38,985 nt of DNA, from NCBI GenBank assembly GCA_001512545.1, contig LFSI01000084.1, positions 3,537 to 42,521 of the forward strand. Reading direction: 5' to 3'. Each line of letters begins with the position of its first letter. Position 1 is the first letter of the stretch. The position numbers were made by a program, and so were the translations under genes. This stretch comes from Clostridia bacterium DTU065. Lineage in GTDB: Bacteria > Bacillota > DTU065. Positions 1 through 38,985 of the stretch are shown here, one piece after another. Below the pieces are notes generated by a model. It did no database searches. It was not told the origin of the DNA and saw only the letters and a list, made by a program, of their open reading frames with translations.

Positions 1-429
1 GACTCTAGAACCCGTAAAGAGAGAATTAATCACTATCTAGCTATGTTCGGCCTTACAGACTCGGCCCGTGACCTCATACAAAGCTACTCCCACGGAATGC
101 AGCAGAAACTTGCGCTCACCGCTGCACTTCTCCACATGCCCGAGTTGTTTGTCTTGGATGAACCGATGGTCGGCTTAGACCCCAAGTCCAGTCACCTGTT
201 TAAGGAGATCATGCGGGAGCATGTGGACCGCGGAAACACCGTGCTGTTTTCCACCCACATCCTGGAGACCGCAGAAAGGGTGTGCGACAGAGTGGGGATT
301 ATCCACCACGGCAAACTCATCGCCTGCGGTACCATGGACGAGCTGAGGGCACAAGCTGGCAGAGAAGGCGATACTCTAGAAAAGGTCTTCTTAGAACTGA
401 CCGAAGAAGGTGAAGACGGTGAGGTTTAA
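1..429 (+). CDS. ABC transporter ATP-binding protein (C-terminal part, 5' end outside window)
   Basis: The reading frame is open from the first base, so the gene begins upstream of the window and only about 142 residues are visible. The visible part holds a degenerate ABC signature (YSHGMQQK), Walker B with catalytic Glu (LFVLDEP), the D-loop (GLDP) and the switch His (STHI). The Walker A motif must lie upstream. It energises transport together with the permease encoded immediately downstream, which it overlaps by a few bases. The family is the ABC-2 type exporters (CcmA/YtrB-like). The substrate cannot be told from the sequence. An internal ATG at 43 could be mistaken for the start but would remove conserved sequence. 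Confidence 0.93.
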   Translation, partial: DSRTRKERINHYLAMFGLTDSARDLIQSYSHGMQQKLALTAALLHMPELFVLDEPMVGLDPKSSHLFKEIMREHVDRGNTVLFSTHILETAERVCDRVGIIHHGKLIACGTMDELRAQAGREGDTLEKVFLELTEEGEDGEV

Positions 430-2083
430 GAAGTTCTGGACCGTTTATAAAACGCTGATCAACGTTCACTTCGGCTTTTCTGCCATGAAGGACTTGTACT
501 TCAGGAGACGACAGCGGCTCTGGGAGCTGGCTTTAGTGGCATTGGCCTTGATCATTTCCATACCCTCCATAGCATTTGTGTTCGTCAACTTCGCTATCGG
601 GATCCTTGAGTTCGGTTCCATGGTAGGAGAACCTGAGATCGTACTGTCAGTTTCCATTGTAGCTGCTGCTGTAACGACTTTTACTTTTTCTTTGGGGTTG
701 GTGATCTCCGCATTCTACTTCAGCGAAGACATCAAGACTCTGATCCCCCTTCCGCTTAATCCTCTAGAAGTTCTCACCGCAAAGTTCGCTACGATATTTA
801 CCACCGAATACCTAGTTCTAGGGGTTCTTATCCTTCCTCTGTGGATTTACTACGGCATCAAACTCGGCGAACCAGCACTCTACTACGTCAAAGCCCTCAT
901 CGGCTTTGTGTTCCTGCCTGTGCTGCCTCTGGTCGCAGCTGCTCTCCTTGCGGTGGTTTTAATGAGAGTAGTCAACATCTCCAAACGGAAGGACCTCTTT
1001 ACCCTTTTGGGCGGACTGCTTCTGGTGTTTGTGATGATCGGAGGACAGCTATATCTGCAGATGCAGGCAATTCAAAACCCCGAACTGTTTATGGAGCAGC
1101 TCCTGGCGCAAACCACAAACTTCGTCAAGCTTTTCGGGAAGGCGTTTCCCCCTAGCGTTTGGCTGACAAGGGCGCTGGCAGACTCGGGAGCTTCGAGCTT
1201 TACTAACCTGCTTTTGTTCATTGGAACTGCTGCAGCCGGCTTTCTCATCCTCCTTCTGATCGCCGAGAAGGTTTTCTACAAGAGCGTGATTCTGGGGATG
1301 GAAGCAAGCCGAGCCAGTCGGAAAAAAGCCGCTGGCAATGTAGAGGTGGCATCGCGCTCGAAAGTCTTCTCTCTTGCTCTGTGCGATCTGAAGCTGTTTA
1401 TCAGAAATCCCTCTTACACGCTGAACGGCTTGATCAGCTATGTACTGCTGCCCTTTCTCCTGGTTTTCCAACAGCTGACCTTGAATGTATCCCTAGACGA
1501 GCTTGCGGGGTACTTTGGCGGCTTCCACCCTTCACTGATCATCGTGGTTTGTGCGCTGTACTTTGCAGTAATGGGCATGATGTCTTCGATGCCCTCAACG
1601 CCGTTTTCCAGAGAAGGCAAGTACCTCTGGAACTTGCGCTCTTTGCCGGTTTCAGCGTCTCAAGCGATGCTGGCAAAACTCGTTTCATCGCAGATTGTAA
1701 ACATCCTCGGCTCTCTTGTTGGCGTTGTGGCATTTGCGGTTATGTTTAAGCTGCCGCTTCTTCCGGTTTTTGCCGGCTGCATTTGGGGTATCGTGCTCTC
1801 CACAGGCACCTCCAGCTTATGGGTGTTCCTGGATCTTCTGCGCCCCATGCTCAACTGGACAAATCCCATAAAAGCCGTTAAATCCAACCTTAACGTGATC
1901 TTTTCCATGGTCGGCATGTTGGGGTTGATCCTTTTAGTTGGATCAAGAGCAGCCCACCATCTTAAGACTGGAACCTTGACCATGATGCTAGTTGAGTTTT
2001 CTGTAATCACCCTTATGGTTCTGGCATTGGGATACGGCCTCTGGAAGGCCTTTGGCGAAAACGCTTACAAATCCATAGTCTAG
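419..2083 (+). CDS. ABC-2 type permease, large membrane subunit
   Basis: This is the membrane partner of the ATPase just upstream, and the two stop/start regions overlap. The protein of about 554 residues has roughly a dozen hydrophobic segments spread over its whole length and a charged loop near residue 300 (RASRKKAAG). This matches the large 'putative ABC transporter permease' family of Firmicutes rather than the small six-helix ABC-2 permeases. I chose the GTG at 419 because AGAAGG ends 8 bases before it. A GTG at 410 is in frame but lies on top of that Shine-Dalgarno sequence. The substrate is unknown; an export role is inferred from the family. Confidence 0.88.
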   Translation: MRFKKFWTVYKTLINVHFGFSAMKDLYFRRRQRLWELALVALALIISIPSIAFVFVNFAIGILEFGSMVGEPEIVLSVSIVAAAVTTFTFSLGLVISAFYFSEDIKTLIPLPLNPLEVLTAKFATIFTTEYLVLGVLILPLWIYYGIKLGEPALYYVKALIGFVFLPVLPLVAAALLAVVLMRVVNISKRKDLFTLLGGLLLVFVMIGGQLYLQMQAIQNPELFMEQLLAQTTNFVKLFGKAFPPSVWLTRALADSGASSFTNLLLFIGTAAAGFLILLLIAEKVFYKSVILGMEASRASRKKAAGNVEVASRSKVFSLALCDLKLFIRNPSYTLNGLISYVLLPFLLVFQQLTLNVSLDELAGYFGGFHPSLIIVVCALYFAVMGMMSSMPSTPFSREGKYLWNLRSLPVSASQAMLAKLVSSQIVNILGSLVGVVAFAVMFKLPLLPVFAGCIWGIVLSTGTSSLWVFLDLLRPMLNWTNPIKAVKSNLNVIFSMVGMLGLILLVGSRAAHHLKTGTLTMMLVEFSVITLMVLALGYGLWKAFGENAYKSIV

Positions 2084-2161
2084 GACGGAACCTACGCCGA
2101 GGTTAAGGCAGAAGTTGGCAAAAGCACTTAGGGTAAGCTAGAATACTGGATTTAAACTTTC

Positions 2162-2197
2162 AAAGCGGATGTGCATCTTTTTGCACATCCGCTTTTT
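2162..2197. terminator. Bidirectional intrinsic terminator
   Basis: A perfect 14-bp stem (2162-2175 with 2182-2195) closes a 6-base loop. Ts follow on the plus strand, and the stem begins with AAA, giving Us on the minus strand. It sits between the convergent ABC permease and oxaloacetate decarboxylase genes and can serve both. Confidence 0.9.
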
Positions 2198-2204
2198 GAC
2201 CAGT

Positions 2205-3509
2205 CTATTTGAAAAGCTCGGGGAACATCACCCGCGAGAGCACGTCTTCGTCTGAAAGACTTGGGAACTGAGCTTTGGCCTTCTCCCAGCCGGGCTCAAG
2301 CCTGTCTGCGGGCCTTTCGGTCATTACCGGTTCATCGCCGATGATCTGCCTGCGGAACTCTTCATCGATTTCCCCTGGAGGCTTGCCGTATTCGCCTTTG
2401 AGGTAGTTTTTGGTGTCTACCAGAACGATCGACCACGGTCCCTTGGGCGATGCGACGTTCATCATCGCCTGGGTGCCGACCATCTGGCTCATAGGAGTCA
2501 CCAGCGGTGGATAGCCCAGCTTCTCGCGAACCCGGGGTACTTCGGCAAGGACTTCGTCGATTTTATTCTCGAGTTTCAACTGCTTCAGCTGATTGAAGAA
2601 ATTCGACAGCATGCCTCCTGGAATCTGGTAGCGCAGAATCTCTGCGTTGACCCAAGGCGGCACGATCTTGTCCTTATGCTTCTCCCGCACTTCTTTGAAG
2701 TGCTTGTTGACCTCCGAAGCCAGTTCGAAGTCGATCCCAGGATCGTACTCGGTTTCCATGAGCGTGGCCACGATCGACTCGGTTGCAGGCTGGCTGCTAC
2801 CGCTGCCTAGAGCTGAAAGAGATGTGTCAATTACATCAGCCCCGGCTTCGATCGCTTTGAGGTAGGTCATAGATGCAAGTCCCGTTGTCTCGTGAGAGTG
2901 GACCTGCAGCGGCAGGTCTACAGCCTGCTTGATTGCCCCGACAAGTTCGAAGGCAACATAGGGTTTGAGCAGCCCTGCCATGTCCTTAATGCAGATGGAG
3001 TCTGCTCCGAGATCTGCAAGTTTTTTGGCCATGTCTACATAATGCTGGATATTGTGTACAGGAGAAGTTGTATAAACAACGGCACCTTGGGCATGACCGC
3101 CGTACTTTTTCGTAGCTTTCATAGCGGTTTCCAGGTTGCGGATATCGTTTAAGGCGTCGAAGATTCTGATGATATCGATACCGTTTTCGATGCTTTTTTC
3201 GACGAACTTCTCCACAATGTCGTCGGGATAGGGTTTGTAGCCGAGAAGGTTCTGCCCCCTGAGAAGCATTTGGAGCTTGGTGTTTTTAATCAGCTTTCTC
3301 AAAGTTCTCAGCCTCTCCCAAGGGTCTTCGTTGAGGTAGCGAATGGAGCTGTCAAACGTTGCACCACCCCAGACCTCGAGGGAGTGATAGCCAATTTTAT
3401 CCAGCTTCTCTGCGACTTCCACCATCTCCGGTGTGGACATGCGGGTAGCCATAAAAGACTGGTGCGCATCACGCAAAATGGTCTCGGTTATACCAACTTT
3501 TCTTTTCAA
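2205..3509 (-). CDS. oadA: Oxaloacetate decarboxylase alpha subunit, carboxyltransferase domain
   Basis: The 434-residue protein is the DRE-TIM/pyruvate carboxyltransferase barrel that moves CO2 from oxaloacetate (or methylmalonyl-CoA with pyruvate in 5S-type enzymes) to biotin. Visible landmarks are the metal-binding start ETILRDAHQS, the catalytic lysine segment CIKDMAG and the metal-ligand histidines in VHSHETTG. Canonical OadA is about 590 residues and ends in a biotinyl domain. Here that domain is absent and is supplied by the separate carrier protein at 4673-5017. The start is a TTG with GGGAGG seven bases upstream. It is the last gene of a four-gene unit encoding gamma-like subunit, biotin carrier, beta and alpha. 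Confidence 0.92.
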   Translation of the reverse strand: MKRKVGITETILRDAHQSFMATRMSTPEMVEVAEKLDKIGYHSLEVWGGATFDSSIRYLNEDPWERLRTLRKLIKNTKLQMLLRGQNLLGYKPYPDDIVEKFVEKSIENGIDIIRIFDALNDIRNLETAMKATKKYGGHAQGAVVYTTSPVHNIQHYVDMAKKLADLGADSICIKDMAGLLKPYVAFELVGAIKQAVDLPLQVHSHETTGLASMTYLKAIEAGADVIDTSLSALGSGSSQPATESIVATLMETEYDPGIDFELASEVNKHFKEVREKHKDKIVPPWVNAEILRYQIPGGMLSNFFNQLKQLKLENKIDEVLAEVPRVREKLGYPPLVTPMSQMVGTQAMMNVASPKGPWSIVLVDTKNYLKGEYGKPPGEIDEEFRRQIIGDEPVMTERPADRLEPGWEKAKAQFPSLSDEDVLSRVMFPELFK

Positions 3510-3523
3510 GTAATTACCTCCCT

Positions 3524-4651
3524 TTATCCAAGTAATGCAAGAAGCATCCCTGCTGCAACTGCCGAGCCGATCACCCCAGCAACGTTAGGACCCATGGCAT
3601 GCATCAGGAGGTGGTTCTTCGGATCTTCTTCCTGCCCGAGCTTCTGCACTACTCTGGCAGCCATCGGCACAGCGGACACTCCTGCGGCACCGATCATCGG
3701 ATTGATCTTGCCTTTGGTAAGCTTATACATCAGTTTGCCCAGCAAAACCCCACAGGCTGTGGCCGTAGCAAAGGCAAACAGACCGAGGAATAGGATCTTG
3801 AAGAAGTCGAAACTGAGGAACTTGTCTGCGGATGCCTTAGTTCCCACAGAGATTCCCAAAAAGATGGTCACGATATTGATGAGGGCGTTTTGGGCCGTAT
3901 CGCTCAACCGATCGGTGACTCCCGTCTCTCTGAGGAGGTTCCCCAGCATCAGCATACCGAGGAGCGGTCCTGCAGACGGTACGATCAAGGTTCCCACAAT
4001 CGTCACCATGATCGGGAAGACAATCTTCTCTGTCTTGCTCACCTGTCTGATGGCTCCCATGCGCGCTTTGCGTTCTTCTGGAGTTGTCAGGAACTTAATG
4101 ATCGGTGGCTGAATAATTGGTACAAGTGCCATATAGGAGTAGGCAGCAATGGCGATGGGGCCTAGAAGCTCAGGTCCTAGTTTCGTTGTAAGAAAAATCG
4201 CCGTAGGTCCATCTGCACCGCCGATAATTCCGATAGAAGCTGCCTGCTGAGGGGTGAATCCCAAAAGCAGAGCGCCTAAAAACGTAATAAAAATGCCGAT
4301 TTGCGCGGCTGCTCCAAGCAGCATTGACTTGGGATTGGCGATCAGCGGACCGAAGTCGGTCATAGCGCCTATACCCAAAAAGATCAGCGGAGGATAGATA
4401 CCGTACTGGACCCCCAGTCCCAGATAGTACAAAAGCCCTCCAGGTTCTGTGGCTGTAGGTTCGGCAACCAGACCAGCCAAGGGGAGGTTGACAAGGAGCA
4501 TTCCGAAGCCGATGGGAATCAGCAAAAGCGGCTCGTAGTCCTTCTTGATTGCCAAGTAGAACAGCAGACATGACAGGGCAATCATGAACAGGTTGCCAAA
4601 GGTTAGATTAGCCAGACCGGAACTTTCCCAAAAACCGATTAGTTTTTCCAT
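3524..4651 (-). CDS. oadB: Na+-translocating decarboxylase beta subunit
   Basis: This 375-residue polytopic membrane protein belongs to the OadB/GcdB/MmdB family. It decarboxylates carboxybiotin and couples that reaction to Na+ export. The family hallmark [13 protein letters not shown] is present, and the length matches family members. A second glycine-rich conserved stretch near the C-terminus reads [16 protein letters not shown]. The start ATG is preceded by AGGTGAC. It lies 14 bases upstream of oadA and 21 bases downstream of the biotin carrier, so the genes are surely cotranscribed. The adjacent pyruvate-type carboxyltransferase makes oxaloacetate the most likely physiological substrate. 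Confidence 0.95.
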
Positions 4652-4672
4652 ATTCTGTCACCTGTCTGTTAT

Positions 4673-5017
4673 TTATTTAATCGTCATGATCGTCGCACCA
4701 CTGTCGAGATTGTCGCCTTTTGCGACCTGGATGGATTCAACTACCCCTGCGCTTTCCGCAGTCACTTCGGTATCCATCTTCATAACCTCAACAATGGCCA
4801 CGACAGTGCCGTCTTCGACTTTGTCACCGACTTTTACCAGGATGTCTTTAACCAGCCCGCCCATAGGCGCCACAACCGGCGTTCCCGTAGCCTGTAGGGT
4901 CGGTTCTTCCTTCACCACCGCTTCACTGACCTTCTCCACAACCGGACTCCCCGATTTCTCGCTGACTGTTACTTCATAGCTTTTGCCGTTGACAGTCACA
5001 ATGTACTCTTTCTTCAT
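4673..5017 (-). CDS. Biotin carboxyl carrier subunit of the Na+ pump
   Basis: The 114-residue protein ends in a biotinyl/lipoyl domain with the biotinylation motif EVMKMDTEV, whose central lysine is the attachment site. The N-terminal 30 residues form a short beta-rich segment. An Ala/Pro-poor linker separates it from the APMGG start of the biotinyl fold. It carries CO2 from the OadA barrel to the OadB membrane subunit. Comparable free carriers exist in glutaconyl-CoA and methylmalonyl-CoA decarboxylases (GcdC, MmdC). The start ATG has AAAAGGAG upstream. A biotin ligase must act on it, but none is encoded in the window. Confidence 0.95.
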   Translation of the reverse strand: MKKEYIVTVNGKSYEVTVSEKSGSPVVEKVSEAVVKEEPTLQATGTPVVAPMGGLVKDILVKVGDKVEDGTVVAIVEVMKMDTEVTAESAGVVESIQVAKGDNLDSGATIMTIK

Positions 5018-5032
5018 AAGCTCAGTCTCCTT

Positions 5033-5272
5033 TTACCTGTTTGATTCGTAAGCTTGTATGGCCGCCGCGACGACTGCAATAAGCTCGCCATCGTCATCTA
5101 AGTCTGCACGTGGCGCTGCTTTTTGCAGTGTTGTAGTGCTGGCCTTTTCTTTAGGCTTATCTTTGACAAAAACCCTTACCAAGTCGATAAGGAGAGACAG
5201 TAGATAGAGGGTTAAGAACACCACTATTAAGCTGACAAATGAGACCTCAAGGCCAAAAACTAGGTTTTCCAT
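5033..5272 (-). CDS. Gamma-like small membrane subunit of the Na+ pump (OadG family)
   Basis: This is a 79-residue protein with one transmembrane helix near the N-terminus (about residues 7-30) followed by a charged, Lys-rich linker. The C-terminal segment has the acidic DLDDDGELIAVVAAAI pattern typical of OadG/MmdD-type subunits, which assemble and stabilise the decarboxylase. I chose the ATG at 5272 because GAGGTGAT sits just before it. An upstream extension to 5350 is open but adds a charged, non-conserved tail with no ribosome binding site. It is the first gene of the decarboxylase unit, directly after the hydrogenase operon terminator. Confidence 0.82.
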   Translation of the reverse strand: MENLVFGLEVSFVSLIVVFLTLYLLSLLIDLVRVFVKDKPKEKASTTTLQKAAPRADLDDDGELIAVVAAAIQAYESNR

Positions 5273-5358
5273 TCGATCACCTCGCTGCAACTGGGTTAAC
5301 ATACTTACTCTATTTCTAGCTTCAAAGCGGATATCCTTGCCAAACAACAAATACCCGA

Positions 5359-5388
5359 AATAACGCCGGGGAAACCCCCGGCGTTATT
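5359..5388 (-). terminator. Terminator of the hydrogenase operon
   Basis: A 13-bp GC-rich perfect stem (5359-5371 with 5376-5388) closes a 4-base loop and is followed on the minus strand by TTATTT-type sequence. It lies directly after the hydA stop codon and before the first gene of the decarboxylase unit. Confidence 0.85.
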
Positions 5389-7392
5389 TTATACCAAAGC
5401 TAGTTTATTCTTGATAAGTGCGACTAACTCCTGCGGTTTGAAAGAACTGGCGTTAATAATTTCATCACCGATCTTAACCGACGGAGCTCCTGCGCAGTTT
5501 TCGAAACAGAAAGTAGCTTCAATGCTCACTTTGTCAGCGAGATCTTCTGCTGCGATGAGTTCTCTCAGCTGCTGCATAGTGTCGTAGGAACCTTTGAGGT
5601 AGCAGGAAGTTCCCACACAAACCCCAACGTAGAGCTTTTCCTCTCCAGTTTCGCTGAGAGTGATGTTTTGACCTTTGATGCGGCGTCTAGACTGGTAGGT
5701 GGTGTGGAGGTTTTCGTGAGCAATGTCGCTTCCTGGTTCTCCTAGCCACTGACTGTAGAGCTTCTGAACGATGGGGTTCTGCTGGCTCTTTCTCAGCTGT
5801 TGGAGCTTATCGGCTTCGTAGAGACCCTTCATCCGCTGCTCGCGGGTGGTGGTATCGTTTGGCGTAGGTTGACCGGCGCCACCGATGCAGCCTCCGGGGC
5901 AAGCCATAACTTCAATGAGGTCGTAATGCACCTCGCCAGATTGAATCTTGGCAATAAGATCTTTGGCATTTTTCAAACCGTTTACTACGGCGATCTTCAA
6001 TTTGGCTCCGGAGATCTCCACTTCGGCTTCCTTAAGGCCTGTAAGACCCCTTGTTTGCTTGAAATCTACAGCATCGATTTCTTCGCCGGAAATAATCTCC
6101 GCTGCGGCTCTAAGAGAAGCTTCTGCTACGCCGCCGGAGCTGCCGAAGATTACACCTGCTCCAGACGTGAAGCCGAAAGGCATATCCAAGGCTTCCACAT
6201 CGAGATTGGCGAAATCGATTCCGGCTTCTTTAATCATGTTGCCGATCTCCTGGGTGGTAAGGACCAAATCTACCTCAGGCGTATCTCCCGATGAAAACTC
6301 AGGGCGTTTGGCTTCGAACTTCTTAGCGGTACAAGGCATGATTGAAATGAAGAAGATGTCTTTGGGATCGATGTTCATCTCTTTGGCCAGGTGGTTCTTG
6401 ACCAGTGCTCCGAACATACCTTGAGGTGAGCGGCAGGAAGACAGATTATCTAAAAGCTCCGGATGGAACTGCTCCACGTACTTGACCCAAGCAGGGCAGC
6501 ACGAAGTAAACTGAGGCAGCTTTTCAGACTTTTTGAAGCGCTCCACGAACTCGTTGGTTTCTTCCATGATGGTAAGGTCTGCGGTAAATGAAGTGTCGAA
6601 CACTTTATCAAAGCCTAGAAGGCGCAAGGCTGAAACCAGCTTGCCCAGGTTGATCTCACCGGGCTTTGCACCGAACATCTCGCCGATCGCGACTCTAACT
6701 GCAGGCGCGATCTGGGCGATTACCACTTTACCGGGGTCGTTAAGCGCGGCCCAAGCAATATCCGTTTCGTTCTTGATGGTTAAAGCTGCTGTCGGGCAGA
6801 CTGCTGCACACTGACCGCAGCTCACGCAGTCGACTTCCTCCAAGCCTTTGCCGAAAGCTGGCGTTACCTGAGCTTTGGATCCCCTGTGGGCAAAATCCAA
6901 GACGCCGATTCCCTGAATCTCACGACAGACCCTGACGCAGTCGCCGCAGAGAATGCACTTATTGGGATCCCGCACAATCGACGGGCTCGAAAGATCTAAA
7001 GCCAGGGTCTCGTCCCTGCCGCCAAAACGGACGTGCTTGATGCCGAAACGGTTGGACAGGTCCTGCAGTTTGCATTGACCCGACTTGGTGCATGTGGTGC
7101 ACTCTCTGTCGTGGTTGGCCAGAAGGAGCTCCAGAGCCATTCTGCGGATGTTGCGGACTCTTGGAGTGTTGGTCCTGACCACCATGCCGTCTCTTGGGGG
7201 TGTGGAACACGCTCCGACGATCCCCATACCGTCTACTTCCACAACGCACATGCGGCAAGCGCCGTATACGCTGAGTTCCGAGTGGTAGCAGAAAGTAGGC
7301 AGTTCGATACCTGCAAGTCTAACGACTTCTAGGACGTTTTTTTCATCTGTAAACTCTACAGGTCTTCCGTCTATATACAAGGTGTTACCCAT
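5389..7392 (-). CDS. hydA: NADH-linked [FeFe] hydrogenase, catalytic subunit (group A3, electron-bifurcating type)
   Basis: The 667-residue protein produces H2 using electrons from NADH and reduced ferredoxin together with HydB and HydC. Domains in order are: [2Fe-2S] ferredoxin fold (Cys 35, 46, 49, 62), His-Cys [4Fe-4S] site (H94, C98, C101, C107), two [4Fe-4S] clusters (C146-C156 and C189-C199 regions), and the H-cluster domain. The H-cluster domain has TSCCPAW (C298, C299), MPCTAKKFE (C354) and MACPGGC (C498, C502). From about 580 comes an extra thioredoxin-like [2Fe-2S] domain with CVGTSC and CFENC. All five H-cluster cysteines are intact, so it should be active. AAAGGAGG, inside the last codons of hydB, precedes the ATG. 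Confidence 0.97.
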   Translation of the reverse strand: MGNTLYIDGRPVEFTDEKNVLEVVRLAGIELPTFCYHSELSVYGACRMCVVEVDGMGIVGACSTPPRDGMVVRTNTPRVRNIRRMALELLLANHDRECTTCTKSGQCKLQDLSNRFGIKHVRFGGRDETLALDLSSPSIVRDPNKCILCGDCVRVCREIQGIGVLDFAHRGSKAQVTPAFGKGLEEVDCVSCGQCAAVCPTAALTIKNETDIAWAALNDPGKVVIAQIAPAVRVAIGEMFGAKPGEINLGKLVSALRLLGFDKVFDTSFTADLTIMEETNEFVERFKKSEKLPQFTSCCPAWVKYVEQFHPELLDNLSSCRSPQGMFGALVKNHLAKEMNIDPKDIFFISIMPCTAKKFEAKRPEFSSGDTPEVDLVLTTQEIGNMIKEAGIDFANLDVEALDMPFGFTSGAGVIFGSSGGVAEASLRAAAEIISGEEIDAVDFKQTRGLTGLKEAEVEISGAKLKIAVVNGLKNAKDLIAKIQSGEVHYDLIEVMACPGGCIGGAGQPTPNDTTTREQRMKGLYEADKLQQLRKSQQNPIVQKLYSQWLGEPGSDIAHENLHTTYQSRRRIKGQNITLSETGEEKLYVGVCVGTSCYLKGSYDTMQQLRELIAAEDLADKVSIEATFCFENCAGAPSVKIGDEIINASSFKPQELVALIKNKLALV

Positions 7393-7394
7393 TA

Positions 7395-9287
7395 TTACGC
7401 CTCCTTTATTGCGTTAAATGCGCATGTTTCTACACAAGCACCGCACTTGATGCATGTTAGTACGTCGATAGTGTGTGCTTCCTTGACCTTTCCAGAAATG
7501 GCGCCAACAGGGCAAACACGTTTACACCTTGTGCAACCTTTGCACAGTTCTGGATCGATTGTGTAGACTTTCAGCGCCGAGCAGACTTTAGCGTCGCAGA
7601 CTTTGTTCTCGACGTGACGCAGGTACTCGTCTTTGAAGTACTTCAAAGTTGTGAGTACGGGATTTGGCGCAGTTTTGCCGAGACCGCACAGAGATCCGTC
7701 GCTGATAGTTGCGCCGAGTTCTTCGAGAAGCTCAAGGTGCTCAGGCGTTCCCTTTCCGCCGACGATATCTTCGAGGATCTCCAGCATGCGCTTGGTGCCT
7801 TCGCGGCAGAGAACGCACTTACCGCAGGACTCAAACTGAGTAAAGCTCATGAAGAAGCGAGCTACCTCAACGATACAGGTCTTCTCGTCCATGACTACAA
7901 GTCCGCCGGAACCGATCATTGCACCAACCGACTGTAGTGAGTCGAAGTCCAGGTTAATGTCCAGATGATCTTCGGTGAGGCATCCTCCCGAAGGACCGCC
8001 GATCTGGACGGCTTTGTACTTGTTCCCGCTGAGGATTCCACCGCCGATATCGAAGACGATCTCTCTTAGAGTGGTTCCCATAGGAACTTCGATGAGACCG
8101 GTGTTTGCAACCTGGCCTGTAAGAGCAAAGGTCTTGGTTCCGGGGCTGTTTCCTACGCCCACACCTCTAAAGTACTCGGGACCCTTTGAAAGAATGATTG
8201 GGATGTTTGCCAAAGTCTCAACGTTGTTGATAACTGTTGGGCAGCCCCAAAGACCGCTGTCTGTAGGATACGGCGGTTTGGGATTGGGCATACCTCTCTT
8301 GCCCTCGATTGATGCGATCAAAGCCGTCTCTTCTCCGCAAACAAAGGCTCCCGCGCCTTCTTTGATGTGCACGTGGAAGGAGAAGTCCGACCCGAGAACG
8401 CTGTCGCCGATGATGCCGGCATCGATGGCTTCTTGAATGGCTATGCGGAGCCTCTTGATGGCCATAGGATACTCTGCGCGAACGTAGATGTAACCTTCAT
8501 CGGCACCAATGGCGTAAGCGCTGATGGCCATACCTTCGATCACTCTGTGGGGATCACCCTCCATAACAGAGCGGTCCATAAATGCACCTGGGTCGCCTTC
8601 GTCGCCGTTGCAGATGACGTACTTCTTGTCGCCTTTAGCGTTTTTGCCAAACTGCAACTTGCGTCCGGTGGGGAAGCCTCCTCCCCCGCGGCCTCTAAGA
8701 CCTGCAGAGATAATGTCATCGATTACTTCTTGAGGAGTCTTGGCCAGTGCGCTTTCCAGACCTTCGTAGCCGCCGTTGGCCACGTACTCTTCTAGAGACT
8801 CGGGATCGATAACGCCGCAGTTGGCCAGAACTCTTCTCTGCTGCTTTTTATAAAAAGGAATCTCGTGTTCCTTAGCAAATTTCTCTCCGGTTGTGGGGTT
8901 TTCATAGATAAGTCTTTCCACAATCCTGCCACCGACGATGGTCTCATTGATGATCTCTTCAACGTCGTCTAGCTTTACGTGGGTATAGAGAATATCCTCA
9001 GGTTCGATTCTCACCAGGGGGCCTTGAGCGCAGAAACCGTGACAGCCGCTCTTGGCGACTTTAAATGACTTATTATTATTGCAGTTATCTTCTTCATCGA
9101 GCACGCAATCTACGTTAAGTCCCTTTTCAGTTAATAGACGTTTAAACTCTTCATAAATCTCCAAAGACCCGCTTGCCACGCAGCCGGTTCCTGCGCAGAC
9201 AAGGATTCTCAGCTTACTTTTTTCCAGTTCCTGTTTGCATTTTTCTCTGAAAGCTTTGAGATCTTCAGTGGAACGCAGTTTTACCAT
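7395..9287 (-). CDS. hydB: NADH-binding flavoprotein subunit of bifurcating hydrogenase (NuoF-like)
   Basis: The 630-residue protein oxidises NADH and is the site of flavin chemistry in the HydABC complex. It has an N-terminal thioredoxin-like [2Fe-2S] domain (CAGTGC near residue 32, later CHGFC), then the NuoF core. The core carries the FMN-binding loop GRGGGGFPTGRKLQF and the NADH loop GADEGYIYVRAEYP. Next come the [4Fe-4S] motif ESCGKCVLCREGT and a C-terminal pair of [4Fe-4S] clusters (CKGCTRC and CIKCGAC). Its ATG overlaps the hydC stop by one base (TGATG) and its stop lies two bases before hydA, so translation is tightly coupled. The C-terminal ferredoxin domain separates it from simple respiratory NuoF. 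Confidence 0.97.
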   Translation of the reverse strand: MVKLRSTEDLKAFREKCKQELEKSKLRILVCAGTGCVASGSLEIYEEFKRLLTEKGLNVDCVLDEEDNCNNNKSFKVAKSGCHGFCAQGPLVRIEPEDILYTHVKLDDVEEIINETIVGGRIVERLIYENPTTGEKFAKEHEIPFYKKQQRRVLANCGVIDPESLEEYVANGGYEGLESALAKTPQEVIDDIISAGLRGRGGGGFPTGRKLQFGKNAKGDKKYVICNGDEGDPGAFMDRSVMEGDPHRVIEGMAISAYAIGADEGYIYVRAEYPMAIKRLRIAIQEAIDAGIIGDSVLGSDFSFHVHIKEGAGAFVCGEETALIASIEGKRGMPNPKPPYPTDSGLWGCPTVINNVETLANIPIILSKGPEYFRGVGVGNSPGTKTFALTGQVANTGLIEVPMGTTLREIVFDIGGGILSGNKYKAVQIGGPSGGCLTEDHLDINLDFDSLQSVGAMIGSGGLVVMDEKTCIVEVARFFMSFTQFESCGKCVLCREGTKRMLEILEDIVGGKGTPEHLELLEELGATISDGSLCGLGKTAPNPVLTTLKYFKDEYLRHVENKVCDAKVCSALKVYTIDPELCKGCTRCKRVCPVGAISGKVKEAHTIDVLTCIKCGACVETCAFNAIKEA

Positions 9288-9796
9288 CAGTTATCACCTT
9301 CTGCCTCTTTTTGTTTAAGCTGGTCGATTATCAGTTCGATTGCTTCTTCGGTAACCTGTCCGTAGACTTTGTCGTTGATCACCACAGCCGGTGCTAGTCC
9401 GCAGGCTCCCAAACAGGAAACGGTTTGGACCGTGAAACCGAGGTCATCTGTGGTTATCTTGCCTGCGGCAAGCCCCACTTTTCTACGGATGGCTTCAAGA
9501 ATTGGCGATGAACCTCTGACGTGGCAGGCAGTTCCGTCGCATACGTTGATGACATACTTGCCCTTTGGGTTTAGCGAAAACTGAGCGTAGAAGGTCGCCA
9601 CACCGTAGACAGTCGCAGGAGAGATATCCAGTGCTGTTGCGATGTAGGTCAGGATCTCTTCTGGCAGATACCTGTACTCCTCTTGGACCTCCTGCAGAAT
9701 AGGGATGAGCATTGACTCTTTGGCTTCGTATTTTCTAACGATTTCGTTGACTTTTTCGAAGCTGCGCTGTGCCTTAGGCACTGTAGTGTTTGCCAC
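9287..9796 (-). CDS. hydC: [2Fe-2S] subunit of bifurcating hydrogenase (NuoE-like)
   Basis: This 169-residue protein of the NuoE/24-kDa family is the third structural subunit of the hydrogenase. It has an N-terminal helical part followed by a thioredoxin-like fold. The four cluster cysteines lie in CDGTACH and CLGACGLAP. I chose a GTG start at 9796 because AAAGG sits nine bases upstream. The ATG at 9805 lies directly on that ribosome binding site. The gene follows the phosphatase gene by about 27 bases and overlaps hydB by one base. Confidence 0.95.
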   Translation of the reverse strand: MANTTVPKAQRSFEKVNEIVRKYEAKESMLIPILQEVQEEYRYLPEEILTYIATALDISPATVYGVATFYAQFSLNPKGKYVINVCDGTACHVRGSSPILEAIRRKVGLAAGKITTDDLGFTVQTVSCLGACGLAPAVVINDKVYGQVTEEAIELIIDQLKQKEAEGDN

Positions 9797-9823
9797 GATA
9801 ATCATCCTTTCTCTATCTCAACT

Positions 9824-10981
9824 CTAGTAGTAAACGATGTTGATCTCTTTGCCGAGGTTTTGCAGAATATCGCTGAGTTCCTTGACTACTTGGTTTTTCA
9901 GAGCCAAGTAGTGCGGTAGATTGGGATTTTGGTGGGCGGGGTTGATGGCCTGACCCACGTGAAAGTCGACTCTATCGGCTTTCAGGAGCATCCTCAGTAG
10001 CTGGCTTGCTCCGTCCCTATCCCTGATCAACTGGGCTTTGCCCTGTGTTTCGCGGGCCAAGTCGATGGCTTTACAGAGAGTAATGATGCCTTCTGTAACC
10101 AGATCGATCCCCTCAATCTCGCCCATGGGCGGCTCCCCTGTAAGGCTATCTAAGTTGACCTTAAGTTCTTTTCCCAGCTCCCTGGCAATGATGGTGGAAG
10201 TTGTTCCGCCGCAGACGGCCTTTTTACCCGGCTTTTTCAAGAAGTCTTCGACAAACTCTCTGTCGCGAGTCTTCTCTTGAGGCGGGCCGATGGCTATCGC
10301 AAGCTGTCTGGGTCTGCGAACTCTGAGGCACATCACGGTGGTATCGTCTCCGATCTTACTGCGGTAAAACTCTCGGCATCTATCCCTGATGTGCTCGGTG
10401 ATATCCCTGGCCTCAAAGCGCTCTCCTCTGGTGGCGATGATCTCTTCGCACTCTCGTGCGATTTCTTCCTTCGGCCAGCCCAAAGGACGAATGCCGCCAA
10501 TCCCGGCGTTTTCCACTCCATCGCTGAAAAAGACCAAAACGTCGTTTTCCTGGAGGCTGAAGCTGGTTTCGTAAATCGTTTTACCTTCAATAACCAGCTC
10601 CCGTCTTGGCAGCTGGTTAAGCTTTCCTTCTCTAAAAAACAGAAGTTCGGGATTGTCGCTTTCGGCTATGTACAGCCGCCCATCTCTAAACACCTGAACT
10701 GCTGTAAAAGTCGAGTATGCAATCCCTCTAACTTTGCACTTCGGCAGAGTTGCAATCATGGTCTGCACAACTTCCTGCAGCGTAGAGCCTTGTGCTAGCA
10801 TTGTGGAGGCAATCCTTGCTGTGAGAGTTGCCAGAATATTGGCTTTTACTCCGGAGCCAAGACCGTCGGACAAAACGGCAATAAACGACTCAGGCGTTCT
10901 GCGGACGGCAACATAGTCGCCGCAGAGGGTCTCGCCGGTTTTTGTCAGACTCTCGTGCTGCTGTTCTATAAAAAAACCCAC
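9824..10981 (-). CDS. SpoIIE/PP2C-type phosphatase linked to hydrogenase operon
   Basis: This is a 385-residue cytoplasmic PPM-family phosphatase. The SpoIIE-like N-terminal half has the metal-binding aspartate signatures DYVAVRR, LSDGLGSG, FFSDGVENAG and IGDDTTV. The C-terminal 150 residues form an extra domain, starting near the CGGTTS motif, that I cannot assign. The start is GTG with AGGTGA six bases upstream. Genes of this type accompany PAS-containing group C [FeFe] hydrogenases ('phosphatase-linked' subgroup C3), and this one directly follows such a gene. A plausible role is relaying an H2 signal from the sensory hydrogenase by dephosphorylating an unknown partner; that role is inference. 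Confidence 0.9.
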   Translation of the reverse strand: MGFFIEQQHESLTKTGETLCGDYVAVRRTPESFIAVLSDGLGSGVKANILATLTARIASTMLAQGSTLQEVVQTMIATLPKCKVRGIAYSTFTAVQVFRDGRLYIAESDNPELLFFREGKLNQLPRRELVIEGKTIYETSFSLQENDVLVFFSDGVENAGIGGIRPLGWPKEEIARECEEIIATRGERFEARDITEHIRDRCREFYRSKIGDDTTVMCLRVRRPRQLAIAIGPPQEKTRDREFVEDFLKKPGKKAVCGGTTSTIIARELGKELKVNLDSLTGEPPMGEIEGIDLVTEGIITLCKAIDLARETQGKAQLIRDRDGASQLLRMLLKADRVDFHVGQAINPAHQNPNLPHYLALKNQVVKELSDILQNLGKEINIVYY

Positions 10982-10991
10982 AGCTTGTCAC

Positions 10992-12665
10992 CTAACCTTT
11001 AATGATGCGAATCAGCTGGTCTAGTGTCACTTTGGTTTCTGCCGTCGTTTCGCCGAGGAGGCTGGCAATTTCCTGGGCTACCCGCATCTGTTTATTGATA
11101 ACCTCCTGAGCTCTCTCGAGAGTTTCCTTTCTCAGTTCGGAAAGCTGATCTTGCTGCCGCGATTGCTCGGTGATATCGGCAAAAATAGCGATAACCACCT
11201 GGGACTTCGGCACGTAAAACACAAAATGCCTTACTTTGAGGCCATAAGCTGGGTACTCCACGTTCCTTGCAATAAGCCGCTTTGTCTCCAGCACCTCCCT
11301 GAAGATGCCGTCATCCACTAAAGCAGAAACCTTCTTCCCTTTCAGCGTCTCCTGCTTGCATTGAAACATCTTCTCTGCTGCGGGATTGATGGTAACAATC
11401 CGCAAATCTGTATCGCAAACGATGATACCGTTGGGTGTGGCTTGAATGATCACATCGTTCATGGACTCTGCACGGGTCTTCATGTAGGGAATGCACATTT
11501 CAATCTCTGCGGCTCCCCGGAAGACGGCTTTCGCCTTTTCGCGGCAGGTGTCGTAGCCGCAGGCACCGCAGTCGAGCTCATCGGCTTTGGTACGCTTGCC
11601 CATTGAGGCGAGAATCTCCTCAAGCTGTTTGGGCGTGGGTACTGTAACCTCCACTGGTTTTTCCACAAACTCCCGGGAGATGTCCTCAAGCTGAACGCTC
11701 TGCTTATCTCCTTCGGAAGCACTGCGGGCAAACTGCAAAACTCTCTCTTTTCTTTCGTTTAAAGTTAAAGTGTCAGGCACGCCTGCTCCATTGATGCAGC
11801 CTCCCTGACATAGCCAGATCTCTATAAACTCCACTTCTCGGCCGATTCTCTGCTGCTGCATTTTTTTCAGGAAATCCATGCAATTTTCAAAGCCACTTAC
11901 AACTGCACTTCTCGTATCGAAAGGCACGTCGTACCCGACCGCCTTGGAAAAAGCACCTTCAATCCCCATGGTGCGCTCGCGAAACTCCGCTTTTAAGGCA
12001 ATCTCACCGTCTTTGCGGTCGGTGTAAGCTTTGAGATCGCCTCCAACCTCTCGGAGAAGGGTCATGAGCTCGGACAGAGTCAAAACCGCATCCACCTCGG
12101 GCTCTTTGAGAATCTCTGCTTTTTGAGCCTCACAAGAGACTGCATAAACCAGGTGTTCCCCTGGAAACAGACCCCTGAGGTACTTGCTGTGGGCAATCAC
12201 AGGAGATAGTACCGGAGCCAGACGATTCTTCAGCTCGGGGAAGTACTTCTCAACTAGACTTACCACACCAGGACAGACGCTGGAGATCAGCGGTCTATCT
12301 GCTTGACGGTAGTAGTCCAGAATGGGTCCTGCGGCTTCTGCCGACTCAAAAACTCTACTGAACCCGGTTTTGTGGAGGAGCGACGCAAACTCTTCTTCGC
12401 TTTCCTCTATCGCACCGGGGAACGTAGGCGGCAGGGACAACACAACTGGCTTGGGTCCCTTCAGAAGTTTTTTTACATAATCTATCTGATTGAAGACGCT
12501 GCGGGCATTTTGCGGGCATACAGGTATGCACCTGCTGCAGAGTACGCACCTTTCCTCATCGATCTGAGCCCGCCCATCTAAAACGTTGATAGCTTTAACG
12601 GGACAATAGCGCACGCATTTGTAGCAGTCGCGGCAGTTAGCCTCGACGGTTTTAATCAGTCCCAT
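10992..12665 (-). CDS. Sensory-type [FeFe] hydrogenase with Fe-S and PAS domains (group C, HydS-like)
   Basis: The 557-residue protein starts with two [4Fe-4S] clusters (Cys 11-21 and 40-50), followed by a reduced H-cluster domain. H-cluster ligands remain at C131 (SSVCPG), C178 (VSCEAQK), C286 and C290 (CQGGC). The proton-transfer cysteine of catalytic enzymes (C298 in the HydA of this window) is Val130. Next come a CxxC-GYxxC-type [4Fe-4S] domain (C366, C369, C374, C391), a PAS domain (about 400-500) with an ADITE end, and a C-terminal coiled coil. This architecture is typical of putative H2 sensors, not of bulk H2 producers. AGGAGG precedes the ATG. It sits between the [2Fe-2S] protein and the phosphatase, its probable signalling partners. 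Confidence 0.92.
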   Translation of the reverse strand: MGLIKTVEANCRDCYKCVRYCPVKAINVLDGRAQIDEERCVLCSRCIPVCPQNARSVFNQIDYVKKLLKGPKPVVLSLPPTFPGAIEESEEEFASLLHKTGFSRVFESAEAAGPILDYYRQADRPLISSVCPGVVSLVEKYFPELKNRLAPVLSPVIAHSKYLRGLFPGEHLVYAVSCEAQKAEILKEPEVDAVLTLSELMTLLREVGGDLKAYTDRKDGEIALKAEFRERTMGIEGAFSKAVGYDVPFDTRSAVVSGFENCMDFLKKMQQQRIGREVEFIEIWLCQGGCINGAGVPDTLTLNERKERVLQFARSASEGDKQSVQLEDISREFVEKPVEVTVPTPKQLEEILASMGKRTKADELDCGACGYDTCREKAKAVFRGAAEIEMCIPYMKTRAESMNDVIIQATPNGIIVCDTDLRIVTINPAAEKMFQCKQETLKGKKVSALVDDGIFREVLETKRLIARNVEYPAYGLKVRHFVFYVPKSQVVIAIFADITEQSRQQDQLSELRKETLERAQEVINKQMRVAQEIASLLGETTAETKVTLDQLIRIIKG

Positions 12666-12669
12666 CAGC

Positions 12670-12921
12670 TTAACCTCCTAAAACGCTGACCACTCTGTTT
12701 AGGAAAATCTCCGGCACGCTTTCTGGCGTGACGCCCAAAATCAGCTCGTCGTCGATCTTGATAGACACGCCGTCAATACACCGGCCCAAGCAAAACGCAC
12801 CTGTTAAAAACACTTCTTGATCCAACTTGCGAGAGCTGATCTCTCTTTTAAATGCCTGTACCACATCATGGGCACCTTTCAGGTGGCACGAGCTGCCAAC
12901 ACAAACTTGAATGGAGATCAA
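12670..12921 (-). CDS. Small thioredoxin-like [2Fe-2S] protein
   Basis: The 83-residue protein is a single thioredoxin-like [2Fe-2S] domain with cysteines in CVGSSC and CLGRC. It closely resembles the C-terminal domain of the HydA encoded five genes downstream (CVGTSC, CFENC, VKIGDE versus IKIDDE). It is the first gene of the hydrogenase operon and lies four bases upstream of the sensory hydrogenase. The start is TTG with GGAGG about eight bases upstream. It probably exchanges electrons with the HydS-like protein or the HydABC complex; the partner is inferred from position. Confidence 0.88.
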   Translation of the reverse strand: MISIQVCVGSSCHLKGAHDVVQAFKREISSRKLDQEVFLTGAFCLGRCIDGVSIKIDDELILGVTPESVPEIFLNRVVSVLGG

Positions 12922-12999
12922 CTTTTAAACCTCCGATCATCTATCTTGACCAACAGTCAGAGCCTAAAAACCGCTTAATTTCAACGTTTAAAGGTCTGT

Positions 13000-13017
13000 T
13001 TGTAACAAATTTAACAA
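13000..13017. promoter_or_regulatory. Candidate Rex (NADH-responsive repressor) operator
   Basis: On the minus strand the 18-base site has a perfect half site TTGTTAA, a 4-base AT spacer, and GTTACAA. It matches 12 of 14 defined positions of the clostridial Rex consensus TTGTTAAN4TTAACAA. It begins about 6 bases downstream of the predicted transcription start of the hydrogenase operon, where a bound repressor would block RNA polymerase. Rex releases DNA at high NADH, and an NADH-consuming hydrogenase is a classic target. No rex gene is in the window. Confidence 0.6.
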
Positions 13018-13029
13018 TCTCTATTTTGA

Positions 13030-13058
13030 ATTATAGCACAGGGCTTAGGCAATGGCAA
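13030..13058 (-). promoter_or_regulatory. Sigma-A promoter of the hydrogenase operon
   Basis: On the minus strand there is TTGCCA (13058-13053) and a perfect TATAAT (13035-13030), separated by exactly 17 bases. The predicted start site is near 13023, about 100 bases before the first gene. Confidence 0.85.
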
Positions 13059-13072
13059 CCATAGTCAGCCCT

Positions 13073-13510
13073 CTAAACCTGCTCAAGCTTTTCCAGGTCG
13101 TTTTCGCACAAAACCGGGTACTTTTCTCTCAAGAGTTTTGCGGTGAGACCCTGACCTTCAACCTTTCTCCCTTGAAACGTTCCGTCATACACAAAATGGA
13201 CGCCACATGACGGGCTGCCTTCTTTGAGGATCACCACATTGGGACCGATCTTCTCGGCGATCTGCAGAGACACCTGTGCGCCCCTGACAAAAAACTCCGT
13301 GACATCCTCACCGTCTACGTTGATCACCCTTTCGCCTACGATCTCTGCAGGTTTTCTCGGCGTTGAAAGTCCGCCGAGCTGCTCAGGACAGAAGGGGATG
13401 AGCAGGTACTCCTTTGATAGAGCCAGCACTTCTGCGTTCTGTTTTCCTGTGCCGTCGTACCTTGTAGGAACGCCCAAAAGGCAAGCGGACACAAGGGCGA
13501 TTTTTTTCAC
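13073..13510 (-). CDS. DUF523 family protein
   Basis: The 145-residue protein shows the DUF523 signature: VSACLLGVPTRYDG at the N-terminus, CPEQLGGL in the middle and GSPSCG near residue 100. Several cysteines are conserved, which suggests metal or Fe-S binding, but the biochemical function of the family is not established. The start is a GTG at 13510 that overlaps the thiN stop codon as GTGA, with AAGGAG nine bases upstream. An upstream in-frame extension overlaps thiN and is not supported. The coupling to thiN need not reflect a shared pathway. Confidence 0.9.
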   Translation of the reverse strand: MKKIALVSACLLGVPTRYDGTGKQNAEVLALSKEYLLIPFCPEQLGGLSTPRKPAEIVGERVINVDGEDVTEFFVRGAQVSLQIAEKIGPNVVILKEGSPSCGVHFVYDGTFQGRKVEGQGLTAKLLREKYPVLCENDLEKLEQV

Positions 13511-14127
13511 TCTACACCACTCCTTAAATGCACTACCAGAAGCTCGCCAGTTTCCACAGTGACGCTGCAACTGTCGCCCAAGAACACATTGGAGATTCCC
13601 CTAGTGCTAAAGGGGTGCAGCGTTTCGCTTTTTAGCGGATACTCCAATCCCCATGTAGTAACTCCTTCGCACTTTCCACCTACAGGTATTAGGGAAAGCA
13701 AGTCGCCTTTTTTGCCGAAAATGTCATTGGACTTTTCTGCAAAAAACACCCTCCCCCACTTCTCCTCAAAAACGCACCGTACCTCATGTCTGCGGGCGAT
13801 GCCCAGGATATTGGCGAGTGTATGGTCGAGTCTTCCTCCTAGGAAACCAACAAGAGTAACTTGCGACGCTCCGAGCTCCACAGCCTTGTCTATAGCGAGC
13901 TCGCAGTCTGTGGCATCTTTCCTGGCGGGATATTTTTCCTGCTTAATATGTTCGGGATACGGCACAAAAGTCGAGTCTCCATCGCCAATGATCCAATCAG
14001 GTTCGATTCCCCACTTCAGCGCCAGGTTATAACCGCCATCGGCACAGACGACCACGTCCCATGAGCCTTCGGGACCGCGGTCCCAAAGCAGCGTCTCGGG
14101 GCTTCCCCCGAGGAGCAGAATATGCAC
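13507..14127 (-). CDS. thiN: Thiamine pyrophosphokinase
   Basis: The 206-residue enzyme transfers pyrophosphate from ATP to thiamine, giving the cofactor thiamine diphosphate. Family landmarks are CADGGYN, the PDWIIGDGDS loop, DATDCELA and LGGRLDHTLANI, all with their acidic residues intact. The start is GTG with AAGG-GTGAT-like Shine-Dalgarno sequence about seven bases upstream. In many Firmicutes thiN directly follows rpe; here rpe is 15.7 kb away with an accessory block between. The gene has its own promoter at 14230-14258. No TPP riboswitch is recognisable upstream, as expected for a kinase of the salvage step. Confidence 0.95.
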   Translation of the reverse strand: MHILLLGGSPETLLWDRGPEGSWDVVVCADGGYNLALKWGIEPDWIIGDGDSTFVPYPEHIKQEKYPARKDATDCELAIDKAVELGASQVTLVGFLGGRLDHTLANILGIARRHEVRCVFEEKWGRVFFAEKSNDIFGKKGDLLSLIPVGGKCEGVTTWGLEYPLKSETLHPFSTRGISNVFLGDSCSVTVETGELLVVHLRSGVE

Positions 14128-14182
14128 AAGATCACCTTCTTTGCTTGTCCTGCCAACTTACAGAAGCTCTCCGGCTACACAG

Positions 14183-14204
14183 AAAAAGGGGCTGTCCCAG
14201 TCCC
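14183..14204 (-). terminator. Small hairpin with T-run in the thiN leader (possible attenuator)
   Basis: Read on the minus strand, GGG-A-CTG / CAG-CCC can pair around a 3-base loop and is followed by five Ts. It lies between the thiN promoter and the thiN start, so it could end some transcripts early. The stem is short and has a bulge. Confidence 0.35.
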
Positions 14205-14229
14205 TCAGTGTCTACTTCGCTTGCTGCAG

Positions 14230-14258
14230 AGTATAAAAATCGCAGGTATATAGTACAA
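14230..14258 (-). promoter_or_regulatory. Sigma-A promoter for thiN
   Basis: On the minus strand there is TTGTAC (14258-14253) and TATACT (14235-14230), separated by 17 bases. The predicted start is near 14223, leaving a leader of about 95 bases before the thiN GTG. Confidence 0.7.
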
Positions 14259-14261
14259 TTC

Positions 14262-14415
14262 TTGCTCCTTCAACCGGACTCCTTGTCCTTACCCCTCAGT
14301 ACCGAACACCAGAGGGTTCAACGTAAAGGCTGTGACTCGCTTCCCACACGGCCTAGCACGGTTTCTTCGCGGAAGGACCGATCAGTCACCGCAAGCAGAA
14401 ACCTTAAAGTTCCCA
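14262..14415 (-). ncRNA. Possible structured RNA, family unknown
   Basis: On the minus strand at least three hairpins can form in series. The first has GGTTTCT paired with AGAAACC plus inner GCGG/CCGC and GACT/GGTC helices. The second pairs GGCCGTG with CACAGCC (one mismatch). The third pairs CCCTC with GAGGG. The strand is uncertain because the helices also form on the other strand. No clear promoter was found directly upstream. It does not show the invariant motifs of SRP RNA, tmRNA, RNase P RNA or common riboswitches. Confidence 0.3.
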
Positions 14416-14420
14416 TGGCA

Positions 14421-14453
14421 AAAAAGGAGAGGAGGAGTTTTCCCCCCTCCTCT
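14421..14453 (-). terminator. Terminator of the sugar-binding protein gene
   Basis: On the minus strand a 10-bp stem with one G-U pair (14453-14444 with 14437-14428) is followed after CC by a run of Ts. It lies 10 bases after the stop codon of the gene at 14464. Confidence 0.85.
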
Positions 14454-14463
14454 TTCACGTTCT

Positions 14464-15756
14464 TCAGTTGTTGTATGCCGCGCTTCTTCTGTCCATTTCC
14501 TCCAGGAAGCGCCGGTACTCGGTTTTTCTGCGGTTCATATCCCGATTCATTTCTTCTGCTGCTTCGAGAATGGCTTTCTTCGGATCCTCATTTTGCAGCA
14601 CTACTTTTTGAATGGCCAGCACGATATAGCGGTACTGAACCAAGTTATTGATAGCGTACGGCACAGGCACGCAGGCTTCTATCTGGTTGAAGTACACCTG
14701 TTTAATGTCTTCAGGGAGGTTAACCTGCATCATAGCTTCTTTATTGGCCGGAAGCCACATATATCCAGAACTCTTAGCCAGAATCTCGTTGGCCACTTTG
14801 GTCAGAACATCACTGCCCAAGAACCACTTGAGAAACTGCCAGGCTTCTTCCTGCCTCTTTGAGTAAGCGGAAATGCCCAGAAGGACGCTGCCTGCAGACG
14901 AGCCGTTGTGAAGGGTTCCGTCCCGTTCAACTCCTGGTACCATGTCGACCTTCCACTTGCCGGTCAGCTGAGGTGCCGCCATACTCAAGTTGGTGTAAGT
15001 CCACAAACCATCAACATAGGTTATCTGTTCGCCGCTGATAAACGGCGTTATCCCAGCAAGAGCTTTCGGGAAGTCGTGCTTGGTGAACAGCTCAACGTAG
15101 TTGATAAAACCTTTGATGGACTCGGGCTTGTCTAGAGCACTGGAAAAACCGTCGGGATTGAAGAACTGACCTCCATGCTGGGTCATCACCGTATAGCATG
15201 CCCACAGCTCATCGAAGTTCATAAAAGCAAAGGTCTTGCCTCTTGCCAGGGCTTTTGGCTGTGCGTTTACGATCTCCTCCCATGTCTTGGGTATGTCCAT
15301 GCCCATCTCCGCTAAAATGTCGGCACGGTAGGCTCCCACAAGTGCCGCCACATCCATGGGAAGGGCAAAACGGCGGGCTTCAAAAGTAAACGGTCCCATT
15401 ACCGACGAGAAGAGCTTCTTTTCCAACTCTGCGTACTCTTCAGGCTTGAAAGCACCCAGATCGATTAAGCCACCCCGTACGGCAAAGTCGGCAATTTCAG
15501 CACCGAAACTGAAGATATCCGGCGTATCTCTGCTGGCAAGGGCTAAGAGGGACTTGGTATAGTAGTCTCCCCAAGCCAGCGGAACGATATCTACTTCGAT
15601 ACCTGTCTCGGCAGTGAACAGATCGTCCACCAACGCCTGACCGATCTGCCCCATTTCGTTACTCCACCCAACTAACCAGACCTCCAGCGGTTTGGCGAAG
15701 ACGCATACGCTGCTTAGCACCAACAGGAGGAAAAGCAAAACCAACTTCCTTTTCAC
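14464..15756 (-). CDS. ABC sugar transporter substrate-binding protein (orphan)
   Basis: The 430-residue protein belongs to the family 1 extracellular solute-binding proteins (MalE-like). It has a signal peptide MKRKLVLLFLLLVLSSVCVF, cleaved probably after VFA. Typical features are LLALASRDTPDI, the KTWEEI segment, and AWQFLKWFLGSD near the C-terminal lobe. The C-terminus is an unusual charged helix rich in Glu and Arg. The lone Cys in the signal is not in a lipobox, so the protein should be released rather than lipid-anchored. A GTG at 15756 is preferred, because the GTG at 15765 sits on the Shine-Dalgarno sequence. No permease or ATPase genes are nearby. A paralogue lies at 27152. The sugar is unknown. 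Confidence 0.9.
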   Translation of the reverse strand: MKRKLVLLFLLLVLSSVCVFAKPLEVWLVGWSNEMGQIGQALVDDLFTAETGIEVDIVPLAWGDYYTKSLLALASRDTPDIFSFGAEIADFAVRGGLIDLGAFKPEEYAELEKKLFSSVMGPFTFEARRFALPMDVAALVGAYRADILAEMGMDIPKTWEEIVNAQPKALARGKTFAFMNFDELWACYTVMTQHGGQFFNPDGFSSALDKPESIKGFINYVELFTKHDFPKALAGITPFISGEQITYVDGLWTYTNLSMAAPQLTGKWKVDMVPGVERDGTLHNGSSAGSVLLGISAYSKRQEEAWQFLKWFLGSDVLTKVANEILAKSSGYMWLPANKEAMMQVNLPEDIKQVYFNQIEACVPVPYAINNLVQYRYIVLAIQKVVLQNEDPKKAILEAAEEMNRDMNRRKTEYRRFLEEMDRRSAAYNN

Positions 15757-15941
15757 TGGTTCCACCCTCTTTCAGTTTTTTCACTGACGTCACTTCAGTA
15801 AGAAACCAATCTATGAGACGGCTGAGAAAGAACCTCTGAAGATCGAAGATGCGGTTTTCTGTTGATTCGGTTAACTGAATAGTAGGGCTCTTTGCTCTGC
15901 TATCTAGAGTTGCCTCCAAAGCAGGAGGTCCGCTTTCAATC

Positions 15942-18134
15942 CTATTTTCCTCCGATCAGGTGTACGAGCAGGTATCCGGAGAACAAGCCTTCAGGGATTT
16001 CGATGGAAACGTTTCCACCAGCTTGGCTAAACTTTGCGGTCCTTTCTCCGCTGAACTCAGGCGAGTAGAGCTTGATCTCCTCCACAGTGCCCAAGTCCTC
16101 CACCTGTACATTGAGGAGCAACTGTCCGAGTTTTTCCCCTTCTTCGGAGAAGGGTAAAACCTTGTCCGTCCTAGTCACGTAGCCCTCATCTTCAGGAAGG
16201 ATGCCGGTGGTGTTTACTAGATGGACTACATAACCCTCTTCAACCTTAAAGAGGCTGCCGCAAACGTCGATGTTGGAAACGGACAGAGCTTTTTTCTCCA
16301 CCAAAGCGTTGAGCAGTCTGCCGCCGTCTTCCCTAATCCTCTTGACCAGGGAGCCGGGGTAGTAAGCTCCATCAGGATGGGCGCTGGGCCAAATCTGAGG
16401 CTGAAACGCGTTTTCCCCGATGTCGCAGGGGATCCAGACAACTTCTCCCATCCCTATCTTCTCACTGACTCCCAGTACTTGGCCGCCTTCACCGAATAGA
16501 ATGGGCTCGGCACTGCCCTTTACTATCTGGGCTTTGGAGACCGTTTTGTTAAATGTCAGTTCCCGACCTCCGTACTTAAGGTCTGACCTGCCAGCATAAG
16601 GCTTCTTATCCAGGACAGCTGAAAGCCCGAGGGCTTTGGCTGCATCGTTCTGGTCGCGTTTTGAAATATCCGGTTTCTTGGTAGCAAACTCGCCGATGAT
16701 AATGAGCTTTCCACCGCTTTCGACGTACTGTCTCAGCTTGCTCAGCTCATCGTCGGAGACCATAACAATGTAAGGCAGGATCAACACGGCGTGCTTCTTG
16801 TACTCTTCTACAGGGTCTTCAGCAAACACCATATCGCTGAGAAGCCCCGAAACCTGTGCTGCCTCCATGTAGGACATAAACGGTTTCATGTACTCTTTGG
16901 GGGCGTTTGGCGAGCTGTAGTCTCTGGTTTCCTTGGAGAAGTAGAAAGCCAGATCGCTGACCTTCTTCGGTTCTCTGTAAAGATTTGCGTGTTCCATCTC
17001 AAACTCGCGGTAGGGCTTGTCATAGAAGATGTTTTTTCCAGGAGTTCCGGTGTAGAGTCCGCCCCATGAGCGGGAAAGAGCCCAGGCAAAATAAGCGCTA
17101 TCTGGGGTGTGTGGATAGAACAGAGCCATTGAAGGAACGCCGTGCCTCTCTGCCAAAGCGTAGCGGTTTGTGGCTTCGATGGCAAAACAGAGATAGGAGT
17201 ACTTGATCAAGCCACAAGCCTCTTGGAAGATCACGTCCCAAAGATCCAGCGCACTCTCGAAGCCATAGCAGGTGGTGTCAAAGGGCAAGACTTCTGCGCA
17301 GTACGCAGGTCTCATCGGTCTGAACCCCAGAGATTGGTAGAAGGCGTCCAGCTTTCTGTGAAATTCTCCGCTGCTCTTCTTCTTAAAGCGTTTCCAAGCG
17401 ATGTAGGCCGGATCGTCGTAGTTTTCGTAGAAAGATGCCCAGTTTTCCGGATCGGGCAGTGTATAGCCGGTCTCTTTGTGGAAGAGCTCCCTGCAGTACT
17501 CACAAGCGCAAGCGTGACCGCCTCCGAACCACTGCACGTCGTCGTTCATAATCCCGTCGATGTTGGCCTTCTTGATGATTCTTTCCAGGTGTTCTGTGTA
17601 AGCTTTATAGAAAGCCGGATGGTTAAAGCAGTGGGCATCGCCATTGTAGTGCTTGTAGATCCAATCGGCATCTTTGCCGTCTGTATGAACATAAGCGCTC
17701 AGAGCAAGCCCACCGGTGCTGCCGTCGATCTGGGCAAAGTCATCCATGTGAGCTCCGCCGAGAATAGGGTTGGCCTGAGATGTTTCGCGAAACTTCGGAA
17801 ATCTAGCGTCGTCGTGGCGCTTAACTGCGAAGCTGTCCCACTCGGCTTCATCGTCAATGCGGTAGGTCAAATGGGAGCTGTGATGCTCAACTACCTTGAT
17901 ACCGTACTTGTGGAAGGCTTTGGTGATTTTGGCAATGGCATTTTCAATGTCCTCCCAGTACGCCCAGTAGGAAAACCTGAAGTGGGTTCCAAACAAAATC
18001 ACCGTGGTAAAGTGAGCATCAGCAAAGCTTTTTGCAGCCCGATCGAAATCCTCATCTGTCCAATTGTACACAACATCAGAGCCATACCACATCCAACCGA
18101 AACGTTCATCCCAAGCTGCCCTGTTCTTTTTCAT
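15942..18134 (-). CDS. Glycoside hydrolase-like protein (GHL6-like, beta-galactosidase-style domain layout)
   Basis: The predicted cytoplasmic protein of about 730 residues has no signal peptide. The first 400 residues look like a TIM barrel of the 'hypothetical glycosyl hydrolase' group. They include EHHSSH, a DDVQWF acidic motif and a cysteine cluster HACACEYC like the metal site of GH42-type enzymes. A middle domain (about 440-560; LILPYIVMVSDDELSKL, then GGKLIIIGE) resembles the GATase-like trimerisation domain of beta-galactosidases, and a beta-sandwich tail follows. The start ATG at 18134 is preceded by AAGGGGG; an in-frame upstream extension has no such signal. The substrate is unknown. 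It lies upstream of a sugar-binding protein gene, suggesting the same carbohydrate. Confidence 0.8.
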   Translation of the reverse strand: MKKNRAAWDERFGWMWYGSDVVYNWTDEDFDRAAKSFADAHFTTVILFGTHFRFSYWAYWEDIENAIAKITKAFHKYGIKVVEHHSSHLTYRIDDEAEWDSFAVKRHDDARFPKFRETSQANPILGGAHMDDFAQIDGSTGGLALSAYVHTDGKDADWIYKHYNGDAHCFNHPAFYKAYTEHLERIIKKANIDGIMNDDVQWFGGGHACACEYCRELFHKETGYTLPDPENWASFYENYDDPAYIAWKRFKKKSSGEFHRKLDAFYQSLGFRPMRPAYCAEVLPFDTTCYGFESALDLWDVIFQEACGLIKYSYLCFAIEATNRYALAERHGVPSMALFYPHTPDSAYFAWALSRSWGGLYTGTPGKNIFYDKPYREFEMEHANLYREPKKVSDLAFYFSKETRDYSSPNAPKEYMKPFMSYMEAAQVSGLLSDMVFAEDPVEEYKKHAVLILPYIVMVSDDELSKLRQYVESGGKLIIIGEFATKKPDISKRDQNDAAKALGLSAVLDKKPYAGRSDLKYGGRELTFNKTVSKAQIVKGSAEPILFGEGGQVLGVSEKIGMGEVVWIPCDIGENAFQPQIWPSAHPDGAYYPGSLVKRIREDGGRLLNALVEKKALSVSNIDVCGSLFKVEEGYVVHLVNTTGILPEDEGYVTRTDKVLPFSEEGEKLGQLLLNVQVEDLGTVEEIKLYSPEFSGERTAKFSQAGGNVSIEIPEGLFSGYLLVHLIGGK

Positions 18135-18261
18135 AATTATCCCCCTTAGCCTTGAGTAGGCCTCTTTTCTCTCTCCTTTTGCTATACCACAACCCCAACA
18201 GCTTTTCCTTTGATTTGCCAGAATTCCATAGGATTTGCAAACCTCCACCTGTCTTATATGC

Positions 18262-18304
18262 AAAAACCCCCGGGCGACAAAATTGCCGTGCCTTGGGAGG
18301 TTTT
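18262..18304 (-). terminator. Terminator at the end of the Tad pilus operon
   Basis: On the minus strand AAAACCTCC pairs with GGGGGTTTT and an inner GGC/GCC helix continues the stem after a small internal loop. A run of five Ts follows. It lies 43 bases after the stop of the last pilus gene. Confidence 0.8.
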
Positions 18305-18346
18305 CTCGCCAAAGTCACGGCTCTTTGCTTCTTCTTCCCTTGCGTG

Positions 18347-19039
18347 TCAAAGCCCGCCGAGAAGTATGGGGCCGAAGATGATGATCATCACTGCGGGAAA
18401 GATCAAAAATGCTAAAGGAATGGTAATCTTAACACCTGCTTTCATGGCCTCTGCTTCCACCGACCTGAACTTTCTGTCGTAGAGCTGATCTGCAAGGAAG
18501 TTCAAGACTTCACTGGGCTCTGTACCCAGTTCTTCACTCTGCATCCAGCTCTGAACTAAAAAGGCAACCTGCTCGCTCTTGACCCTCTCAGCCCAGTTTT
18601 CCAGAGCTTCCCTTCTGCTTAAGCCCAGATCCATCTCCTGGACCACCTGACTCAGCTCATTTGTTAGAGGTCCTATGGGCATCCGCTTGACGATCTCCTC
18701 AAGAGCGGTGTTAGTGCTGAGACCTCCTCTGATGGTAACTGCCATAAGCCGGAGAAACTGGGGCAGTTCGTCCTCGATGGCTTTGATCAGATTTGCCTGC
18801 TGGTACTGCTTATCGTAGTAGTACAGAAGAAAGAGAAGGCACAAGATCCCCACGCCCAGCGGGAGCTGAAAGAGCATAACTACAAAGACCAGCGGAAGGG
18901 CGTAGATAATCTGCTTCAGGGGCTCTGGTTTTTTGTCGATTCCCAGCCTTTTCCGCAGCGTCTTCACCCGTCTTTGATAATCCAAAAAATCCCACAGGAA
19001 GTACAGCGCACATGCTGCGGCAAGGAGAAGCAAAAGCAT
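18347..19039 (-). CDS. tadC: Tad pilus inner-membrane platform protein, TadC-like (T2SSF family)
   Basis: The 230-residue membrane protein has an N-terminal helix, a pair of helices around residue 50-70, and a C-terminal hydrophobic segment. Between them is the GspF/T2SSF cytoplasmic domain, with LPQFLRLMAVTIRGGLSTNTALEEI-like family sequence. It forms the pilus assembly platform together with TadB and the CpaF motor. The ATG at 19039 overlaps the tadB stop (TAATG) and has GAGGTGAA eight bases upstream. A GTG six bases earlier is too close to that site. It is the last gene of the pilus operon. Confidence 0.92.
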   Translation of the reverse strand: MLLLLLAAACALYFLWDFLDYQRRVKTLRKRLGIDKKPEPLKQIIYALPLVFVVMLFQLPLGVGILCLLFLLYYYDKQYQQANLIKAIEDELPQFLRLMAVTIRGGLSTNTALEEIVKRMPIGPLTNELSQVVQEMDLGLSRREALENWAERVKSEQVAFLVQSWMQSEELGTEPSEVLNFLADQLYDRKFRSVEAEAMKAGVKITIPLAFLIFPAVMIIIFGPILLGGL

Positions 19040-19758
19040 TACCACTTCACCTCACAGATTCTCTTGATCCACAAAAAGCCTGCAATATCCAAGAGAAAAG
19101 CTAGAGTCAAAAGGATCTGCCCAGCAAAGGTTCTGGTGAAGAGATAGACCCTCGACCTGTCAACAAACCAATAAAACCCCAGGAAGGCAAAGGGCAGCAT
19201 AGCCAAGATCCAAGCGGTAAGCCGTCCTTGTGCAGTGATGCTCTTCAGCTTGCGGTCCAGCGCTTCTTTTTGGCTGTTGTGGTAGGAAAGACCGGTGAGG
19301 ATCTCGGCTAGGTTCCCACCCATGTTAATGGCCATGCCAGCAGCGGTGATAAAGCTGTGCCACTCTTTGGCATCAATCCTCGTTTCCGAGTCTTTGATGG
19401 CACTGATCCACGATTTACCGAGATCCACATCCTTAATGATCAGCCCGAGCTCATCTTTAATAGGCGGATCCACCGAACTTTCCACCAGGCGAAAGCCCTG
19501 ATCCAGACTCATTCCAGATTTTAGTGTTTGCGAAAGGAGAAGCAGTGCCTTCCCAACCTGTTCGTTCAGAAGCCTTTTGCGCGCTTTCGCGTTTTGCAGG
19601 TGCACAAGCTTCCTCGCAGCAAAGTAAACGCCCGCTCCCATAACGGCCCAAAAAGGTCGGCCGACGAACACGAAGATGGCAAAAAGGCCGTACTCAATTC
19701 CCACGTTCATCACCAGGGCAACGATTACACCCAGCGCAGCACCGGTAGAGTAGTCCAT
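19039..19758 (-). CDS. tadB: Tad pilus inner-membrane platform protein, TadB-like (T2SSF family)
   Basis: The 239-residue protein has two N-terminal membrane segments, a cytoplasmic T2SSF domain with the SGMSLDQGFRLVE and MGGNLAEIL motifs typical of TadB, and two C-terminal membrane segments. It pairs with TadC to form the platform on which the CpaF ATPase acts. AAGGTG precedes the ATG, which lies directly next to the cpaF stop codon. The order cpaF-tadB-tadC is the usual Tad arrangement. Confidence 0.93.
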   Translation of the reverse strand: MDYSTGAALGVIVALVMNVGIEYGLFAIFVFVGRPFWAVMGAGVYFAARKLVHLQNAKARKRLLNEQVGKALLLLSQTLKSGMSLDQGFRLVESSVDPPIKDELGLIIKDVDLGKSWISAIKDSETRIDAKEWHSFITAAGMAINMGGNLAEILTGLSYHNSQKEALDRKLKSITAQGRLTAWILAMLPFAFLGFYWFVDRSRVYLFTRTFAGQILLTLAFLLDIAGFLWIKRICEVKW

Positions 19759-21543
19759 CTAAAACACCTTCTGGAAAATGATGGCGTCCTTCTTAATACC
19801 CTTGATCTCGGTGATGCTGGTGACCTTTCTACTGCCGTCTGTAAGCCTTTGAGTCTGGATGATTACGTCAATAGCTGCTGCGATCTGCTCTCTGATGGCC
19901 TTGATAGGAAGGTCGTAGCCGCTCATAAGGACCATGGTCTCCAAGCGGAGGATCATATCCTCTGGCGTGTTGGCATGAGCTGTGGTGAGGCTGCCGCTGT
20001 GGCCGGTGTTCATAGCCTGGAGCATATCCAGAGCTTCTGCACCTCTTACCTCCCCCACCACAATGCGGTCAGGACGCATACGCAGAGCGTGCCTAACCAA
20101 ATCCCTGATGGTGACCTGACCCTTGCCTTCAACGTTGGCGGGTCTTGCCTCTAACCTCACCACGTGGGATTGGTTGAGGTTGAGCTCTGCCGAGTCTTCA
20201 ATGCAGACGATGCGCTCCTTTTCCGGGATAAAGCCAGAGATGATGTTGAGCAGCGTGGTCTTCCCCGAACCCGTTCCTCCGGAGACGATGATGTTCCGTT
20301 TCCCCACAACGGCCTCTTTGAGGTATGTTAGCATCTCGTGGGTGATACTGCGATTTTTCAGCAGATCGTTGGCGGTAAGCATGCTTTTGGAGAACTTGCG
20401 TATGGTGAGAGTCGGACCGTTGATGGCAAGAGGCGGAATGATGGCGTGAACCCTCGAGCCATCGGGCAGCCTGGCATCTACTGCTGGAGAGCTTTCGTCG
20501 ATTCGCCTGCCCAAAGGCGACACGATTCTTTCGATGATCCGCTTCACCTCATCGTTGCTGGTGAACTTGTGATCGGTAAGCTCCAAAAGGCCGTTTCGCT
20601 CCACATAAATCTGATTTGGTCCGTTCACCATGATTTCGGTTACCGTCTGATCACGCACCAGCTCTTCGATTTCGCCAAGACCCAAAACGTCGTCAAGGAG
20701 CTTTTTTTCCAAGAGACGCTGCTCGTCCAGATTGATCTTCCGGCCCTTTTTTCTCAGTTCCGCAAAAACATTACTCAGTTCTTCTTTGAGCCGCCGTTCC
20801 AAGTGCTCTCTTGGTTCGTTTTCGTCAATTACCACCCGCTCGATGAGCATTCTGTGTGCTTCAAGCCTGATGGGATAGAGGTTGGGATTGGCTTCGAACA
20901 AGTTGCTGGCGCTGCCTATGCGGAGTGGCTCCAAAGCGGTGATCTCCAGAGCGAGTCGCCTTAGGGAAGAGGCAAATTTGGACTTGGGAGCGTGGTTTAC
21001 CAAGAGCTCTCCTTTTTTTTCTGCCTCAAGAAGGTCCGGTTCTTCCGGAAGCCACTGCCATTTGGAGAGCGGTATGGGAAGAACTGCTAGGATCTCATCG
21101 CTTTCTAATCCCTTCTTCAACTTGTAGCGATTGCATACCACCTTAATCCGGTCCTTCGGATAGCTGTGTCTGAAGAGAAACCGGATCAGCTCCATACTGC
21201 CCTGGAGGTGCTCCACAGTTGCCGTCATCACCAAAAGCACCATGTCGCTTTCAAGAAGGACTTCTTTTTCCCACTGGTTCCTTCCGTCTGTCTCCACAAT
21301 TACAAAGTGCTTTTCCTGAGTTTTGTCATCTATCGTCTTCTGCCAATGCCTTCCCATGCCACCGCAGAGATACTCGAAACGGGCACTTTTCAGGTAACTT
21401 CCGCTGTCCTTAATCACCGAGTTCGAACGGATAAACACAACTCCGTCTTCTAACTCTCCACTTGCTCCGAGGAGCTCACAGAGGTTGGTGCCCACTGTGG
21501 TTTTCCCGGTGCCTCCGCAGAGACTGGCTATAGATATGAGCAA
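19759..21543 (-). CDS. cpaF: CpaE-CpaF fusion: MinD-like domain joined to the Tad pilus ATPase
   Basis: The 594-residue protein joins two modules usually encoded separately. Residues 1-200 are a CpaE/MinD-like P-loop domain with a variant Walker A (GGTGKTT, 10-16), FVIVETDGR as Walker A' and VVCNRYK. The family's polar-localisation role is only inferred here. Residues about 215-594 are the secretion ATPase TadA/CpaF. It has the N-terminal ERVV-rich helical part, VNGPNQIYVERNG, Walker A SGGTGSGKTT (421-430), Walker B region RIVVGEVRG (493-501) and the His box HSGSLTTAHAN. It powers Flp pilus assembly. The start is TTG with GGAGGTG upstream, two bases after the secretin stop. No separate cpaE gene is in the locus. 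Confidence 0.93.
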   Translation of the reverse strand: MLISIASLCGGTGKTTVGTNLCELLGASGELEDGVVFIRSNSVIKDSGSYLKSARFEYLCGGMGRHWQKTIDDKTQEKHFVIVETDGRNQWEKEVLLESDMVLLVMTATVEHLQGSMELIRFLFRHSYPKDRIKVVCNRYKLKKGLESDEILAVLPIPLSKWQWLPEEPDLLEAEKKGELLVNHAPKSKFASSLRRLALEITALEPLRIGSASNLFEANPNLYPIRLEAHRMLIERVVIDENEPREHLERRLKEELSNVFAELRKKGRKINLDEQRLLEKKLLDDVLGLGEIEELVRDQTVTEIMVNGPNQIYVERNGLLELTDHKFTSNDEVKRIIERIVSPLGRRIDESSPAVDARLPDGSRVHAIIPPLAINGPTLTIRKFSKSMLTANDLLKNRSITHEMLTYLKEAVVGKRNIIVSGGTGSGKTTLLNIISGFIPEKERIVCIEDSAELNLNQSHVVRLEARPANVEGKGQVTIRDLVRHALRMRPDRIVVGEVRGAEALDMLQAMNTGHSGSLTTAHANTPEDMILRLETMVLMSGYDLPIKAIREQIAAAIDVIIQTQRLTDGSRKVTSITEIKGIKKDAIIFQKVF

Positions 21544-21544
21544 G

Positions 21545-23443
21545 TCAGTTCACCTCCACCAAAACGCACATGATCTGGGATTGAGCCTGTTGGGATCTGG
21601 TGCCGAAGAGGAATCTGCCAAGGACAGGTAGACTCTCCAAAACCGGCAGGGACTTTTTGATCCAGCCTTCTTTGCTGGACCAGTATCTGAGCAGAAGGAC
21701 ACCTCCGCCTTTAGGCAACTCCACATTGCCCTCATAGGAGTAGCTTTTCAGTGCAGGGAGAGATGTGCCCTGAACCGTAACTCCGTTTCCCCAGTCTAAG
21801 TCGGAGACTACGATGTTCAGGTAGCCTGGAATCAGCCCGTTTTCTGCAAAACCGAACTGGCAATCTAGACTCACCCCGAATTGACGCCACTCTACCCCGT
21901 CTCCGAAGGGAATGGGAATCTCTCCACCGGTGTGTATCGACGTGCTTTCTCCAGGATAGGTGAGGACCGAAGGCTGTTTGATCTCCCACTCCTTTGCCAG
22001 TTCCTTGATTATACCGATCTCCTCCCAGCTCAAGACCACTTCCTGCCACCCCTGAGTGAGTTTTGCCGCATTGAGGGAAATTTGATCTAGATCCTTTTCG
22101 GTGATGTAGAAGCCCGACACCTGTACGGTGTAGGGATCTTTGGGGTTGACCTCCTCGCTGAGAAAAACCACCTTGGGAAAGAGGGCGTTTGCGGCAAGTT
22201 CAAAATCGCCCCTAACCTCTTTAGGCAGCCCGCGAACATACAAGGTGTCTCTGAAGGTTTGCATCTCTACATCTTCGATTTCCAGAAGGGCTCTAAGAAA
22301 CTCTAGTGCGTTTTCCTCCTTCCGAATGACGAAAACGCTTTTTCCGTACATCCTGCCGATCTCGACTAGCACTTGGGACTCTTCGCCTTGGCCCTTAATG
22401 GCATACATCTCGCCAACCGCTACCAGTTCCAGGTCTAATATCTGTGCCCATTCTGTGAGAACGCGCTCTGCAGAGGAGATCTGCACCTTCATTACGCCAT
22501 CCGGATACAGACAGTTGAACAGATCAGCTGCTAGGTTGAACCCAGCAAGGGTGTCGGTGGTGCCCGAGAGCACCACTGTACCTCCCACTCTCTCTAGGGT
22601 GAGGCTGCCGAGGTCCGCAAACAAACTCTGAAACAGAGGGGCTTCTTTGGACTCCACAACTAACATGTTGACTACGTTCTGCCGGTAGGCCTCGAAGATC
22701 TGTCCGAGAGCGTTCTTCTCCTCCTCGCTTGCAGCCTTGCCTTCCAAAATCACCACCTCACCGTAGTCGGTGACCTTCAAACCTTTGTACTTCAGCTTGG
22801 GGAGATCAGCAACTTGAACCTCCTCCTTGATCTCCAAGAGGCTCACCGCCTCAGGGTAGACCGAACTTACGAGAATTAAGATGCCTTCTTCGAGGTCTTT
22901 TGAAGGAACCGACCCGGTGAGGACCGCCGTCTGGCTGATCATGTTCAGCTTGATGCCCAGCCCATCTAAAAGCCCTTCAAGCTCGCTCTGGGCTAAATCC
23001 TGGTCCACAGCAAGATCCAACCGCACTTCGCTGTCGATGATCGCTGCAAGACCTTCTACATAGCTGAACGTCCTCTGGTCGGGCACCCGCCCTTTAATGA
23101 CGTAGTGCCCGCCGTCTTTCTCCAAAACCAGACCGAGGTTTTCCAAAATGGTCAGAGCTTTCTCTTTCTCCCTGCTGGGCACCCGCACCAGAATGGACTC
23201 GGTGGTAGTGCCTTTTTCACCAAAGATCATTACCTCAGATGAACCAACGTTTTTCGCAGTAATCACAACACCGTCTTTTACAGGCACCGCACTCACAACA
23301 TCGCTGTTGCCAACAATCACACGGGTGATGTCTGTTTGGGGAATAAAAATGATCTGCCCCAACTCGATGCTGTAAGATCCAAGGCAGATCAGGCTGAAAA
23401 ACATTATGATTGTCGCAATTCCCGTTAATCGATGTCGTACCAA
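21545..23443 (-). CDS. Tad locus secretin with repeated BON-like modules (CpaC/RcpA-like)
   Basis: The 632-residue exported protein has an N-terminal signal sequence, then the pilus-formation N-domain (SIELGQIIFIPQTDITRVIV). Several BON/KH-like repeats follow between about residues 100 and 450, each with a 'hVxLxGxxxx...P..V' pattern. The C-terminal secretin domain has GGEIPIPF and ends in the typical LPVLESLPVLGRFLFGTRS motif. Secretins form gated channels in outer membranes. The start is a TTG overlapping cpaB by 19 bases. It is preferred over the ATG 13 codons later because it supplies the basic RHR of the signal peptide. The repeat number and outer-membrane location are inferred. Confidence 0.88.
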   Translation of the reverse strand: MVRHRLTGIATIIMFFSLICLGSYSIELGQIIFIPQTDITRVIVGNSDVVSAVPVKDGVVITAKNVGSSEVMIFGEKGTTTESILVRVPSREKEKALTILENLGLVLEKDGGHYVIKGRVPDQRTFSYVEGLAAIIDSEVRLDLAVDQDLAQSELEGLLDGLGIKLNMISQTAVLTGSVPSKDLEEGILILVSSVYPEAVSLLEIKEEVQVADLPKLKYKGLKVTDYGEVVILEGKAASEEEKNALGQIFEAYRQNVVNMLVVESKEAPLFQSLFADLGSLTLERVGGTVVLSGTTDTLAGFNLAADLFNCLYPDGVMKVQISSAERVLTEWAQILDLELVAVGEMYAIKGQGEESQVLVEIGRMYGKSVFVIRKEENALEFLRALLEIEDVEMQTFRDTLYVRGLPKEVRGDFELAANALFPKVVFLSEEVNPKDPYTVQVSGFYITEKDLDQISLNAAKLTQGWQEVVLSWEEIGIIKELAKEWEIKQPSVLTYPGESTSIHTGGEIPIPFGDGVEWRQFGVSLDCQFGFAENGLIPGYLNIVVSDLDWGNGVTVQGTSLPALKSYSYEGNVELPKGGGVLLLRYWSSKEGWIKKSLPVLESLPVLGRFLFGTRSQQAQSQIMCVLVEVN

Positions 23444-24093
23444 ACAACCTCACCACCTTCAATCACCTCTACTCTTCTTGTGGAGCTGTTTTCTTCTTTA
23501 AGGAAGTTCTTTGCAGCCACTAGTGGATCGGCGGGAACCTTCAAGCCTCCTGAGGACGGAACAACTGTAAGCACAGCACTCGGTTTCAACAAGCTGATGG
23601 CCTGAGCTTGTTTTTCTGTAGTTCCCACGAGAATTAAGCTGGTATCGCTGTACTCGTTGCGGCGCACTTCCTCCACCTGGAGGTTGTCTGCCAAGGTGAG
23701 AGTGTCTTCTTCACTACTTACAAGCACCGCAATTTTGTCTCCCTGACTGATTCCCAACGCGTCGGTCTGGAGAGTAAGCATCACCTTGGCTTCGGTTTGT
23801 ATGCCTTCCAAGTCTTTAGCAAAGAGAATTTCACCTTTTTGCAGTGGATAGCTGAGTACTTTCCCTTCAATGTCAAATCCTGCCACTCCTTCAGGTAGCA
23901 GTTCTACAGGTAAGCCGACTTCCTCAAAATCAGATCCCTTTAGCCGCGTTCCCGCAGAAAGAAACTCTCTTGCAACCAGTACGGGAACGGTTGTGGGCTC
24001 GTCCCCATCATTGCCGTTAGTTCCAGCCAGAAAAAACCAGCTGAGAAAAACGATCGCGAATGAAATCCCCAACCGCAATAGCTTCTTGGTCAT
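23425..24093 (-). CDS. cpaB: Flp pilus assembly protein CpaB (SAF domain)
   Basis: The 222-residue protein has one N-terminal membrane anchor (about residues 8-24) and a SAF domain beginning VPVLVAREFLSAGTRL. A CpaB C-terminal region follows, with repeated beta-rich segments such as VMLTLQTDALGISQGDKIAVLV. In other Tad systems CpaB/RcpC is periplasmic and works with the secretin, whose gene directly follows here with a 19-base overlap. GGTGAC lies upstream of the ATG. The first 77 bases overlap the end of the upstream unknown gene, a long overlap for this operon. Confidence 0.92.
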   Translation of the reverse strand: MTKKLLRLGISFAIVFLSWFFLAGTNGNDGDEPTTVPVLVAREFLSAGTRLKGSDFEEVGLPVELLPEGVAGFDIEGKVLSYPLQKGEILFAKDLEGIQTEAKVMLTLQTDALGISQGDKIAVLVSSEEDTLTLADNLQVEEVRRNEYSDTSLILVGTTEKQAQAISLLKPSAVLTVVPSSGGLKVPADPLVAAKNFLKEENSSTRRVEVIEGGEVVWYDID

Positions 24094-24682
24094 CTCTCGT
24101 CACCTGTATCATAGCTTTAGGTTCGCTGCTTGTGGCAAAAATCACGATACTTTCGTCACCGATGTCGAACAACTCCAACCCAAAGTCTCGACAGAAGTCG
24201 TAATCATCAGGATAGCGGATCTTTTCGTTTTGCTTTAACAGAGAGCACAGCCTGTCCACATGGTTGTGGTTTAACTGGATCGCTTCCATGTTGGCAAAAC
24301 CGATAGCATACTCTATTTCGCTCAAGTTCAAGTACTTCCAAACCACTGAGCTACTGGGTTTTCGTTTCCCTATATCCATGTACACCGCTTTGTCCGTGCC
24401 TTCAAGCACTATGGCAGCATCTCCTTTTGCGAAAGCTTCAACCTGTTCTGAGAGCGAATCTAACTTGGCTTGGTTAATCAAAAGGGTGGGATTGATTGAG
24501 CCGATGAACTCCAGTACTTGACTGGAATCGTAGAAGTCCACTCCTCTCAGTTTGTTTTTGTCTTCTAACATAAAAGCAATTGGAAATGTAAGATCCTGAG
24601 AGAAGGTGTAGCCGATTTGCACCGGCTTGGCATAAACGCTTGAGACCAAAAGCATCAGACAGAGAACGACGATTTTTAACAT
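24017..24682 (-). CDS. Secreted protein of unknown function in the Tad locus
   Basis: I do not recognise this 221-residue protein. It has a clear signal peptide (MLKIVVLCLMLLVSSVYA, cleavage before KPVQ) and no further membrane helix. The mature part is acidic, with a segment AFAKGDAAIVLEGTDKAVYM and two cysteines near residues 150 and 167 that could form a disulfide. The ATG at 24682 has AAAGGAG eight bases upstream; a GTG nine bases earlier sits on that site. It lies between a TadE-like gene and cpaB and overlaps cpaB by 77 bases. Position and export suggest a periplasmic or surface partner of the pilus machinery, but this is inference. Confidence 0.75.
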   Translation of the reverse strand: MLKIVVLCLMLLVSSVYAKPVQIGYTFSQDLTFPIAFMLEDKNKLRGVDFYDSSQVLEFIGSINPTLLINQAKLDSLSEQVEAFAKGDAAIVLEGTDKAVYMDIGKRKPSSSVVWKYLNLSEIEYAIGFANMEAIQLNHNHVDRLCSLLKQNEKIRYPDDYDFCRDFGLELFDIGDESIVIFATSSEPKAMIQVTRDDQEAIAVGDFIRDRFSQLVFSGWN

Positions 24683-24697
24683 CTTTGCCACTCCTTT

Positions 24698-25078
24698 CTA
24701 CATCCGCAAAATGTCAAATACATGAGCCAGTCTTGACTCGATCTTCGGATTGGGTAGATTGAAGTTCTGGTATACACTGGGCATTTCCAGTTCGAGGCAG
24801 CCGTAAGCAACGGTCACGTGGGCTATTTTGGTTATGCGGAACTGAACAGAGTCTTGGCCCCTACCTGTCAGTTTCTTCCATTCTTCATAGAAGACTTCGA
24901 TTCCGTTATAACCGAGGCTTTCGGCACGAATAGCTGCAGACACAGCCATATCCAAACAGATCTGTAAGTTGAAGTACTGCCCCACGAGAAAGATCGCCAA
25001 AAGCAGTATCACCAAAGCCGGCAGTAAAAGAGCCAGTTCCAACATAGCTTGTCCCTTACTTGAGGAGTACAGGTACAT
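24698..25078 (-). CDS. TadE-like pseudopilin
   Basis: The protein of about 126 residues has a short leader followed by the class III prepilin motif KGQAMLELALLLP (cleavage expected after Gly, with Glu at +5). A single long hydrophobic helix follows, then a C-terminal extracytoplasmic domain. It should be processed by the prepilin peptidase encoded at 26011 and act as a minor pilin. The ATG at 25078 lies inside the end of the upstream TadG-like gene (23-base overlap). Its Shine-Dalgarno sequence is weak (AAGGGAG, 14 bases away), so the exact start is uncertain. Confidence 0.82.
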   Translation of the reverse strand: MYLYSSSKGQAMLELALLLPALVILLLAIFLVGQYFNLQICLDMAVSAAIRAESLGYNGIEVFYEEWKKLTGRGQDSVQFRITKIAHVTVAYGCLELEMPSVYQNFNLPNPKIESRLAHVFDILRM

Positions 25079-25661
25079 AGGTAAATCCAAATCTCCCTTG
25101 CTTGAATATGCCAACAGTGGCGGTTGCATAAATAAATACGTTCGGAGCCCACTCTTCACCGGTGTACCGCTTAAGCAGATAGCGGCGGTTAATGGTGGTG
25201 GTAAGACCCGAAACGGTAAAAACTCTTTTTCCAGGGTTTTGCGTCTCGCTAAAAACGAAATGAGCTATCTCGGGTCTGAAGTGCACCCCAAGGTCAGGAG
25301 TCGATGTGGTAACTATCAGATAGAAGGTCTCACTGCCAAGCATACCGGTTATTGATGCAATGAAATCAGCTCTCTCCATAAAAGCTCTCAGTTTATCAAG
25401 GGCATTCCCTACCGCCTGAGTTTGCGCGGGAAAAAACGGAAGAAAGGGTTTAGCCAGGACATTGTACACGTGCATCAGTCCAAGAAAGTCGCACATTACA
25501 GCTCCTGCAGAAAGAGCGGCTGCATCCACCGCCTGCTGCATCTTGGCTCGGTCCCTCCAGAGCTGTGCAATGTCATACACCGAAAACAAAAACAACACCA
25601 TTGCCATTAGGAGAAAAACCGCTCCGACCAGTAACTGACCAGATTCTTTAATGCTTCCCAC
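25056..25661 (-). CDS. TadG-like protein (putative Flp pilus-assembly TadE/G family)
   Basis: The 201-residue protein has an N-terminal ESGQLLVGAVFLLM segment and one hydrophobic helix. The Tad domain hallmark follows: WRDRAKMQQAVDAAALSAG, in which paired basic and Asp-Ala-Ala residues come just after the membrane anchor. The rest is an extracytoplasmic domain without known motifs; it is shorter than typical TadG, which has a von Willebrand domain of several hundred residues. The start is a GTG close to AGAGAGG (only one base of spacing), so a slightly different start is possible. It overlaps both neighbouring pseudopilin genes. Confidence 0.82.
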   Translation of the reverse strand: MGSIKESGQLLVGAVFLLMAMVLFLFSVYDIAQLWRDRAKMQQAVDAAALSAGAVMCDFLGLMHVYNVLAKPFLPFFPAQTQAVGNALDKLRAFMERADFIASITGMLGSETFYLIVTTSTPDLGVHFRPEIAHFVFSETQNPGKRVFTVSGLTTTINRRYLLKRYTGEEWAPNVFIYATATVGIFKQGRFGFTYVPVLLK

Positions 25662-26044
25662 CCTCTCTTGATAAGATCGGTAAAGAAATCAACAATCTTC
25701 CCGAGCCAGCTCTTATTGTAAGAGTCGGGATCTTCCTTATACTTGGCGTGTGACGCTTCGAACTGATGTTTCTGAAAAAGATACCACCTCTGAATGTCTA
25801 AGATCTCCGTCTTGCCTTCCAAAAGGACCTGATTTTTCTTGTTTTTGCGCTCAAAGTTCGAGTTCGTGAGCAAGGTATAGCGAAACAACGTCAAATGTTT
25901 GCCTTTTCCTCCCATGCTTTCGTCTCGTGCTTCAAGATAGAGGGTAGTCTTCCATGCTGCCAAATCCGTTATGAAAACGCCGTAATAAAAGTAGGGAACG
26001 ACAATAGCTGCTAGTAGAACGAGGGCAATGGCCAGTTCAACCAT
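25607..26044 (-). CDS. TadE-like pseudopilin, start uncertain
   Basis: The protein of about 145 residues begins with a membrane helix (MVELAIALVLLAAIVVPYFY) followed by a polar, Lys-rich extracytoplasmic region. The codons before the ATG read TQGST, so GSTMVE would form a perfect class III leader cleavage site with Glu at +5. The frame has no start codon between there and a GTG at 26197, deep inside the prepilin peptidase gene. Either the ATG is used and the helix stays uncleaved, or the true start is unusual. It overlaps the peptidase gene by 34 bases and the TadG-like gene by 55 bases. Confidence 0.75.
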   Translation of the reverse strand: MVELAIALVLLAAIVVPYFYYGVFITDLAAWKTTLYLEARDESMGGKGKHLTLFRYTLLTNSNFERKNKKNQVLLEGKTEILDIQRWYLFQKHQFEASHAKYKEDPDSYNKSWLGKIVDFFTDLIKRGWEALKNLVSYWSERFFS

Positions 26045-26424
26045 TGTAGAACCCTGAGTGTCAAAACGCCAAGTCCGATCGCGATGCCGTAGCGAATGTA
26101 CCGCTTCTTTTGGATCAAAGCCACAACTGCCATCGCTCCGCCAAAAAAGCTGCCGAAAAGCGCCGTGTACAGTACCCCTTCTGCTCCAGTAAAACACCCA
26201 ATCGCCCCCATCAGCTTGACATCGCCACCGCCCATGCACCCAGCGGCAAAAAACGGCAGATAAATGAGAATCCCGAAGACCAGCCCGATTATGGCTTTAG
26301 TTAAGCCACCGTTAAACACACCTAGCACCAGTCCACAGATCATCGCACCAAAAGTCAGCCAGTTGGGTATTTTCCCTGTAAACCAATCGAAAAGCCCTCC
26401 AACAAAGCCAACTAAAACATCCAT
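26011..26424 (-). CDS. cpaA: Prepilin peptidase (A24 family, TadV/CpaA-like)
   Basis: The 137-residue membrane aspartyl protease cleaves the Flp pilin and pseudopilin leaders. The two catalytic aspartates are in FDWFTGKIPNWLT and CMGGGDVKLMGA (GxGD motif). It lacks the N-terminal methyltransferase domain of PilD, as is normal for Tad peptidases. I chose the ATG at 26424 because GGAG is nine bases upstream. The longer frame starts with a TTG that overlaps this site. It is the first full-length gene after the pilin gene. Confidence 0.93.
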   Translation of the reverse strand: MDVLVGFVGGLFDWFTGKIPNWLTFGAMICGLVLGVFNGGLTKAIIGLVFGILIYLPFFAAGCMGGGDVKLMGAIGCFTGAEGVLYTALFGSFFGGAMAVVALIQKKRYIRYGIAIGLGVLTLRVLQWLNWPLPSFY

Positions 26425-26548
26425 GCCGATCATCTCCAAGAAAAAAGGGAGCTTTCATAGCTCCCCTCTTTGTGCAGCAACCCGTATATTTTTTTCTTGA
26501 TGATGGGTAAGCCCGCTACTATTTTGTTTACAAATGCCTGTCTTCTAG

Positions 26549-26722
26549 TTACTTTGAAAGTTGTCCGACTAGTTCTTGGATTATTCCGTTAACCCTGCCG
26601 CCCAAAGCGCGGGCGCTAACTACAACTGCTGCAGCGATGACTAGCAACAATAAACCGTACTCAACTAGGCTTTGTCCTTTTTCATCAACGACCAACTTTT
26701 CCAACAGCGCTCCATTTGTCAA
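26549..26722 (-). CDS. flp: Flp-family major pilin (57 residues)
   Basis: This is a 57-residue Flp prepilin. The leader ends in VVDEKG and is followed by the classic QSLVEYGLLLLVIAAAVVV helix (Glu at +5, Tyr at +6) and a short C-terminal tail ending in GQLSK. After cleavage the mature subunit is about 41 residues, the usual size of Flp pilins. The start is a TTG with AAGGAG about nine bases upstream. It is expected to be the main fibre subunit, processed by the neighbouring peptidase and assembled by CpaF, TadB and TadC. Confidence 0.9.
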   Translation of the reverse strand: MTNGALLEKLVVDEKGQSLVEYGLLLLVIAAAVVVSARALGGRVNGIIQELVGQLSK

Positions 26723-26744
26723 AGCGCTTCGCTCCTTATTACTT

Positions 26745-26914
26745 CTATTTTATACAACTCATAAAAACTCGGATCAGATTCACTCTGTGCCAATCTAAAA
26801 TACCAGTTCTGCAAAGTTTCATAAAAAACACGATCCATGCAGACAACAGTAAAAGCGCTAGTCCGTACTCCACCAAGACACTGCCGCTTTCGTCAACTAG
26901 AAATCCAGTTCCAC
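26745..26914 (-). pseudogene. Second Flp-like pilin gene, apparently frameshifted
   Basis: The frame reads VDESGSVLVEYGLALLLLSA, clearly related to the neighbouring Flp pilin, but the frame has no start codon before the conserved SVLVEY. A GTG at 26914 follows AAAGGGGG closely but lies one frame off and meets a stop after five codons. Removing one base near 26904 would join it to the pilin frame. The C-terminal part (KLCRTGILDWHR...) is unlike normal Flp tails. It could be a decayed duplicate or reflect a sequencing error. Confidence 0.65.
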
Positions 26915-26957
26915 CCCCTTTCTGCTAGCAGTCCTACCCTTTTCAGGCTGTAACTGT

Positions 26958-26986
26958 ATTATAGCTAGTAGCGAAAACCGATGAAA
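26958..26986 (-). promoter_or_regulatory. Probable promoter of the Tad pilus operon
   Basis: On the minus strand a perfect TATAAT (26963-26958) lies about 45 bases before the first pilin-like frame. A weak -35 (TTTCAT, 26986-26981) is 17 bases upstream. The weak -35 overlaps an inverted repeat, so activation or repression by a regulator is plausible. Confidence 0.55.
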
Positions 26987-26996
26987 TGTAATCGGT
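26977..26996. promoter_or_regulatory. Inverted repeat at the Tad promoter, candidate operator
   Basis: ACCGAT and ATCGGT form perfect 6-base arms around an 8-base spacer, overlapping the -35 region of the predicted Tad promoter. The regulator is unknown. Confidence 0.4.
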
Positions 26997-27104
26997 GTAT
27001 AAAATATGCCGTTTTTTACTGAAAAAACGCGGCTTTTTATAATATTTTTTGTTATTACCATTTATATTTCTCATGAATTACACTAAAGTCAAAAAAACCG
27101 GTAA

Positions 27105-27136
27105 CAAAAAGAGGCCGCTTAATGCAAGCGACCTCT
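27105..27136 (-). terminator. Terminator of the second sugar-binding protein gene
   Basis: On the minus strand an 11-bp stem with one G-U pair (27136-27126 with 27120-27110) closes a 5-base loop and is followed by TTTTTG. It lies 15 bases after the stop codon. Confidence 0.92.
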
Positions 27137-27151
27137 AAGTTTTCTTCTGTC

Positions 27152-28465
27152 CTACGAGCTCGGCTGGAGATATGCCTCGATGAACCTCTTGAACTCGCGG
27201 TATTTAACCTGGAGCTCCTGGTTGGATTCCTTTGCAGCAGTGCGAATGGACTGCTCGGGATCTTCACCCTGGAGAAGGCAGCGCATGATGGCGTTATCCA
27301 TAAATCTTCTGCAAACGATAGTTGCTCCGAGACCTGCCCTAGGTGCAATGGACTGTTCTGCTTGGGCAAAGAGGATCTTTACGTCTTCTTCTGGGAATGG
27401 TGACTGGTAAGCGGCGTTCATGTTGGCAGAGAAGAAGAAGTAGTGTGGGAGCTTCTGCATTACCCGCTTGGAGTACTCGATCTGAATTTCGTCGCTGAAG
27501 AACCACTTGATGAACTCCCAAGCTTCTTTCTTATGCTTGGAGTTGGCAAAGATGCCAAACGGCACACCACCGTTGTACGAGTAGCGGTTCAGCTGGCCGT
27601 CCACGATTGCGCCGGGAATCAGCTCCATTGTCCACTTACCCATCAGGTTTGGATAAGCTGCATCTAATGCGCTGTAGTTCCAGTTGCCTGCAACCATAAT
27701 GGGCATCTCGCCGGTGGCAAAGGCATTGATCGGCGTCGGTGCCTGAGGAACTCCGTAGTCGCGGAAGAGCTCCACTAAAGTTGTAAAGCCCTTGATGGAA
27801 CCCGGTTCGTCGAGCCCCGATGTAAGGTGATCTGCTTTGATCTCCTCGCCTCCGTGCTGCCAGACAAACTGCATGATAGTGGTCCAGTTGGGCTCCAAGT
27901 ACCAGTTTGGCCCAGACATAGTCATGTTGTTTGCAGCCATCTTCGGCAAAAGCACTTTGACTTCATCCCACGTTTTCGGGTACTCCCAACCTTTTTCTTC
28001 GAAGATATCGGTACGGTAGAAGCTGATGGCAAAGCCAAAGCGCACCGGAATGCCGAAGTAAGCTCCCATAAACTCTACGGCCCGCATCTGGTTGGGGAAG
28101 ACCTTAGCTATCAGCTGGTCAAACTCCTCACCAAACTCCTTTTTTAAATCGATTAAGCCTCCTCTGACTCCGAACTCGGCTGGCCACTCGCTGCCAAAGC
28201 TAGCAACGTCGGGAGTGTCTCCCGATGCCAACGCCAAAAGCCCCTTCTGCCAGAGGTCATCGTAGAGCATTACCTGCCCCTTGATACTAATGCCCGTCTT
28301 AGGAGTGAAGTACTGATCTACAAGATCGCGAATGATTTCGAACTGTTCATTGCCCTCGGTAAACCACACTTCCAAAGTTACTGGTTCGAAGTCGGCTGCA
28401 GATGCGAGCAAAGCAAGTAGCAGAACAGCTAAGAGAAAAGCGAATACCCTGAAACCCCTTTTCAT
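27152..28465 (-). CDS. ABC sugar transporter substrate-binding protein (orphan)
   Basis: The 437-residue family 1 solute-binding protein has a signal peptide (MKRGFRVFAFLLAVLLLALL, cleavage near ASA-A) and no lipobox cysteine. It shares with the protein at 14464 the sequence GLLALASGDTPDV, VRGGLIDL, EEKGWEYPKTWDE and EAWEFIKWFF. It also shares the unusual charged C-terminal helix, so the two are paralogues. The ATG at 28465 has a strong AAGGAGGT site; an in-frame upstream extension lacks one. It follows nagA by about 150 bases. No permease genes are nearby, so membrane subunits must be encoded elsewhere. An amino-sugar ligand is possible given nagA, but unproven. Confidence 0.92.
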   Translation of the reverse strand: MKRGFRVFAFLLAVLLLALLASAADFEPVTLEVWFTEGNEQFEIIRDLVDQYFTPKTGISIKGQVMLYDDLWQKGLLALASGDTPDVASFGSEWPAEFGVRGGLIDLKKEFGEEFDQLIAKVFPNQMRAVEFMGAYFGIPVRFGFAISFYRTDIFEEKGWEYPKTWDEVKVLLPKMAANNMTMSGPNWYLEPNWTTIMQFVWQHGGEEIKADHLTSGLDEPGSIKGFTTLVELFRDYGVPQAPTPINAFATGEMPIMVAGNWNYSALDAAYPNLMGKWTMELIPGAIVDGQLNRYSYNGGVPFGIFANSKHKKEAWEFIKWFFSDEIQIEYSKRVMQKLPHYFFFSANMNAAYQSPFPEEDVKILFAQAEQSIAPRAGLGATIVCRRFMDNAIMRCLLQGEDPEQSIRTAAKESNQELQVKYREFKRFIEAYLQPSS

Positions 28466-28582
28466 GTTAAACCTCCTTCTCGTTGACTTTTTGATTTCTG
28501 CTCCCAACTCTCGCAACTCTCAAAATCTACTCTCTATTCTAAGCGTTCTGCTCGTGACTTTTTTTTCCTTCAATAGAATACG

Positions 28583-28613
28583 AAAAAGGGAACCGACTTA
28601 TCCATCGGTTCCC
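28583..28613 (-). terminator. Terminator of nagA
   Basis: On the minus strand GGGAACCGA and TCGGTTCCC pair perfectly around an 8-base loop and are followed by five Ts. The stem begins 6 bases after the nagA stop, so the downstream sugar-binding protein gene probably has its own promoter. Confidence 0.93.
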
Positions 28614-28619
28614 CAAAAT

Positions 28620-29771
28620 TTACTTCAAGTTGTTGTAGACGATTCGGCCTTCCACTACAGTCAGTCTAACGTTGAAATCGTCGTCTAAGGCAACGAGATC
28701 CGCATCTTTGCCTACGGCGATGCTGCCTTTGCGGTAGTCAAGACCCAACAGCTTTGCCGGATTGAGGCTTGCCATGCGGCTTGCATCTTCCAGTGAAGCC
28801 CCTGCAAGTTCGATCATGTTCTTAACTGCCCTCTCCATGGTTAGTGTCGATCCTGCAAGAGTGCCGTCTGCAAGGCGCGCTCTGCCGCTTTCTACGTAGA
28901 CTGTAAGACTCCCTAACTTGTACTCGCCATCGGGCAGGTCAACTGCTTCGATAGAGTCGCTGACCAAAATACCCCTCTCAGCGCCTTTGCACTTGTAGAA
29001 CAGCTTCAAAGCCACCGGATGAACGTGAATGCCGTCGGCGATAACCTCCGAAGTTACCCGGTCGTCCACAAGAGCAGCACCTATCAAGCCCGGCTCCCTG
29101 TGATGGAACTTGCGCATGGCGTTGAACAGGTGGGTGGTGTGGCTGGCTCCTGCGTCCACCGCTTTAGCAAAATCGTCGGCGGTTGCCATGCTGTGGCCCA
29201 TTGTTGCCACAACGCCGATGCTCTTCAAGTATCTGATCACATCAAGAGCACCTTCTATCTCCGGTGCTATGGTCACCAGCTTGATGCTGTCAGCGGAGAT
29301 CTCCACCAGCTTCTTCATCTCTTCTACTGAAGCGGGGCGTACGTACTCTTCCTTGTGCGCTCCGAGGGTTTCCACATTCATGTACGGGCCTTCTACGTGC
29401 CAGCCGAGGATTTTTGCCCCGTCGGTACCCTTCTCCACAACTTCCTTAAATGCTGCTGCCAAACCTTCCAGTTCTTCTTCAGAAGCTGCAACGCTTGCAG
29501 GACACATTGCCGTAGTACCGTGCTTGGCATGGGTGATTGCAATGGTGTTTAGAGCCTCGTAGGTGGCGGTCATGGCGTCGTAGCCTCCCCCGCCGTGAAG
29601 ATGAATATCAATAAAGCCGGGAAGGACTGTCAGCCCGCTGAGGTCGATCTCTTCGTGGGGATATGAATCGTCTTTCCCTAAGTAGCTGATTCTGCCGTCT
29701 CTTATCGAAATATCCAAATATTCCCTGCCGTGTTCTGTCAGTACTACCGCTCCTCGCAGTTTCAAACTCAT
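28620..29771 (-). CDS. nagA: N-acetylglucosamine-6-phosphate deacetylase
   Basis: The 383-residue amidohydrolase removes acetate from N-acetylglucosamine-6-phosphate, feeding amino-sugar catabolism and cell-wall recycling. Visible signatures are the metal-binding DIHLHGGGGYDAM, HVEGPYMN, GHSMATADD and THLFNAMRKFHHREPG. The catalytic Asp is in VSDSIEAVDLPDGEY. The ATG at 29771 has GGAGG about eight bases upstream; two ATGs further upstream lie on or before it. NagB and phosphotransferase genes are absent here. It lies 39 bases after rpe but ends at its own terminator. Confidence 0.95.
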   Translation of the reverse strand: MSLKLRGAVVLTEHGREYLDISIRDGRISYLGKDDSYPHEEIDLSGLTVLPGFIDIHLHGGGGYDAMTATYEALNTIAITHAKHGTTAMCPASVAASEEELEGLAAAFKEVVEKGTDGAKILGWHVEGPYMNVETLGAHKEEYVRPASVEEMKKLVEISADSIKLVTIAPEIEGALDVIRYLKSIGVVATMGHSMATADDFAKAVDAGASHTTHLFNAMRKFHHREPGLIGAALVDDRVTSEVIADGIHVHPVALKLFYKCKGAERGILVSDSIEAVDLPDGEYKLGSLTVYVESGRARLADGTLAGSTLTMERAVKNMIELAGASLEDASRMASLNPAKLLGLDYRKGSIAVGKDADLVALDDDFNVRLTVVEGRIVYNNLK

Positions 29772-29810
29772 CAACATGCCCTCCATTTCCGTATAGCACG
29801 CAAGCTGCGG

Positions 29811-30521
29811 CTATAACCTAGATCTTCCGTTTTTCTTGATGTTTTCTATGGCACCTGCCGGGTTGCTGTGCCCGAAAATCGCTGACCCACTGACCAGAAT
29901 GTCGGCGCCGGCCTGCACAATCACTCCGGCGTTTTTCTCGTTTACCCCGCCGTCTACAGAGATAAAAAAGCGCTTGTCGTGCTCCTTGCGGTATTCGTCA
30001 AGCATCCTAATCTTTGGCAGGACCTCAGGTATAAAGCTCTGCCCGCCAAAGCCCGGATTGACGCTCATCACCAGAACCAAATCCACAAACGGTAAAAGCG
30101 CAACTGCGCTTTCAAAAGACGTTCCCGGATTTAGAGCAATCCCTGCAAGAGCTCCGGAGTTTTTAATCTGCATGATGTGACGGTGCAGATGACCCCCGGC
30201 CTCGAAAGAGATGGTGATGGCCTGCACCTTGAGCGCTGTTAGCTCCCTAATCATGATCTCGGGATTTTGCACCATTAGGTGGGCGTCGAGAGGTAGGTCC
30301 GTAACCTTTGCTACGGCCTCCACCACTAGGGGGCCGAACGAGATGTTCGGCACAAAAACCCCATCCATAATGTCCAGGTGCAGGAGATCCGCCGACGCCA
30401 CTCGCTTGAGGTCAGATCGCAAATCGGTAAAATCTGCCGACAGGAGTGAAGGTGCAATCAGCGGTTTTGCCGGATCTGTTTGATTGATGTTGGACAACAG
30501 GTTGGTCAGACGTGCTACCAT
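29811..30521 (-). CDS. rpe: Ribulose-phosphate 3-epimerase
   Basis: The 236-residue TIM-barrel enzyme interconverts ribulose-5-phosphate and xylulose-5-phosphate in the pentose phosphate pathway. Landmarks are APSLLSADF, LHLDIMDGVFVPN, the HLMVQNPE metal ligand, MSVNPGFGGQSF and VDGGVN with the phosphate-binding end. An N-terminal extension of about 20 residues precedes the usual start. The ATG overlaps the rsgA stop by seven bases and has GAGGTGA upstream. The rsgA-rpe order is standard in Firmicutes. Confidence 0.97.
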   Translation of the reverse strand: MVARLTNLLSNINQTDPAKPLIAPSLLSADFTDLRSDLKRVASADLLHLDIMDGVFVPNISFGPLVVEAVAKVTDLPLDAHLMVQNPEIMIRELTALKVQAITISFEAGGHLHRHIMQIKNSGALAGIALNPGTSFESAVALLPFVDLVLVMSVNPGFGGQSFIPEVLPKIRMLDEYRKEHDKRFFISVDGGVNEKNAGVIVQAGADILVSGSAIFGHSNPAGAIENIKKNGRSRL

Positions 30522-31342
30522 GGCTTCATCACCTCTATCTCCTTCAAAAGCTCTACGTAGCTTTGAAAGCGCAGTGGATGGATTTTATCCCGGACACTGC
30601 AGCCGGGTTCCTTCAGATGCATACAGTCGGCAAAGCGACAGTTGGCGTTTTGATACTCCTTAAAGTAACGCCAGAGAGTTCTCTCATCATCGATTAGCAC
30701 ATCCAGCCTGGAGAAACCAGGTGTATCTGCTATATACCCACCCTCCGGGATTCTTAAAAGCTCAACCACTCTGGTGGTGTGCCTTCCCCTCTGGGTTTTT
30801 TCACTCACATCAGCAGTTACCCGCTGTTCACCTAGGAGTTTGTTGACAAAAGTGGTTTTGCCGACCCCCGAAGGACCAGCTAAAACCGTCGTCTTATCTT
30901 TGAGAGCTTCCCTGAGGACGTCGATGGCGCCGTCTTCCAGGAGACTGAACTCGTAGACATCGTAGCCGATGTCGCGGTAAATCTCAGGTAGTTCGCATTT
31001 TTTCAAGTCGGTTTTGTTGAACCCGATTATGGCCTTGAGCTTCCAATACTCTGCGATCACCAGGAGGCGATCCACAAGGTAGGCATTAGGTTCTGGAGAT
31101 GCCGCTGCCATGAAGATAAAGATCTGATCGACGTTGGCAATTCGCGGTCTGTCCAGGAGATTTCTTCTGGGGTAGATCTTGGTGACCACACCGAGATCGT
31201 CTATCACTTCTACCCAAACCACATCTCCTGCAGTAGGGTAATCATCCAGCTTTAAGCGGCCTTTCACCGTACAGTTAATCAGGCCGTTGGGTGTATTAAC
31301 TGTAATGACACCTGCTAGAACTTTTACCACTACTCCTTCCAT
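30515..31342 (-). CDS. rsgA: Ribosome small subunit-dependent GTPase A
   Basis: The 275-residue circularly permuted GTPase matures the 30S ribosomal subunit. It has an N-terminal OB fold (TVKGRLKL, GDVVWVEV). The GTPase motifs come in permuted order: G4 FNKTDL, G1 GPSGVGKTT, G2 region with GRHTTR, and G3 DTPGF. A C-terminal zinc site follows (CRFADCMHLKEPGC). All key residues are present. It lies 36 bases downstream of prkC and overlaps rpe. Confidence 0.97.
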   Translation of the reverse strand: MEGVVVKVLAGVITVNTPNGLINCTVKGRLKLDDYPTAGDVVWVEVIDDLGVVTKIYPRRNLLDRPRIANVDQIFIFMAAASPEPNAYLVDRLLVIAEYWKLKAIIGFNKTDLKKCELPEIYRDIGYDVYEFSLLEDGAIDVLREALKDKTTVLAGPSGVGKTTFVNKLLGEQRVTADVSEKTQRGRHTTRVVELLRIPEGGYIADTPGFSRLDVLIDDERTLWRYFKEYQNANCRFADCMHLKEPGCSVRDKIHPLRFQSYVELLKEIEVMKPW

Positions 31343-31378
31343 AAACTATCCTCCTTGCTGCAAAAAACGACAGAATAC

Positions 31379-33409
31379 CTATCTTGTAACATCTAAGAGC
31401 ACCTGCTCCCTCCAAATCTCTCCGTCAAGCCAGATCTGCACGTACACATCGGGCTTGCCCTGAGCGCCCAAACCGCTCACGTTTCTCTGGATCACTTCGC
31501 CTTCCTTCACGCTGCTGTGGAACCACTCTTTAGAACCGGTTTCATCGATAACGACGATTCTCAAGATACCACTTCTAACCACGTGAACAAGAACGTTGTA
31601 CTCCTTGACTCCGTGGGAGATCTCCCACTGGCTTGCTTCGTCCCCGTCCCCGGAACCTTCGGTGCTCTCCTGAAGGAACACCGACCCCGATTTAGCGCTG
31701 ATGGTAACGTCGACGATGGTGCCCTCAGTAACGTCGGAGTCCGGCAGCGGGTTCTGAGCAACAATGTAGCCCTCAGGCAAAATCGAAGTGCTGTCGGGAT
31801 AGGTATCCCCTAGAACAAGTCCGTGCCTTCCCAGAAGAAGCTTGGCCTCTTGCAGGGTGATGTTGATCAGACTTGGCATTTTAAACACTCTGGTTGAACT
31901 GGCAGTTGCCACAGTCAAATTGACCGCACTGCCCTTTTCTATATCCTCGTTAGGCTTTGGCGACTGGTCGATAATGGTGTTTGGCGGATACTCGTCTGTC
32001 TCTACGTACTCCCTCTCACCGTCTGTTAGGTTCATCGCCTGCAGCATTACCTGGGCGTTGCGAATATCCATGCCGATGAGATCAGGAACAATAACCAGCT
32101 CCGGACCCTTAGAAAGGATCACCTGAACATTACGGTTTATCTTCACAACCCGCCCTGCTTCAGGTATCTGGGTGATGACGTGGCCTTTGGGAACGTCCGG
32201 GCTGAAGACTTCAGAGTCCACTTCGTAGACCAGGTTGCGCTCGTCGATCCTTTTCCTCGCTTCAACATCGCTTAGGCCGACGATGTTTGGCACCTCTACC
32301 TCCGGCACGTTCAAAAATGCCGAGATTTGGAAAAAGAGATAGGTTGGCAGCATCAATCCCAACAAAATCAGGAGCAACGTTTTGACTAGAGAGCGTTTGG
32401 CTTTTTTGCGTTTTTTTTCAGCATTTTTTTTCCTGCCCATTTCTTGATCCCTCTCACTTGATTCGTAAGGTTTAGTCGGTCCTAAAACCCCTCTTGCACC
32501 GTTTTCTGCTACATCTCCCTTGTAAGGGGGCTCTTTGACGTTGAGCTTGGACAAAAAAGTTTTTTCCAAGTTTATCTCATGGAGGGTACTAAGAGCTTCA
32601 ATAATACTAACTTCCATCTCCCGAGCCGACTTAAAACGGTCCTCGGGTTTTTTTGCCAGTGCTTTATTAACAATGCCCACAACAAAAGGCGGCAGACCGG
32701 GCCGTTTTTGCGAAAGCGGCGGAATTTCAGCCTGCACGTGTTGATAGGCAATACCCACTGGAGTGTCTGCATCATACGGCACTTTCCCGGTGAGCATTTC
32801 GTAGAGGACGACCCCTAGCGAGTAGATGTCTGAGGCTTCCGTAACTTCCTTTCCTGTAGCTTGCTCTGGCGAGAAGTAATGCACCGAACCGAGCACCACG
32901 CCGGTTCTGGTGATAGTTGCAGAACTCACAGCTCTGGCAATGCCGAAGTCCATGACCTTGACATGCTTTTGTTTGGTGATCATGATGTTGTGAGGCTTGA
33001 TGTCTCTGTGAACGATCAGGTTTTTGTGGGCATGATCAAGAGCAGAACAGATCTGTTCTGCAATTTTCAAACTATCTTCAACAGACAGCATGCCTTCTTT
33101 CTTAATTAAGTCTTTAAGGCTGATGCCGTCAATGTATTCCATAACGATATAATGACTGTTTTCGGTTTCACCAACATCGTAGATGTTTACAACGTTGGGA
33201 TGGCAGAGTTTGGCTGCTGACTTGGCTTCTCGTTGAAACCGCTCCACGAACTCTTGATCCGAAGAGTACTCTGAACGGAGCAGCTTGATAGCCACTGGGC
33301 GATCGAGAAGCAGGTCCTGGGCAAGGTAAACTAGTGCCATACCGCCTTCGCCGATCAGCTTTTTAATCTCGTAGCGATTCCCAAGGATCTCTCCAATCAA
33401 GAGACTCAT
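31379..33409 (-). CDS. prkC: Ser/Thr protein kinase with PASTA domains
   Basis: The 676-residue membrane kinase is of the PrkC/Stk type. Residues 1-270 are the Hanks kinase domain, with the Gly loop GEGGMALVYLAQD, VAIKLL, catalytic HRDIKPHNI and DFGIARA. A basic linker and one transmembrane helix (about 345-367) lead to three PASTA domains. These begin near VEVPNIVGL, LVIVPDLIGM and VFKMPSLINI and are expected to bind peptidoglycan fragments. The last 90 residues form an extra extracytoplasmic domain I cannot assign. It directly follows its cognate phosphatase gene prpC and controls growth and cell-wall processes in related bacteria. Confidence 0.97.
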   Translation of the reverse strand: MSLLIGEILGNRYEIKKLIGEGGMALVYLAQDLLLDRPVAIKLLRSEYSSDQEFVERFQREAKSAAKLCHPNVVNIYDVGETENSHYIVMEYIDGISLKDLIKKEGMLSVEDSLKIAEQICSALDHAHKNLIVHRDIKPHNIMITKQKHVKVMDFGIARAVSSATITRTGVVLGSVHYFSPEQATGKEVTEASDIYSLGVVLYEMLTGKVPYDADTPVGIAYQHVQAEIPPLSQKRPGLPPFVVGIVNKALAKKPEDRFKSAREMEVSIIEALSTLHEINLEKTFLSKLNVKEPPYKGDVAENGARGVLGPTKPYESSERDQEMGRKKNAEKKRKKAKRSLVKTLLLILLGLMLPTYLFFQISAFLNVPEVEVPNIVGLSDVEARKRIDERNLVYEVDSEVFSPDVPKGHVITQIPEAGRVVKINRNVQVILSKGPELVIVPDLIGMDIRNAQVMLQAMNLTDGEREYVETDEYPPNTIIDQSPKPNEDIEKGSAVNLTVATASSTRVFKMPSLINITLQEAKLLLGRHGLVLGDTYPDSTSILPEGYIVAQNPLPDSDVTEGTIVDVTISAKSGSVFLQESTEGSGDGDEASQWEISHGVKEYNVLVHVVRSGILRIVVIDETGSKEWFHSSVKEGEVIQRNVSGLGAQGKPDVYVQIWLDGEIWREQVLLDVTR

Positions 33410-33417
33410 CTCCTATC

Positions 33418-34110
33418 TCAAACTTGGCCTAGTACAACAGTGACGTTATCCCTGCCACCAGAGGCCAAAGCAGCTTCAAGCAGTCTGTCTGCCATTTCCT
33501 CTAAACTGATTTCACTAAGCAGTATTTCTTCGAGAACTTCTTTATCCAAATCGGTTACAAGCCCGTCTGTTGCCAGAAGAACGATGTCGCCGGGTTGAAA
33601 GTCCACTTCAAAAAGATCTACCTCGATATCCTCTTGGGCACCGAGGGCTCTAAGGAGAACATTGCGTTGCGGATGGTTCTTGGCCTCTTCCTGCGAAAGA
33701 GTTCCCAGAACAACCAGCTGGTTGACGTAGGAGTGGTCTTGTGTAAGCTGACGAACTTGGCCATCCCGTACGAGATACGCTCTGCTGTCTCCCACGTGAC
33801 CGAAGTAACCTTTGCTGCCTTGAACACAGCAAACGGTGAGGGTTGTCCCCATCCCTTCCTGTTCTTTATTATACTTACCCTGTTCGAAAATAGTACGGTT
33901 AGTGAGCAAAAAAAGAGCCTTCAGGTTGCTCAAAACGTCACCCTCTGCAGTGAACTCCGATAGCTTTTCAATGGCTATTTGAGCTGCAACATCACCTGCA
34001 AGGTGACCACCCATACCGTCAGCCACAGCCAGCAGAGACTCTGTTGCTAGAAACCTATCTTCATTGGTTTTTCGGACCAATCCCTTTTCACTTTTAGCTA
34101 CGACCTGCAC
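33418..34110 (-). CDS. prpC: PP2C-type Ser/Thr phosphatase (PrpC/Stp)
   Basis: The protein of about 230 residues reverses phosphorylation by PrkC. All metal-site motifs are intact: KTNEDR, VADGMGGHLAGD, GMGTTL, GHVGDSRAYL, ATDGLVTDL and GGRDNVTVV. Candidate starts are GTG at 34119 and GTG at 34110. I prefer 34110 because GGTGA sits five bases upstream and the resulting N-terminus matches the family. Longer frames run into rlmN. It overlaps or touches the rlmN stop and lies eight bases before prkC. Confidence 0.95.
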   Translation of the reverse strand: MQVVAKSEKGLVRKTNEDRFLATESLLAVADGMGGHLAGDVAAQIAIEKLSEFTAEGDVLSNLKALFLLTNRTIFEQGKYNKEQEGMGTTLTVCCVQGSKGYFGHVGDSRAYLVRDGQVRQLTQDHSYVNQLVVLGTLSQEEAKNHPQRNVLLRALGAQEDIEVDLFEVDFQPGDIVLLATDGLVTDLDKEVLEEILLSEISLEEMADRLLEAALASGGRDNVTVVLGQV

Positions 34111-34126
34111 TGTAGTCACCAGCCTT

Positions 34127-35131
34127 TTACTCGAACACTTTTCTTTTGAGTTGCCCGCAAGCTGCATCTATATCAGAGCCTCTTGAGCGCCTCAAAGTTA
34201 CATTCAGTTGGCTTTTTATCAGCCTTACAAACTCTTCGGCAGCTGAAGGATCTTCACCTTTCCCCTCCAGCGGATTTACGGGAATTACATTGACGTGGCA
34301 GAGGAGTCCACGCAGGAGCCCCACAAGGAGCCTTGCATTTTCGGGGCCGTCGTTGAGACCGGGAACCACAGTGTATTCAAAGGTCACTCGCCTATTGGTC
34401 GCCTCTATATATTCCTTGACAGCCTCTATTAACTCCTTTAGGGGATATTTGTTATTTATGGGCATCAGCTGGGAGCGGAGCTCGTCTGTCGGTGCGTGCA
34501 GAGACACCGACAAATTGATCTGCCACGGCAACCTGCCAAGCTCCCTAATCCTCGGCGCTATGCCGCAGGTGGACACGGTGATCATCCTTGCCCCTAAACT
34601 AAAGGCATCTGGATCGTTGATGATGGCTATAGCCTTTTTAAAGTTCTCCCAGTTTGCCAGAGGTTCTCCCTGCCCCATTGCCACGGCGTTAGTGACAGGA
34701 AGCTTCCTGACGTACTTCCAGTAGTAGAGCTGTCCCACAATCTCTCCCGAGGAAAGGTTCCTACTAAAACCGCTCTTCCCCGTTGCGCAAAAGCTGCAGC
34801 CCATGGCGCAGCCTACCTGAGTGGAAAAGCACACTGTAGCTCTCAAACCGTCGGGAATGTAGACGGTCTCGATGTACTCACCGTCTTCAAGCTGAAGGAG
34901 AGCTTTTTCCGTGCCATCCACTGACCTTTGTATCAGTTCCTCTTTAAGGGGCAGAATACTAAGGCCAAGAGCCTCGCCTTTCATGGATTTCGGCAGGTTT
35001 GTCATCTCTTCGGTATCGGTGATGCCTTTTTTGTACACCCAATGCAGAAGCTGCAGCGCCCGGTACTTCGGGAGCCCCCGCATCAGCAGATACTCTTCAA
35101 GTTCTTGTTTGGTCAAACTAAAAAAATCCAA
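34127..35131 (-). CDS. rlmN: 23S rRNA (adenine-C2)-methyltransferase RlmN
   Basis: The 334-residue radical SAM enzyme methylates A2503 of 23S rRNA, and in many bacteria A37 of some tRNAs. The radical SAM cluster motif is CAMGCSFC. The second catalytic cysteine is in the C-terminal DIDAACGQL. The N-terminal helical domain contains LPKYRALQLLHWVY. The start is TTG at 35131 with AGGGGG seven bases upstream. A longer frame to 35182 has no site. It begins the rlmN-prpC-prkC-rsgA-rpe series typical of Firmicutes. Confidence 0.95.
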   Translation of the reverse strand: MDFFSLTKQELEEYLLMRGLPKYRALQLLHWVYKKGITDTEEMTNLPKSMKGEALGLSILPLKEELIQRSVDGTEKALLQLEDGEYIETVYIPDGLRATVCFSTQVGCAMGCSFCATGKSGFSRNLSSGEIVGQLYYWKYVRKLPVTNAVAMGQGEPLANWENFKKAIAIINDPDAFSLGARMITVSTCGIAPRIRELGRLPWQINLSVSLHAPTDELRSQLMPINNKYPLKELIEAVKEYIEATNRRVTFEYTVVPGLNDGPENARLLVGLLRGLLCHVNVIPVNPLEGKGEDPSAAEEFVRLIKSQLNVTLRRSRGSDIDAACGQLKRKVFE

Positions 35132-35159
35132 AATCCAACCCCCTTTTGAGGTGAAAATA

Positions 35160-35447
35160 ATGGTGAGCAAAACGTATTTCATTACGGCCTACATGGAACA
35201 CCTGCTAAAACAGGGGCTAAAACACGAAGAGGTCTATGTAGGAGATGCCAGCAGGTTCCTGAGATATCTCCTGTCCACGGCTCCAGAGGATGCAGTGCAG
35301 AAGTTCATCACCGCTTCCGGAACCAGTCCATCCTACCACAGGCGCCTGAGCTCATCTCTCAACCGGTTTCTGGCTTTTGCCCAAAGCCATCTGGATATCT
35401 CTAGCTTCTCTGCAGACGTAGATTCAGAAGATCGGGAAGCTTTGTAA
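35160..35447 (+). CDS. Small protein resembling a stand-alone recombinase core-binding (SAM-like) domain
   Basis: The predicted protein has 95 residues and starts at an ATG with GAGGTGA six bases upstream. It is nearly all helical. The order of segments (MEHLLKQGLKHEEVYVGDAS, then RFLRYLL, FITASGTSPSYHRRLSSSLN, RFLAFAQ) recalls the N-terminal DNA-binding domain of tyrosine recombinases such as XerD, including 'S.SY..R.LS.L..F'. No catalytic domain follows. It is the only plus-strand gene right of 2 kb, diverges from rlmN by 28 bases, and overlaps the end of murC by 47 bases. The family assignment is by eye and uncertain; the coding call is stronger. Confidence 0.62.
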   Translation: MVSKTYFITAYMEHLLKQGLKHEEVYVGDASRFLRYLLSTAPEDAVQKFITASGTSPSYHRRLSSSLNRFLAFAQSHLDISSFSADVDSEDREAL

Positions 35448-36753
35448 CGGAACCTGCACCCATAGCAATGATCAAAGCTCCTTTTGGGGCTTTTTCTTTG
35501 ACCAGTTCGGCAGCGTCTTCCAACGTTTCAGCGTAGAAGGCGCTTTTTCCAAGCTTTGCCACCTCGTCGGCGAGCTCTGCCCCGCTTACTCCAAGAATGG
35601 GTTGCTCAGGAGGAGGTGCATAAATCCCCAAAACCACAACTTTGTCAGCGTGGCTGAGTGCTTTGATGAACTCGCCCCACAGAAGCTTGGTGCGGCTGTA
35701 GCGGTGGGGTTGGAAGCAAAGCCAGATCTCCTTTTCGGGGTAGCGGTTTCTAGCGGCATCCAGTGTCGCCACGATCTCTTTGGGGTGATGCCCGTAGTCA
35801 TCGACGATGAGTGTGTCTCCAACTTGATAGCGGATCTCAAAACGCCTGCCAATCCCGGAAAACTCACTCAGTGCGTGCTTCACCGCATCCATATCCAGCC
35901 CAAGTTCCAGGGCTACGGATATAGCCACCAGCGAGTTGGCCACATTGTGTTTTCCCGGAAGCTTCAGGGAAAATATACCCAGATCTTTGTCTTTTAAGCG
36001 CACTCTAAAAGTCGTAACAGGGCCTTCAACGATGTCGTAAGCTCTGAGATCTCCTGCAGTGAGCCCGTAGGTTATAACTTTTGCCTTTGCGTGTTCTGCC
36101 AGATCCAGGGTTGCCTTTTCGTCTGCACAGATTATGGCCAGATCCTTAATGTTTGCCACAAACTTTTTGTAGGCTTCATAAAGCTTCTCGTAGTTGTATT
36201 GGAAGTTTTCCAGATGGTCCGCATCAACGCTGGAGACAGAACCGATGTGGGGATAGTAGTTAAGGAAGCTGCCGTCAGATTCGTCGCTCTCAGCAACAAC
36301 AAGGTCGCTCATGCCCACAACAAAGTTCCCCTGCAGCTGTGGAATGTATCCCCCGATGATCCCAGTGGGGTCTTTCCCCACCTGCCGGAGCATGTAGGTG
36401 GTCATTCCCGAGGTGGTTGTCTTGCCGTGAGCTCCTGATATGGCTATGCCGTAATGACCGTTGAGGATCTCTGCTAGGTTTTCCGATCTGTGGATCTCTT
36501 TGATGTGTTTCTTTCTAGCTGCGACTCTTTCTGGATTATCGAAAGGTACAGCAGAAGTGTAAACTACAACATCGGGCGCTTCTACGTTTTCTTCGCGGTG
36601 TCCGACGAAAATAGTGGCTCCCTGCTTTTTCAGCTGTTCGGTCTGGAAGTTTTCCTTCAGGTCCGAACCGGTGACTTTATGCCCTTTAGACAGCATAATG
36701 GCAGCTAGGGCACTCATGCCAATTCCGCCAATACCTACATAATGATACCACAT
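35401..36753 (-). CDS. murC: UDP-N-acetylmuramate--L-alanine ligase
   Basis: The 450-residue cytoplasmic enzyme adds L-alanine to UDP-MurNAc in peptidoglycan synthesis. The UDP-binding N-domain has GIGGIGMSALA. The ATP loop is GAHGKTTTSGM, and the central domain carries ESDESDGSF and the catalytic DADHLENF. The C-terminal domain has DYGHHPKEI and QPHRYSRTKLL. The ATG has GAGGTGA upstream. It lies 50 bases downstream of the UPF0182 gene, with a hairpin between them. Confidence 0.97.
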   Translation of the reverse strand: MWYHYVGIGGIGMSALAAIMLSKGHKVTGSDLKENFQTEQLKKQGATIFVGHREENVEAPDVVVYTSAVPFDNPERVAARKKHIKEIHRSENLAEILNGHYGIAISGAHGKTTTSGMTTYMLRQVGKDPTGIIGGYIPQLQGNFVVGMSDLVVAESDESDGSFLNYYPHIGSVSSVDADHLENFQYNYEKLYEAYKKFVANIKDLAIICADEKATLDLAEHAKAKVITYGLTAGDLRAYDIVEGPVTTFRVRLKDKDLGIFSLKLPGKHNVANSLVAISVALELGLDMDAVKHALSEFSGIGRRFEIRYQVGDTLIVDDYGHHPKEIVATLDAARNRYPEKEIWLCFQPHRYSRTKLLWGEFIKALSHADKVVVLGIYAPPPEQPILGVSGAELADEVAKLGKSAFYAETLEDAAELVKEKAPKGALIIAMGAGSVTKLPDLLNLRLQRS

Positions 36754-36771
36754 ATTTTCACCTCATACTGA

Positions 36772-36791
36772 AGCCCGGCAAGTGCCGGGCT
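36772..36791. other. Hairpin between UPF0182 gene and murC
   Basis: AGCCCGGCA and TGCCGGGCT pair perfectly around a 2-base loop (4 if the last pair opens). No T-run follows on the minus strand, so it is a weak terminator at best. It may act as an RNA-stability or partial-attenuation element. Confidence 0.5.
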
Positions 36792-36803
36792 GGAATAACT
36801 TTA

Positions 36804-38985
36804 TCAGTTGGCATTTAGCCTAGCTAGAAGCTCTCTCAGCTTTGCTTGGGCCCTGCCGTACCTCTCCCAGTCCGGGCCGCTCTGCAGCGCTTCTTCGCTT
36901 TCTAAAAATGCCTCCCAGGCAAGCCTGGCAAGTTCTGCATAATCTGCATCCTTAGTCTCTGCAAAATCGTCGGTCTTATATCCATCTTCAGGCAAAGCTG
37001 TCTCGTCGGTGACCAGGCTTTGGATGCGGTCAAGAGCTTCCCGGAACGTCCTGCCGTAGATGATGTTGTTCCCATCGGAGAGCACCACCAGTCTGAGCTC
37101 GGGAATCTGTCCCTGGCTGGCTTGGAGGTAGACCGGTTCTACGTAAAGGATGTTGTCGTTGAGAGGCAGCACCAGGAGGTTGCCCCGCTGAACAGACGAG
37201 CCCTGCTGATTCCAAAGATTGAGCATCTGGGAGATCTCGGCGTCCTGATTAATTCGGGCCTCAATCTGCATAGGACCGTAGATAACCCGGTCTTTCGGGA
37301 ACCTGTACAATACCAGTTCGCCGTAGTTATCTCCATCGGATCTTCCTGCAAGCCAGGAGACCATGTTCTGCTTGCCCCTTGGAGTAAACGGCAGCATCAG
37401 AACAAACTCCGCTCGGTTTTCTCCTGGGAACTGCACCATGGTGTAGTACGGATCCATTCTGACGGTCTGCCCCTGGTAGATCTCCTGGGGCACATCCCAG
37501 ACGTCTTCTTTGTTGAAGAAAACTTCGGGGTTTGTCATGTGGTAAGTTTGGAGAATCTGGGCCTGTGCCAGGAACAGCTGCTCCGGATAGCGGATATGCG
37601 CTGCGAACTCCTGGGGAAACTCGGACTTGGGTTTGATCAGATTGGGAAACACGTTTTTATAGGCTCTGCCTATTGGATCCGCTTCGTCGTAGAGGTAGAT
37701 GTCGACACTGCCGGTGTAAGCATTGACGACGACCTTAAACGCCGCTCTCATGTAGTTGCCCAGACCGGAGATAGGCTGCGAGTATGGGAAGTAGCTTGTG
37801 GTCGTGTAGGCATCCATCAACCAGTATATGCCACCTTCTACCGTAACGGCATAGGGATCCGGATCCAAGATCAGGAAAGGTGCAAGTCGCTTGACCCGCT
37901 CTGTAATGTTGCGGTAGTAAAGAATCTGGGAATCCGATGTGATATCCGAACTAAAAAGGATTTTCGACGTGCCGAACTTCAAGGCAAACAACAACCTGCC
38001 AAATAGTCCGCCGACCTTTACCCCACCGTCGCCCTGGTAGGTAGTGTAGACGTTGTCTTCACCACTGGGGTAGTTCATCTCTTTTTGCCGGGTCTTCACG
38101 ATTACATAGTCGTTTGTTCGCTCGCCGAAGTAGATTTCAGGCCGAGTAACGTCAATGATGCCTTTAGGCGGTATGTCCCTTACCAGAAACTCAGGTATTC
38201 CCTGAGGAGTCACGCCGTGTATGCTGCTCATGACGAAACCGTAACCGTGAGTGAAAACGAGGTGCTTGTTGACCCAGCTTCTGGCAGTGCCCGTAAGGTA
38301 GTTCGAATCGATCTCCCGCACGCTGAGTGCCATCTGGGTAGTTTTTCCATCGACCTGGTAGCGATCTATATCGATATCGCCCATTTTGTAGTAGTAGCGG
38401 AGTTCCTGAAGCTGGGAGAAGGATTTTTCCAGCGCTCTCCAATCCCACAGCCTGACATTATCCAGCACTTCTGTATTATCGATCCAGTCGTCGGAGGAAA
38501 AAGCCAAAGCTGGTTCAAACTGGGCGGAAACGACTTCATCTAATCCATACGCAAAACGGGTGAAACCTATGTTATGTTCGATAAATCTCCGCTCTTTGTT
38601 CAGCTCGTTGGGCTCTACAACTACCTTCTGCAGAATCGGCGCAGCAAACTGACCTAAAATCCCCACAGCAACAAGAACCAATAGAGTCCATACGGTCCAC
38701 TTGTACTCCCTCCGAAAGAGGTCTAGGGCAAAAACAAAGACCGCCAAGACGCAGAGGATCTGCAAAATCCTGTTGACCACAAGTCTGCCGTAAACGTCGC
38801 TGTAGCCCGCACCGTAAACAGCACCTGTGGGAGAGCGGAGAAGTTCATAGCTGTTGATCTGCAGCCCTAGCACCGCAAGCGCCACAATGAGGATGATGAG
38901 TAGAAGCAAATGAAGGCGCGCTCGGTCGCCTAGGTACACCCGACGTTTGTAAAAAGTGATGGACCTTGTTGCTAGATAGAAAACT
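36804..38985 (-). CDS. UPF0182 family membrane protein (5' end outside window)
   Basis: About 727 residues are visible and the frame stays open to the window edge, so the N-terminal part is missing. Family members are about 900 residues with seven N-terminal helices. The visible part begins FYLATRSITFYKRR, then has two or three membrane helices and the family segment SPTGAVYGAGYSDVYGRL. A long extracytoplasmic domain follows, with EPNELNKERRFIEHNI and TRPEIYFGERTNDYVIV. The acidic C-terminal tail may be a coiled coil. The function of UPF0182 is not known. A GTG at 38939 could be mistaken for the start, but family sequence continues upstream of it. Confidence 0.93.
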   Translation of the reverse strand, partial: VFYLATRSITFYKRRVYLGDRARLHLLLLIILIVALAVLGLQINSYELLRSPTGAVYGAGYSDVYGRLVVNRILQILCVLAVFVFALDLFRREYKWTVWTLLVLVAVGILGQFAAPILQKVVVEPNELNKERRFIEHNIGFTRFAYGLDEVVSAQFEPALAFSSDDWIDNTEVLDNVRLWDWRALEKSFSQLQELRYYYKMGDIDIDRYQVDGKTTQMALSVREIDSNYLTGTARSWVNKHLVFTHGYGFVMSSIHGVTPQGIPEFLVRDIPPKGIIDVTRPEIYFGERTNDYVIVKTRQKEMNYPSGEDNVYTTYQGDGGVKVGGLFGRLLFALKFGTSKILFSSDITSDSQILYYRNITERVKRLAPFLILDPDPYAVTVEGGIYWLMDAYTTTSYFPYSQPISGLGNYMRAAFKVVVNAYTGSVDIYLYDEADPIGRAYKNVFPNLIKPKSEFPQEFAAHIRYPEQLFLAQAQILQTYHMTNPEVFFNKEDVWDVPQEIYQGQTVRMDPYYTMVQFPGENRAEFVLMLPFTPRGKQNMVSWLAGRSDGDNYGELVLYRFPKDRVIYGPMQIEARINQDAEISQMLNLWNQQGSSVQRGNLLVLPLNDNILYVEPVYLQASQGQIPELRLVVLSDGNNIIYGRTFREALDRIQSLVTDETALPEDGYKTDDFAETKDADYAELARLAWEAFLESEEALQSGPDWERYGRAQAKLRELLARLNAN

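Follow-up and report, generated by a model that had tools for sequence, protein, structure and literature searches.

An 18-bp palindrome on the minus strand of Clostridia bacterium DTU065 DNA, located at positions 13017-13000 of the window (by which we mean the whole analysed stretch of 38,985 nucleotides), is very probably an operator of Rex, through which this regulator would repress the genes hydS-phosphatase-hydCBA and from which rising NADH would release it. Redox control by Rex, as the preliminary description had proposed for the hydS-hydABC operon, is supported by the analysis presented here; binding of Rex to the site as a repressor, its release by NADH and the joining of the genes in a single transcript are our inferences.

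Promoter, candidate operator and operon

The top promoter-like match in the region searched (1500-14500) is found on the minus strand, in the intergenic stretch 5' of the hydrogenase genes. A promoter scan places a -35 hexamer TTGCCA at 13053..13058 and, after a spacer of 17 nt, a -10 hexamer TATAAT at 13030..13035, which is preceded by TGC and corresponds to an extended -10 element (11/12 match for the two hexamers). This TATAAT is present in all five genomes of the family set, which comprises the window's genome (G000) and G001, both of one genus, as well as representatives of three other genera (G002, G003 and G004); the operon was located in the four further genomes by protein search with HydS. 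Starting 12 nt past the -10 box, the predicted Rex operator TTGTTAAATTTGTTACAA (13000..13017, minus strand) would extend from approximately +7 to +24 if transcription begins 7 nt past that box, and with this predicted start it lies at the promoter or overlaps it. It is of the 18-bp palindrome type known for Rex operators, in which six bases separate two TTGT(T/G)A half-sites; direct reading gives agreement with TTGTTAANNNNTTAACAA at 12/14 positions, and in the genome mismatch scan it deviates from the 12-base core at a single position. A point against the assignment is that the half-site farther from the promoter is imperfect, reading GTTACAA in the window and TCACTA or TCACGA in the relatives. 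Both the promoter (13058-13030) and a Rex-like 18-base site just past its predicted start had been claimed in the preliminary description, and both are confirmed.

The first gene downstream, preceded by a GGAGG ribosome-binding site recognized by direct reading (12930..12934, minus strand), encodes an 83-aa thioredoxin-like [2Fe-2S] protein with a TTG start at 12921 (12670..12921). It is followed on the same strand by hydS, encoding a 557-aa sensory hydrogenase that carries an [FeFe]-hydrogenase domain and a PAS domain (10992..12665), by a gene for a SpoIIE-type (PP2C-like) phosphatase of 385 aa (9824..10981), and by hydC (NuoE-like, 172 aa, 9287..9805), hydB (NuoF-like, 630 aa, 7395..9287) and hydA (667 aa, 5389..7392). 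The gaps that precede hydS, the phosphatase gene, hydC, hydB and hydA are 4, 10, 18, -1 and 2 nt, respectively. The earlier view of HydABC as an NADH consumer holds, as HydA scores above the cut-off of the NCBI model for NADH-dependent [FeFe] hydrogenases of group A6. A weak terminator-like hairpin in the gap between hydA and the oad genes (5354..5370, minus strand) possibly marks the end of the unit. Beyond it, also on the minus strand, lie genes for a sodium-pump decarboxylase (gamma, biotin carrier, beta and alpha; 2205..5350), which might belong to the same Rex-controlled transcript as the hyd genes. The same gene order downstream of hydA is seen in G004 (L169).

Rex protein, candidate targets and the CRP/FNR family

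The rex gene that the proposal presupposed was found: the window's genome encodes one full-length Rex of 213 aa (L001:1027-1668), which scores above the NCBI curated cut-off (E = 3e-86), contains the Rex DNA-binding domain and the NAD-binding domain, and is closest to 3wg9 among solved Rex structures in the PDB (E = 1e-62). This gene sits on a different contig from the hydS-hydABC operon, which itself is devoid of rex, and all four family relatives encode Rex as well. Upstream of rex only a weak site, and none that is strong, was found in the five family genomes, as regards possible autoregulation.

A motif built from the hyd sites gave 20 forward matches against 6 in the control across the five family genomes. 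Since the search pattern was drawn from the hyd sites, this collection of targets is partly circular; an independent textbook matrix reduces the circularity, but leaves some of it. The counts per genome given below come from ortholog searches combined with this matrix. The recurring intergenic matches precede adhE, the nicotinate phosphoribosyltransferase gene, a gene for a PTS_EIIC_2 membrane protein, a Na/Pi symporter gene and a second hydS operon. Rex-type sites are found at adhE in all three genomes that have the gene (G002, G003 and G004), each accompanied by a second site over the -35 hexamer. As adhE was not detected in the window's genome, which is 93% complete (nor was it found in its congener G001), the hydrogenase may be a main NADH outlet there. 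The site upstream of nicotinate phosphoribosyltransferase (for example L010:2578-2595 and L157:2490-2507) is clear in three of the five genomes and weak in a fourth, while no Rex-type site was found at this position in G001. The PTS_EIIC_2 membrane protein gene is preceded by such a site in 5/5 genomes (L018:842-859, L186, L187, L188 and L189), and we know of no Rex target of this kind. At the Na/Pi symporter gene, Rex-type sites occur in two genomes (L172:6753-6770, TTGATAATTTGTTAACAA; G001, TAGTTAAATAAATAACTA) and are absent from the other three. The upstream site of a DUF4914 gene (L011) is fair in G000 and weak in G001.

The second hydS operon, present in G002-G004 (L158:3338-8711, L167:4437-10132 and L168:5734-11139) with Rex-like sites upstream, is composed of genes for a small [2Fe-2S] protein, HydS2, a SpoIIE phosphatase (for which the ORF list of L168 gives no clear reading), another small [2Fe-2S] protein, a hydrogenase and Rex. 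Its hydrogenase is a monomeric [FeFe] enzyme of group B, and its final gene is a diverged second rex.

Half-sites that are six bases apart are also characteristic of CRP/FNR sites, whose TGTGA-N6-TCACA is near the Rex form TTGTGA-N6-TCACAA, and the palindrome could be read as the operator of a regulator of that family. This would agree with the Crp-type helix-turn-helix proteins encoded in all five family genomes and with the resemblance of the conserved right half TCAC to CRP sites. However, the left half is invariably TTGTTA in the five genomes, and neither TGTGA-N6-TCACA nor TTGAT-N4-ATCAA was found at the site. Moreover, adhE, the nicotinate phosphoribosyltransferase gene and hydS2 carry the motif of the hyd site, their sites reading TTGTTA-N6-TAACAA; they are targets of the Rex type, and the second hydS operon holds its own second rex. 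Classical Rex targets include alcohol dehydrogenase and NAD synthesis genes (PMC6391272). Both the genes that carry the motif and the TTGTTA half, which does not vary, agree better with Rex, and we consider control by a CRP/FNR-family protein improbable.

Conservation of the site and the role of chance

When the textbook Rex matrix is run over the window, TTGTTAAATTTGTTACAA ranks first with a score of 14.8, the runner-up reaching 9.2. The significance of this single site is weak, since of 30 windows simulated with matched dinucleotide composition, one holds an equally good site. In the genome as a whole, TTGTTA-N6-TAACAA with at most two mismatches occurs 91 times versus 109 times for the reversed control; given this lack of bulk enrichment, genome-wide counts are unable to decide whether the site is real. 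Some of the one-mismatch sites of the window's genome fall within genes (L006, L008 and L019) and were discarded. Taken alone, the candidate operator is therefore hardly more than what chance could provide within an A+T-rich intergenic stretch, and it is conservation across genomes that makes it convincing.

In all five family genomes a Rex-type site begins 10-12 nt past the TATAAT of the hydS-hydABC operon, and in the four relatives of the window's genome the sequence at this distance reads TTGTTAAAnnTnTnACnA. In the ungapped five-genome alignment on the site, 13 of the 18 columns are invariant, at the same place past the -10 box. By contrast, the next three 18-nt blocks contain 1, 0 and 0 invariant columns, and even with each sequence sliding three bases the downstream blocks reach at most 3/18; the invariant columns are confined to the site, and the flanks have drifted past recognition. 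Independent enrichment is seen in distant hydS operons (n = 43, from Firmicutes and other phyla): a strong site, defined as at least 11/12 within 600 nt upstream, precedes 10 of them; elsewhere in these loci, 15 of 749 windows hold one (Fisher p = 1.4e-7). Examples are found in L032 (TTGTGAAAATATTCACAA) and L038 (Fervidicola; TTGTTAAAAATATAACAA). These observations leave a fortuitous match very little probability. The conserved stretch could instead act in the mRNA or as initially transcribed sequence (in start-site choice, escape or stability): it is predicted to fall within the 24 leading nucleotides of the transcript, and its distance from the -10 box is nearly fixed. However, the same palindrome stands at other distances from other genes, lying over the -35 hexamer at adhE, and it has the form of a palindrome in DNA whose four central bases are free, so that we regard this explanation as highly unlikely.

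Proposed mechanism and known systems

Studied Rex proteins are on DNA at low NADH and off it as NADH rises (PMC5707799; PMC8457756), and we apply this analogy to the window. At low NADH, Rex bound to the operator just 3' of the -10 box would block RNA polymerase at the hydS-hydABC promoter. As the NADH/NAD+ ratio goes up, Rex would leave the operator, and the derepressed operon would yield the hydrogenase along with HydS and the phosphatase, the NADH-using hydrogenase then shedding excess NADH as H2. The gene of an H2 sensor would in this manner be placed under an NADH sensor, and an uncultured family of Firmicutes would join those in which hydrogenase genes respond to the balance of NADH and NAD+.

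In Caldicellulosiruptor bescii, a Rex-type palindrome is likewise located upstream of the Hyd operon, which has five genes in that organism, and gel shifts support Rex binding there (PMC6391272). This is a different lineage, and the general consensus quoted in that work is TTGTGAANNNNTTCACAA, whereas the window has TTGTTAA, with binding predicted from the DNA sequence. In Clostridium thermocellum, DAP-seq places Rex_2471 at the hydrogenase operon Clo1313_1885-1881; the window shares the consensus TTGTTAANNNNTTAACAA with this species, and a hydrogenase operon is a conserved target in both, as a prediction in the window. The Rex regulon of C. thermocellum spans most of glycolysis (PMC8457756). 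Because Rex control of Hyd operons is known in these two species, the case in the window is correct but ordinary.

More tentatively, one operon may read both NADH, via Rex, and H2, via HydS and the phosphatase, while two Rex proteins might divide two hydrogenase systems between them in G002-G004 and Rex might also control the PTS_EIIC_2 protein; we find this extended scheme possible, though rather doubtful. The hydS unit of Ruminococcus albus presumably includes a rex gene, as does the second hydS operon of G002-G004, whereas the operon of the window differs from the R. albus unit in the presence of hydABC and in having rex on another contig. The R. albus unit resembles the window in bringing together a PAS-containing sensory hydrogenase, a phosphatase and a hydrogenase (Zheng et al., 2014, in PMC5707799). 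A PAS-bearing HydS encoded in one operon with another hydrogenase is also found in Thermotoga maritima (PMC10055695), as in the window.
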